64,000 nt of DNA, taken from Candidatus Altimarinota bacterium (GTDB taxonomy: Bacteria > Patescibacteriota > Gracilibacteria > BD1-5 > UBA2023). Both the position numbers and the translations under genes were made by a program. This document shows, in pieces, positions 1 through 64,000 of this stretch. The notes beneath the pieces were generated by a model. It was not told the DNA's origin. It did not search any database and worked only from the letters and a program-made list of their open reading frames with translations. The stretch's first letter is position 1; every line of letters begins with the position of its first letter. The stretch covers positions 1 through 64,000 of the forward strand of contig JAQTWP010000007.1 of assembly GCA_028689205.1 (NCBI GenBank). Direction: 5' to 3'.

Positions 1-593
1 GAATTAATTTTTGGAATATTATATATTTGTTCAATTTTTGCAATTCTAGAATCAAGAGGAATTCATATCTCAAAAGAAGCTTTTATAAATTCACCAAAAA
101 CAATTCTTGCAGCGTAGTGGAACATTTTTATTGCAAAAAGTATAGTCTTAGAATCTTTATCTTGTTTCATATTTTTTGCAAGAATATTTTGAAATTCAAC
201 TAAATTTTCATAAATATATCTTTCTTTTCAATTTATCTTTTCAAATAAAGTTTCTGTTTTATTGAGCCTCGGGATTTTCATATTTAGAATCCTTTTATTA
301 CCTTTTGAATTAGGTAAAAAAATATTAAAAAATTTAAGTAATTCATCAAAACTAAACTTATCTGAAAATTTATATTCCAGGGCAAAATTGCAGAATTCTT
401 CCCAATAATCTTCTCAAGTTCAAGAAAGTTGATATGAAACCAGAGAATTAGCAATAATTAATGGGAAAATATACTCTTTTGAGCTAATACGCGTAATTAG
501 ATTTTTAACTGCCAAAAATTGCCTGTCATTTTCTTCTATAATAATGGCATCTTTTAGCGAGTAAGCAGACAATATTTTTATTAATTCATTCAT
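1..593 (-). CDS. AGOG-like N-glycosylase/DNA lyase, 3' end cut by window edge
   Basis: Only the first ~197 residues are present; the gene runs off the left edge. The start is the ATG at 593, followed by an open frame with TGA read as Gly. Near the edge it reads DSKTILFAIKMFHYAAR, then EIGIPLDSRIAKI. This resembles the conserved core of the archaeal 8-oxoguanine glycosylase (AGOG) branch of the HhH glycosylases, where the Lys of a similar ..KT-(V/I)-F-A-x-KM.. block and the Asp of I-P-(I/L)-D-x-R form the catalytic pair. It would excise oxidised guanine and nick the abasic site. It is divergent from the 684 gene. Family assignment is from memory of the motif; another HhH glycosylase is possible. 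Confidence 0.6.
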
Positions 594-683
594 AGTTATT
601 TTTTATGAAAAAAGTATACTCATTTTTTGCCAAAATCTAGTTTTTATGATAAAATTAAACCGGTAAAAAAATAATAATCAAAA

Positions 684-2003
684 ATGAATACTTCTGAAAA
701 AAAACACATAACTTCTCCTGAAAAGAACTCGCATACCGAAAAACATAAAAAAACGAGATTATGGGAAAAATCAAAAAAAGCTGTCTTAGATAAAAAATGA
801 GATGTTCTTGTATCAAAAAAAATTATCAGAGATAAACTTGATGAATTGAAAATCATTTGATCTATAAGAATGCTAGAAGCCTGACTAGATACTCTTAATA
901 ATGCTATTAAAGAAGCTAATTCTTATTATAATAGTGATTCTGTTACATGAAAAATAGCCCAAGTACTTAATATTAATAAAGATATTTATCAGAAAATCTT
1001 CACTGACTCTATTATATCTTTATCTAATATTTATGATAAAGCCGATGCTATGTTTATAGCAAATAAGGATAGTATAAATGCTGTCGAAAGAGAAAAAATT
1101 ATTAGTTTATTTCATACTATAGATAGTGCGATAGAATCTATAAAGAATAACAAAGATCTAAAAAAGCTTGATAATGAAAGTTATATAAAAATATCTTCAT
1201 ATTATGGGAAAGAACAATATATTTCTAAAAATGAAAAAGATTATTTTCAGAATTATAAAAAACTTAATGATAATTTGGCAAAATGTTTATGAATAAATAT
1301 TGATATGTCAGAAAGTGTAATAGAAAGGGAATCTTGATATAATAAAACTGCTATTTCTCCAACTTGAGCAAGATGATATATGCAACTAACTTCCCAACCC
1401 TTCTCTGATATATTTTTTTCAAAAGAATGAAGATGAGATATGTATGTGCAATATTTTGCTAAGTTAGATTCTGAAACAGTAATTAATAATATTCCTGACA
1501 AAAGAATAAAAGAAACTATGTCTGAATTAAAAATATTATCACTATCAAATCCAATAGATAAATCAAAGTGGAATGCTCATATTTCTAATCTAAGACTATT
1601 AAGAAATGATCCATATGTAAATCTTATAATTTGAGATATATATTTGGCCGGACTTAAATGAACAGCAGATAATAAAAGCGATAAATCTCTTAACTTAGAA
1701 ATAAACAAGCTCAGTACAATATCAATTACGAGATTCAAATCAATGCTTGCCAAAAAATGAATTAATATTGATAATCCAAAATCTGTTATTACAAAACTTA
1801 TTCATGAATTGAAAGAAAAAAATTCTGATTGAAGTTATATAAATCCTGAATTAAGACAAGATTTTTATATTCTTTCAAAATATAATTGAGACGTGAAGAC
1901 TTTTTCTAAATGAAAAGCCCCAGAAAAAACTCATTATGCCGCTACAGTCTTGGCACAAATTATGATAAAACAAGATAATAACATAAGTAAACAAACTGCA
2001 TAA
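684..2003 (+). CDS. Lytic transglycosylase (SLT)-domain protein, first of a tandem pair
   Basis: 439 aa with UGA = Gly, from the first ATG to a TAA. After a Lys/Glu-rich N-terminus and a helical region, residues ~214-235 read ERESGYNKTAISPTGARGYM followed by QLT. This is the classical SLT signature: E(216)-S-x2-N, a Gly-Ala-x-Gly box and MQL. Family knowledge makes that Glu the catalytic residue cleaving the MurNAc-GlcNAc bond of peptidoglycan. No signal peptide is visible, which is odd for a wall hydrolase. The next gene, 12 nt downstream, has a second SLT-like core, so the two probably form one transcription unit. Phage-tail or secretion-type lytic domains would look the same. Confidence 0.75.
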
Positions 2004-2015
2004 TATTTTAGAAAT

Positions 2016-3449
2016 ATGGAAAAACTTAAAAGTCCAGATTGAGTAAAATCTCAAAAAATAAACGAATATACACTTCAAAGCTGACAATGAATGTATAGGG
2101 TTTTTGTGAATCTTTGATTACAAGACCCCAAATACAAAAATTCAATGAGACAAATACAAGAAGCACTAACCGAAAACAATGCAAATGTATGACTAATTTG
2201 ACTTAAAGAATGAGATAAATTCATTTTGGATAAAAATTTTGTACTGCATCTTGTAAGAAAAAATGAAAAAATATTCAACTTCCAATTACCTAACGAAGCA
2301 AAAACTAATTTTGACGAAAGTCTATTAAAAGAATTAACACAAACTAAAGAATTTATAAAAAATGAAAAAGAAGATATTACTAATTATTTGGTTACAGAAT
2401 ACCTAGTTTCCTGAGTATCAAAAAATAAAATTGAAGAAATTCTCAAGGAATTGAAAAAAAATAATACTGAATTAAAAAGTACTGATATTTTGAATTATAA
2501 AAACTGAGTATTTTTTATTACTAGGAATAATATATTAATTTTTTATCATGCAATCGATAAGGCCTCGGCAGTATTTTGAAAATATGATGAAGAAATAGTT
2601 AAATCAGATGATTTTGAAGATAATGACTTTGATGAAATAGAGAAGCAATTACAAGAACTTGTTATGAACTTTAGAAAACAAGAAATAGAGGAAAACAAGT
2701 GAAAAAGCAAAAAAAATGAAACCAAAAAACTACAAAAAACATCTAATAATAACGAAGTAAAAGAAAAAGTTAAAAAAGTAAAAGAAGTCTTAAAAACCAA
2801 AAAACAAACTAGTCTTTGAGAAGTAATTTCTGATTTTTATAAAATTTTATGAATAAAAAAAGTTACGGTAAATGAAATTAAGTCTCTTGTGTATTTTGAA
2901 TCTCATTTTGAGCAAAATAATGTTTCCTATACGTGAGCAAAATGACTTTTCCAAATAACAAGTTCTGCTAGAAATCAAGCAAATACTGTAGCTAAGACAA
3001 TTAATAATACAAAAATAAATTCCATCCTAAAAAAATCTTCAAATATCAAAAACCCCGTATATAATTCTCTTGTATGATTAGTTTATATAAGTTGGGTAGA
3101 AAATAATTTCTTAGAAGATGATCATAAATTAAGCTGAAAAAAAATAATAAATACTATAAGTAAAAATAGACTTCATTTTAAAAAGATTATCTGAAACTAC
3201 TTAGAGAAAAAGAATATTGAAATAGATGATACAAAATTCAATTCACTTATAAATAAGCTAAAAACAAATCCGCATATGATGGAAAAATTCTTGGTTTTCA
3301 GGAAATATAATGCTGATCATGGAATTAAGAATTGAGAGATATTTGAGCATCATAATTATTTCTGACTTGTAGTATTATATATTTCAGAATTCTGTAAGAC
3401 AGAAGTGAAAGAAAGAGAAATAATGGCTAAGATAGTTATAAAAAGATAA
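2016..3449 (+). CDS. Second SLT-domain protein of the tandem pair
   Basis: 477 aa. The N-terminus (residues 9-45) has a LysM-like look (YTLQSGQGMYRVF...) that is only suggestive. Residues ~120-270 are Lys/Glu-rich and probably helical or disordered. Around residue 293 a transglycosylase core appears: YFESHFEQNNVSYTGAKGLF then QIT, with Glu in the catalytic position and a GAKGLFQI box matching SLT GAxGxMQI. The C-terminal ~150 residues are helical. The start is the first ATG after the previous TAA, giving a 12-nt spacer typical of co-transcription. Probably a peptidoglycan lyase acting together with the upstream protein. Not recognised as a named gene. Confidence 0.7.
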
Positions 3450-3532
3450 AACTTATAAGTTACATTATTTGCATTTTAGTATAAATATAGTATAATACAC
3501 AAGTAATAATTTTAATTTTTATATAAACACAT

Positions 3533-4528
3533 ATATCAGTAAAAAATTCTACACCTGATAATAGTTCGCCAATAGGTTTTAGAAAAGTACAATTAAGTGA
3601 AAAGATACCACTAAGTTCAGCCTTGAAACTATGAGATTCTATTATAAAAGCAAGAAATGATGCTAAAAAACTAATTTGAGATATATTATGAGATTCAAGC
3701 GCTAATGAATTAGAAAAACTTGAAGAAGAATATAATCTTATAAATCATATTCAAAAATTAGAATCTAGTCTGAAATGAAAAAAGATTAAAGAACATACTG
3801 ATATTAAAACTTTAGATGATGGAAGCATAATATGAAGAGTAATGATTGGGGATTCATGGTTACCATTTGTTTGAGAAAAATTGATTTCTGAAATTAACTG
3901 AAAAACAATTTTAGACTGTGAAAAAATAAGTATTTTCCCTAATTGAAAAATCTGAGGAAAAGTTTGAATATGATCAAAATGGCAGATATTTATATGAGAT
4001 GAAATAATATCAGAAATATGTTGAATAACATTCGACGATTGTTCATTTATACACTCACAGCCAAACTGAAATCTGGCTTGAGTAATAAAGTCCAAAGGAA
4101 AAACTTATCTGTTTTCTGGAAATAATCTTATATCAGAAATAGGTTGAAAAAAGACAGAAGATTTCCATTATGTACACACGAATATAAAATGAGAATTAGT
4201 ATGAAGAGTTACTGTAGATTGATGAAAATGGCTACCATTTGTTTGAGATAAATTAATTACTGAAATCGGCTGAAAAAAAATTGATGGTTGTTATTACATA
4301 CATTCTCAGCCTAATTGAACATTAGCCTGAGCAGTAAGAACTGAATGAAAAAGATTGCCTTTTATCTGAGATGCAATCATAAGAGAAATCAATGGCCAAG
4401 AAATAACATGATGTAGTGATATAGATACAAATAATAACTGAAAACTAACATGAAAAGTTAAAATCAATTGAGAAGAATTTCATATCAATTGAGATGATAT
4501 TATTGAGATGATATTATCAAATTTGTAA
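3533..4528 (+). CDS. Gly-rich tandem-repeat protein with no clear start codon
   Basis: The frame is open from 3527 (after a TAA) to the TAA at 4526. The C-terminal two thirds consist of ~50-residue units built around (L)PFVG(E/D)KLI(S/T)EI(N/G)GK and S(Q)PNGxLAG, each rich in TGA-encoded Gly. The pattern of short beta-strand stretches resembles WG-type or beta-propeller repeats. No ATG occurs before codon ~100. Candidates are ATA 3533, GTA 3539 or TTG 3623. A promoter-like tataat (3491-3496) sits just upstream, so a start near 3533 gives a normal leader length. Function unknown. A perfect hairpin terminator follows. Confidence 0.55.
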
Positions 4529-4550
4529 TTTAAATAATTTCCATATAATA

Positions 4551-4578
4551 AAACCACTTTTTTGATAAGTGGTTTTTT
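4551..4578 (+). terminator. Rho-independent terminator
   Basis: An aaaccactt / aagtggttt stem is followed by a T-run, directly after the stop of the repeat-protein gene. Confidence 0.8.
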
Positions 4579-4652
4579 AGTACTTCGTTTTTGGGTTTTT
4601 GGAATAAAATTCAGTGATGAATGACTAACAATTCCCTATCAATTAAGTAAAA

Positions 4653-4770
4653 TGTCATAGTGAGCGCCTGTAGGAAGTACTCTTAGGGTGACTGTCGAAC
4701 TATAAAATCTTTAGATTTTTAATAATATAACTCTAACGAGTTAATTCTTCGACCATAGCTCAGAATGACA
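4653..4770. repeat. Dispersed palindromic repeat, copy 1
   Basis: A non-coding stretch flanked by near-inverted ends: gtcatagtgagc on the left and gctcagaatgac on the right. The ends match the gtcattctgag/ctcagaatgac termini of copies at 38685 and 41496. The interior has tcgaac...ttcgacc, also typical of the family. No open frame is visible. Confidence 0.55.
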
Positions 4771-4801
4771 AAAAACTTTATATTTTTAAACTTTTAACAT
4801 T

Positions 4802-6961
4802 ATGATTATTTGACTAAGTGATACTCAGATTCTGAGTCACAAACATTTTACTAAGACTTATAAAATAGCAGGAAAAAACCTAACTTTTGAAAGTGGAAAG
4901 CTAGCACTTCTTGCAGACTGAAGTGTTGTTATTAGCGATGAGGAAGGTAATTATCTTCTTACAACTGCTTGAATTAATGAAAAAATTAAGTCATGAACTG
5001 ACTTTTTCCCGATGACTTGTGAATATCAAGAAAAATATTATGCAGCTGGTAAGATAGGTGGTAATAGGTTTATGAAAAGAGAATCTCGTCCATCAGAAGT
5101 TGCAACTCTTAATTCTAGAATGATAGACAGGCCAATTCGCCCAATGTTCCCAAAATGAACAGTGAATGAAGTTCAGATAATCTCTACAATTCTTTCTTCT
5201 TCTGGACTAAGTGATTATGGATTTTATGGTATTACTTGAGCGTCTCTTGCACTTATGTTAAGTGGTTCTACAGAATTCACTTGACCAGTTTCTGGATGTA
5301 GAATTATTATGGATTCAGAGAATAATTTCAAATTCGATCCTACTTTTGAAGAATTATTAACTGCTCAATTAGATCTTACAATTGCTGGTACTCTTGATTC
5401 TATAACTATGGTAGAGTCTCAATGAAAAGAAGTTAGTGGAGATATAATTCTAAAAGCTTTTGAATTTGCTCATGCAATAATTAAAGAAATATGTAACGCT
5501 CAACTTGATTTCGTATCTAATTATTCTAAAGTTCATCCTCTTCCAGCTAAATCAAAATTAGTAGTAAAAAGTCTAAGTAAAGAATTATATTCAAAAATTG
5601 AAGGGTATGTTACTGAAGATAAAATGACTCCTCTATATTATGTATCAAAAACAGAATTCCATGAAGAAATGCATAATCTAAGTGAAGAAGTGAAACTTTG
5701 GTTATGATACAGCGAAGATACAGAAGAAATGACAATCTGAGAAATTGAAGAATGCGTATACAAAGCAATCAAAAAGCACATGAGAAAAAATGTTCTCTCT
5801 AATAAAACAAGACTTGATGGAAGAAAAACTGACCAAGTTAGACCTGTAAGATGAGAATTCGGTATCTTACCAAGAGTTCATGGAAGTGCTCTATTCCAAA
5901 GATGAATTACTCAAGCTCTTACTATAGCAACTCTAGGTTGACCTGGAGATATGCAATTAGTTGATGATATGTTCGAACAAACTTCAAAAAGATATATTCA
6001 TCATTACAATTTCCCTCCGTTTTCTGTTTGAGAAACAAAACCTCTAAGATGACCTACTAGACGTGATATAGGTCACGGTAGACTTGCAGAAAAAGCACTT
6101 GAACCAGTATTGCCTTCACTTGAAGAATTCCCATATTTTATACGTTGTGTATCAGAAATAACTACTTGTAATGGTTCTAGTTCTATGGCTTCTGTATGTG
6201 GATCTTCTATGTCACTAATGGACGCTTGAGTTCCAATCAAGAATATTGTTAGTTGAGTTGCTATGTGAATGATTTATGATGAAGAAAGTGGAAAATATGA
6301 AATATTGTCTGATATTCAGGCTCAAGAAGATTTCTTGTGAGATATGGATTTCAAAGTTGCAGGAACTTCTGCTTGATTCACAGCTCTTCAAATGGACTGT
6401 AAAATTAAATGACTTTCTATGGAAGTAGTTGGTAAAGTTCTAACTCAATCAAAAGAGGCATTAGAATATATCAAAACTGAAATGATTCGTGATTTATCTG
6501 AATCTAGAAAAGAACTTTCTCCTTATGCTCCGTTTATTGTAAGTTCAAGAATTGCTGTTGATAAAATTAGAGAAGTAATTGGAAAAGGTTGAGAAACTAT
6601 TCAAAAAATTTCAAAAGAATATGAAGTAAAAATTGATATAAGTGAAGATTGATTACTTTCTGTAACTGCAAAAAATCAAGTTCAATGAAAAGGTGCAATT
6701 GAATTCATAACAAAAATGTTAAAATGAATGGAAGTTGGAGATGCTGGTGAGTGAAAAGTTGCAAAAATTCTTGATTGAATCTGAGCAATAATTGACCTTG
6801 GTTCTGGTAAATCTTGAATGATTCATATTTCAAAAATTGCAAAAGAAAGAGTAACTAATATCTGAGATTACCTAAAAGAATGAGATATTGTAGAATACAA
6901 AGTAATAACTGTTGATAAAGAAAAAGGTAAAGTAGGTCTAGAAAGAATTATTAAGGAATAA
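4802..6961 (+). CDS. pnp: Polyribonucleotide nucleotidyltransferase (PNPase)
   Basis: 719 aa, the usual PNPase length. It performs phosphorolytic 3'-5' RNA decay as a trimer and is a core degradosome enzyme. Two RNase PH domains are seen: residues ~1-130 with [14 protein letters not shown] and [12 protein letters not shown], and ~340-540 with [12 protein letters not shown], the [12 protein letters not shown] block and the DFKVAGT(S)AGFTALQMD block. They are followed by a KH domain ([16 protein letters not shown], ~570) and an S1 domain (~640-719). Many Gly in these motifs are TGA, strong evidence for the recoding. The start is the first ATG after the palindromic repeat, and a terminator follows. 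Very secure. Confidence 0.97.
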
Positions 6962-6982
6962 TTTTTTATAAATAATTTACTT

Positions 6983-7023
6983 CAAAAAAACTCTAGGAAT
7001 AGATAAAATTCTTAGAGTTTTTT
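6983..7023 (+). terminator. Terminator after pnp
   Basis: A stem of aaaaactctaggaat with attcttagagttttt (one G:U) ends in a T-run. Confidence 0.75.
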
Positions 7024-7113
7024 ATTTCACTTTTTTAAAAAAATAAATAAAATACACGATATCCTAACTTTAAAATAATAAGTTAATTTTTATTTAATTT
7101 AAATTTACAAATT

Positions 7114-7479
7114 ATGGCCTTAGTAAATTCATTACAGGTTGGTCATGAGGAGAAATATCTTTGAATATTCCCTAAATCATGAATTATTCAATCTGTCCAT
7201 CAAGATAAAATGGAGGAATTTAAAAGAAGAACAAATGAGATTGAAACACTATGAGCAATATATAATACAATTGATTTGATTTTAGAATGAACTATTAAAT
7301 TAATTTGAGATGAATGAGTTATTATTAACGATATTTTTTATGATTTAGGAGCTCAGATTAATTTACTTTCGGAAGATTGAAAGAAAAAAGTTTCTCTTAA
7401 TATTGATTTTTATTATAATGACACAGCTCCAAATATCCAAAGACAGCTCACAGTTATGAGACATATATTAAAAAAATAA
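7114..7479 (+). CDS. Hypothetical protein, 121 aa
   Basis: A small mostly alpha/beta protein starting at ATG 7114 (MALVNSLQVGHEEK) and ending at TAA. Its Gly codons include several TGAs. It has no signal peptide and no membrane segment, and I do not recognise a motif. It sits between the pnp terminator and the TRM11-like gene (42 nt apart), so it may share a transcript with the latter. The length, start context and code-25 Gly positions support a real gene. Function unknown. Confidence 0.6.
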
Positions 7480-7521
7480 CTTTTATCCTTTTGTTGTAAT
7501 GATAATTTTAACCCCCAACTA

Positions 7522-8697
7522 ATGTTTGCATTTATCCTATGAAGAGAATTCCGTCTTAGTATAGCCGAAATTCATAATTTTTTCCCAAAATCTAATTGTC
7601 TTTTTGCTTCTCGCGAAATTGCCTTTTTTGACTCTATAACTTCTGAAGATATTATTTCTAATTTTCATAAAATAGGTTGAAGTATAAAAGTTATAGAAAT
7701 AATCAAGGAATTAAAAACCGAAAAAGAGTTCGCACCAGAAAGCATTAAATTAATAACTGAGAAAATAGAATACGCGACAGGTAAATTCTGTTACGGTCTA
7801 GCTCAATATTGATTAAGTTCGAATCTTTTTACAATTTGATTACAAATAAAAAAAGAATTAAAAAAAGAAAATATCACCAATACAAGATTGGTTAATAAAG
7901 ATTCCAATAATGTTAATGCTGCGGTTTATAAGAAAGAAAAGCTAGCTACTTCTTGAATTGAATTGAATTTAATTAAGGCAAGTGAAAGAACTTTTATAGG
8001 AAAAACCATTACTTATCAGGATGTAGATAATTATTCTAGCCGCGATTATGGTAAATCTAGAGATATGGATATCTGAATGCTTCCACCAAAATTAGCTCAA
8101 ATGATGATAAATCTTACCTGAAATCAAGGTAATGCAATTTATGATCCATTTTGCTGACTTGGGACAGTACTTATTGAAGCTCTTAATTCATGATACAAGA
8201 ATGTCTATGGAAGTGATCTTAATCCAAAAATGGTTGATGCCTCTAATAAAAATACTTATCTCTACGTAGAAAATGATACTAAAATTAATATCTTCGAAAA
8301 TGATTCAGCAAGAATTGAAAGGGTTAATTTCCTCAAATGAACTTCGAATATCTCTATAGTAACAGAATGATATCTTGGCTCAGTAATGACTAGATGACAT
8401 GTCACGGAAGAAAAAATCAAAGAAGAAAGAAAAAAACTATTATCAATATATAGCTGATTTTTCTCATGACTTAAAAAACTAGGTTACAAATGAACAATAG
8501 TTATATGCTTCCCTTTTTGGCAATTAAATGGTAAATACATTTATTTTGATGAAATCTACAAACTTATAAAAGAATCTGGATTTAAAACCAATAAACTTCT
8601 ACCAGAATGAATAGAATTCCAAGAAACAAGAAGTTGAAGCCTACTTTATCATAGACCCAATCAACAAGTCTGAAGAGAAGTTTTCAAACTGAATTAA
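7522..8697 (+). CDS. TRM11-like RNA (guanine-N2) methyltransferase
   Basis: 391 aa. The N-terminal region (MFAFILGREFRLSIAEI...) resembles the start of archaeal TRM11-type proteins. The Rossmann methyltransferase domain is unmistakable from residue ~180: SRDMDIGMLPPKLAQMM, then AIYDPFCGLGTVLIEAL (SAM motif I), then YGSDLNPKMVDA. A later TEGYLGSVMT block sits where the NPPY-like catalytic motif would be. By family it would methylate a guanine in tRNA, cytosolic, using SAM. It follows the 121-aa gene closely and is ended by a perfect bidirectional terminator. The exact RNA target cannot be told. Confidence 0.75.
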
Positions 8698-8700
8698 GAC

Positions 8701-8741
8701 AAACTAAAAAATAAACTGCAATTGCAGTTTATTTTTTAGTT
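8701..8741. terminator. Bidirectional terminator between convergent genes
   Basis: A near-perfect palindrome, aaactaaaaaataaactgca and its complement, with T-runs on both strands. It separates the plus-strand methylase from the minus-strand pilin-like gene. Confidence 0.85.
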
Positions 8742-8749
8742 TTATTCTT

Positions 8750-9160
8750 CTAGATAAATATCCAAGGAGCAATTGTATTAAGTATGAATCACATCATAAA
8801 AAGTACAATAAGTGAAATTATAACTCTTGTAAAAAGTTTCTTTGCATCATCTTTTTTTCATTCAATTGACATTCTTATTCCAGAGACAACAAGCATTAAT
8901 ACAGATACAAGAATTGCTATTAATGTTATGTATTTTATAAGCCAACTAAGCAAATCCATTACACTTCCAAATCAAGGTTTGATTGTACATTCATATTTTC
9001 TAGTTTCCAAAGGTTGATTATCAGCTCATGAACAAGTCATTCACGGTATTTTTTCAGTTACAACAACTTTAGTTCAGCCTGTTGTACTTTCAGCCGCGAA
9101 AACAAAACTTCCTTGTATTAATAAAACAAAACTTACAAATAATATTACTAATTTTTTCAT
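8750..9160 (-). CDS. VirB2/TrbC-like small membrane protein
   Basis: 136 aa. A signal peptide (MKKLVILFVSFVLLIQGSFVFA, cleavage near 23) is followed by a short Cys-containing periplasmic loop and two hydrophobic segments at ~66-90 and ~112-132, separated by a charged GKKDDAKKLFTR hinge. That architecture, with a conserved-looking SGIRM..G segment, matches type IV secretion pilin (VirB2/TrbC) families common in CPR genomes. Its neighbour upstream (9170-10087) has the same segment pair repeated, and PilT lies beyond. Likely part of a surface-appendage or DNA-uptake apparatus. The 9-nt gap to the upstream gene implies an operon. Confidence 0.65.
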
Positions 9161-9169
9161 AGTTATTTT

Positions 9170-10087
9170 TTATAATTTAAAACCAGATAAATCCTTCAGG
9201 AATGCATAACTTGCAAGAAGAATTATAACTGCAACAAAAGTATTTTTGATAATCATCATTCATTTTTTTGCTTTTGCTTCATCTCAAGCTGATGTAATAT
9301 AATAGAATCAACCCATAATAAGGAAAAATATTGCAATAGGTCAAGCAAAAAATATTCATAAATTCATAATTTGAGCAAAAATTCCTTGTCATCTAGGTAT
9401 ATCTCAACTATATACAACTCACATCCAAGCTTGTATTATTCCTATGAATACCAAACCATAAATTCAATTAAGAAAACGCGTTTTTGCTTTTTTCCTTTTT
9501 TCTTCATTTCAAGCCGATGATATAAGTCCAATTCATGCCATCATAAATTGCATAATAACAAGAGCAACAACTATTACTTTAATAAAATTAATAATTCCCA
9601 ACTCAACTGTAGCATGCCAATTATTAAAATTAATAAATAAATTAGAGTTTCATTCATCAATCTTTACAGCAGTAAAAGATGCATTTCTATCTGTTGCATC
9701 AGCTGAAACATTCTTTCAAGTGAAAACGTCATAGAGTGATCCTGGAATATTAATAAACAAAAATGCTACTAGAGTGTAATATATTTGCCTTTTTGCAGTC
9801 GTTAGTTTGTCTTCGGCTCACATTGCCATTATCATTTGGAATCCAAGATATACAAGATATACAAGAATTACTCAACTAAATATAACTTTTAATGTATGAA
9901 GTAAGTTCATAGATCAAGTTTGTATTTTTGCTAAAGCATTTCAGCCTCAAATTTCTCAATTAGATACTCATTTGATTTGATTAACATCTCAAATATCTTT
10001 ATTGTTTCACATATCGACCACTCAAGCGAAAGCGAAATTTATTCCCAAAAATAATGTTAGTAAGACTGAAATTAAAAGTTTTTTCAT
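9170..10087 (-). CDS. Multi-pass VirB2/TrbC-like membrane protein
   Basis: 305 aa. An N-terminal signal (MKKLLISVLLTLFLGINFAFA) is followed by about five hydrophobic segments. Two internal blocks resemble the downstream 136-aa protein: LVYLGFQMIMAMGAEDKLTTAKRQIYY and MMAGIGLISSAGNEEKRKKAKTR. The 'hydrophobic - Gly - charged hinge - hydrophobic' unit recurs again near the C-terminus (YYITSAGDEAKAKKWMI). Reads as a duplicated TrbC/VirB2-type unit. Together with the neighbour and PilT it suggests an envelope appendage. The exact role is inference. Confidence 0.6.
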
Positions 10088-10103
10088 AATTATTATATTA
10101 ATT

Positions 10104-10136
10104 TAAAAAAAATGTCAGCAAGTTTGCCGACATTTT
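10104..10136 (-). terminator. Terminator of the PilT gene
   Basis: On the minus strand the stem aaaatgtcggcaa / ttgctgacatttt ends in a T-run, just after the PilT stop. It separates pilT from the pilin-like pair. Confidence 0.75.
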
Positions 10137-10141
10137 ATTCT

Positions 10142-11197
10142 TTAATCTTCATTTGTAAAGTATCAAATATAATCTTCTTCTCTTACTATTCATTTATCTT
10201 TTAATTTTTCAGCAGAAGTTCTCATTCTAATCATTCATTCTTTGCTTCACATTTCAATATTATTATTAATTTGTACCAAATCTCAGCTTTTTATTAGGTT
10301 TTTTATTCAACTAGTAAGAAACATTAATTCATGAATACCTACTCTTCATCAACCAATTTTTGGAATAAGTCTTTGTGAAAGTACTCCAAGCATACTATCG
10401 GCAAGTCTTACTCTTACTTGAGCTTGGATATCAGAATTAAAAAATTGAATTACACGATTAATTGTCTCAACACTTCATGAAGTATGTAACGTAGAAAAAA
10501 CCAAATGCCCAGTTTCTGCAAGATTAATTGCAGCCTCAACAGTTTCTTTGTCACGCATTTCTCATACCATTACAATATCTGGATCTTCACGCATTGCCGC
10601 TCTTATAGCAGTTACAAAAGTTTCTGTATCTCTTCATACTTCTCTTTGAGAAAATATTGATTGTTTATCCGAGAAAATAAATTCTATTGGGTCTTCAATT
10701 GTTATTATATGTTCATCTCTTACTTCATTTATTTTATCTAGTATAGAAACCATTGTTGTTGATTTACCTGATCACGTTGGCCCTGTAATAAGAAATAATC
10801 ATTGTTTGGCTTGGATTATTTTTTCTAATCAAGGAGGCAATCCTAATTCTTCCATTTTTTTTGAATCTCTCTCAATTCTACGTAAAACAAAACCAAGTCT
10901 TCATAGCTTGAAATATCCATTTACACGAAAAGGTGTACCATCTTTAGCAACATAAGCAAAATCAGCATCGTGTTTTGAAAAAAAATTCTTAATTTTTTCT
11001 TGATCACCTTTGAATAGTTGATCAGTTAATTTTTCTAAGATTTCTCTTGTAAAAACTCACGCCTGTTTTGCTTTTCATAATTTACCATGAATACGAAAAG
11101 CGACATGATCTCACTCTGAAATATGAATATCAGAAGCACTATTATTAATTGCATATATAAGAAGTCACTCAATATTTATTTGTTCTTGGTAAGCCAT
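10142..11197 (-). CDS. pilT: PilT-family twitching-motility ATPase
   Basis: 351 aa, the normal PilT length. The N-terminal PAS-like part ([17 protein letters not shown]) is followed by Walker A GPTGSGKSTT near residue 140, the Asp box [22 protein letters not shown], Walker [14 protein letters not shown] and the His box [12 protein letters not shown]. By family it is a hexameric ATPase that depolymerises type IV pili. The start is ATG 11197, preceded by a perfect AAGGAGG ribosome site, unusually strong for this window. A second PilT paralogue is at 36317-37375. Confidence 0.93.
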
Positions 11198-11217
11198 ATT
11201 CCTCCTTTATTTATATA

Positions 11218-11952
11218 TTAAATTTTTTGAGATTGAAATAATTCAATCATTTTTAGTACTTTGTTTTTTTCTTCTCAGGTAGTTTTAGCTTTTTCTGTAG
11301 AAGCTTTGATTTCTTGTTTTAGATTAGCTATTTGTGATTGTTTACCTTCAATAATATTCATTTCTTCATTTATAATATTTTCGTATCATTTCTCAAGTGA
11401 TTGTAAATTAGCAATCGCTTCTACTAATATAGAATTTGGATCAGTTTTTATAGATTCAATTTCTTTTTCTGGAACTATTTCACTATTAGTTTCTACTTTA
11501 TTTTCTGGAACTATTTCTTCAAATGCATTCAAAAATGAAGATTCTTCTTGTGCAGGAAATTCAGTAATATCAGTAGGTTCTTCATTGATTATTAAGTTTT
11601 CGTCTGAAGATTCTAATATAGTAGGTTCTTCATTGATTATTAAGTTTTCGTCTGAAGATTCTAATATAGTAGGTTCTTCATCAAAAAAAGAAAGTGTTTC
11701 TTCTTTTACGCTTGGAGTTTCTGTAGCGAATATCGATTCAGAAACAACTGGTGCTTCTTCAAAAAAAGAAATTGCACTATCAGGAATATCGTTTGCAGTA
11801 ATTAGAGGCATAGTTTCAGATGAAATATTATTAGAATCATCAATTATTAAAAAACTTGTATCATCTCATCAAGTTCAAGTACTTTGTGTTCATGAAGAAC
11901 TATCTGTTGTAGTAGTTGCTTTTTCATCTCACATAAAATCAAATAGTGACAT
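11218..11952 (-). CDS. Acidic repeat-containing protein upstream of pilT
   Basis: 244 aa. A Ser/Thr/Gly N-terminus leads into a long Glu/Ser-rich, probably disordered middle. It holds a perfect 16-residue tandem duplication (NEEPTILESSDENLII), and the C-terminal ~60 residues form a coiled coil (AKTTGEEKNKVLKMIELFQSQ). No signal peptide or catalytic motif. It ends 21 nt before the pilT ATG, so the two are probably co-transcribed. It may be a pilus-motor partner, but that is only context. Its composition is unlike its neighbours. Confidence 0.65.
11573..11668. repeat. 48-bp perfect tandem duplication inside the acidic protein gene
   Basis: Two identical 48-bp units (11573-11620 and 11621-11668) and the first ~13 bases of a third. 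The unit is a multiple of three, so the frame is kept. Confidence 0.9.
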
Positions 11953-12135
11953 AATTTTGTTTTTGTTATTAAAATAAATTACAAACTAAGTTTAACATAT
12001 ATTGAAAAGATTTGCAAAAAAAACGATATTTTTTAAAATAGACTTATGGATATAATAAAAATTTGGTTATTTAATCAAAATTTAATACTCCGTTAAATTA
12101 TATTACACTTTTATATATTAATACTAATCCGAATT

Positions 12136-12435
12136 ATGGACTATAATAAAGCAAAGGAATTACTAAAATTACAACAGGACGCACAAAAAATTCAAAATGA
12201 ACTATCTAATATTCATATTGAAGCGGAAGTTGATTGATTTGTAGTTACTATAGACTGACAAATGAAAATTATCGCAGTAACAATTGAAAATGACAGCTTA
12301 CTTAATGATAAAAAAAGACTTGAGAAAGCTTCTCTTGAAGCGATAAATAAATGATTAAAAAAATCTCAAGAAATTGCAGCAGAAAAAATGAAATGAGTTA
12401 TGTGAAGTATGTGACTTAATTTACCTTGAATGTAG
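12136..12435 (+). CDS. YbaB/EbfC family nucleoid-associated protein
   Basis: 99 aa. Small helical protein: N-terminal LLKLQQDAQKIQNELSNI, a central strand pair (EAEVDGFVVTIDGQMKIIAVTI), then a Lys-rich helix and a Met/Gly-rich tail (MGSMGLNLPGM). This is the usual YbaB/EbfC layout and length. By family it binds DNA as a dimer and is often near recombination or tRNA genes. It has its own promoter region (tatatt-like boxes near 12110) and a strong terminator. Cytosolic. Confidence 0.85.
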
Positions 12436-12451
12436 ATTTTTATATTAACAC

Positions 12452-12488
12452 AAAAATCCTCGAGAAATTTTTTTTCGAGGATTTTTTA
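12452..12488 (+). terminator. Terminator after ybaB
   Basis: An aaaaatcctcgagaaa / tttcgaggattttt hairpin with a T-run. Confidence 0.85.
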
Positions 12489-12540
12489 TTATACCAAACT
12501 TTATATATAATCTAAACAATAACAAATAATTTTAACTTCA

Positions 12541-12662
12541 GTTATCCTAATTTTGAGCTTGTCTCGAGGGAAGTGCTCTTGGGGTAAAGTCGAAAGATAT
12601 ATTAAAATCATATTACTAAATATTTTTAATAGATTTCTCCACTTTGGTCGAAATGACAGAAA
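12541..12662. repeat. Dispersed palindromic repeat, copy 2
   Basis: Contains tttgagcttgtctcgaggga near the left and the diagnostic right end agatttctcc...tcgaaatgac. The right end matches the copy at 21837-21870. It fills the gap between ybaB and the M23 peptidase, and its last bases stop only a few nt before that gene's stop codon. Confidence 0.5.
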
Positions 12663-12669
12663 AATTGTA

Positions 12670-14754
12670 TTATTCCATATCCACAAGTCTGAATTTATAA
12701 TCATCTTCAATATATCTTCATTTTAGTGATGAAAGACATTTTACCACATTATTATGCCAATTGCTTGATGACGACGCATAAATAGATCCATTTTTATTTC
12801 ACCGTCTAGAGAGCATATCAATGCTATTGTATTTATTTAAATATCTATTATTCAAAGTTTTGACCATCCGGTATATTCATTCTCTTGGAGAATCAAACCC
12901 GTAAGTTCATCCTGAATCTGTATTTCATATATTTCAAACATTAAATCCGGTTTTAAGATGCTTACCTAATCAAGTTTCTGCAAGTCAAACACACATTAGG
13001 AAACTCGGATCAATTTTACCGTTTATTGCTTCTTCTGCCCATATATTCCAGTCATTAAAATTAGATGATGCATATTTTGACAACAAATATTTCTGGCGGT
13101 CTATTTCTGAATCTCAAGCTATATAGAATTTTTGGAATTTATCAAGATTTACTTTATTTCAAAATTTTATTTTAAGATCCTCTATATATTTATATCTATA
13201 TTTAGTAGTAAGTTTATCAAAGCTTAAATGAGTTGTATCCATGTAATTCAGTGGATCTACATTTTTTCTATCTTTAAAAACTTCATAATGTAGATGTGGT
13301 CAACTTGTCATTGGTCAAGCTCATGGAGTTCAAGGTGCTCATCCAGATTTTGCAAAAACCTGTCATGCTTCAACAAAATCAAATTGATTCACAGATACTT
13401 CTGATAAATGTCAATAAACAGTTACGAATCAATTAGAATGCTTAAGTGCCAAATATGAATATCATCATTTAACTGGAGGATTTACAAAATATACATATCA
13501 AGAAGCTGGCGCAACTAAATCAGTTCATTGTGAATATCTAATATCTATTGCTTCATGCTCACTACCAAGGGAAGTATAATATCATTCATCATGAAAATAT
13601 GTAGATATTCATCTAGATGGTTCTGCTGGCCAAGATAAAGGATTAATTAAATCCATTTCTCAATTATCAACTTCTCGTAATTTTTTTTCTAAAGAAAAAT
13701 ATTGTCTAATTTCAATACATTTTGATGACTCATCATTTTTTGCTTCTCAGATGTCAATAACTCAACCAGTACTAAATTTTATATTACAGTCATATTTGCT
13801 TCAAATATTATTGAATACTTCATTATATCCAATATTCATATTTTCAATTTGCTCCTTAATTTTATTTTCACTTTCTACTTTTTGTAGAATTATTTTGTTA
13901 TACAGAGATTCTTGTCATTTTGTAATACTAAGCAATTCTTCCTTATATTCTTTTTGAGAATTAAGATCTTTATTTTTTGAAGTTAATTCTCATTTCAAAC
14001 GAACTATTTCTATTTTTTGTTTTTTAAGTTCTTCTTTGTTATAATAATATTCTTTTACCAAATCTCTATGCAAATCAACCAAATTCTGTCAACTAAGCTC
14101 AATTAAAGTCTTAAAATGAATATCATTAAGCAGATCTCATAAATTTCAATCATTCAAAATTATACTTCTTACAACATCTATATTATTATCCTCTCAATAC
14201 ATTCATTCTCATTTTGAATAAATATAAGTTAGATATTTAAGTATAGTTTTTTTATTGTTTGTAATTTTGTCATTCAGGTTTTTTATTTTTGAACCGAATT
14301 CACTTATGTCCCTATTTTTTTCGGTAATTGATTCTTGTGTTTCAATAATTGATTTTTCAGTTTCTGCAATACTATTATCTAAGTCTTCTAATGCACTTTT
14401 TAAATCAAACTTCTTAGTTGTGATATTTCTTTTTTTATCCTTAAGAGTTTCTTTTCTATCTTCTACTCTTTTTAAAATATCCTCAAGTGCTCTAAGTTTT
14501 GAATCAGAATCAAAAATTAATTCTTCATCCTGACTTGTAATTGGAACATTTTCAAATAATAAATTTTGTTGTTTATTTTTAAAATTATCCAATATTACAG
14601 CTGAGCGTGATTTTTTAATTCCCAAAAAACTAGAACTATCTGCCGTTTTATTTTTTTCTTCAATTATAGCATTGTCTCAAGATGAAGCAAAAACTCACTC
14701 AAGCAAGAGAATACTTAGTAAAAATATGGATAAAATTTTTTGTATTTGTTTCAT
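12670..14754 (-). CDS. Secreted M23 peptidase with coiled coil and second wall-hydrolase-like domain
   Basis: 694 aa. Signal peptide at 1-~25, a long coiled coil at ~60-330, then a LytM/M23 domain. Zinc ligands are seen as H-x3-ID (SEHEAIDIRY, ~398) and HLHYE (~488). The C-terminal ~100 residues (FLMCVGLAETGLGKHLKTGF, NVGNIG, SPREGIYR) resemble glucosaminidase or lysozyme-like domains with a putative catalytic Glu. Family knowledge: EnvC-like coiled coil plus M23 proteins cut peptide cross-links during division. Adding a glycan-cleaving module would make it bifunctional. For an episymbiotic or predatory CPR cell it could act on its own or on the host's wall (inference). Confidence 0.8.
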
Positions 14755-14850
14755 TTTTGTTTTATAAATAACTTCAACTAAAGCTATTCTATCACATATT
14801 TTTATTCAAATCAAAATTTTATATTGACAACTACAATATATATAATCTTA

Positions 14851-14890
14851 ATATTTAAATAAAGCCTCTTTCGAGGCTTTATTTAAATAT
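14851..14890 (-). terminator. Long perfect hairpin terminator
   Basis: Perfect 18-bp arms (atatttaaataaagcctc and complement) around a 4-nt loop, overlapping the last base of the stop of the 1146-aa gene. AT-rich tails on both strands. Confidence 0.75.
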
Positions 14891-17800
14891 TAATTAGCAA
14901 ATCATTTAGGTGGATCTGTTTGAATTATTGGGTTATAAATTATAACGAAAGGCTCTTGAAATCATTTATTATATTTTTTAGTTTCAGTTTCAAGATTCCA
15001 TCAAACATTTTGTCTTCTTATATAATTCAAGTCATACATAAGAGCTTTATTAAAATTGTCAGTTTTTGCTCATCAGGGAATAATATATTTTCAGAGACTA
15101 CCGAGAATCGCTCATCATATAGTATTACGTGTAAATAACGTTCATTTAAAAACTAATTGTTTTTGCAAATCATTTATTCTATCTTCAGAATCTTTGTAAT
15201 TCTCAACCCTATCTTGTGAGGAATTAAATCAACTACTAATAAATCAACCATCTGCATAAATAATCGCATTTATGTATTTTACATTTCTATCTACATAAAT
15301 ATTTGCCAGTGTTTCTTTAGATTGATCATCTCTTAATAAGATAATTCCAGATTTTTTTCAAGCTATATTTATATCTGATTTTATTGTTAAATTACAATTT
15401 TTTAAAATTAAGGTTTCATAAATAGGTATTGATGGCAATTGATAATCAGATCCAGAACAATCTTTATAAAAAATTCAGTTAATTCAGTTTCAGCTTTTCA
15501 TTCATTTTGTTAGAATTATAGCTTTTTTCCTTATTAAAGTTCTTGTATCTGATTTTGATATATCTGAAAAATTATTTTTTCATGTTACAATTGAATTTTT
15601 ACCAGATCATTGACTACTTCAAACAATTCTAACTCACATCATAGCTTCGTCTGGATTATTAATTCAGATTGGTGAAATATCTTGACTATTTTCTGTTTCT
15701 GAAAGAAGATATTTTATATCAGTTCAACCTATATTATAGTTAATATACGGACCAACTTCTACTCAGGGTTTAATATTATTACCTTGATCAGAATTAGAAT
15801 CAAGTCTGAATTGCATTATCGGATTTGAAGTTAAATCTAACGCATCTTGTTTATCAGTAACTTTATGCATAATTGGATTAGCTGCTTGCATTTTATCTTT
15901 AAAATTTTCTATAGAATAAATTGCAGTAAAGGCACTTGGGGCTTTTTTAATGACTCAAATTTTGACTTTGTTCACTGATGATAAAGCAAGATTATTTCAT
16001 ACAGGACTCACCATAGTCATTTTTCATATCCATGGTTTTAAAAAATAATTAGCATCTCATCATCAAATAATAGGAACTGATTGAATGTCTAAATCAGTAT
16101 AATTATCGTCCCAATTATTTAATCTAATTCAGAATTTTTCATTGAAAATTCAAGGAGCCTTAGAATAAAAATTAAAACTTGCTTTTCAGGCTGAATCCGT
16201 AGTTGTATTTCATAGAATGATATTATATGCATCTGATCAAGTTGGCGTATCAATATCTATCATATTAGTTCTAATGGCACTAGTTCATTGGTATGAAATT
16301 GCGTCCATAGTTTTTCAATAAATAGGATTGCCATATTTATCTTTTAAAATAACTTGATAATTATAACTAGTTCATGGATATAGGGTACTTTTTTGAGATG
16401 AATTTACTAATTGAATTAATGAAGTTGAAGTATTTACATTATCAGGTACGATAGTAATATGTTTTGAAGTAGTTGTAATATTTCATGCTACATCTTTTAA
16501 TATAAATCCAACTGAAGCGTTTCATATTTTAGAAAAATCATAATAAAAGGAGAAATTATAAGGAGAATTTATATTTCAATTTTTTACAAAAATTGTCTTA
16601 AGATTATTTAAGTTAAGTGAATAATTAATTACAGGATTACATTGACTAGGGGTATAATCAGCTAAATCCAAGGCTAAATTCATGATAGGATTAGCTTTTA
16701 CAGAAGCTGCTTTTCATCACATAGTAAAACTCGTAAGAATAGGTGCAGTCTTATCAATATGATTTATTTCATATCTGAATCAATTTGTATTATTGCCAGC
16801 AATATCTTTTAAATACAAGATTCAGGTTTTGCCATTATCATTATTAGAAGTAAATGTTAAAGTTTCATTTGAAGCACATCAACTAAGGTCATCCCAGGTA
16901 CATGTAGCAATAATTTTTATATTTTTATTTGTACAACTTAAATCAAAATCATTTCATGGATCTAGATCTGAATAAATAGGTAATGGATTTGAATCGGCAG
17001 AAAGTTTTATTGTGGTAAAAAGTCCATTAACTGCTCAATAATTATCGGTATTAGGAACTATTATGTTGAATTCTTCAAAATATGAATTGGTTTTATTATT
17101 AAATTGTATAGTGAAAGAAAATTTTCCATATCAATCTGGATTAATATTTCAAGTAGGGTAATTAATTATTTTATCAATATTATTTGTAGGCTGAATTTTA
17201 ATTGGTAAAGTTATAGGATTACCTGAAATATCTTTTAAATATATTTCATAAGAAAGTATACTTCAAGATGTAGTAGTAGATTTTGCATAATATTTAATTC
17301 ACGGAACTCTTGATTGCATTGATAATAATCTGGATTGAGAAATATTTGAGTCTCATGCTACTACCGATATATAACTAGAATTTTTTATTACGCTATTTGG
17401 ATATCAATCAGTTATTTTAGCTCTTATATAACTATTTCCTATAACATTAAATCTAAATCATTCAGATATTTTCCATTCAATATAATTAGGGGTTTCTTTT
17501 AAAATAGTAACATTAGCATTATCTGAAGATACAATATCTTTAAATTCCATATAAACTTCTCATGATGGAGAAATTGATTGTAAAGTATAACTTATTGCAT
17601 TATTGCAACCAGATGGAATATAATCCCTAAAAGTTGCATTAATAGTAACAGGATTTGTTGTTAGTCATATTTTATAATTATTACTACTTAATCACCATGA
17701 TATTACATCAGGTTCATCAAGCTGAGTTAAGTTAATATTATCCTTATATCATCATGCAAGCATATTAAAAGTTAAACTAGATGTTGCGTTATATGTACTA

Positions 17801-18330
17801 TAATTTGTAGGATTACAATCACTATCAATACAAACATTGGGTACTTGAATTTTAACATTATAGAAATCTAATAAATCTCATCCATCATTGAATTTTTTAT
17901 ATTCTCAAATAGGATAATCTCAATTTTTATCTTTTGAACCAGTTATTAGATATATACTATGATCAGCATAAAGCAAGTCTGAAATTTTTACGATTTTATC
18001 ATACACACTATCACAGCTAAGAATTCATTTAGAATCAACTGATGGATTTTTACAATAATTATCTTCGGTTATGTTTCGATTTGATCAATTAATGTTTGAA
18101 TTAATATAATTAAATACGCTATAACCAATTTTAGTAAAATTTTTTAAAACAGTGTAATATTGTTGACTACTGTCTCTAGGATGATATTCTGTTTTTGTTG
18201 AATTACAACTACTATCTTGACATTCATATTCTACCATCATATTTCATTGCTTACAAGCGTTATATGCAAATGAGGTATTAAAAAATAAAACACTTATAAT
18301 TATAAAAGTAAAAATTAGGAATTTTTTCAT
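14890..18330 (-). CDS. Very large secreted protein with Ig-like/beta-rich repeats
   Basis: 1146 aa. A clear signal peptide (MKKFLIFTFIIISVLFFNTSFA) is followed by a Cys-containing N-terminal region (~25-190). The long remainder is rich in Asn, Ser, Thr, Ile and Tyr, with recurring beta-strand stretches of the type 'IxxxNPVTINATF', 'SLTFNML' and 'DFTxNPIM'. This is typical of Ig-like or parallel-beta surface proteins. No catalytic motif and no C-terminal anchor seen. It forms an exported-protein cluster with the three next genes on the same strand. Adhesion to a host cell is a plausible role but only inference. Confidence 0.7.
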
Positions 18331-18356
18331 ATATTTTAAATTTAAATTTATTATAT

Positions 18357-18385
18357 AATTAGGGCCTCTAAAGATAGCCCTAATT
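18357..18385 (-). terminator. Hairpin after the 131-aa gene
   Basis: An attagggc / gccctaat stem immediately downstream of the 18387 stop, followed on the minus strand by an AT-rich tail. Confidence 0.5.
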
Positions 18386-18386
18386 C

Positions 18387-18782
18387 TTATTGGTTTATTA
18401 CATCTGGTTCTCATGTAGGAGGCGTATTATCGGTTTGAACTATTGAACAAGATACTGAATTATATGTAAAATCTGCAGTTCTTCTTCAAGAGGCTCATCA
18501 AGCACTTCATACTACAGTTCATACACCTCATTCGGCACATCCTATTCTTACACTATAGTAAGCAACTTGAGTTACACTTTTTCAAATACAAGTTCTTTGT
18601 TTATTAGACCAAGGTGTACAACTTTCAATAGTACATCAAGTGGTCACATTCTTAATACAAATATAATCTGGATTAGCTTGAGTTTTAGTTACTATTTCTG
18701 TAAAATCTTCTTTAAAGAACAATATAGATGCCATTGCTACAATCATGAATCCTCATAATGTATAATAAAACTTATTTTTCAT
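18387..18782 (-). CDS. Small Cys-containing exported protein
   Basis: 131 aa. The N-terminus MKNKFYYTLGGFMIVAMASI is one hydrophobic segment acting as signal or anchor. The body has seven Cys, including CIKNVTTGCTIESC, and a Gly/Ser-rich turn region. Starts at ATG 18782 and ends at a TAA just before a hairpin. The layout resembles minor pilin-like or disulfide-knotted secreted proteins. No specific family recognised. It sits between two larger exported proteins on the same strand. Confidence 0.6.
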
Positions 18783-18911
18783 ATTATAAAAAATTAATAA
18801 TTAAAATTGAAATTGAAATAATGTTATTTTTGTTTATTCATGATTGATAAATTAAATATTTTTTTTAAAACACACTAATTTTGACATAATAAATTAAACT
18901 TGTCAAGCTTA

Positions 18912-20486
18912 TTATTGATCATTTATAGAATAAAATGGAAGTTCAACCAATCAATTTTCATTTAATACTTTACATCCTATATTTTGCCATATTCATTTAG
19001 CTCTATCTAAAACCCACCAAGCAGGCCATCTCAACATATTATTTTCTGTTAAAAATTTCATATCAATTGGATATCCTCATTTTTCTTTTGAAACCTGAAC
19101 TAATTTTTTCATATCCTCCTTTGTAAGTGGTTCATATATTTTATCATAATTATCATATAATTCTTTCATATGATATATTTGATTCGTCAAAATAATTGGA
19201 TTAGATTTTTTTATAAAAACTTCATTAGAATTATCGTCAAAAAATTGAATATATGGCATTCAGAAAGTTTTCATTATATTACCAACATATCAATAGACGG
19301 GAGTAAAAGTATCAACTTCCATAAGATTATCTATTCTACTTCACTTATTAAATTCATACAGATATACTGATAATTTATTTCAAATATATTTTTTACCATT
19401 CATATAAAATAGTCAATCTTTGGGAACTTTATATATAGATTGTTCAGTTTTAAAAGTATAATATCAATTCTTAGCATCATTAATTCAAACCGTTTCAACT
19501 TTATTAGCTTTATTTAAGGTGAAATCACGAATTTCATTATATGAATTAGCAACATAATACATATTTATACTTGAAGAAATAAATCCATCTGAATAACCTA
19601 GTTTTGATGATTTTAATCTAATATGAGAAAATGGATAACTTTCGAATTTAATTTCGTATTCTCAAGATTTATTTGTTATGGATTCTATTCATTCTTTATT
19701 TAGAAGTTTAACTTTTGCTCAAGAAACAGGATTATTTTTTTCATCAAGTATTTTTCATTTGAATACAACATTTAATTTTTTAATGCAAGTTTGTGGAAAT
19801 GTTTTACAATTATCTTCTCTTGATTTATTAGCTTTAGCGTAATCTCAATTAAGATCATATAAATAAGAAAGAAGTTCTGCATCATATATTGATAATTTTT
19901 TTCTAGATTCAAAATCCTTCATAAGATCATACATATTTAACTGTTTTGTAAAAATGGCATTTATCATATTTGTTGAAGGATGCATTAATTCTTCTCAAAA
20001 ACTAATTTTTGATCAAGGAATATTACTATCTCAAGTTCTATATATTGATTTATTTTTATAGGCATCAAAAATATCTAAAACTGCTTCATTTTTAGCTTGT
20101 CTAGAACTTAAAACTGGATCATTATTTATAAAATCTTGTCTGAATCTAAAAACCCTAAAAGTTCAACTTCAAGTATTATTTTGAATAACAAAATCTTCTT
20201 TGACTAGATCTATATTCATTCAGGTTCAAGTTTTAACTCTTTTTAAAAAATCTCAAAGGGTTATATAATCATCAGGATTAATTTCTTTTGTTTCAAAATT
20301 TATCTCTTTAAGAGGATTAATATTTTTTATCTCTTTTTCTTCAAAAACTATTTTATTTTCTTTTACGGTATTGTTTTTAATTTTATTAGTTCAAATATTA
20401 TTGTTATTATTTTTAAAATAAAAAAATCCTCAAACAACAATACAGATAACTATTATTGGAATAATAATTTGTTTAGATATTCTCAT
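18912..20486 (-). CDS. Membrane-anchored exported protein with carboxypeptidase-regulatory-like domain
   Basis: 524 aa. The N-terminal hydrophobic anchor (KQIIIPIIVICIVVWGFFYF) is followed by a Lys/Glu/Asn-rich stretch and a helical region. Near residues 225-290 lies a beta-sandwich with the CarboxypepD-reg pattern: VVFKGKILDEKNNPVSGAKV, then ITNKSGEYEIKF and a KLGYSDG turn. Such domains are common in surface or secreted proteins as Ig-like spacers. The C-terminal half is unrecognised. Its function is probably at the cell surface, in the exported cluster with the two preceding genes. Confidence 0.7.
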
Positions 20487-20507
20487 AATAAATAAATTAA
20501 AAATAAA

Positions 20508-21131
20508 CTACTTAAGTATATATAAAACCCTATTTTGTCATCATATTTCATATGAAAAATCGCTTGATAATTTTAGATTATATTTCTTAATAAATCTAAT
20601 TCAATCCTCTATTTCTTTTTCATCATATAATTTATAAAAAATCATAGTTCATCATTTCTTAAGAAAAGGTAGACTCCATTCAATAATCTGTGGCAAATAA
20701 GCTGTAGCTCTGGAAACTATAAAATCGAATTGTCACTTATATTCTAGTAATTTAGATAATTCATCTGCTCTTCCCCAAATTCATGAACAGTTTGTTAATT
20801 CTAATTCCTTACAGAACCCATTTACTGCATCTATTTTTTTACGCGTGGAATCAAGTAAGGTGAATCTGCAATCTGGATTAGTTATTGCAAGCGGAATACC
20901 TGGGAATCATCATCAAGTTCAGATGTCTAATATTTTTCATTTTAATTCAATGAAATTGTCCAATATAATAGAATCAATGAAATGCTTCTCAATAATTCAT
21001 TGTTCATCTCTAATTGCAGATAGATTTAACTTAGAATTTTTCTCCAAAAATAAAGCTAAAAACTTCTCAAAACAGATAGCTTGAGAAGTTTTTAGCTTTA
21101 TATTATATTTTTGGAATAAATTATTAATCAT
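20508..21131 (-). CDS. rsmG: 16S rRNA (guanine527-N7)-methyltransferase RsmG
   Basis: 207 aa, standard RsmG/GidB length. The SAM motif ILDIGTGGGFPGIPLAI is at residues ~64-80, followed by LLDSTRKKIDAVN and a later FIVSRATAYL block. All match the GidB family, which methylates G527 of 16S rRNA. The start ATG 21131 is 1 nt past the stop of the NfeD gene, so the two are translationally coupled. Odd: codons ~11-27 form a perfect 20-bp inverted repeat with a 10-nt loop, inside the coding sequence (see the separate entry). Confidence 0.93.
21051..21100 (-). repeat. Perfect 20-bp inverted repeat inside rsmG
   Basis: Arms taaagctaaaaacttctcaa (21051-21070) and its exact complement (21081-21100), loop of 10 nt. 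In the mRNA it forms a 20-bp hairpin starting about 30 nt after the rsmG start codon. It still encodes ordinary residues. Confidence 0.9.
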
Positions 21132-21132
21132 T

Positions 21133-21555
21133 TTATACTAAAATTACATTAAGACTTGTTCATTCATATGAAACAACTTTTATTTTTTTTCATTCTTCAA
21201 AATCTGGAGTAACACTATTATCATCAATTAAATAAGCTACTCATTCTATTTCAACTTTCCAATCATTTCCAACTTTTTTTAATTTGAAAGTCCTACCCAC
21301 ATATGCATCAATTCAGATTTTAGCCGTTCATTTTGATAATTTGAAAAACTTAGGAAAAATGAATATACAAACAGTACTTATAACAACAAAAATAATTATT
21401 TGTGTAATATCTGCAGATTCTGCTTTAGTAAGATAAACATAAAGTGCTACTACAAAAGCTGCAATACTCATTGATAATCAATATAGTGTTACTGTCATCA
21501 TTTCTATAATAAGAAAAACAACACCAGCAGCAAGCCATATATAAAGTGATTCCAT
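21133..21555 (-). CDS. NfeD-like membrane protein
   Basis: 140 aa. Three hydrophobic segments: LYIWLAAGVVFLIIEMM, LYWLSMSIAAFVVALYVYL and IIIFVVISTVCIFIF. They are followed by a small C-terminal OB-like beta barrel (GRTFKLKKVGNDWKVEIEG then VAYLIDDNS). This is the short NfeD layout. By family NfeD proteins partner with SPFH/stomatin proteins in membrane microdomains, and an SPFH gene lies directly upstream on the same strand, separated by a palindromic repeat region. It is translationally coupled to rsmG. Confidence 0.8.
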
Positions 21556-21610
21556 AAGAATTTTAGGTTAAAAAATTAATTTTTAGTTGTTTTGTTTTCA
21601 ATAAAATTAT

Positions 21611-21870
21611 ATCTGTCATTTCGAGTGATAACGAGAAATCTCTTTTTATATCACTTATGACGATTTTGAATATTTATTTAATATATTTAAGTATTAACTA
21701 ATGTTTAAAAGTATTTAATGACAAGATTTGATTTTTCTTTAAGTTTTGTCTCAAAAATACTGATTTAAAGGGATTCTTCATTCCGTTACACTTCATTCAG
21801 AATGACAGAAGAAGTTTTTTGAGGTATTTTACTTTAAATAGATTTCTCCATTAAAGTCGAAATGACAAAT
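21611..21870. repeat. Nested dispersed palindromic repeats, copy 3
   Basis: The outer pair, tctgtcatttcgag...gagaaatctc on the left and agatttctcc...cgaaatgaca on the right, is inverted. An inner half-site, aaagggattcttc...cagaatgacaga (21768-21812), matches the right end of the GIY-YIG element at 41496-41884. Together they fill the 324-nt gap between nfeD and the SPFH gene. No gene seen. Confidence 0.6.
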
Positions 21871-21879
21871 AATCAAGTT

Positions 21880-22755
21880 TTATTTAATCCCAAAACTTTT
21901 ACCAATACTTGTTAGGATATCATTATCAAGAATATACTTCGTATTTCAACCTCCAAGAGCATTTTCTATAACCTTTAATTGTTCTTTAGTAACAGCAGCT
22001 CAAGTAAAGAATTTTTGTGCAGCCATAGATTCAAGTTCAATTCTCTTTGCATCAGCTTCTGCAATTGCAATTTTTGCTTGTGCAATACCTTCTGCTTCTA
22101 GGATTTTTGATTGTTTTTGACCTTCTGCTTCTAGGATTTTTTGAGCTTTGTCAGCTTCTGATTTTGTAATTAAAGCAATTTTGTAACCTTCTGATTCTGT
22201 AATTCTGGCTGTTTTATCACTTTGTGCATTTTTTATCATATTCATTTGATCTTGTACACTTCTTGGTGGTTCTAATTTTTTGATTTCTACTCTCATTACT
22301 TTAACTCACCATTTGATAGTTTCGCGGTCAAGAGTCATAAGTAGTTGAGCATTAATTGTTTCACGATTAGAGAAAGTTTCGTCAAGTGTCATAGTACCAA
22401 GTACAGATCTAAGTGTAGTTTGGGCAAGATTTATTACTGCCATAAATACATTCTGAACTTCGAATTGAGCTTTGTATGCATCTTGAATCTGGACGTATAC
22501 AACTCCATCAACTGTAACTCCAACATTATCTTTTGTAATTACTTGTTGTTCTGGTACATTAATTACTTGTTCTTTTACATCAACAATGATTATTGATTGA
22601 AAAAAAGGCATTAAAAAAGTAGGCCCTGATCAAACAGTTGATGAATAAGATCCAAGATTACTTATTAATCAAGCATAACCTTGTGGAATAATTTTAATAG
22701 CTTTGAAAGCAATTATCAAAGCAAATACAACAATTACAATTATAAATGTATTCAT
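21880..22755 (-). CDS. SPFH/stomatin-family protein (paraslipin-like)
   Basis: 291 aa. N-terminal membrane segment (MNTFIIVIVVFALIIAFKAI) then the SPFH domain: the PQGYAG start, VDVKEQVINVPEQQVITKDN, VTVDGVVYVQIQD, LRSVLGTMTLDE and the VEIKKLEPP strand. A coiled coil follows with repeated EAEGxxxAxI units (KILEAEGQKQSKILEAEGIA). Family knowledge: oligomeric membrane scaffold, commonly paired with NfeD and membrane proteases. The 5' neighbour on the same strand side is nfeD. Start at ATG 22755, before an AT-rich promoter region shared with the divergent pseudouridine synthase. Confidence 0.9.
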
Positions 22756-22886
22756 ATATTTTGTTTAAAAAAATAAAACAAGCTAATTATAGTAGAAAAA
22801 TAGGTAAAAATCAAAATTTAATTAATTAATGTGTTGATAAAATACTCTAAAATTATAAAATAAGACTAATTATTAAAATAAAATAA

Positions 22887-23840
22887 ATGAAATTACTAAA
22901 AATTACTGAGAATGATGCCAATCAGCGTCTTGATAAATTCTTGAAAAAATTATTACCAAATTCTAGTTTATCTCTTGTTTATAAGATAAATAGAAAAAAT
23001 AAAATAAAAGTTAATGGTAAAAGAGAAGATAACGAATATAAAATCCAAATTGGCGACGAGATTAAGATATTCCTGAGTGACTCCGAATTCGACGTTTTAA
23101 CTGAAAATAAAGAACTAGTAAGAAGAGAGAGCTCTTCTCAATTATCAACAGATGATATTGTTTATGAAGATTCTTCAATTCTTGTAATTAATAAAAGTCC
23201 TTGAATTATAGTTCATCCTTGAGATTTTAAAACTAAAGATATTTCTCTAATTCAACAAGTACATGATTATTTATGAGGTAAACTAAATTCACTTACCTTC
23301 AAGCCATCTTTGGTTCATAGAATAGATAAAGATACTTCTGGAATAATATTGATTGCAAAAACTAAAATGTCTTTGGATTTCCTTTTAAAAGATTTACAAT
23401 CCAACAAAATTGAAAAATATTATCTAGCAATTGTATTATGAGAACCAGAAAAAGATTCTTGAATAATAGATAAAAAACTTCTTAGAATTGAAAATGCAAA
23501 AGCTGAAAATAAAATACAGGTAAATGAGGAAGACTGACAAAAGGCAATTACTCATTACAAAGTCATACAAAAAAATATCAAGTGAAAATATAGCTTAATA
23601 GAATGTAAATTGGAAACTTGAAGAATGCATCAAATTAGAGTTCATCTTGCAAGTATATGATGTCCAGTTCTATGAGATAAAACATACTGAAACTCAAGCG
23701 AAAATTCTTTTGCAAAAATTAATTACTGAATTCAAAGACAACTTCTTCATGCATATAAAGTTGTATTCACTCATCCAGAAAAAAGAACCAAAATAACCCT
23801 GGAAGCGAGATTAAAAGATGATATGAAAAGCATGATGTAA
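22887..23840 (+). CDS. RluA-family pseudouridine synthase with S4 domain
   Basis: 317 aa. S4 domain at residues ~12-75 (NQRLDKFLKKLLPNSSLS, INRKNKIKVNGK). Catalytic domain from ~100: VINKSPGIIVHPG, then LVHRIDKDTSGIILIAKT, whose HRIDxxTSG motif carries the catalytic Asp, and the C-terminal GRMHQIRVHLA and LGDKTYG motifs. This is the RluC/RluD pattern; it converts uridines of 23S rRNA. Which rRNA sites cannot be said. Starts at the first ATG after an AT-rich divergent promoter region; ends at a shared terminator. Confidence 0.9.
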
Positions 23841-23862
23841 ATTCACTATACAAAGTAAAAAC

Positions 23863-23891
23863 CCTTCCAGAAATTTCTGGAAGGCTTTTTT
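23863..23891. terminator. Bidirectional terminator between convergent genes
   Basis: Perfect ccttccagaaa / tttctggaagg arms with a T-run on the plus side and a shorter one on the minus side. Confidence 0.85.
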
Positions 23892-24850
23892 TATTGTGCT
23901 TGTGCTTGTGGGATTTTATACATAAGTTGTGAAATTGGATTGAGGATTTTAGAAAAATTCTTCTTAATCTGCACATAATCATCATAAATCAAAAGAAGCA
24001 ATATATGAAGTCCGTAAGTATTCTCTAGTTCAGAGAAAGCTGAAAATGAAATATTATAAATTTGTTTGGAATGTTCTATTTCTTTAATTACAAGATTAGA
24101 TTGTTTTCTGAGATTCGTTAATGCATTTGCAGTATTGTATCTGTCTTGACCTGGTTTTTGTACTTTATTAGAGATTTGTGATTCACTGATATTATAAGTT
24201 GGGAAAGTTGACAAATAATTAAGATAGAATCTATAATTACAATAATGATATGTAAAATTTTCTAATAATACTTTTTTTAAAGAAGTATCAATTTTTCACT
24301 GAGGATTACAGTTATTATCTGATAATTCTTTTTCTATTGTGGCATTTTGAGAATTTATTTTTTGGGTAATATTACTTGTATCATTATTCTTTATAAGTTC
24401 TAGAATACTTTTTCATATTTTTAATTTTGTCCTCAAAATTGCACAATTATATATTGCATTCTGAGTTTCGGTATAAACAACTTTTGCTTGTTCTAGTGGT
24501 TTTACTCATAGATATGGAGTATTATTCTGCTTTATAGATGTTAAATAAGCCTTATATAATTCTCAATAAGCATCTACTGAAACTCATGCTGCGCTTCACT
24601 GTCTCATTACCGGAGTAAAAGGTATAGTTTGAATTTTGATTATTCATAATCATAACTTAGTAGGATTATATATTTCACAAGATTCAATATACTTACAATA
24701 AGTATTGTAATCATCATCAGCTATATCTTTATAATTATCACATGATTTTGAGTTACTAGTACTAGTTTCTCAAAAAGTCACAGAATACAAAAAATTATTT
24801 ATAACCAATATAAATACTAAAAATAAACTGAAGTTTTTGTTTTTTTTCAT
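23891..24850 (-). CDS. Exported protein of unknown function
   Basis: 319 aa. N-terminal signal or anchor (MKKNKNFSLFLVFILVINNF), a Cys-rich start of the mature part (SCDNYKDIADDDYNTYCKYI), then a helical protein with few motifs. It ends in IPQAQAQ right on the terminator. The upstream gene on the same strand is the VirD4/HerA-like ATPase, 2 nt away, so the two are almost certainly one operon. It may be an accessory protein of that ATPase's secretion apparatus (inference from context only). Confidence 0.65.
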
Positions 24851-24852
24851 AA

Positions 24853-27309
24853 TTAATTTCCTCAAATTCTAAATAGGATTTCTTTTTCTACGAATTCCCT
24901 ATCTCTTCAATATTTGAGACGAGAAAGTTCTTTGTAAGCTTTAGCAAGATTAGGATCTGGTTTACCGAAAAATCTCTCAGTATCTGGACTTACAATATAT
25001 GGATTAATAATATCAAGAGAAAAAGGATTACCAACTTTTCATTTATTACTTAATTTGAGAACTCATTTCATATTATCAATATTAATAAGGTCTTGAGGAG
25101 AAAAATGTGGAGCAAATTGCTTACCGACAATTTCTGCATCTTCTGGTCATATACGGAAACTCATCATTGTTCAGACATTACCAAAAATAGCATCTTTTAG
25201 ATTAGTTGAAGATTTTGTAAGAGCATCTGATTTAGTTAGCTGACCAGTATATTGATGTGCCATAATCATTCAGAGGCGATATTTACGGGCTTCTGATAAT
25301 ATTGATTCCATTGAATCAGTTATGAAATTCTGGAATTCATCTATATATAAAAAGAAATCTTTTCTCTGGGATTTGTCTTCAATAAGTTGTCTTCTCATTG
25401 CTGCAATCTGAATTTTAGATACTATAATAAGACCAAGAAGATTAGCGTTTACATCTCATAGAACTCATTTACTAAGATTAATAAGGAAAATCTTACCTGT
25501 TTGCATTATGTCAAAGACATCAAAAGAAGATTTAACTTGTCAGATAATATTTCTCATTAAAGTATTCGTAACGAATCACCCGAATTTGGCAGCCCAGAAA
25601 GGAATCATTTCTCATTTCTCTCTATCTCACATTTTGGCGTAAGTGTAATTCCACCATCATTTAACTATTGGATTTTTGATTGTATTAACTCTTTCTTTCT
25701 GAAAATCTTCATCAGTAAAAAGTCTGATTAAGTCTGTCAAAGCTCAACCTCCTGGATAATCCATAAGAGTCAAAACTCAGTTACGGAAATAATCTTGAAT
25801 ACGTGGACCGAATACTTCATTACCAAATAGTTTTAGCATTATATTCATAGAATCTTGAGCAACTGTTTGCTTTTCATCGTCTGTATCAGCCTCAAGAAGA
25901 TTAACTCACATTGGGCGAGACATATCAGCTGGATTGAAATAAACAATATCATCAGCCCTATCTCTTGGAATATATGGTAACAAATCCTCAGCTAAATCTC
26001 AATGTGGATCCATAACACCAATTCAATTCCTTAGTCTCAAATCTTGACGTGCCATAACTTGGATAAAACTTGATTTACCTGTACCTGTTTGTCATATAAT
26101 ATAGAAATGACGAAATCTATCTTCTGTAGAAAGTTTTATTTCTTGCTTTTCTCATCTGAAGTTATTATAACCTAGAGTCAATCATTCTTTTGGCAAGTCT
26201 GTAGGAGCTTTTACAACCTTGTATGTTTGCCATTTTATTTCTGGAGTTTTATTGTATTTGTTATGCGGGAAGTGAAACAGCGAAGCAATTTCTTCAACGT
26301 TCAGAATATTTTTTTTGTTTTGGAATAATACAAAATTGAAGTGTCTGAAAATAAAATCATGAATTACTGTAGCTTCTGGTTTTTTCTTATTTTTTACTAT
26401 TGAATTATATCAAGGAGAGCTGAATTGAGAAAAGGAAGTTACAATATTCTTAAGTTGCGCGTCCACTACAAAGGCATCGTCTCAAGTTGCAATAACTCTA
26501 ATTATTACTTCATAACCAGTTTTTTTTCACTTTTCTTTCATTAATTGATCCTTTTCTTGTTCGTCATCTTTTTTATCGTTTCAAGAATCTTTTTTCTTTT
26601 CACTTAAAGAAAAAATATCAATAATTCAAGTTAACCATCTTAGAGGATTAAGAGAAAAACCGGAAAAAGCTTTTTTAATATGTTTTTGGACTTTTTCTAC
26701 TTTTTCTTGCCATTTATCTTCAATTGGCTTAAGAAGAATCTGGACAACAGATGTCTCATTTTGACCAAGCTTAGAAAACGCATTTGTGATATTATTAATT
26801 GGATCTGATTCTAATTTTTGATATGTTTTGATTGGAAGATAATATTCTTTTTTTAGTTTGAGTTCGGAAGCTTTAATTACTTTTTTGTTTTTGAAAACAT
26901 TATATTCTTGCACTTCGTCCACTATGGCATCCACATAATAACTTGTTATTTGTTTCTCTACAAGGTTTTTGTATTTTTTGGGAACTACAGCATAGAAAAA
27001 AATCTCTTTTTCTGCAGCAAGATATTCAAATGAAATATAATCACTTCATAGAAATCTTGTCTTCCAACCAGTTGATTGCAATGATTTAAGAGAAGCAAGA
27101 AGTTGTTCCATAAGAGAAATCTGTCATTTGAAATCATGAATGGTTTCTTTTTTTTCATCCAAATCACTGTCTTTTTTGGGAATAATAATTCTCAGAAAAG
27201 CCATATTCAAAGACCTTTTATAATCAGACTTTTTACGCACTACAATAACCAAAATAATACCTGCAATTGCAAGTATTACTATTCATATAATAAGTATTAA
27301 AATATCCAT
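24853..27309 (-). CDS. VirD4/TraG/HerA-like type IV secretion-type ATPase
   Basis: 818 aa. One N-terminal membrane helix (LILIIGIVILAIAGIILVIVV), a ~350-residue region, then a RecA-type motor. It has Walker A GQTGTGKSSFIQV near residue 406, IGVMDPHGDLAEDLLPYIP, FNPADMSRP and Walker B FFLYIDEFQNF near 656, with a following SEARKYRLGMIMAHQYTGQL sensor block. Family: coupling-protein or HerA-like DNA/protein translocases. CPR genomes carry such genes beside pilin-like genes. It is paralogous to the 32673-35114 gene. It ends 2 nt before the exported protein gene. Substrate unknown. Confidence 0.85.
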
Positions 27310-27376
27310 TCCTCCCTAATGCTTAAAATTATAGATTCAGTATATCAGAAAAACAGAAAAAAACAAAAATTATGAT

Positions 27377-27961
27377 TTATGAAAAAATCTCTTCAATTGC
27401 TTTTTGTTTATTAGCTCAAGTCTTGCAACTATAAAGAATATACTTGGCTTCTGGAAAAGCTTCTTCTACTTTCTTTTTTGCTTCTGAAAGCTGTTTTTGA
27501 TTTGTTTTATCGGTTTTGTTGAGAATAATAAGAATTTTTTTTCATTTTTCTGTAAGATAATCATAAATCTCCTCATCTAGTGAAGTTGGTCATACGAAAG
27601 CATCAAGAATCATTACAGCTTTTGAGTTCCTATGAGCATTGTTTTCTAGATAACCGAGAATCATATCCCTAAGTGCAGTTTTATTTCATTTACTTCATAC
27701 GGCGAATCAATAACCTGGGAAATCTAGACATTCGAATTTTTTATTAACTTCGAAAATATTAATAAGTCTTGTCTTACCAGGTTTATCTCAAGCAAAAGCA
27801 AGATTTTTTGATCATAGAATTGAATTAATCATTGAAGATTTACCGACGTTTGATCTTCATAGGAAGAAAATTGTTTTTTTATCTATGTCGAATTTTAGTG
27901 GTGAATATTCTTTTTCGAATTCCAGAACACTTTTTATGAATTTAACTTCTTTTATTTCCAC
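27377..27961 (-). CDS. engB: Ribosome-biogenesis GTPase EngB/YihA/YsxC
   Basis: 194 aa, usual EngB length. G1 FLGRSNVGKSSMINSI, G2 region GKTRLINIF, G3 CLDFPGYGFA, G4 LNKTD and G5-like SCKTGANK are all visible, with several motif Gly encoded by TGA. By family it helps assemble the large ribosomal subunit. No ATG is available before the G1 box. The GTG at 27961 (VEIKEVKFIKSV...) is the best start and gives the normal N-terminus, with TAA TAA just upstream. The leader toward proS is a shared divergent promoter region. Confidence 0.92.
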
Positions 27962-28115
27962 TTCTAGTAATTATTAAAAAATATATTCTAGTTTATCAAA
28001 AATTCACTTTTTGTCACTAAAAAATTAAACATTATCTATAAATTATTTTAAATTGTATTGAATTTTGGTAAGAATTCTATATATTTAACTTTATTTAACA
28101 CATAATCCAAAAACT

Positions 28116-29633
<1,518 letters not shown>

Positions 29634-29666
29634 AAGAAATTCTAAAATTAATTAACTAAGTTATTT

Positions 29667-30413
29667 ATGTTAAATCCTAATTTTAATAAATATTATAAAA
29701 TTGCTTATAAATTTAAAGATAATTCTACGGATTTAGATGTAAAAATTTTAGAACAAGAATTAAAACTTATAAAAAATGATAATATAATTGATATTTGATG
29801 CTGATATTGAAGAGTATCAAATTGTTTAATTGATGGCTGATATACTGTTTCTTGAATAGATTATTCTGAGGATTTTATTAATGAAGCGAAAGAAAATTCT
29901 AATTGAAATGAAGACTACGTATTATGAGATTTTACCAATTTAAAAAATTACTTTAAAATAAATTCTTTCGATAAAGTTTATTCAATGTACAGTTCTTTAT
30001 GACATACAATTAGAGAAGATGACGAAAATGTATTTAGATGAATTTCCAGTATACTTAAAAAATGATGACTATTTTTATTTGAATATGAGAATTATGTTTT
30101 TCATATTCAAAATAAAAATCTTTTTAAACATGATTATTATGATATAGACTGAGAATATAGAAGAATTTTGGATATAAAGGTAAACTGAATTAAATCAAGC
30201 ATAAATATTTGAAATGAATTCTGGGATATTAAAAATGAGAAATTACTTGATAAATGGTCATTTGACCTTATCTTATATTCTTATTATGAAATAATTCAAT
30301 TGTGAAAAAAATATTGATTAGAATTAGTAAAATTAAGATGAAGACTTTCTGAAAATGAAGTTTATTGGAATGAACCACAGGCAATATTTGTTTTTAAAAA
30401 AATTAGTAATTAA
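29667..30413 (+). CDS. Class I SAM-dependent methyltransferase
   Basis: 248 aa. SAM motif I is IIDIGCGYGRVSNCLIDGGY (residues ~45-64), then VSGIDYSEDFINEAKE (motif II acid) and the post-I block DKVYSMYSSLGHTIREDDENVFR with LKKGGLFLFE. This is the typical small-molecule or protein methyltransferase fold. The substrate cannot be deduced. It is probably transcribed with proS (33-nt gap) and is closed by a strong terminator. Confidence 0.8.
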
Positions 30414-30456
30414 TTTTTTCAAAACTAGACCTAATAGAATAAGTCAGATAAAAATA

Positions 30457-30493
30457 AAAGTACCCAACTTTTTCAAGTTGAGTACTTTTTTTG
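30457..30493 (+). terminator. Terminator after the methyltransferase gene
   Basis: Arms aaaagtacccaactt / aagttgagtactttt, loop tttc, then a T-run. The same hairpin sequence recurs at 31689-31727. Confidence 0.85.
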
Positions 30494-30636
30494 TTTTTTT
30501 GGTAATCTCAAGATTATTATTATGGCCAGTTTTTGGTATTATTAAATAAATTATAATATTGATTTATTTAAAAATAATATTATACTATAAACACTTCACT
30601 ATAAACTGTTTATAGTAATTAATTAATAATAAAATT

Positions 30637-31662
30637 ATGGCTTACAAATTTAGTTCATTAAAAGCAGTATTAGATATTTTTAGTAATAATGATTTGTTAT
30701 GAGTAACAGAAATAGCAACAAAACTAAATAAAAGTAATGTTATAATCCATAAATATGTAAAAGAATTAGTTAAACAGGGGAAGATAATAAAGACTTGAGT
30801 GGGACCAATGGTTAAATATGTTTTAAATAGTAAGGCATTAGAATCTGTAAACATAGTAAATAATAATCAAGAAATATTGACTGTAAATTTCAATTATTCT
30901 GATAAGAAATTACTTGATGAAATATTCTTGAAATTCAGTCCAGATTGAAGAATTCTAAAATGATATGAATGATTTATCTCTTGGTGTAGAGAGAAAAATA
31001 TGGATCCAACATTAAAATTCAGTTCTTTAGCAAACATACATTTACATATCCAAAAGATACAAGATGATTGTGGGGTTATAGATGCAATTAAAGCTTTTTG
31101 AAAGGATTTCGAGAAAATATATATTGATAACATATATTATGCTGATCAATATAACTGGATGGAATTCGGAAGAGGTAAACTTGCTGAAATGTCATTTTAT
31201 TGAAAACAATCACAAAATAAAATACTGATAAGCGAGTGTATTAATGAAATAATTTATAAACTTGAATGCTTGATTAGTAGGTGATGATATGATGCAATTG
31301 CTATAATTCCATGGAGTATAGACAGGAAAAATCAATTTTTATGAATACTAAAAAATAGATTAAAAATATTAAATACCCCATTTGTTAATATTATTAAATA
31401 TTATCCAAACTCAATAGCTATTCCTCAAAAATCCCTTAAAACAAGAGAGCAAAGAATTCAGAATGCTAGAAATACAATATTTGTAGATGATGATAATTTG
31501 GATAATTATAAAAAAATATTACTCATAGATGATTTTGTGGGTTCATGATCAACTATAAATGAAACAGCAAAAAAACTGAAAGAATGATTAGATAAAAAGA
31601 TTGATGCCTTTGCATTTGTTTGAAATTTGAATTTAAGTTATGATGTTATAAATGAAATTTAA
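30637..31662 (+). CDS. HTH plus phosphoribosyltransferase-fold protein
   Basis: 341 aa. Residues ~1-60 look like a winged-helix domain (LGVTEIATKLNKSNVIIHKYV then KELVKQGKIIKTG). The C-terminal ~130 residues carry a phosphoribosyltransferase signature, ILLIDDFVGSGSTINETAKKL, the PRPP-binding loop, and an upstream block resembling ComF/RecA-inhibitor-type enzymes (AIIPWSIDRKNQFL). The combination suggests a PurR-like, purine- or PRPP-sensing regulator, but the enzyme may be active. Monocistronic: a promoter-like region precedes it (tataaac near 30600) and a terminator follows. Confidence 0.7.
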
Positions 31663-31688
31663 TTTTTTGTAAGTATAATATTTAAAGT

Positions 31689-31727
31689 AAAAAGTACCCA
31701 ACTTTTTCAAGTTGAGTACTTTTTTTG
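31689..31727 (+). terminator. Terminator, duplicate of the one at 30457
   Basis: The same aaaagtacccaactttttca-type hairpin and T-run as at 30457-30493; 1.2 kb apart. Confidence 0.85.
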
Positions 31728-31738
31728 TTTTCTTTTTT

Positions 31739-31813
31739 TGGTGCAGCCAATAGGAATCGAACCTATATCGCAGCCTTCGCAGGGCCGCATTCTATCCGTT
31801 GAAATATGGCTGC
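31739..31813 (-). tRNA. tRNA-Arg(GCG)
   Basis: 75 nt including an encoded CCA. Acceptor gcagcca pairs with tggctgc, discriminator A. Anticodon stem cggcc/ggctg with loop ctgcgaa gives anticodon GCG (Arg, CGC/CGU). T arm ataggttcgattcctat. The D stem is weak (tttc with gaat). Bacteria normally read CGN with ACG (inosine), so GCG is unusual. Confidence 0.88.
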
Positions 31814-31842
31814 GGATAAATTAAAACAGGGGGTTTTAATTT

Positions 31843-32181
31843 TTATCTTGCTCTTGGCATTCCGTAAAAATCAATACCTTTTGCATCAGTCATAGATTTT
31901 GTTATATAGTTTTTCTTCTTCCCTTTTACAAAAAAACCTCTTTCATCTAGAAGTCCAATTTCTATTAAGTGATTAACGTCTTTATTTAAAAGTTTTTTCT
32001 TAGGGAAAGCTTGCTTATTTTCGTAATAATGTTTTCTTTGTTTATAACTTGTATTTTTTCTTGCTTGTGGATTTTCATTTCATATATAAACCTGCATTGC
32101 AGATTTCTTGTTTTTTGCAAGTTTTCTCGATGCAGCTTGTTTTTTAACTATACTTCATTTAAGTCCGTGTTTGTTTGCCAT
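31843..32181 (-). CDS. Small very basic protein, 112 aa
   Basis: Begins MANKHGLKGSIVKKQAASRK and remains Lys/Arg-rich throughout, with an all-helix or ribosomal-protein-like composition. No known family recognised. It lies between tRNA-Arg and a 46-aa gene, all on the minus strand with tRNA-Gly(UCA), and is probably co-transcribed with them. Very high basicity and small size suggest RNA or ribosome binding (inference). Contains several TGA Gly codons. Confidence 0.65.
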
Positions 32182-32192
32182 AAATTAATTAA

Positions 32193-32333
32193 TTATGATT
32201 TTTTTGTGATTGAATTAAATAGTGCCCTTATATTTTTTACAGTTCTTCTTATAACAACTCAATTTGCTAATGTAACTTCTGTTTCAAATCAAGTCTCATT
32301 ACTGGATATAACTTTTGTAGTATTTATTCACAT
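32193..32333 (-). CDS. Tiny protein, 46 aa
   Basis: MGINTTKVISSNETGFETEV..., basic C-terminus (RTVKNIRALFNSITKKS). Two Gly codons are TGA, including codon 2. The stop is 11 nt before the ATG of the 112-aa gene. Upstream (32334-32500) nothing else can be recognised before tRNA-Gly. Function unknown; the small size makes it a moderate call. Confidence 0.45.
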
Positions 32334-32500
32334 ACATCTTTAATTTGAAATTTACTTTATTGGAACAAAAACAAGGTTTTAACTTGTAATCTTCACCATG
32401 GCAGTGCGATATTCAAGATAATTAAGCCTCTTTTGTATTATAAGTTGATGATTTTATTCTTGTATCTGACTTTAAAAAAATCAAATACCAGAAACTAATA

Positions 32501-32579
32501 TGGAGCGGGGGACCAGGTTTGAACCGGCACACCCGAGGGTTGAAGCCTCAGTACACTCACTCTTTTATGCTACCCCCGC
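32501..32579 (-). tRNA. tRNA-Gly(UCA), reads UGA as glycine
   Basis: 79 nt with encoded CCA. Acceptor gcggggg / cccccgc (7 GC-rich pairs), discriminator U73 as in bacterial tRNA-Gly. Anticodon stem tgagg/cctcg around cttcaac gives anticodon UCA. T arm gccggttcaaacctggt. The D loop (aaaagagtga) lacks the usual GG. Matches the UCA-type glycine tRNA that gives Absconditabacteria and Gracilibacteria their code. Confidence 0.92.
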
Positions 32580-32595
32580 AGAAATTAGTGTGCGT

Positions 32596-32623
32596 ATTTT
32601 ATAAAAAAAGTTGTATTTGTCAA
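32596..32623 (-). promoter_or_regulatory. Sigma-70-type promoter of tRNA-Gly(UCA)
   Basis: Perfect -35 ttgaca (minus, 32623-32618), a 16-nt spacer, and a -10 taaaat (32601-32596), 17 nt upstream of the tRNA 5' end. Confidence 0.65.
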
Positions 32624-32672
32624 AAAAATAAGTTTATTTTTTGATATAAAAAATTTTTAATCCATTATTATA

Positions 32673-35114
32673 TTATTTAATCTTCCCTTCCTCTTCTTTC
32701 TTTTTTATAAACTCCTCATTCTTTTTCTTTGCCTTTTCTTCTTTCATTTTTTCTTTATATTCTGCTTCTTCTTTTTTGAATTTCTTTTCATCAGCCACAA
32801 TTTTGACGTTAAAGTCCATAATTTTTTTCTCTACGAAATCAATTGGTTTTCAGTATTTTTCACGACTTACTTTTGCAACTACGTTTTTTCTTTGTTCATC
32901 AAAATCAGTCTTTACTGGTGGAAGTGTGGTTGCAGAGAATACGCGAGATGGCATACCTTCTATTAGGAGTTTAGAGTAAATATCATATTTACGAAGATTA
33001 AGCAAATCAGAAGCGCTAACTGTTCAATCATCTCATATTGCTTGAGCCAATTTTGGAGCATCATCAGGTCAGACTTGGAAACTCAGAATTGTACCGACAT
33101 TACCGAATACCGCGTTTCTAACTGTTTCACTCATTTGGCTAATATATTGATTCGCAACTATTAAGTTAAGTTTATATTTGCGGGCTTCAGCTAGAATTAC
33201 AGCAAAACTATCAGTCGCAAAATTCTGGAACTCATCAACATAGAAATAGAAATCTTTTCTTTTATCTTCTGCAATATCAGCACGACTCATCGCATCAATC
33301 TGGAATTTGGTAACCATCATAGAACCAAGTAAGGCCATAGAATCATCTCATATTTTACCTTTTGAGAGATTAATAATTAGGATTTTGTTATTGTCCATAA
33401 TCCATCTTAGAGAAAAGGCATTTTTGGGTTGAGCGAGAATATTCCTAAGTAGTGGATTAGAAAGGAATTGTCATACTTTATTAAGGATTGGGCTAATTGC
33501 TTCTGTCATTTGCTTCGGTTCCATAACTTCGAATTCTTGTTCCCAGAATCTTTTCATAGTAACATCTTCGATTTTTGAAACAACTTTCAATCTATACGAT
33601 TTATTCGTAAGAATTAGCGGAATTGACATAAGAGTCGCATCAGGAATTTCTAATAAAGTCAATATACAATTCCTAAGGATATATTCAAGTCTTGGCCCCC
33701 AACTATCTGCCCACATTCTTTTGAAAATACCTACAAGTCATGACATAACTAAAGGTCTATGTTCCTTTGAAACATTTTCGAACATATTAAAAGCAATCGG
33801 ATATTTATAATCTGAAGGATCAAAAAGTATAACATCATTAGTTCTATTTTTGGGAATATTGGAAACAAGAGTATCAGCCAGATCTCAATGTGGATCAATT
33901 AAAGCTACTCATCTTCATTTACAAATATCTTCATAAATCATATTTTCTAGAAGTACTGACTTCCCCATTCATGTTTTTCAGATTATATAAACATGCCTTG
34001 TTCTATCCACAGGAAGAATTCCGAATTTTTTACTTACTCATCTGAAGTTAGTTTTTCATATTGGAGAAACGTTTATATTATTATCTATAATTGGAATATT
34101 CTGAGGCGGTTCAAGTACTTTGGTAGTAATCCAATTAATTCAGGGAGTTTGTACATAAAGAGTTGGCAGATGAACTATTCAAGCCAATTCTCATCCGTTC
34201 AGGATTAACTTTTTTTCATTTTTTCTTTTACTTAAAAATCAATCGTCAATTTGAATTTTATCTAGTATAAGAGAATTCTGTCATGCAATAGAGAAAAAAT
34301 TAAGTGCAGTTACCATTTCTTTTATTCATACTTTTGCCACTGTTTCATTATCGCTTTCTACAGCTATATTAACAGAACAACTAAATCAAAATCCAGTAAG
34401 TTTTTTCACTATTATAGGGTCTAGTTCTTTTTTGGCAGCATCGCTTTTATTAGAAGGACTAGCTATTAGAGAAAGAAACTTAAAAAGTAAAGTTATTGGG
34501 AATAAGCTATATTTTAGATATTTATATTCCTTTCAAATAAGGAATTTTTTGAAGAATTTTGGGTATTTGGAAGTTAGAATTGAAATTACATTTTCATTTT
34601 TCCAATTAAAGTCAGGAATTGGTGAAAAATTTACCTGAATAAATGAAGTATTCTTAGTATTTGCTTTATTAAGAGCAGAAGTTATTGAAGAGAATGGATC
34701 AATATCCTCTTTAAAATCCGCATAAGTCTTAATAGGATAAATATAATCTTTTAAAAATTTTAGATTTCAGTAATGGATTTTACCTGTATTAGATAGAAAA
34801 TCCCTTACTTCTCTGATTTCTACATTGGGATAATGCGCATAAATCTGGTTCTCAAAAACATCTCTTAAATGCTCTTCAATAATAAAATAAAAACTTAGTG
34901 ATCATTTATTATTAACAATCTCAAAACTGAATTCTGGTGAAGCTACCACCCTTTTTTTGAAGAATTTTTTCTCAACTTCAAGTGTATTATGAAAAATGTT
35001 CAGAACCTGTTCGGCTATATAAACTCATTTATCGTTATTTCTATCGACAGAAATCTCGAGAATTATTTTATTCATTGCATTATTGATTAATTCTGGTAAA
35101 TAGCCATCTAGCAC
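32673..35114 (-). CDS. Second VirD4/HerA-like ATPase (DUF87-type)
   Basis: 813 aa from GTG 35114 (801 aa from ATG 35075). Walker A IIGKTGMGKSVLLENM near residue 378, GVALIDPHGDLADTLVSNIP, FDPSDYKYP and Walker B FYFYVDEFQNF near 626, with the same EARKYKLNLIVANQYI sensor as its paralogue at 24853. The N-terminal half is unrecognised. The C-terminal ~50 residues are a charged Lys/Glu helix. It lies in a minus-strand run with PilT and a cNMP-fold protein, so likely an envelope motor. Start uncertain: a 13-codon ATG ORF overlaps the GTG (next entry). Confidence 0.85.
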
Positions 35115-35149
35115 ATTGGATTACCAAGTGAAAGAGTACTTTTACTCAT
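35108..35149 (-). other. Short overlapping reading frame before the HerA-like gene
   Basis: ATG AGT AAA AGT ACT ... ends in TAG at 35108 and encodes MSKSTLSLGNPMC. It overlaps the GTG start of the ATPase in the -1 frame. Either a leader for coupling, a -1 frameshift site, or a one-base error that splits the true N-terminus. Confidence 0.4.
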
Positions 35150-35160
35150 ATTTTAGGTTT

Positions 35161-35257
35161 TCTGTCATTCCTTTGAAGAAAGGAATCTTCCCTATATTTT
35201 ATTATGTATACTTTATAATTTTATAAATTGTAGATTCCTGCCTTCGCAGGAATGACA
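35161..35257. repeat. Dispersed palindromic repeat, pair of hairpins
   Basis: Left hairpin gtcattcctttgaagaaaggaat and right hairpin attcctgccttcgcaggaatgac; the ends gtcattcc and ggaatgac are inverted. Lies just upstream of the HerA-like gene, in the gap after the cNMP-fold gene. Confidence 0.65.
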
Positions 35258-35304
35258 ATCTTTTAAAATATTTCTAAAAACTAATAACAAAAAACTAGTT
35301 TTTA

Positions 35305-36312
35305 TTATATGGAACTTAGTCCATTATCAAAATAATTTTTACTCATTGATTTTGCTTTTGTATCTGCCTGATTCTGATTACTTTCAATAATTGAACCTAT
35401 AAGTGGTCATATATTTGATGATATTCTCATTTCATTATCAGTGATGACTCATTTTTTCTTACCTGCAACGAAATATCATTTTAATTTATCGTTATTTTTC
35501 AAAGGAATAATATAAACGGAATCTTTTATGTTAGTTCCGAATATTGGATTTTTACTATCATAAACTCAACCTAAATTTGTATTTATTTCTGATCAAGATT
35601 TTTTATTGAGATTACCAAGACTTTTAAGATCAGTGGAATATTTGTAATAAAAAAATCAATCAATTGCTGGATGATTTTCTACAAAAATAATATAATCAAC
35701 TCCGAGTAATCCTTTTGTATAAGCCATAATATCAGAAAATCATTTTTCTCAGTTTTTGGCCATTTCTATAAGTTTATTCGTAGCTTCATAAATATCCGCT
35801 AGCTCTTTACCAGAATCAAGTAATCTTTTATTGGTAACTTCTATAATATATTTATATAATTCAAGTGCTTCGGCTGGAGATTCTTGCTCTAATTTTTTGA
35901 GATCTTCTTTTGTAAGTGCGAATATTTCTGACGGAGAATTCGCAATTGCCTCGACGTCTTTTTGGTTTCTATCAAAAATGATTCATTCTCAAATGAAACT
36001 TCAGGCGCGAGCTTTACCGATTTCTTTTTTTTGTCAATCAGAAGTATATCTAAGTATATCAACTCCTCAGGTTATAATTATATACATATTATCATCTTTT
36101 CAAGGTGAAAAAAGGATTTGTCATACTTCTAGAACTCTTTTTTTCTTTTTGAAATATGTATCGAACTTGTCCAAATAAGCTATAATTGGATTAGTTTTCT
36201 CAACTTTCATAATATCTCTAAGATTACCAATTGCATCTTTTGCAGATACTTTTGATACTTCTTTTTTATTATTATTTTCGGGATGTTGATCTAATATTTT
36301 TTCTGTTTTCAT
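35305..36312 (-). CDS. Cyclic-nucleotide-binding-fold protein
   Basis: 335 aa. Residues ~55-150 have the cNMP-binding beta-roll pattern: QILFSPGKDDNMYIIITGGV, then GSFIGEGIIFD and a downstream helix (LTKEDLKKLEQESPAEALEL). The phosphate-binding cassette Arg is not evident, so ligand binding is unproven. The C-terminal ~130 residues (VDYIIFVENHPAI..., FGTNIKDSVYIIPLKNNDKL) could be a GAF/PAS-like sensor. There is no HTH. It is coupled to the PilT paralogue upstream (stop 36317, 4-nt gap). A nucleotide-controlled switch for the pilus motor is a reasonable inference. Confidence 0.7.
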
Positions 36313-36316
36313 AGTT

Positions 36317-37375
36317 TTAATTTGTAGCTAAATCTCTATCTCTTATATGCGAATTGAATACTTCTTTTGTAATTAATCATTTCTGTAAAAGCATTTGAAG
36401 ATATTTATCCATTAATATCATTCATTCTTGACCTGAAAGTTCAATAATTGAATATAACTGATGAGTATTTCCATGAATAATAAGATTACGAACTGCATCA
36501 TTATTCAATAGAATTTCACGGCAAACAACACGATTTCAAGTTTCTTTTTTGGGTAGTAGTATTTGACTTACAACTCAATTGAGACTCATTGCTAATTGTG
36601 TACGAATCTGAGATTGAGCAGAAGATGGAAAAGAATCAACTATACGGTCAACGCTCTGAACTGTATCATTGGTATGTAGTGTAGAAAGTACTAAGTGTCA
36701 AGTTTCTGCTAGAGTAAGTGCTGCTTGAATTGTTTCTGGATCACGCATTTCTCAAACCACAATAACATCTGGGTCTTCACGAAGAGCAGATTTAATTGCA
36801 CGCAAAAAAGATTTTGAATGAGTTCCTACTTCCCTTTGACTAATAAGACATTTATCATTTTTTAGATTGAATTCTATCGGGTCTTCTATAGTTATAATAT
36901 GTTTTTTGAAGTTCGAATTAATATAATTAACCATTGAAGCAAGAGTTGTTGATTTACCTGATCAAGTCGGTCAAGTTACAAGTATAAGTCATTTTCATTT
37001 ATGTAGAAGTTGTCTAACTTCTTTTGAAATGTTAAGAGTTTCAAGAGATGGGATTTCTATTGGAATATATCTTATTGCTGTTGAATATCATTTCGCATCA
37101 TGGAAAATATTCACACGGAATTTTGCTTCGTCAATTGAATAAGAAAAATCCTGTTCTAGAGAAAAAGTGAAATTTTGAAATTCTTTTTCTCATCCAAGCA
37201 TTTCTGTAATAATCTCTTTCATATCATCTTTTGATAATTCTCAGAATTTATTCATATATTCAATTTCTCAATTATGCTTACGAATATACGGAGCACTAAG
37301 AGAAACTAAATGAATATCAGGTATTTGAGTTGCTATCATTTCACGAAGAAGACTCTTGAATTTTTCTATTATCAT
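36317..37375 (-). CDS. PilT/PilU paralogue
   Basis: 352 aa. Walker [14 protein letters not shown] near residue 138, Asp box [28 protein letters not shown], Walker [14 protein letters not shown], and His box [16 protein letters not shown]. Close relative of PilT at 10142. Twitching systems often have PilT plus PilU, so this may be the second retraction ATPase. The N-terminal domain differs. It is followed 4 nt later by the cNMP-fold gene. Confidence 0.9.
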
Positions 37376-37497
37376 ATTGTATTAAATTAATCTACTCAAC
37401 AAGTCTACCATAAACTTAAAAATAAATCAAAAATACACACTTGAAAAATCTAAAAAAATACATATAATGGATGGACGTATTTTTTAATAAAAAAATT

Positions 37498-37995
37498 ATG
37501 AAGAAAAAAAATATTTTTCTACTTACTCTAGGATATCTTGGAGGAATTGCAGTTGCAATGAAATATAGCAAGAAAAATGCTACAGAAACGAAAAAAGCAT
37601 TAGAAAAATCAGACAGTTTTCTTGATGTTTTTATAGATAATGTTGTGTCAATACATAAAGATGTTCTCAAGTTTTTTGAACAAAAGATTGTAACAGATGA
37701 TAATAAAAAATTATTGGAAGATTACAAACAGAAAGCACTTGATGAAGTAGAAAAATTCAAAGTTGAAGCAAATAAAAAAGTAGAAGAATTAAAAGAAAAA
37801 TGAGTTAGCAAAAAAGATGAGCTAGAAAAAGAAATTAAAGATATATATGACAAAAGACAAGAGTATTTTGATAAAGCTAAAGAACTTTGAGAAGAATATG
37901 CCGATGAAGCTGTTGCTAAATGAAAAGAATATCTGAATGAAGGAAGAAAAAGACTAGATATTGCATTCGAAGAAATGAAAAAGAAAATCAAATAA
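37498..37995 (+). CDS. Membrane-anchored coiled-coil protein (YtxH-like)
   Basis: 165 aa from ATG 37498 (an in-frame ATG at 37471 would add 9 residues but overlaps a tataat box). N-terminal hydrophobic helix (KNIFLLTLGYLGGIAVAM), then a highly charged Lys/Glu amphipathic repeat: QKALDEVEKFKVEANKKVEE and beyond, typical of YtxH/LEA-like stress proteins. Opposite to the PilT gene, with a divergent promoter region in between. Role possibly envelope stress; only composition supports this. Confidence 0.7.
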
Positions 37996-38019
37996 GTTAA
38001 TAAAAACAAATTTTAAATT

Positions 38020-38050
38020 AATAATCTGGAGTTAAAAATCCCAGATTATT
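38020..38050 (+). terminator. Weak hairpin between the YtxH-like gene and grpE
   Basis: Perfect aataatctgg / ccagattatt arms but no T-run (cgttatttta follows). It could be a weak terminator or processing site. Confidence 0.45.
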
Positions 38051-38080
38051 CGTTATTTTAGACTATAAATATAATAAATT

Positions 38081-38650
38081 ATGACAACTCAAGAAACAAA
38101 TAATGATGAAAATATTAATCAAGATGAAATCCTTGATATGGAAAATATATTAGAATGAGATATTGCAGAAGCAGAAAAAGCTGAAGAGATTATTGAATGA
38201 GAAATTAAAGAACTTTGAAAAATAAGTGAAGAAATAACTAACTTAAAAGATGCTCTGGCTCGTGCTCAAGCAGATTATCAGAATCTTATAAGAAGAGTCG
38301 AAAGAGATAGAGAAGAAATGTGAACATATTTTACCTCATCAATTGTACTTAAATTCCTTCCATCTATTGATAACTTAGAAAGAATTATTAATTCTACTCC
38401 AGAGTCAGAACAATCTTGAGCGGTTTATGAAGGTGTAAAATCAATATATGCCTGACTTAATAAAACTCTAGAAAATCTTAATATAAAAAACTTTATTTCA
38501 CTTGGAAAAGAAGTAGACCCTAACTTCCATGACGTTATGACTCAATTACCTTGAGAAGAAGGTATAATAATCCAAGAATTCGAAAAATGATATTTAATAT
38601 GAGAAAAAGTCCTAAGACATGCTAAGGTTGTGGCAGGTAATTGAGAATAA
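38081..38650 (+). CDS. grpE: Nucleotide exchange factor GrpE
   Basis: 189 aa. N-terminal acidic coiled coil, then the GrpE core: KDALARAQADYQNLIRRVER, FLPSIDNLERI, VDPNFHDVMTQLPG and the C-terminal beta-wing LIGEKVLRHAKVVAGNGE. It releases ADP from DnaK. Gly codons are a mix of TGA and GGN. No dnaK or dnaJ in the window. A palindromic element follows its stop. Confidence 0.95.
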
Positions 38651-38684
38651 AATTAAATTTTAAAATTTTAGAAAAAATTCTGTT

Positions 38685-38914
38685 TCTGTCATTCTGAGGC
38701 GAAGCCGAAGAATCCCTTTAAGTCAAATTATTTGAAACTAAAACTTATAGAAAATTACATAGCTTGTCATTCCTACGAAAGCAGGAATCTACAATATATT
38801 TTAAAATACAATAAATAACTACTTTAATAAAAAGTTTTAATCCATCGTGGGAAGAGATTTGAGTCTTAAGTTATTCTAAAAGGGATTCTTCGGATAAATC
38901 CTCAGAATGACAGA
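38685..38914. mobile_element. Internally deleted palindromic element (MITE-like)
   Basis: Ends tctgtcattctgaggcgaag and ctcagaatgacaga are inverted and identical to those of the GIY-YIG element at 41496-41884. The next ~40 bp on the left and ~90 bp on the right are also near-identical, including the 3' tail of the nuclease gene (ttaataaaaagttttaatcc). The nuclease body is missing. A second palindrome (gtcattcctacgaaagcagg, 38770s) is inserted inside. Confidence 0.75.
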
Positions 38915-38944
38915 AAATTAAAATAACATATTAATTTTAAATTA

Positions 38945-39433
38945 ATGAAACTATTATCAGAACAAAATGAAATAGATGAAGCTTTAGAATATCTTGAGGA
39001 AGCTAGAATTGTCTGACTCCAAGCAACTTGTACTCGTTCAAAATGCGGAAGTGTAATTGTAAAAAACTGAGAAATAATCTGAGTTTGATACAATTCACCA
39101 GCCTCTGAACTAGAAAATCAAAGAAGATGTAGCTGTAATAAAGATGATTATCACAAAAAAGTTACTGATAAAACTTGTTGTATCCACGCCGAACAAAGAG
39201 CAATAATGGATGCACTGAGGAAAAATCCTGATAAAATTATAGGTTCAAGATTATATTTCTCAAGATTAGATGATATTTGAAATATTAAATATTCTTGAGA
39301 ACCATACTGCACAATCTGTTCTAAAATGTCACTTGATGTTTGAATAAGAGAATTTGTTTTATACAAAAAAGAGTGAATTTGTGTTTATGAAACTTGAGAA
39401 TATAATGATTTGTCTTATAAATACAGTGAATAG
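38945..39433 (+). CDS. Cytidine/dCMP deaminase family enzyme
   Basis: 162 aa. Zinc motifs CIHAEQRAI (H-A-E, residue ~81) and PYCTICSKM (P-x-C-x2-C, ~120), the exact dCMP-deaminase/ComE arrangement, with an extra Cys-rich segment (RRCSCNKDD) between. By family it deaminates dCMP to dUMP for thymidylate supply, or is the tRNA-type deaminase. Length fits dCMP deaminase. It starts just after a palindromic element, whose right end provides its leader. Confidence 0.8.
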
Positions 39434-39510
39434 TTTTAAATATATTTTTTGATTTTTATGTAAAAAAAGTATATTGCAAGTATAAAATTTTATTTTTTAA
39501 TTTTTACATT

Positions 39511-40707
39511 ATGATTAAATGTCCTTATTGTGCAGAAGAGATTTTAGAAGAAGCTAAAATTTGTAAACATTGTCAAAAAAAATTAACTTCTTTTGAGGCT
39601 AAAAATTTAATAAAAAAGCAAATTCAAGAAAACAATAAAATATTAGAAAAAGAGAAATTAAATATTTTAGCTGATAGCTTAAAAGATAAACTAGAAAAAT
39701 ATCCAGCTAATTTTAGAAAAAAACTTAAAAATGATAAGAATTTTCTAGAAAAATTAAAAGAAATGAATGACATAGAAATAGAAAAAGATATTTTTAAAAG
39801 AGAAAGATCTAAAAATATAAAAATATTATGGATAATATCAATTTTAATTTTATTTAAATTTCCAATTATAATTGCATTATCTATTTGGCTACATCCAACA
39901 AAAAAAGAAAAAACAATATTTAATTTAAAAGAAAAAATTAAAAATATAAAAAATCATAAATTAAGAATTATTTTAACATTAATTGTAATATTTTTTTCTT
40001 ATATTATATATCAAACTAATTTAGAGACTCAAAAACAAGAACAAATTAAACAAGAACAATTACAAAAAGAAAACTCAACAAAAATATTAGCTAATTTTAG
40101 TACAAGTAAAAATTTTACAAAAGATGATAATATAGAAATAAGTTTAATATTAAGTAATATTAAAAAATTATCTATTAATGAAAAAGAAATAGATATGCAA
40201 TGAAAGAATGAAATTAGGTATTCACTTCCTTTAAATCTATGAGATAACCAAATTACTATAATATGATTTAATGAAGATGTAAAAAGAGAAATTAAAAAAA
40301 ATATAAAAAGAGTATCTTTAGAAGAGTTTAATGCTCTTGAAAAGCAAGAACAAGAGATAATTGAGGCAGAGAAGAAAAGACAAGAAGAAATTGCAAAACA
40401 AGAGCAAGAAAGAATTGAAAAAGAAAATAGAGAGAAGAAAATTGAATCTCAATTTAGTGCATGGGACTGAAGTCATATAAAATTAAAAGATTATGTTAAA
40501 AAGAATTTAAAAGACCCTGATAGTTTTGAACATATTGGAACAAAATATTGGATTCTTCAAGATAAAGATTGAACTTATTATATCTCTGTAAATATGAATT
40601 ATAGGGCCAAAAATTCCTTTGGGTGATATGTTATAGAAAATTATAAAGCATTTTTTGATATTGATTGAAATTCTATTAAATTAGATAGTTGGACATCATT
40701 TCAATAA
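39511..40707 (+). CDS. Zinc-ribbon membrane protein
   Basis: 398 aa. An N-terminal CPYC-x10-CKHC zinc ribbon (residues 4-21), helical linker, two or three hydrophobic segments (~104-168: ILWIISILILFKFPIIIALS, LRIILTLIVIFFSYIIY), a Lys/Glu-rich linker with TGA Gly codons, and a C-terminal domain (~300-398, FSAWDGSHIKLKDYVKKNLK, then YISVNMNYRAKN). Similar 'zinc ribbon + TM + DUF' proteins are common but unassigned. It has its own promoter region. Function unknown. Confidence 0.6.
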
Positions 40708-40869
40708 AAATTGAAATATAAAAACCCATGAACTGAAATAAAATTTATAAAATTCTATGATAATTTTATAGGTCTTGCTAATATCACTAATAAATATAAT
40801 AATTTAAAATTTAATTAACATTATTGCCTTTTTTTAAATTTAAAACTTTTATCTAACCCAAAAACCCCC

Positions 40870-41457
40870 ATGTACTCATATATCTCCTGAACAATCCTCT
40901 CTCTTGAGGATGGCAGAATCTCAATTCTAGTAAAAAATACTGGACTTGGTTTTGAAATTCTGGTTTCTCCTATTACACTTGCCAAAGTTAAAGCCTGAGA
41001 AGATTGGGAATTTTTGATTTATCATCATATTACAGAAGTTTCTCAGACACTTTTCGGATTCGAGAATCCTCTTGAGAAAAAAGTATTTAAAAACCTTATT
41101 AAAATCGACTGAATTGGCTGAAAAGCTGCTATAAATATTCTCGGAATTGGGGTTCATACACTTGCGAAAGCTATTGAAGAGAATGATGATAAACTTCTTA
41201 CAACTATTCCTGGAATCGGTAAAAAAACTGCCATGAAAATGATTCTTGAAATGAAAAGCAAAGTTAATATTGAAGATTTGTTCGGAGCAGAAACAAAAAT
41301 TGAGCTTATGGCTCCTAGGAATAAAGAAATTATGGAATCACTTATCGCAATGTGATATGATAAAAAAAGAGTTGAAGAAGTTGTGAAATGAATTCCTGCA
41401 GAAATCGAAGATCTGAAAGAAAAAATGGTTTATTCAATAAGAATGTTGAGTAAGTAG
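40870..41457 (+). CDS. ruvA: Holliday-junction branch-migration protein RuvA
   Basis: 195 aa. N-terminal OB domain (MYSYISGTILSLED, VKNTGLGFEIL), the two helix-hairpin-helix motifs GIGGKAAINILG and TTIPGIGKKTAMKMILEM, and the C-terminal RuvB-binding domain (MESLIAMGYDKKRVEEVV). Standard length. It binds Holliday junctions and works with the RuvB motor; ruvB and ruvC are not in the window. Directly followed by the GIY-YIG palindromic element. Confidence 0.93.
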
Positions 41458-41495
41458 AAAACTGTCATTCTAAAAAATATAACTCAAAATCAGTT

Positions 41496-41884
41496 TCTGT
41501 CATTCTGAGGCGAAGTCGAAGAATCCCTTTAAGTCAAATCATTTGAAACTAAAAATGAAGAAAAATCATAACTACTTTGTTTATATACTTGCAAGTAATA
41601 GTTGAACTTTGTATATTTGAGTTACGAATAATTTAGAAAGAAGAATATATGAACATAAAAGTTGACTAGTAGAATGATTTACCAAAAAATATAATTGCAA
41701 TAAACTAGTATATTATGAAAATTGAGGAGATATAAACTGAGTTATTACAAGAGAAAAACAATTAAAATAATTAACGAGAATTAAAAAAGAAAACTTAATA
41801 AAAAGTTTTAATCCCTCGTGGGAAGATTTGAGTCAAAAGTGGTTCTAAAAGGGATTCTTCGGATAAATCCTCAGAATGACAGAA
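41496..41884. mobile_element. GIY-YIG palindromic element with terminal inverted repeats
   Basis: Left end tctgtcattctgaggcgaag, right end (inverted) ctcagaatgacagaaaa, each followed inside by gaagaatcccttt / aaagggattcttc. Encloses the 41555-41848 GIY-YIG reading frame. The shortened copy at 38685-38914 shares both ends and the flank aaaattaaaataac. No transposase; the nuclease would be the only protein. Confidence 0.75.
41555..41848 (+). pseudogene. GIY-YIG nuclease, interrupted by one in-frame TAA
   Basis: The frame gives 71 residues: FVYILASNSGTLYIGVTNNL (the GIY-YIG pair appears as VYI/YIG), RRIYEHKSG and ITREKQLK, then a single TAA (41768). It continues as LTRIKKENLIKSFNPSWEDL to a second TAA at 41846. 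The downstream part matches the normal C-terminus of small YhbQ-type GIY-YIG proteins, so a single stop has split one gene. Its 3' part (Phe-Asn-Pro-Ser-Trp) overlaps the inner side of the right terminal repeat. It would act as the element's own nuclease. Confidence 0.8.
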
Positions 41885-41937
41885 AATTAAAATAACTTTT
41901 AAATACATAATTTAAAAAATAAAATTATTAAGTCTCT

Positions 41938-43077
41938 ATGAAAATATCTCTATTAACTGCGACATGACACTATAATCTCGGGGACGAGCTCATTCTTTTA
42001 CAGGAATACAATATTCTGAGAGAGAAGTTTCAAGGTGCAGAATTTAATATTTTCACTTATGAAGAAAAATCTTCCCTCTTACCCAAAGAAGATAATATTA
42101 AATATATTCCATATTTCCCAAAAAACATCAGGAAAAAACCTATAGAAAATCTAAAATATCTCTGGGAAAATATATCTGCAATTGCAAAATCTAATCTTAT
42201 AATTATCTGAGGATGATGACTTATTTATGATAAAGAAATTCAGAAATGAGGTTCTCCTATATGGCAATGGAAGCTAAGAATATTACTTGCTAAAATATTT
42301 TTTAAAAAAATTATATGGCTAGCTGTTGGTATAAGTTATCCAGAAAATAAAGCTAAAAGTCTTAAATTCCTTTTCTCTGGAAAGAAAACCCTAGTAAGTG
42401 TAAGAGACAAAAAATCTCACGAAACTCTTGAAAAAATTGGCATAAAATCAAATATTCTAGATGATAGTGTTTTTTCTTATGAACCAAAAAATAAAAGTAA
42501 AATTTCATTAATAGATTCCGGATCTCGTCCGGAATGACAAAAATTAGGATTAATTTGAATTTCGCTTCGTAGATGATATCTTGACCATGAACAAGATAAT
42601 ATTAAGCAAATTATACTTTATCTTTCACGCAAATGATACGACATAGTTTTTCTTTCTCACTCAATACATCAAGAAGATATTCTTGCTGATGATTATATTT
42701 TCACTAGAAGTTTTGCATTGAAATATAATCTAAAAATCACAAAATCAATCGAAGAAACTCTTGAATATTATCCAAAATTAAAATTCGTAGTTGGTATGCG
42801 ATTTCATTCGCTTATTTTATCTGTTGTTCATAATATTCCTTTTTTGGCTCTCAGTTATGGAAATAAGACCGAAGAGTTATTAAAAGATTTGAATTATTCT
42901 TATCAAATTAATCCAAGAACTTTTGAATTCGAAAACTTCATAAAAATATTTGAAGCCTTGGAAAGCAATGAAAATGAGGCAAAATTTGATTTAAAAGCAA
43001 AATATGATACAATCAAGGAAATACTAATTTTAGATTATAACAATTTTTTGAATGGATTGGAACGCTCTCAAAAATAA
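41938..43077 (+). CDS. Polysaccharide pyruvyltransferase family protein (CsaB-like)
   Basis: 379 aa. Rossmann-like start (MKISLLTATGHYNLGDELIL, matching the 'N-x-GDE' motif), IIIGGGGLIYDK, VGISYPEN, GLIGISLRRGY, IVFLSHSIHQEDI, and the family's VVGMRFHSLILSVVHNIPFLALSYG block. By family it adds pyruvate to cell-wall polysaccharide for S-layer anchoring (CsaB). Odd: residues ~190-201 (LIDSGSRPEGQK) come from a palindromic repeat inserted in frame. Its end overlaps the next gene by 26 nt. Confidence 0.8.
42512..42540. repeat. Palindromic element inside the CsaB-like gene
   Basis: agattccggatctcgtccgg then aatgac forms a hairpin of the same type as 35161-35257 and 38770s, and is read in frame within the coding sequence. 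Confidence 0.7.
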
Positions 43078-43702
43078 AGCACTTGATTACAGTGTCAAAG
43101 CATTGGATGCAAGCTCAAAAGCTTTAGAGAAATGAAAAGAATATGCTGAAAAAGCAAAAGAAGTTTCTGCGAAAGTGCAAGAAAAAAAGGAGGAAATAAC
43201 CGAAAAAATAGAACAAGTAAAGGAAGATGTTTCTAATAAAAAAGAAGAAGTAAAAGAAAAATTCGAAGAAGTAAAGGAAAATATTGCAGATAAAAAAGAA
43301 GAGATAACTTGAGAATCAAAATCTTTTTTTGATAAAGCGAAAGAAATGTGATCAAAAGCAATGGATACTACTACCTGAGTATTAAGCAAAGCTGCTCCAG
43401 CTCTCAAAATAGTTGCAGATTATGAAAAAATTAAAGATGATAAAATACTAGCTATACTTTTTCTGAAAAAAGATAATGAAGAATCCAAAAATCTTCAACT
43501 TACAATACCTCTTATAATGAAAAATGTTTGGATTAACGGAGTCACTTTTCGCACTGTAGATATTGAAGATTCGCAGGAAATTGCAACCAAATTCAATATT
43601 GAATCAGTTCCTGCACTTATAGTTTTTGAAAAATGAGAAGAGAAGAAAAAAACAACGAATATTGAAGAAATGAAAAAATACTTTAAAGACTTTTTAATAT
43701 AA
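43052..43702 (+). CDS. Coiled-coil protein with thioredoxin-fold C-terminus
   Basis: 216 aa. ATG 43052 overlaps the previous gene by 26 nt. Residues 1-100 are a Lys/Glu/Ala amphipathic repeat (KEEVKEKFEEVKENIADKKE) like apolipoprotein/LEA proteins. Residues ~125-216 (ILAILFLKKDNEESKNLQLT, VDIEDSQEIATKFNIESVPA, LIVFEKGE) match a thioredoxin-fold with cis-Pro but lack a CxxC. Probably a non-catalytic fold. Function unknown; coupled to the CsaB-like gene. Confidence 0.65.
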
Positions 43703-43733
43703 TTTTACTTGTTATTTTTTAATTAAAATTTTT

Positions 43734-43946
43734 ATGGAACCAATTAATATCTTAATTTATGTATCAACTATAGTAATCGCTGTAGTTGGAACTCTACTTT
43801 CTATTTCTCTATATAGAATAGCGAAAATACTTACGAAAGTTGATAAAATTACAGATTATATAGAGCACGTAAAATGAATAATAGAAACATGGGAACAACT
43901 TCCAATAAAATTCATCACAAAATTAATAAACAAATTCTTTAAATAA
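43734..43946 (+). CDS. Small single-pass membrane protein, 70 aa
   Basis: MEPINILIYVSTIVIAVVGT-type N-terminal helix, then a short amphipathic tail. One TGA Gly. It follows the coiled-coil gene by 31 nt in the same operon and is followed by a terminator. Function unknown. Confidence 0.5.
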
Positions 43947-43962
43947 TAAAATATTTTTTACA

Positions 43963-43990
43963 AAACCTTGAATAATATTTGAGGTTTTTT
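43963..43990 (+). terminator. Terminator
   Basis: aaaacctt...gaggttttttt hairpin with T-run after the small membrane-protein gene. Confidence 0.65.
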
Positions 43991-44051
43991 TAATTAACTT
44001 TTGAATACTCTCAAATTAAATTATAATTAAGTTGCAAAATAATATTAAAAA

Positions 44052-44714
44052 ATGATATCTTTCACTGATTGTAAAATAATCCGCAAAAAAACCAAAAACG
44101 CCAGAATAAGTATCAAAAATACTTGAGAGGTAATTATAAGTGTACCTAGATTCTGCCTTCCTAGCTATCCGAAGAATTTATTTGAAAGTAAGAAAACTTG
44201 GATTGAAGAAAAGTTATTCCATATTAATAATACTAAAAGTAAATTGGAATGAAAAATCTGAGAAATCCAGTATCTCGGTGAATTCTATAAAATAAAAATT
44301 GTCGAAAACCCAAAAACTAGTTCAATTGATAACGAAAATAAAATAATATCTAGTGAAATTGATTTGAATAATCTAGATTTATTAGAATCTTGGTATAAAA
44401 ATACCGCGAAAAAATATCTAATATCAAGAACTCTGGAAATAGCAGAAAATGAAGATTTTAAAATTAATAAAATATCAGTCAGAAGCCAAATATCAAGATG
44501 GTGAAGTTGTAGTGGCAAAAATAATATTTCACTGAATTGGAGATTGATTAAGTGTCCAGAGAATATTATAGATTATGTGATTTATCATGAACTTGTACAT
44601 ACCATTGAGAAAAACCATTCTTCTAACTTCTGGTCAAAACTAGAGAGCTATAATAAAAACTGTAAGGAATCCAGGAAGTGGCTGAAAGTTAATTGAGGCG
44701 AAATGTTTTTGTAA
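44052..44714 (+). CDS. YgjP-like metallopeptidase (DUF45)
   Basis: 220 aa. C-terminal motifs: SRWGSCSGKNNISLNWRLI, then VIYHELVHTIEKNHSSNFW, i.e. HExxH plus a third His four residues after. This is the YgjP/DUF45 (WLM-type) zinc-binding arrangement. Function in the family is unclear (metal-dependent hydrolase often linked to type I restriction regions). Ends just before the AspRS leader region. Confidence 0.85.
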
Positions 44715-44743
44715 GAAAAATAGAAGTCAGGTTTATAATAATT

Positions 44744-44771
44744 TTGACAAAAAAATAAAATCCTATATATT
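44744..44771 (+). promoter_or_regulatory. Promoter of the AspRS leader
   Basis: Perfect -35 ttgaca (44744-44749), 16-nt spacer, -10 tatatt (44766-44771). Transcription would start near 44778, just before the leader ATG. Confidence 0.7.
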
Positions 44772-44790
44772 GCAAACATAACCAACTCCT

Positions 44791-44850
44791 ATGAAAACAA
44801 AAACTTTTTGTACATCTAATAATAACAATAATTCCCTGCTAACTAATTAG
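44791..44850 (+). CDS. Asn-rich leader peptide upstream of aspS
   Basis: ATG ... TAG, 19 aa: MKTKTFCTSNNNNNSLLTN. Six of 19 residues are Asn, five in a row at codons 10-14 (44818-44832), and there is no Asp. Lies 226 nt before the aspS ATG, with a terminator in between. Resembles amino-acid-specific leader peptides of attenuated operons. The stop codon sits inside the segment able to pair with the terminator arm. Confidence 0.7.
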   Translation: MKTKTFCTSNNNNNSLLTN

Positions 44851-44909
44851 TGGTTTATTTTCGAGCTTAATTGAAAATCCCTACTAATTAGAAAAAGTAG
44901 GGATTTTTT
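44843..44909 (+). promoter_or_regulatory. Attenuator: antiterminator and terminator before aspS
   Basis: Terminator: aatccctact (44876-44885) / agtagggatt (44896-44905) plus a T-run. Alternative pairing: ctaattagt (44843-44851, containing the leader stop TAG) with actaattag (44883-44891), a 9-bp helix that breaks the terminator arm. Translation of the leader decides which forms. Confidence 0.65.
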
Positions 44910-45075
44910 ATATATAATTTACTTTAAAAAAAATATGAAAAGCCTAGACAAAAAAATATTCATAAAAATGCAATACAAAGTATGGCATCTCAATAATCCG
45001 CTTTGCGGAATTTAGACAAACTCATGAAAATAGATATTTTCAATAAAGATATTATTAAAAATTAACTTTAAAAAA

Positions 45076-46377
45076 ATGACAACAACAATTCAAGAAATAA
45101 TCTCAGGAAAAATAACCTGAGAAGTCACAATATCGTGATTTATAGATACAATAAGAGAACATAAAAAATATATTTTCTTAGTACTAAGACAAAAAACAGA
45201 ATTACTCCAAGTATTCCTTGAAAAAGAAAAATTCGCATTTCTTGAATTAAAAATTGAATCATTCATAGAAGTAACAGGAGTTCTAGAAATGAAAGAAGAA
45301 GTTAAACTCCATGGAATTGAACTTATAGCAATAGAAATAGAAATAATATCAGCACCTTTTGAAGAGCTTCCAATATCATGGAAATGAGAGTGATATCCAA
45401 GTCTTCATGAAAGACTTGATCATAGACACTTGAGCCTCAGAGAGCCAAAAATTCTTCTAGCTTTTGAAATGATGTCCTTTTTTGATCTGAAAGTCAGAGA
45501 ATTCTTTTACTCGATGTGATTCATAGAAATTCATACTCCAAAGATTATCGGAACTTCATCAGAGTGATGAGCTGAACTTTTTGAAATGCAATACTTCGAT
45601 AAAAAAGCCTATCTCGCACAATCTCCACAGATTTATAAACAAATGGCAATTGCAGCTTGATTCGAAAAAGTATTCGAAATCGCTCCAGCATTCAGAGCTG
45701 ATCCATCTTTTACTTCTCGTCATGTTACAGAAATCACAATGCTTGATATTGAGATGTGACCAATTAAATCCTATTATGAAATTCTTGAATCAGAAGAAGA
45801 AATGCTTGTTTTTACTATCCAAGAATTAGCAAAAAAATATTGAGAAAAGGTGAAAGAATTATATTCGCTTGATATAAAAGTTCCAACTCTGCCATTTCCA
45901 AGAATAACATTCAAAGAATGTGTAGGAATTCTTAAAGAAAAATACTGAATAATTATTCCAGAATGAGAAGATATGAGTGGAGAATGAGAGAAAAAACTTG
46001 CAGAATACGTTCAAGAAAAATTCTGACATGATTTCTTATTCATTACAGAATATCCAAGCTCTGTTCGTGCATTCTATACAATGGAAAAAGAAGATGAAAG
46101 AGGATTTTCAACATGATTTGATTTAATATATAAAGGATTAGAAATCACTTCTGGAGCTCAGCGTGAACATAGACATGATATTTTGAGAGCTAAAATCATA
46201 GAAAAATGAATGTGAGTTGATGGTTTTCATCATTATCTTGAAGCCTTCAAGCATGGAATTCCGCCACATGGATGATATGGATTCTGATTCGCTAGATTAT
46301 TCAAGCAAATGCTCGAGTTCGATACAATAAAGGAAATGATTTTGATGCCGAGAGATCCTAAAAGGATTTTTCCTTAG
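45076..46377 (+). CDS. aspS: Aspartyl-tRNA synthetase, archaeal type (possibly non-discriminating)
   Basis: 433 aa, the size of archaeal AspRS. N-terminal OB domain ([20 protein letters not shown]), class II motif 1 region [40 protein letters not shown], motif 2 [20 protein letters not shown], and the C-terminal [20 protein letters not shown] then [10 protein letters not shown]. Archaeal-type AspRS often charges both tRNA-Asp and tRNA-Asn, the latter corrected by GatCAB. The upstream leader has many Asn and no Asp codons, which fits the non-discriminating type. gatCAB is not in the window. Confidence 0.9.
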
Positions 46378-46390
46378 AGAAACTTATGTA

Positions 46391-48496
46391 TTAATAAGTA
46401 AAAAAAGGTATAACTACAGGATTTGGTAAAAGATTTCTATTAGAATCCACGAATGTAAAATACAGAGTATAGCTTGTATTAGAATTCAATCAAGAAATAT
46501 TAAGTTGGTTATTTCAGGTATACAAATATATATTTCATGCTAAAGATGTATTATTTGAATAGCTATCTAATCAAGATTTTATTTGACCAGAATTAGGTGA
46601 TGGTGCAGAGCTAGGAAGAATAACATAGTATCATCTTCAAGCTACATTCGTATTTACTATTCAGTTTATTGTTGAGCTGGTAATTGTATTTAGTGATACA
46701 CTTATATTTTGGGTTGGAGTTATTGTCGAAGGCGTATAAGTATTAGTTGTTTGAAAAGGTAGAATTATTGTACTATATAGAATATTTCATGAATAATCTT
46801 CTTCTATTAAATAAATTTTGTATGAAGTATTCGGAACTAGGCCTATAAAAGAGAATTGATTAGATCAAGAATTAAGATAAAGATTTCATTTGTGGAGAGT
46901 GGTATATCAATAACTATCAGTTCATGCTCTTATCTGAGAATAAGAAGGTACATTTGCAGAATATGGCAGAATTACATAATATCCTCTTCATGATACATTT
47001 GTATTAATTGTTCAATTAATAGTAGAACTAGTTATTGAACTCAAAACCAAACTAAGATTCTGAGATGTATTAGATCAAGTATAAGAAGTCAGAAAAGGTA
47101 GCTTGAATACATTTGTATTAATTCCCGAATACGAGTCTTCGGATATAAAATACAATACATAATTATTATTAGCATTTAATCACGAAACATATAATTGATT
47201 GTTTCATACAGATAAAGCTAGGCTTCAATTAATGGATGCATAATTTCAGTAACCATCAACTCAATTTTTAATTTGATTATAATTAGGTGCAAGTGAAGAA
47301 GAAGAAAGAATAACATAGTATCATCTTCCTGATTGAGTTGACACTACTGTCGTAGTTAAAGATGAAGTTGTAGTTTGGGTTGAAATGAAATTAATAGAAT
47401 TATAATTAGTAGAATTTCAATAAGTTGAATTTGTATTAAATGCTAAAGTCAAAGTATTATATAAGGTATTTCATGAATAATCCTCTTCTATTAGATAGAT
47501 TTTATAAGAAGTATTCTGGGCTAATCAAATAACTGAGAATTGATTAGATCAAGAATTAAGATAAAGATTTCATTTGTAGAGAGTGGCATATCAATAACTA
47601 TCAGTTCATGCTCTTATCTGAGAATAAGAAGGTACATTTGCAGAATATGGTAGAATTACATAATATCCCCTTCATGCTACATTTGTATTAATTATTCAAT
47701 TAATGGTAGAACTAGTTATTGAACTCAAAACCAAACTAAGATTCTGAGTCGAGCTAGTTCAGACATTAGAAGTTTGGAAAGTTAACCTAAAAACATTGGT
47801 ATTAAGCCTTCAATAATTATCTTCAGTTGTAAAATATAATACATAACTAATATTCTGATTTAATCATGAAATATATAGCTGATTAGCTCAAGTCGATAAA
47901 GCTATGTTTCATTTAATAGATACATAATTCCCATAAGCATCTACTCAAGATTTAATTTGGGCTGAGCTTGGAGCAAGTGCAGAACTAGAAAGAACAACAT
48001 AGTATCATTTTCCTGATTGAGTTGACACTACCGTTGTGTTTAGTGTTGAATTCGAGGTTTGAGTTGAAGTAAAGTTAATAGAATTATTATTGGAATAATT
48101 ATTAGAATAATTATAGTAAGTTGAGTAATTATAATTTAGGTTCTGGATATAATAAAGTTTTAGCTCCAGAATATCTCTAATTTCTCAAAGAAAAGCAAGC
48201 TTTCTAGCTTTTATTTCGTACCTTGTTTCAGTATTTTGTACTTTTAATTCCAAAACATTAACTCTTTCAAGCGTTCTCAAAATAAAACTTTCTCTGGATG
48301 CAATTTGTACAGAATCTACGATTTGGTTTAATCTTATTTCATCATTTAGATTCACTACTTTTGCTCACATAATTCCCCTACCTTTTCTGGGCTCATTATA
48401 ATTCCCACGGTAAGCGACTTCGGCATATATATTACTTGAGAAAAAACTTAAGAGTAAAATAATTACTCAGATAAATTTAATATATTTAGTTTTCAT
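46391..48496 (-). CDS. Secreted repeat protein (five ~100-aa beta repeats)
   Basis: 701 aa. Signal peptide MKTKYIKFIGVIILLLSFFS, a helical coiled region (~40-130), then five tandem domains each with the signature G(R/K)GYYV(I/V)L..S, SxIRAGTDSYG, NQLYISGLNxNTSYxLYF and a TE-D. Repeats alternate between two subtypes: 1 and 3 are alike, 2 and 4 nearly identical, 5 mixed. This is a fibronectin-III-like or PKD-like beta sandwich. A surface adhesin or sheath is likely. Converges on aspS (13-nt gap). Confidence 0.75.
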
Positions 48497-48879
48497 AATT
48501 AAGAAATTAAAAAATAAAATATAGATGTACGCGTTATTATAATCTTTTTTTGCTTTTTTTCAATAATATGATGGTTTTAAATATAACTATATTTTAGAAA
48601 TGTTTATAAATAATTGAATGTTATGTTTGAAATATAACTCCTAAATTCTAAACTGAAACGCAACGAACTTGATAAAAAATTTCATAGGGAGTAAAATATC
48701 ATAATCTTATTTAGCTAGAATTATAATATACTACCTAAATTTATAAATTTATTGTAATATTTATTTACAATATAAATTTGGCTTAAAACAGACAAAAAAA
48801 ATTTTACAAATTAGTATTTTTGATTATTATGAATTTCAAAGGTGGAAAGAAGTTCATTAAATAAATCGGAGGTGGTAAA
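48497..48879. other. Intergenic region before the TGA-free gene
   Basis: 383 nt of very AT-rich sequence between divergent genes. One feature: an 11-codon ORF (48829-48864, MNFKGGKKFIK) whose stop is 15 nt before the next ATG, followed by a strong ggaggtgg ribosome site. Otherwise no gene seen. Confidence 0.5.
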
Positions 48880-49512
48880 ATGCAAAAGTTAATCGTGGCG
48901 TTTTTGGTAGTAGTAGGTTTCGTTTTTGTGTCAGTTCAAAGTGGTCAATGTGCTAAGAAACCAACAAAGAATTCAAAAGTAACAGAAGAAGCTATCTACA
49001 AAGAAAAGATTATCGAGAAAGTGAAAGTTATTTATGGAACAGATGATCTGGAAGAAATTGTATTCAAGCTCGAAAGCCAGATTAGAAGAGAAAAGGAAGC
49101 TGAATCTGAAGATGAGGCTGCTTCTATTCCAACAGAATCGAATGAAGACCAGAATATGGGACCATTTGATAAAATTTCAGACAATGTTTGCTCTGAGGTT
49201 GCAACTGTCGCACTTGAAGCATATAATATGCTTGCTAGCGGCGAAGATGTACAGGCTGTGAAAAAGAAAATCGATGAAAATCGTTTACAAAAAGATGTGA
49301 TTCTCTCAAGCAGTAGCGGTAAAGAGATGGTTTTTAAAATGGTTGACATGCTGGATGAACTGATAAAAAAAGATGGAGACATGAGGAAAAGTGAAGAGGT
49401 CAAAGAACTTGTGAAAATGGGTATTGACTTTGATAGGATCCTTTATAGCCAATTCAAGAGTACCTGTGCAGACGGAGTTAAACAAAGTTTCGAAGCATTC
49501 ACTAAATGATAA
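48880..49512 (+). CDS. Secreted protein encoded without any internal TGA (foreign-looking)
   Basis: 209 aa plus a final Gly if UGA is read as Gly, since the stop is TGA directly followed by TAA. Unlike every neighbour it has no TGA in 209 codons, and all Gly are GGN. It uses codons such as CTG, CTC and GCG more often and has a classical GGAGG ribosome site 7 nt before ATG. N-terminal signal peptide (MQKLIVAFLVVVGFVFVSVQ, cleavage near Ala-Lys) then a helical soluble protein, with CSEVATVALEAYNMLASGED in the middle. No family recognised. Looks recently acquired from an organism with the standard code. Confidence 0.75.
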
Positions 49513-49531
49513 ATAATGAATTTTTAGAAAG

Positions 49532-49559
49532 AAATCCCCGCTAACTAGCGGGGATTTTT
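49532..49559 (+). terminator. Strong GC-rich terminator
   Basis: aaatccccgcta / tagcggggattttt with T-run after the foreign-looking gene. Confidence 0.9.
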
Positions 49560-49576
49560 CTGTATTTGGTTATTAC

Positions 49577-49620
49577 TGGAGCCACAATCGGGAATCGAAC
49601 CCGAGACCTCACCCTTACCA
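49577..49620 (-). repeat. Displaced 3' half of tRNA-Thr(GGT): probable attachment site (att)
   Basis: On the minus strand: tggtaagggtgaggtctcgg, then the T arm and ttgtggctcca. This is the loop half, T arm and CCA-bearing acceptor of a tRNA whose loop reads anticodon GGT. Upstream of 49620 the sequence no longer fits a tRNA 5' half. Such truncated tRNA 3' ends mark the left end of integrated elements; the intact tRNA should lie at the right end, beyond 64000. Confidence 0.65.
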
Positions 49621-50046
49621 TGCAAATACTATAATAAACTATCAAGGATTTATGGCTCTTTTAAAGCAATAACTCAGACCAAAAAACTTATTTTCAAATA
49701 TTAAATTATGTGCTACCATATAAAGTGTTTGAATAGTAGATATTTTGCTTTATTAATCAAGTTTGTTATATAGTTTATAATAAGCGAATAAATAAACCCT
49801 TGATAGTCATAATTGGATGTGGTCACGGAATTATAATTTAAAAGAAGGTATTTAATAAAATATAGTAAATAACATTTCGATTGACTAATAGGATATACAT
49901 GAAAAATCCTAAAGTTTGGCCTATAATTAAAGAATGTTGGATATTATAATTCTATTGCATTAATAACTGAAGAATTACAACTTTTACCTATACATAAAGC
50001 ATTCTGCAGGAAAGTATATTTTTATTATGATATTACCAATGAATAT
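49621..50046. other. Non-coding left end of the element, with integrase-type inverted repeats
   Basis: 426 nt without a clear gene. An inverted pair actatcaaggatttat (49638-49653) and ataaacccttgatagt (49792-49807), one mismatch, brackets the end region next to the att site. It may be a recombinase or excisionase arm site. A 16-codon ATG frame at 49900 is not convincing. Confidence 0.45.
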
Positions 50047-50469
50047 ATGCTAAAGCATGCCAAGAAACTTACTTCAAAGCAAGAACAATTCTGTAGTCTA
50101 TACACAGATAAGAATGGCGAGTGTTTTTGAAATGCGACTTTAAGCTATTTAAAGGCATATAATGTATGATATAATACAGCAAATACATCATGAAGTAGAA
50201 TGACCGAAAATGTTAGTATTTCTTATAGGATTGATCAGTTATTGAAATATTGAGATAATAATCTCAACATAGATACTGAATTACATAGAACAATACTTCA
50301 AAATGAAAATTTATGAGCTAAAATCTCTGCAATAAAACTGTATTATAGAATGACATGAAGATTTAAAATTAAGAAAGAAGATAAGTGTGATGATAAATCG
50401 GTGGAATGGTTTAATTGAATCCTTGCAAGTCAGATAGAAAAGAATAGAATATGTAGTAAAAATACTTAG
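50047..50469 (+). CDS. Terminase small-subunit-like DNA-binding protein
   Basis: 140 aa. MLKHAKKLTSKQEQFCSLYT, then NATLSYLKAYN...NTANTSGSRMTEN. This is the helix-turn-helix pattern of phage terminase small subunits ('LTxKQExFxxxY', 'A(N)xxGxRMLxN'). By family it marks phage DNA for packaging. No large terminase or structural genes are seen, so a relic, a satellite trait, or a repurposed regulator. The frame is open further upstream without ATG, so the true start may lie earlier. Confidence 0.65.
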
Positions 50470-50576
50470 AATTAATATTTAAAATTAAAAAACTTAAAGT
50501 TGGATAATTGATTTATTAATTTGCGTTTTAGTGTTTTATATATAACTTTAAATTGTTTATTGGATTAAAGATTTAA

Positions 50577-51485
50577 ATGGAAGGAGGCATTATAAATATT
50601 GACATACTTTGAAGTTTTAAGACAACCGATTGTTTCAATTGAATCAATACTATTAACAATGCCATTGATATAGATGAATTTCAATTATTTTTCTCTGACC
50701 AAATTCATATAAAAATTGACAGCATATTTTTACCAAGTAAAATTTTAATATATTTATGACATTTTCTTCATAAATACGAAACCTTATGAAAGGATATACA
50801 TTTAAGTCTAAGTACTAAGAAGCTATATAATTTCGTTACTTGAAGTTGATTCTCAAAGTTCATAAATACAAGAGAGGTTCAAGAATCGAATTTGCCAGAT
50901 TCTGTAATATTACCATTTTCAAAAGTATGAACACAAATTGAGTTCCGTACTTATTTAGATAAATTCAAAGGTAGACTAATCTATAGTAAAAGTGAAATCA
51001 TAGAGTTTATATCTGAGTTACAGTATAATTCAATTGAACATTGAAGGACTTCAGATATCTATATTATGTGACAAATGTATCCTAGTAATAAATTGATAGA
51101 TATAACAGTGTATGATGCTTGATTATGAATGACTAGTACTGATTTTAATAAGATAGTTGAAGAAGTTTATGATAATTTCACAACAAAAGAGTTTTATGAA
51201 TACATTTGCAAATTGTATTGACTAAATGTATATTTTATTATACTGTGTACGTGTACGAGTTTTTCTACTAAATGATTAAATGTATGATGATGGTGATTAT
51301 TGAATCTTTCCAAGTTCCTATATTCAAATAATTGAATCATACAGATAATTACATGAAAAACTTTTGTTGAGTTAAAATTTAATAAAATATGTAGCAAGTT
51401 GGATAATAATTCTCTTATACTTAAGGTAAACGAAATGTCTAAGCCTATAGTTTGAACTTATATATCTTTTACTTTCTCAGTGTAA
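50577..51485 (+). CDS. GHKL-type ATPase, first gene of a three-gene cassette
   Basis: 302 aa. The C-terminal half has a Bergerat ATP fold: N box ELQYNSIEHG (E-x3-N, ~150), G1 box VYDAGLGM (D-x-G-x-G, ~180), G2 box STKGLNVGGGGLLNL (~238). The N-terminal ~130 residues are unassigned. Most motif Gly are TGA. Such anti-sigma-like or MutL/Hsp90-like ATPases act by ATP-driven dimer switching. The next gene is STAS-like, 4 nt after the stop, as in partner-switch pairs. The true start may be later: a GGAGG lies inside codons 2-4. Confidence 0.7.
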
Positions 51486-51489
51486 AAAT

Positions 51490-51795
51490 ATGGAAAATAT
51501 TAAAATATATGAACTTATCAATAGTGAAATAGCTATTGACGTAAATGAAGCTGAACATATTTCAAATATCATTATTAAGAAGTTTTCTAAAACTCATTCA
51601 AAAGTGTGTTTAGATTTTTCATGATTAACTTCTATTATTTCACCTTTTACAAGAGCATTAATAAAACCTCTTTTGGGAAATAAAGTTGATTTTGAAGGAA
51701 CTAAATTTGAAAATGACAGACTAAAGGATAGCTTTGAAAGAATCCTAGAGGGGTATAAAGTTATGTGAATGGAAAACATTAGAGAAGTTGCATAA
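51490..51795 (+). CDS. STAS-like (DUF4325-type) protein
   Basis: 101 aa. Compact alpha/beta: IKIYELINSEIAIDVNEAEH, KVCLDFSGLTSIISPFTRAL, VDFEGTKFENDR. It resembles STAS-like DUF4325 proteins, which occur next to histidine-kinase-like ATPases. It would bind the GHKL partner and act as an antagonist or sensor. Sits 4 nt after the GHKL gene and 12 nt before the PIN gene, so the three are one operon. Confidence 0.65.
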
Positions 51796-51807
51796 TCATA
51801 ATTTGTT

Positions 51808-52467
51808 ATGAGCCAAAAAATTCTATTGAATAATACTGAAAGTGTCTACTTAGACACTTCTTTTATTTTATATGCTCTTACAGAGTCAATGGATAGAAGA
51901 CAAAATCTTGTTAAAAAATCAATAGAAGCTCTTTGACTGATTTTATATAATAAGTCAGATAATACATATATTTCAAATATTGTTATTAGTGAATTATTTC
52001 ATGCACTTGAGAGATCGTGATTTCAGTGGTATATAGATAAAAAAATTATAAATATACTAGGTATTGATGAGATGATATGGAAAAACTATAATAAGCAACA
52101 GAGAGATTCTATTAGAAGAGAAAAAACAATAGAGACATGATTTAATCTTAATGAAATTAAAGAATGGAGAAAACCTGAATATAAAATAGAATATAAATCA
52201 CTTGTATGTGATGAGTTTGAAAATATAATTTCCTCTTTGCCAGAATGAATTAATGTATTAACGAATTTTAGTTCCCCTTGAACATTGATACAAAATTTTA
52301 TAAGAAACAAAAATAAGTACAGAAAATTGGATGCCAATGATGTAAATCATTACTTATTATGCAAGGAGCACTGAATAAATTGAATTTTAACATGTGATAA
52401 TGATTTTGATGAAATTCATGATAGTGACCTAGATATAATTATAATAAACAGGGAATTCACAATTTAA
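51808..52467 (+). CDS. PIN-domain nuclease, third gene of the cassette
   Basis: 219 aa. Acidic PIN motifs: VYLDTSFILYALTE (Asp-16), VISELFHALE (Glu), and DANDVNHYLLCKEHGINGIL followed by TCDNDFDEI. Four carboxylates match the Mg-dependent RNase site. By family a toxin-like ribonuclease. With the ATPase and STAS-like genes it would be the effector. There is no antitoxin of the usual DNA-binding type beside it. Confidence 0.7.
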
Positions 52468-52556
52468 ATATTTAAGATTTCACTAACTTCAAAAAAAACG
52501 AGAGCTCATAAATTTGTATTTGCGAACATTGAAGAAGAAGAGAAAATTATCATTAA

Positions 52557-53147
52557 TTATAAATCCAACTTATTACAAGCCTCCATTATTTCATCTGCAG
52601 TAACACCTAGATATCTCTGCGTAACAGCCAAAGAACTATGATTTAGTTTATGTTGTATTATTTCAAGTGGAATAGCATTCATACGAGCTTGGTATCACCA
52701 GGTCTTACGTAGAGTATGATTACCAAAGTTGCCCTTCAATCAGACATCTTTACATATCTTTGACATGAATAACCAACTCATCTTCCTTCAGATAGCCTTA
52801 ATACCCAGAGGAAATGTCTTTTTTTGAAAGAAAATGAAATAATCTGTACATTGAATAGTCTGAGGATAACTATCTGCATACAATTTGAGGGTTTCTTTTA
52901 CTTTAGGAGTAATTGTTATCCTATTAACCTTTCAAGTCTTCTTTTCTTTGATATCAAAGAAGTCATTAGGACATAAGTTAGAATCAAAAAGGTCTTTAAC
53001 TTTTAACGTAAGTAGATCAGATATCCTGAGAGCAGAGTTAATTCATAATTCAAATAGAAGTAAATCTCTAATATTATTTTCTCATCTAAGAATATTCTTG
53101 ATTTGAGTAACTTTCTTGATATCTCTAATTGGTTCTACAAATTGCAT
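52557..53147 (-). CDS. Small tyrosine recombinase (integrase)
   Basis: 196 aa. Starts MQFVEPIRDIKK, the usual beginning of compact integrases without an N-terminal domain. Motifs: LFELGINSALRISDLLTLKV (catalytic Arg), HTLRKTGGYQARM (H-x2-R), LNHSSLAVTQRYLGVT (H and Tyr). A full set for DNA cleavage. Convergent with the PIN gene. Either a second recombinase of the element or that of a nested insertion. The frame continues upstream without ATG. Confidence 0.85.
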
Positions 53148-53367
53148 ATATACGAGACTTAAATAGTAAATAATATCATTAAGTCCAAGGTTACCTATTA
53201 AAGATTTTAATGCAAGTCTTTGTTTTTAATTCTATAAAGGATTACTGAGTTATGCTGGACTTAATAGGATTGTGTCTAATAAGAGGAAATAAAAGGTTGA
53301 GTTATTTGTGAAAATTAATATAATTACAGCAATTTATATGTAAATATTAGTATGAAGTAACAAATAA

Positions 53368-54447
53368 ATGAAAAAAAGTAAAAAAGTAAAAGTAATAGAT
53401 TTGTTTTGTGGTATTTGATGAATAACTCGTTGATTTGTAGACGAGGGTTTTAACGTAGTCGCAGGTATTGATTTTGTAGAGTCATGCAGATTTTGATATG
53501 AAAAAAACAATAACTGAGCTAAATTTATTCACAAAGATATTAGGAAGGTTACATGAGAAGAATTAACGGCTTTGTATAACAATGATTGCGATATAAAGAT
53601 ATTAGTATGATGTGCACCTTGTCAGCCTTTCTCTTGAATAAATTCAAACAAGGTTGATTATTTTTTTGATTCTGAGAAAGCCAATACAAGAAGTCCACTA
53701 GATAAGTTTGCTTCTTTAATTGAAAAAACTCAACCACATATTGTTTCAATGGAGAATGTTGCAAACCTTGCTAATATGGAAAAGTACCCAGCCTTCAAAC
53801 ATTTTCTTGATGTACTTACCAAAAATTGATATGAAACTGACTACAAAATTGTTGATACAAGTACATACTGAATACCTCAAAAAAGAAAAAGGTTAGTTTT
53901 ACTTGCCTCTAAATTAGGGAAAATAAAATTGATCGATCCAACTCATAAGAAACCTATAACATTAAGAGAAGCTATTTGACATCTGCCTAAAATATGAATA
54001 GGAGAAATACATCCGGATGATCCATATCATAGAACACAAACAATGAATACTATTAACACTGAAAGAATCAAATACATACCAAAAAATTGATGAAATTTAA
54101 AGTGAGCCCCTGATTATCTTATTCCTGAATGTCACAAGAAAGCTAGTTGAAAAACCTATAGTAGCAGTGTTTACGCTAGAATGAAATGGGATGAGCCATC
54201 GCCAACATTAACTACCCAATGTCTTTGAATTTGAAATGGCAGATACTGACATCCTGAACAAGATAGAGCAATCTCTTTAAGAGAAGCAGCAATGATACAA
54301 ACCTTTCCTCAAGATTATGAATTTGTTGAAGACACATCTAATTACTGCCTTCAGAAAGTTGTTAAATATATAGGGAATGCTGTTCCAGTTAAGTTATGAC
54401 AAGTAATAGCACAAAGTATTAAAATACACCTTAATTCTATTAGTTAA
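53368..54447 (+). CDS. DNA (cytosine-5) methyltransferase
   Basis: 359 aa. Motif I VIDLFCGIGGITRGF, motif IV CAPCQPFSGIN (catalytic Cys), motif VI MENVANL, motif VIII PQKRKRLVLLA, and the C-terminal IGNAVPVKLGQVIA (motif X). A complete cytosine C5 methylase with a short target-recognition region. Next to the Z1-domain protein by 10 nt, so probably its modification partner. The specificity is unknown. Confidence 0.93.
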
Positions 54448-54457
54448 CTTTTATTAT

Positions 54458-56479
54458 ATGTTCAACAAGGGTTCAATTATTACAGGTACTGTAGATAGGA
54501 TTGTCTGACCATTTAGAGATAAATTGGATCCAGTTAAAATAGTATCAGACGCGGAATCTATATTAAGTGAAGTTGAAAGGTTAAGAGTTAATAATACAAA
54601 ATCAAAAGAACTTAAGATTTGACTAGTATATTGAAAAGTCCAAAGTGGAAAGACTAATGCTATGCTTGCTTCAACAGCTCTTGCCTTTGATAATTGATAT
54701 AAAATAGCTATTATTTTGACTTCAAACAATACTGAGTTAGTCGTTCAGACAAGAGATAGATTTCAATCAAAAGTATTTTGACCTGAATTTTTTATAGAAA
54801 CATTCCTATATCAGGATTTGAAGGATAATGATACATTTCATGCTACTTTAGCTGCAGATGATACAAGGCTGATTATAGTTGCCCCAAAATGAGCTAAAGC
54901 ACTTGAAATTGTAATAAAGTTTTTATCAACTCTTGAAGATAAAAATTATATGACGATTATTTTTGATGATGAATGAGATAATTACAGCTTAGACAACAAT
55001 AGAAAGGCAAGAGATGAGGACGAAGACTTACCTCCAACTAAAATTAACGATCTTATATTTAAGAGATTAAGAAATAAAGTGGATCATGTTCTCGTAAGTG
55101 TGACTTGAACTCCACAATGAGTATTATTAGAATGAACCAACGAATCTTTATGATTCAAATATTTACTTGAGCCCGGCGATACGTATGTTTGATGAGAAAC
55201 ATTTTTTGCAGATCCAGTAGCAGAAAATAGTCAACGCATTTACGTACTTGATGTGAATGAGGTATCTGAAATATGTAAAGAAGAAAAAATGTGAGCCTGA
55301 CTTAGAGATGCTCTTATGGATTTTTATGTTGTTTCTAATTTATATAATGCTGACACTTGAAAATATGCAGAATTTTTATGTCATCCATGATCTAAAGTTG
55401 CGGTACATGCGGTATTCAAAAACATAATTAAAGATTTTCATTTACAAGTTGTTACTGCATTGAATAATAATGATAAATCCTTACTAATTGAATTCAAAGA
55501 AAGATTCGAAAAATTAAAATTAAAGACATGAAAAATACATTTTTTTGACCAATTTGAAAAACAACTTAGGTTCTGAATATTGAAAACTAAAATAATACAA
55601 TTGAATGCTAAGCAGAAGGATACAATGACTCCTGAAAGACATCATATACTTGTATGATGAAATATTCTTTGAAGATGAGTTACTATCGAAAATATGCTGG
55701 TAATGTATTATTGAAGAAATTCTAAATCAACAAATATGGATACATTATATCAGCACGCAAGAATGTTCTGATATAGAAAACCGATGTTAGAGTATATGAA
55801 AATATTTATGCCAGAAGAAGTATATGATAAATTTCATTCTACTTATGAAACAGATGAATGATTACGTGACATGGTAAGAAGATATCCTTACTCAGAATTT
55901 CCGATTAAATTCTATGACAGTACCTGAACCCTTAGATTAACTAGACCACAGATTGAATCAAAATCATTCCTACAAAATGTGTTTATACCAAGAAGACAAT
56001 TCTATCCTAATCATATTTCAGAGGTACTGCATATTAAAAATGCTACAAGATATGAAGATATCGAAAAGATTCTTACAGATAATTCTCCAATTGAGAAATA
56101 TAAAGATTGAGTTTTAGTAGACTTTAGTATTGTTGATAAGATACTGAATTTAATTGATACATCTTCTTCTAACCAATGGAGATGAAACTCACCGGTGGCT
56201 ATACTTAAATGATTGATAGAAGATGAGAAGGATAAGAGAATAATGATTTACACTAATGTAGCAGAACGTAGAACATGGACAGAAAAAAAGAGATGAGCTA
56301 TATGAACAGGTACACTTGATTGAACTAAGGTTGATTTACTAAGAAAAAATGAATGTATTTCTCTTGCTTTATCTAGCTTTGCTTATAGAAATAAACCAGA
56401 GCTAAAACCTATGTGGTACCCTACGATTGTATTTCCAGAAATTATGGATTGATTAGGTAAAGTATATATAACAAAATAA
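54458..56479 (+). CDS. Z1-domain ATPase (restriction-associated)
   Basis: 673 aa. Walker A VYGKVQSGKTNAM near residue 64, IIFDDEGDN (Walker B), and the Z1 signature block GRGVTIENMLVMYYG with DTLYQHARMFGYRKP. Z1 ATPases occur with DNA methylases and MORC/GHKL ATPases in restriction-like operons. Directly after the C5 methylase (10-nt gap). Helicase- or translocase-like role inferred. No nuclease motif seen in this protein. Confidence 0.85.
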
Positions 56480-56490
56480 TTCACAAAAAA

Positions 56491-58248
56491 ATGTCTACAC
56501 AAAAACTACAACTTACTTGGATCTGAAAAGATAGAAGAATTAAATTAGAGCCAAGGATTCTTATTGAAGACAAAGATAAATCTTACTGAGATCCAGATTC
56601 AGAAAATATGTTGATTCATTGAGATAATCTTTTAGCACTTAAGGCATTAGAACAAGATTATACCGGTAAAATTAAGTGCATAATAATCGATCCGCCCTAT
56701 AATACGTGAAATGCCTTTGAACATTATGATGATTGAGTTGAACATTCTGAATGGTTAAATTTAATAAGACCAAGATTAGAATTATTAAATAAACTTTTAA
56801 CTGATGATTGAATTATTTGGATATCTATAGATGACAATGAAAGTCATTATTTAAGAATATTGTGTGATGAAATATTTGGAAGAAGTAATTTTTTAGCTTG
56901 TCTTCCAACAATTATGAATTTAAAATGAAATCAAGACCAATTTTGATTTGCATGAACACATGAATATACAATAGTTTTTGCAAAAAATAAGAATAAATGT
57001 AGTTTATTTGAATTTAGTATTGACGATGAAGAACTTGAAGAATGGAATATTGATGATATTTGATATTTTAAAAAGTGAGCAACAATGCGAGCGACTTGAG
57101 AAGAACAATATAGAGAAGATAGACCTTATATGTTCTATCCTATTTTAGTAAAGTGAAACGAAATTTGAACTATTGAAATGAATGAACATGAAAAATTATA
57201 TAGTAAAATTACTAAAACATTTAATGATAATATATTAGAAGAACTGATAAATAAATATTCAAAATTGTGATATGATGTTGTTTTACCAAAAGTAGATGAA
57301 AATAACTATTGAAGATGGCGTTGGTGATTTAATAGAGAAAATATTAATAGATTAAAATTTGATGCAATTGCAGTCAAAACTAAAAATTGAATATCATTAT
57401 ATAAAAAACAAAGACCATCAATCTGAGATTTGCCAACGAAGAAACCAAAATCTATATTTTATAAACCTGAGTATAGTAGCTGAAATTGAACATCTCAAAT
57501 TAAAAAATTATTCTGAACTAATAATTTCCCCTATCCAAAACCTGAAGAATTAATTAAAGATATGATAAGTTTATCTACAAAAAAAGACGATATAATTTTA
57601 GACTCTTTTTTAGGCTCATGAACAACCTGTTCAGTTGCTCATAAAATGGGGCGTAAATGGATTGGAATTGAGTTATGAAATCATGCATACACTCATTGTA
57701 AAATTCGTATAGATAAAGTTATTAATGGAGAAGATAAATGATGAATAACAGAATCAGTCTGATGGAATACTTGATGATGATATAAATTTTATGAGCTTTG
57801 ACCTTCATTATTAGCAAGAGATGAACATTGAAGATATATTATCAATCCTAATATGAATGGTGAAATGCTTACAAGAGCATTATGTAAAATTGAGAATTTC
57901 AAATACATGCCTAAAGATGGGGATCTTATTAAGCATTGATTTTCTACCGAGAAAGATTTCTTACACGTTACAACTAGGATGATAGATCAGGAAACAGTTG
58001 AGAGGATAGCTTCAAAAATTTTAGCTGAAGATGAGAGTCTTTTGATTATGTCTAAAACAATCGAGAAAGGATTGAGGCTTCCTCCTAATATTCAAGTTAA
58101 AAAAATTCCTAATGAGATATTTAGAAAATACGAATATGCTAAGGATGATTATAGTTTACCTATCCTTTCTGAAACAAGAGAGAAACTTATTGATTTAAAA
58201 ATACTGATTAACGATTTACCTAATAATCAAACGGAAATATGAGATTAA
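56491..58248 (+). CDS. Type III restriction-modification Mod subunit (adenine methyltransferase)
   Basis: 585 aa. HGDNLLALKALEQDYTGKIK, then IIDPPYNTGNAF (motif IV, residue ~66) and a C-terminal DSFLGSGTTCSVAHKMGRKW (motif I, ~371). This beta-type order, with DPPY before FxGxG, is typical of Mod. It would methylate adenine at the site recognised by Mod-Res. The stop overlaps the Res start by 10 nt. Starts 11 nt after the Z1 gene. Confidence 0.93.
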
Positions 58249-60989
58249 AAGAGGAATTATCTTTGATTACAACATCAAAACTCAATAATATTTATTCTCG
58301 TTTCTCTCTTCGAACTCCACAGAAAGAAGCTTTGGAGGTTCTAGCTTTCGTTATAGAAACAATCTGACTAAATGATAATACTTCATTATCTGAGAATCTA
58401 TCAAGAATAAAAGAAATATCTGAATGATTCAATGACTTCCATTTTGATTTTCCTTCATTTTGTTTTGCATTGGCTACTTGAGTAGGTAAGACAAGGCTAA
58501 TGTGAGCAATGATATATTTTCTTCATAAAACCAAGGGTTATAATAACTTCTTTGTTTTAGCTCCGAATCTAACGATTTATGAAAAGTTAATCAAAGATTT
58601 TACGTATTGAAGCGAAAAATACGTTTTTAAATGACTATGAGATTTTGACTGATCTAATCCTAGAATTGTTGATGGTAATAATTACTCGCAAATAAACATT
58701 AATGATTCGGTTCAAGAGTTAGGTTTTGTTGAATTCTGAAATGAAGTCACAATAAATATTTTTAATATTTCAAAGTTTAATTCTAAGTCTGAGAATACAA
58801 AGCTTAGAAGTTTATCAGAGTATATAGGTAAAAGCTATTTTGATTATCTGAAGTCATTGCCAGATTTAGTTGTCCTAATGGATGAGAGTCATAGATATAG
58901 GGCAAATAGTTCTTCTTCTGCAATAAATGAGTTAAACCCAGTCTTATGATTAGAATTTACAGCAACTCCAAGTTTTAACTCTAAAAGATGATTAACTAAA
59001 TTTGAGAATATCGCATATCAATATAATCTAGCTAATGCTATTAAGGATTGATATGTAAAAGTGCCTGCAGTTGCAACTAGAAGGAATTTTGATATCACTC
59101 TATCAGATGAGGAAAAGGATTTTATAAAACTGCAGGACTGAATATATCTGCATGAAAACACAAAAATCGACCTTGAACTGTATGCTAGTAATAGATGAGT
59201 CAAACTAGTAAAGCCCTTTGTAATGATAAGTACTATTGACCAAAAACATGCTGATGCTATTGAAGAGATTATAAAATCAGATAAGTTTTTTGGCTGACAA
59301 TATAGAGATAAGGTAATTAAGATATATAGCTGATCAAAAGCAGAAGATAAAGATGAAGCTATAAGAAAACTCCTTGAAGTTGAACAATATGATAATCCTG
59401 TAGAAATTGTCGTACAGGTTATGATGCTGAAGGAATGATGGGATGTTAACAATTTATATACAATAGTGCCCCTAAGAGCGTTTGCTGCAGAAATTTTAAC
59501 AGAACAAACCATATGAAGATGATTACGTTTACCATACTGACAAAAAACATGAGATGAATCAGTAGATAGACTTACAATAGTAGCTCATGATGCATTTCAA
59601 AAGATTGTTGATATTGCCAATAATCCTAATTCACTGATTAAAAATATAATCAATTTAGATGATAGGACATGATTCTTAAAATCAAAGCAACTTGTACTAA
59701 ATACAAATATTTATGATGATGTTAATATCTTAACAGAATCTAATCCTTGAATATCAAATATCATACAGTCATGAGAATTAAATAAAGAGGAGGTAGTTGA
59801 TACATTGAACCAAATTTATGTCAATATAATAGAGGCTGTAAAACAATATGAGACCTTTGATTCATCAGAAAAGTTACAAAGTAAAGAAGTTCATGATAAA
59901 ATCATAGAAGAAGTTAGAAATAAGATTATATCCAAATCAAAATATGCAGACAAGTTATCTTCTCTTTGAAAAATAAGTGAAGAATCTTTAATTCTTATGT
60001 CTGAGCAGGCAACAATAATATTTTTAGAAGACTTTGTTTCTAAATGAATTGATATACCAGAAGTACAATATAATTATTGATCGTCTTCAGTTGAATTTGA
60101 TAAAAATTTTCTGATTGACTGTTCTTTTATTGATAAGATTAGGATTCAAGATTCACAAATAGTAGTTCAAGATCTTTCATCTAATGAGAGAAAAACTTAT
60201 GATAGACCACAAATATTAAATTATGAATGAACAATAGAGGATTATCTTTTGGATATAATCCTTCAGATTGATGAGCTTGATTATGAAACCTATAGTGACT
60301 TTATCTACAATAATGTTTATGAAGTAATTTCAGTACTAAGGGAAAAGTTTCCTTGAGAATCTGATGAAATTTTATTATCTACTATAGCATGATTGAAATT
60401 GTACATATATAAAAATATAGAGAGTCAATTACGTTCAGAGAAGGTTATGCAAATCCATAAAACTGATCCTAAAATTGAGCTTATCAGATGATTCAGAACT
60501 TTGAAGGCAATTGATTTTGATGCTTATATAGATTGATGAATACTAGATTTCCATTCAACTTGATTTGAAAAAACTGCTATTAGAAATTATGTATTCAGAT
60601 GATTTAGGAAATGTATAAGTAAGTATGTTAAATTTGATTCAGATACAGAAAGAAGGTTTTCATCAATATTAGAGAATGGGTGAAATATAATCAAGTGGAT
60701 GAAACCACCATCTTGAAGTTTTAAAATACTTTATAGGATTGAAAACGATTCAGCAGAATATCTTCCTGATTTTGTAGTTGAGACACTAGATGCGAAATAT
60801 ATTATTGAAATAAAAGCTTCTAATGAAGTTGATGATAAAATTGTATTAGCCAAGGCAGACGCAGCAAAAAAGTGGTGTAATGATATAAATTGACTTGTTT
60901 CTTGAAAAAAGTGGAAATATCTTCTTTTCCCACATGATATTATTACAGAAGATAAGTCATTGGATTATTTGATAAGTATTAGCTTATAG
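58239..60989 (+). CDS. Type III restriction Res subunit (helicase-nuclease)
   Basis: 916 aa. Walker A CFALATGVGKTRLM (~78), DEAD-box-type VVLMDESHRY, FTATPSF, VVQVMMLKEGWDVNNLY and motif VI TEQTIGRGLRLPYG. The C-terminal PD-(D/E)xK nuclease reads LPDFVVETLDAKYIIEIKAS (~845-864). Together an SF2 translocase with an endonuclease domain, as in EcoP1I Res. Start ATG overlaps the Mod gene by 10 nt. A complete type III system. Confidence 0.93.
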
Positions 60990-61102
60990 TATTTTGACCT
61001 CTCAGAGAAAATATATAAACTTCCGATACACACCAAACTACCCAATAAAGTATTTAATAGAAAAAATAGGGCATATTCAGAAAAGAAAGTAAAAGGAGAA
61101 CG

Positions 61103-61141
61103 ATGAGTAATTTTTGAAGTTTACATTTTTTCATAAATTAA
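61103..61141 (+). CDS. Possible 12-aa peptide with a strong ribosome site
   Basis: atgagtaatttttgaagttt... with aaaaggagaacg just upstream. Ends TAA. Too short to judge; may be the remnant of a lost gene after the Res gene. Nothing else found in 60990-61160. Confidence 0.2.
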
Positions 61142-61160
61142 TAATTTAGAGATAGTTTTA

Positions 61161-61412
61161 CTACCTAATTTCTTTAGATTTCAAATACTTTCTAATAATT
61201 AAGTCTATTCAAATCGAAATCAAAATTATGCCAAAGACCTTGTATCATGTTGTATCAACCACATGACTACTTTCTTGATATCTGACTCGCTCTCTAACTG
61301 GACGACTATTTTCAGTTATTATTATCGTTGGCGATAATAAATAATAACTTAGTATCCATATGCCGATAATTATTAAAATATCAGGTAAATATTTAAATAT
61401 ATTAATTTTCAT
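61161..61412 (-). CDS. Small membrane protein, 83 aa
   Basis: MKINIFKYLPDILIIIGIWI: an N-terminal membrane helix, then an exposed loop rich in Arg/Glu/Ser and a second hydrophobic segment (VFGIILISIWIDLIII). Stop TAG TAA tandem. It starts 3 nt after the stop of the metallopeptidase-like gene on the same strand, an evident operon. Function unknown. Confidence 0.55.
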
Positions 61413-61415
61413 AAA

Positions 61416-62171
61416 CTAAAAATAAAGTGACATTACTTTAACAACAACAATAAATAAAATAATTAGTCATCAAGCAATCAGTCATCGTTTTAATTCCTGA
61501 TTGTTATCATTTGAATAATTTATTGTCTTCTTGGATATTGATTTATATGCATCTAAGATACTATTGTAAGGCCATCATCTTTTTTGATTTACAATATACA
61601 AGGCATTTCTAATATCTAGCGATTTTATATATCAAATCCTAGATTTTATGGTTGTTCTTGTAGAAAATATTAAATAAAAATTCAAATATACATTTTCATT
61701 TTCACTATAACCTTCTTGTAGTATGTGTCCAAATCATAAATATATTGCAGTTAAATCAGTTAATATTTCATTTGAATTAGTGTCTTCAAATTTAATTCTT
61801 CTTAAACTTAAGTAGTGATGAGTAATCTCATGTATTAATATTGCTAGATAGTTAAGATTATTATATTCTGAGTTAGAATTTATTATTATTTTAGGCTGTT
61901 GAATATTTCAATTATATAATCAAGGTGTATTTGTCTTTTTGTTACTTAACAAGTCTATTTTTGGTAATTCCGTCATTATTCATAGAAATAAGCATACGTC
62001 ATTTGATATTTTCTGAAGAATACTCTCGGAAACTCAATCAACTGTTAGAATATTCAAAAACCTTTCAGGAAGAATATACATTCAGTTACTTGCAGTTGCC
62101 TTATATGTAAGGCTGGATTCTAAATAATTTAAGTAAAAAGTTATATCATCTATTGATAAATATTTATACAT
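61416..62171 (-). CDS. HExxH-type metallopeptidase-like protein
   Basis: 251 aa. LAILIHEITHHYLSLRRIKF gives an HExxHH zinc site near residue 121; NEILTDLTAIYLGFGHILQE 20 residues on could supply the third ligand. A C-terminal hydrophobic helix (LIILFIVVVVKVMSLYF) suggests a tail anchor. The N-terminal 110 residues are unknown. Paired with the small membrane protein downstream. The family is not recognised; could be a defence or maintenance protease. Confidence 0.6.
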
Positions 62172-62218
62172 TTATTTTATTTGGTAACGATTTAAAATCA
62201 TTACCAGAAAGATGTTAT

Positions 62219-62369
62219 GTTCTGGCAAACAAAAAAGGGACGATCTATGCTCTTTGATGTTCGCCAGAACTTCTTAGACCTATTGCAATACACAAAAGGG
62301 CTAGAGCGATAAATCGCCCCTTACTGTCGTGTATTGCTTTATTACAAGTACATCTAAAAAATTCTGGCA
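62219..62369. ncRNA. Structured non-coding stretch with nested hairpins
   Basis: gttctggcaaac (62219-62230) pairs with gttcgccagaac (62259-62270, one mismatch). gcaatacac (62285-62293) with gtgtattgc (62329-62337) encloses aaggg/cccctt and the hairpin gcgat-aa-atcgc. The motif tctggcaa recurs at 62362-62369. More GC-rich than its surroundings and without ORF. May be a small RNA, replication or transfer origin, or operator. Confidence 0.45.
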
Positions 62370-62462
62370 AGGTGATAATACTTAAATATAAAAAGATTTC
62401 AAATTTATTAAAAAATGGTTATTTTGTATTAGAAATAACCATTATCACTAAGACTCTTAGAT

Positions 62463-63290
62463 ATGATAACAAAGTTTAACTTTAACAAAAGTCTTACTGA
62501 TTTAAATAAAACAATCAGCGAATTAAGCTTGTTGGTTAAAAATGATATAAATGATTACGATCCATATAAAACAAAAGAGCTTCTAGAATTATTATATGAA
62601 AGTTCTTGTAATTTCTGAATCCTTAAAAATAAGAAATTTAAGTTCCCTAATGCAAAAGATAGAAATCTAGATAAAATTAAACTTAAAAAGGTATATGCTT
62701 TTATAAATACTTTCCAAAAATATGATAACTTATGTAGTTATAGTGTATTAGAAATTATGACAATACTAGATCATTCTTGAGAACTTGTTTACGATGATGA
62801 ATATGATAATAAAATAGAAATTCTTGAAGAGAAAGTTAATATAGTGTTACTTGTAGATTTCTTTCAAAAAACAAAAGAAGATATAGAATTATATTGGAAT
62901 GATTCAAATTATGAGTATTCACTTGAAAGAATGAAGCTTCTTAAAAGAGAAGAAAGAACAAAATTAAATGAACCTAATATTCACAATTTATGAATAAATT
63001 TACACGACAAATTGTCCTTTAATGAAGAAAATTGAAATTTATATTTCAATAAGAAAATGGTTTGTAATATAAGTCCCAGAACAAGAAGTTTTAAATTATT
63101 TCTTGTATTATATACTTATATCGATAAGTATGTTTCTTATGAGAAGTTAAGACTTTTCATGTGAATATGAAAGATATCTTCAATAGATTCGGTATATTTT
63201 AGTGAAATAGTAACAAAAGAGATTCCAAAGAAAGCTCAGAAATTTATTAAAAAAGAACTGAACGGATATATACTTAAGAGCGATATATAA
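62463..63290 (+). CDS. Hypothetical protein with winged-helix-like C-terminus
   Basis: 275 aa. Helical, Lys/Asn/Asp-rich; residues ~200-275 (NKKMVCNISPRTRSFKLFLV, YVSYEKLRLFMGIG, KISSIDSVYFSEIVTKEIPK) resemble a wHTH used by response regulators and replication proteins. No nuclease or primase motif. It follows the structured stretch and precedes the integrase, the usual place for a replication or excision regulator (inference). Confidence 0.6.
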
Positions 63291-63350
63291 GCAAAATCTA
63301 GACTACTCCTTTCCCCTAACTTTACACTAAGACAAAAGAATCTATAAACA

Positions 63351-63384
63351 TAAAATAATCACAGTATTATTAGTGATTATTTTA
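63351..63384 (+). promoter_or_regulatory. 12-bp inverted repeat over the integrase start
   Basis: taaaataatcac (63351-63362) and gtgattatttta (63373-63384), loop of 10 nt. The last base is the A of the integrase ATG, so the hairpin would hide the start codon, or act as an operator. Confidence 0.6.
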
Positions 63385-64000
63385 TGCACAAAGTTTCCAA
63401 ATTATATGAACTTTTTTCTGAAGGAGAAGAATTAAATATAATGTCTTTAATCCCAGAACATCAAACTCCACTATGGAAATACTGGAAAGAGTTTATAATG
63501 ATGAGTCTTGAAAATAAAAAAAGTCAGATTTTCTTATCATGAGTCTATGATATGATAAAAGCTATTATAAGACACACATGATTAAAAACAATTGAGTCTT
63601 TTAGCGATATACCATATTTGTTTGATGAATTAATAAAACTAAAGCATAACAAAAATTGGAGCAGTGTGACATATAATACATACCGAAAGAATCTTAATTC
63701 ATACTTTCTTCATTTAGAAAGAATGAAAATTATAAATGATAATCCAATTAAAAGGATACAAAAGGCAAAGGAAGCAGATAAATCTCAACCTATAACAAAC
63801 ATTGAAGATATTGAAAAGTTGTTAACTTTTTTGAAAGAATGATGAACATTAGAAGATAGAAGAGATTATCTATATTTTAGATTAGCAATTTTAACCTGAG
63901 CCAGACCTGTGGAGTTATTGAATTTAAGAATTAAATCAATATCTGACGATAGAAAGGAGATTCATATATCTTGAGCAAAACAGAACTCAAAAGAAAGAAT
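63384..64000 (+). CDS. Tyrosine recombinase (integrase) of the element, 3' end cut
   Basis: First 205 residues. N-terminal SAM-like core-binding domain (VTYNTYRKNLNSYFLHLERM, IINDNPIKRIQKAKEADKSQ), then the catalytic domain: YFRLAILTGARPVELLNLRI with the first catalytic Arg. The rest lies beyond the window. It is the most likely integrase for the tRNA-Thr site at 49577. No DNA-binding AP2-like domain at the N-terminus. Confidence 0.9.

Follow-up and report, generated by a model that had tools for sequence, protein, structure and literature searches.

Asparagine codons ahead of an aspartyl-tRNA synthetase gene: a predicted leader-peptide attenuator of aspS2 in Patescibacteria

Why should a run of asparagine codons stand in front of a gene whose product activates aspartate? 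This question is raised by the aspS2 locus in the window, i.e., the stretch of 64 kb of DNA analyzed here, which is part of a genome (G000) of 1.25 Mb in 16 contigs that is 94% complete and whose genes decode TGA as glycine. The reading that we favor, with a probability of about 85%, is that the region upstream of aspS2 is a ribosome-mediated transcription attenuator, which senses a shortage of Asn-tRNA(Asn) and induces an accessory aspartyl-tRNA synthetase (AspRS) for the GatCAB route.

The aspS2 gene (45076–46377) lies on the plus strand, as do all parts of the leader region described below, and encodes an archaeal-type AspRS of 433 amino acids when translated with table 25, 19 TGA codons being read as glycine. 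Upstream and in the same orientation is ygjP, which encodes a YgjP-like metallopeptidase and ends at 44714, and downstream follows a gene for a repeat protein. A preliminary description of this DNA had placed a promoter ahead of the leader. At 44744–44771 we found a promoter-like site (TTGACA-16 nt-TATATT) defined by consensus matches only (11 of 12), and such sites are frequent in this region, with four found versus 3.0 expected. Additional ones at 44889–44918 and 45013–45040 could, judged by their sequence, allow leader-independent expression of aspS2. The leader ORF (44791–44850) extends from an ATG at 44791, with no obvious Shine-Dalgarno-like sequence 5′ of it, to a TAG stop codon at 44848–44850 and encodes the 19-residue peptide MKTKTFCTSNNNNNSLLTN. 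As described before, it contains five Asn codons in tandem (AAT AAT AAC AAT AAT, 44818–44832), which represent the putative sensor, and is devoid of Asp; its final codon is a sixth Asn codon.

Just 3′ of the Asn run, the segment UCCCUGCU (44833–44840) mimics the 5′ arm of the terminator and is predicted to capture the 3′ arm by forming 8 bp with 44896–44903. This outer antiterminator helix is an addition to the preliminary description, which had paired 44843–44851 with 44883–44891. The latter pairing was recovered with the leader stop codon inside it, but the full inner helix comprises 11 bp rather than 9 bp and is formed by 44843–44853, holding the stop codon, and 44881–44891, overlapping the 5′ arm and the loop of the terminator. 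The intrinsic terminator (44874–44909), which had likewise been noted, consists of a stem (44874–44885/44896–44907) followed by a U tract, and the start codon of aspS2 is located 166 nt downstream of this tract. The predicted antiterminator and terminator are mutually exclusive. The fold of 44832–44915 has an energy of −29.5 kcal/mol with a z-score of −6.9, and none of 200 shuffled sequences equaled it. Between the terminator and aspS2, a mini-ORF encoding MQYKVWHLNNPLCGI and a hairpin (CCGCTTTGCGG) are present at 44968–45015 next to the promoter-like site at 45013–45040; this region is possibly a second promoter or a translational element.

From this arrangement, the following sequence of events can be envisaged. 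RNA polymerase would start shortly 3′ of 44744–44771, and a ribosome would follow on the leader ORF. With ample Asn-tRNA(Asn), the ribosome would reach the stop codon at 44848–44850 and cover the 5′ strand of the antiterminator, whereupon the terminator at 44874–44909 would fold and transcription would end before aspS2. When Asn-tRNA(Asn) is scarce, the ribosome would stall within the Asn run (44818–44832) and leave 44833–44853 exposed; this segment would then engage both terminator arms and permit transcription of aspS2. The induced enzyme would be an accessory archaeal-type AspRS charging tRNA(Asn) with Asp for amidation by GatCAB, so that the product of the pathway would control the pathway's first enzyme.

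Attenuators of this layout were searched for with a strict scan requiring an ATG-initiated leader of ≥ 10 codons, ≥ 3 identical residues within 5, an antiterminator, a terminator, and a gap of 10–45 nt between stop codon and terminator. Within the 64-kb window, the aspS2 leader was the sole match on both strands. Applied to 152 upstream regions of aspS2 from the class and the phylum, the scan retrieved five attenuators, four with Asn-rich leaders and one with an Asp-rich leader, whereas 150 dinucleotide-shuffled sets of the same 152 regions gave 10 matches for any amino acid and none for Asn or Asp. The second Asn leader was found in G001, a UBA2023 genome of a genus other than that of G000 and the only one returned when named genomes were scanned for close relatives; no relative was found in the viral contigs searched. 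The remaining two belong to other families: G233 (family f18) has the leader MQKLLLNNNNNNLNSPLVS with six Asn residues (NNNNNN), and G195 (family f15) has MIHLSITNDNNSAFAGCL with the run N-D-N-N. The gaps between stop codon and terminator in the four Asn cases are 24, 27, 28, and 23 nt. The leader of G064, MQRSYMIGRDDDALLTARR, shows the same layout with Asp codons (D-D-D).

The AspS2 proteins of G000 and G001 are 60% identical. The G001 leader, MARKYSLASNNNNSRTDR, contains four Asn residues and is followed by the same nested hairpin as in G000 despite low nucleotide similarity. In both genomes, the Asn run and the stop codon are five codons apart, and the inner helix comprises 11 bp with the stop codon at the identical place. 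Since column alignment with MAFFT put the 3′ strands in wrong places, changes of base pairs were counted on ungapped helices, namely the inner and outer antiterminator helices, leaving the terminator stem aside. Four of 11 pairs of the inner helix and two of six compared pairs of the outer helix are altered on both sides with pairing kept. Comparison of upstream regions in relatives thus bears out the preliminary description, with the Asn run and both pairings kept in G001 and recurring in two further families. As a feature of the lineage, the leader is present in G000 and G001 but is not family-wide, as AspS2 of the type in G000 was found in only these two of the 27 family genomes examined. 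The leader is absent from the same-order AspS2 homologs in G045, G050, and G113 and likewise from most homologs in the phylum. In the AspRS tree, the four genes with Asn leaders occupy three places, and the well-supported branches require at least three label changes, which indicates either a repeated origin or an old feature with many losses.

To approximate the effects of a translating ribosome, the RNA was masked as far as 12 nt beyond the first nucleotide of the A-site codon and only the remainder was folded, a calculation that describes equilibrium rather than kinetics. The modeled probability of the terminator was 0.000 in G000, G001, and G233 and 0.002 in G195 for a ribosome at the first Asn codon, whereas a ribosome at the stop codon raised it to 0.986, 0.988, 0.952, and 0.994 in G000, G001, G233, and G195, respectively. 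The predicted switch of G064 was imperfect at the first Asp codon, with terminator probabilities of 0.889 at this codon, 0.142 at the last Asp codon, and 0.983 at the stop codon. When the model contained no ribosome, the antiterminator was favored in G000 and G001; in G195, a hairpin inside the leader is predicted to free the terminator.

These results also bear on explanations that dispense with a ribosome reading Asn codons. The genome is A+T-rich, and the co-oriented ygjP has its 3′ end at 44714, so that chance AAT/AAC runs might have come to lie before the terminator of this upstream gene. Such a coincidence appears extremely improbable in view of the absence of Asn or Asp matches from the shuffled sets, the single match in the window, the promoter-like site and leader ORF between ygjP and the hairpin, and the preservation of the layout, with compensatory changes, in the more G+C-rich G001. 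We also consider it very unlikely that the leader ORF encodes a small functional protein or that the RNA binds a tRNA or a metabolite directly, as a T-box or riboswitch does. A functional peptide is at odds with the comparison of the leaders, in which the Asn run and the layout are conserved but the remainder of the peptide is not. Direct sensing by RNA has a parallel in the T-box-like leaders that precede aspS2 in other Patescibacteria; however, no Rfam family was matched in the leader region, and the T-box model (RF00230) gave no match upstream of aspS2 in G000 or G001.

The gene content of the genomes is consistent with an indirect route to Asn-tRNA. The preliminary description had predicted a GatCAB route, to be recognized by gatCAB and the lack of asnS. 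Indeed, no AsnRS match over the TIGR00457 cut-off was found in the 94% complete G000 genome, and GatB, the only subunit covered and hence our sole indicator of GatCAB, is present. G000 also gave no match for AsnB. Among 59 relatives, none had an AsnRS over the cut-off and 56 had a GatB over the cut-off. When 44 genomes were checked, the four with Asn leaders contained GatB and a bacterial-type AspRS and no AsnRS over the cut-off. G064 with its Asp leader has an AsnRS and lacks the bacterial AspRS, leaving AspS2 as its only AspRS, which should therefore supply Asp-tRNA(Asp) there. The G064 AsnRS is encoded in two overlapping frames (L224, G064:C12:945–2268), possibly as a result of an assembly frameshift, a broken asnS being the alternative. 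The leader codon thus agrees with the gene set in five of five cases, the Asp case being a single genome. Two further observations concern related synthetases. G017 (C137:3060–4076, L035) and G018 (C1:470507–471541, L036) encode stand-alone class II synthetase cores of about 365 amino acids that match residues 112–450 of asnS and are possibly archaeal-type asparagine synthetase A. In L048, L049, and L076–L079, a gene ending like an AsnRS/AspRS-related synthetase is located directly 5′ of aspS2, which suggests a two-synthetase operon.

AspS2 of G000 was confirmed as an archaeal-type AspRS by scores above the cut-offs of PRK05159 (467.7 bits, cut-off 353) and TIGR00458 (376.7 bits, cut-off 368.4). 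Its active site has the Asp-activating motif QSPQxYKQ, unlike the SQSGQLYxEA motif of AsnRS. In archaeal-type enzymes, W26/K85 of Thermococcus kodakarensis AspRS are associated with discrimination, and H/P at these positions in Thermus thermophilus AspRS2 represent the non-discriminating signature. The equivalent residues are D24/K77 in AspS2 of G000 and D/R in that of G001; H/P occurs in G195, and the G064 group has H/K. As D24/K77 differs from both W/K and H/P, AspS2 may have its own tRNA preference. The earlier proposal of a non-discriminating AspRS that supplies tRNA(Asn) is therefore backed by regulation and gene set and not by the textbook pair of signature residues, and it is from the former two that we infer the use of tRNA(Asn) by AspS2.

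The occurrence of a bacterial-type AspRS in the same genome makes AspS2 an accessory copy. This bacterial-type enzyme carries RRDHGG and a glycine at a second site, residues known from the Pseudomonas and E. coli enzymes to be linked to non-discrimination. Among the genomes with AspS2, RRDHGG is present in all bacterial AspRSs covered and the glycine in nearly all, the exceptions being G224, where the protein is truncated at this site, and G233, which has Asn. A division of labor, in which the bacterial AspRS would have become discriminating beside AspS2, was tested for and was not seen, as RRDHGG is kept throughout. With the non-discriminating signature retained, AspS2 would not be strictly needed for Asn-tRNA formation and would serve as an inducible extra rather than the sole source.

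What such an extra enzyme is for can be answered in more than one way. As a tentative and somewhat doubtful extension of the main reading, AspS2 might be dedicated to tRNA(Asn), with the leader codon reporting the tRNA served and the sensor having at least three separate origins in Patescibacteria. It would then charge tRNA(Asn) but not tRNA(Asp) and parallel, for Asp, the GluRS2 enzymes that in some bacteria are specific for tRNA(Gln). We regard it as rather unlikely that the same attenuator controls an auxiliary stress or inhibitor-resistant AspRS, the Asn leader sensing failure of the housekeeping AspRS. Because Asn-tRNA would be made only via Asp-tRNA(Asn), inhibition of the housekeeping enzyme would lower Asn-tRNA as well. 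This role would suit the signature of the housekeeping AspRS, which makes AspS2 redundant in ordinary supply, and the occurrence of AspS2 as a divergent copy in few relatives (5 of 59), and it has a precedent in a leader-attenuated auxiliary TrpRS (Vecchione and Sello, 2010, as cited in PMC4787780). However, no resistance or biosynthetic genes were seen adjoining aspS2, and for such a sensor Asp codons would do equally well, yet Asn is used four times.

The attenuator proposed here for the supply of Asp-tRNA(Asn) resembles known systems to different degrees. The E. coli pheST, pheA, trp, and his attenuators have a leader codon run, a stop codon that places the ribosome on the antiterminator strand, and an intrinsic terminator, all of which recur in the aspS2 leader. 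Unlike in E. coli, the predictions for G000 and G001 include no separate 1:2 pause hairpin, and the antiterminator engages both terminator arms in a single nested hairpin. The leader of the Streptomyces auxiliary TrpRS gene senses the amino acid that the enzyme attaches, whereas that of aspS2 would sense Asn and the enzyme activates Asp. Common to both, as predicted for AspS2, is a second synthetase copy under ribosome-mediated transcriptional attenuation (for TrpRS: Vecchione and Sello, 2010, reference 57 in PMC4787780). A T-box-regulated extra AspRS in an organism with three AspRSs, an additional GatCAB, and AsnRS is mentioned through 2012 and 2013 references in PMC4206432; as far as that source describes it, what this system has in common with the proposal for AspS2 is that Asn is formed on tRNA and that an additional AspRS responds to tRNA charging, but its T-box binds uncharged tRNA, whereas aspS2 has a translated leader. 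T. thermophilus and Deinococcus radiodurans contain a non-discriminating archaeal-type second AspRS (PMC4206432) and thus, like G000, an archaeal-type enzyme beside a bacterial one, together with GatCAB. In contrast to G000, they also have AsnRS, PMC4206432 mentions no leader attenuator there, and the anticodon-site residues differ (H/P in T. thermophilus AspRS2 versus D/K in G000 AspS2).

The class of mechanism is therefore already known. Apparently new are the target gene, the lineage, the recurrence among separate lineages of AspRS, and a mismatch between codon and enzyme for which transamidation provides the explanation. In a literature search that covered subscription journals thinly, we found no report of leader-peptide attenuation and none of a T-box or riboswitch for the Candidate Phyla Radiation/Patescibacteria. 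As sensing of Asn for an enzyme activating Asp fits only a transamidation pathway, the leader codons would tell which tRNA AspS2 serves. Should Asn leaders go with genomes lacking AsnRS and Asp leaders with genomes possessing it, AspRS specificity could be annotated from sequence alone with the help of leader codons.

Other genes of the lineage appear to be controlled in a similar manner. A search of about 570 kb of the 1.25 Mb of G000 revealed a second strong attenuator, a leader rich in Phe, Tyr, and Trp (MNKLITTTSYFFFYFFSKAEGYFWCM, C6:87364; L236:7364–7499) with an 11-bp antiterminator (GGCTGAAGGAT/ATCCTTCGGCC) and a terminator, located before the genes for chorismate mutase and DAHP synthase. 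Phe-rich leaders also precede the DAHP synthase operon in G041, G051, G056, G031, G047, and G036 (L266–L270, L276), and a terminator is predicted after the leader in the first five of these genomes. Control by leader attenuation is thus probably in operation in this lineage, and this adds weight to our reading of the aspS2 leader.

A T-box core was recognized by pattern in 24 of the 152 aspS2 upstream regions of the class and phylum. The translated leader and the T-box would represent two sensors of tRNA charging interchanged before one gene family. Four T-box-like aspS2 leaders tested with RF00230 scored 30–39 bits, i.e., below the gathering score of 93, and would therefore be missed by standard annotation. 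Such leaders, many with a very short stem I, are present in L051, L052, L053, L061, L080, L082, L084, L092, L099–L101, L103, and others. Their specifier codons gave no confident reading, even when T-boxes of ileS, trpS, and glyS from the class were consulted for the register; AAC or AAU after UAG, read by eye in six of eight T-box-like aspS2 leaders, is suggestive only. T-box-like leaders in Patescibacteria also precede trpS in L243 (G224), where no UGG specifier was found at the expected place, ileS in L245 (G233), and glyS in L248 (G059). On the plus strand of L134, opposite aspS2 of G517, a leader-like ORF (MQNLSRNFGFYFTFA) is accompanied by a 15-nt antiterminator-like helix and a terminator. 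Finally, ARAGORN called a tRNA-SeC with the anticodon UCA on the minus strand of the window (32501–32579); as TGA encodes glycine here, it is more likely a UGA-decoding tRNA-Gly.
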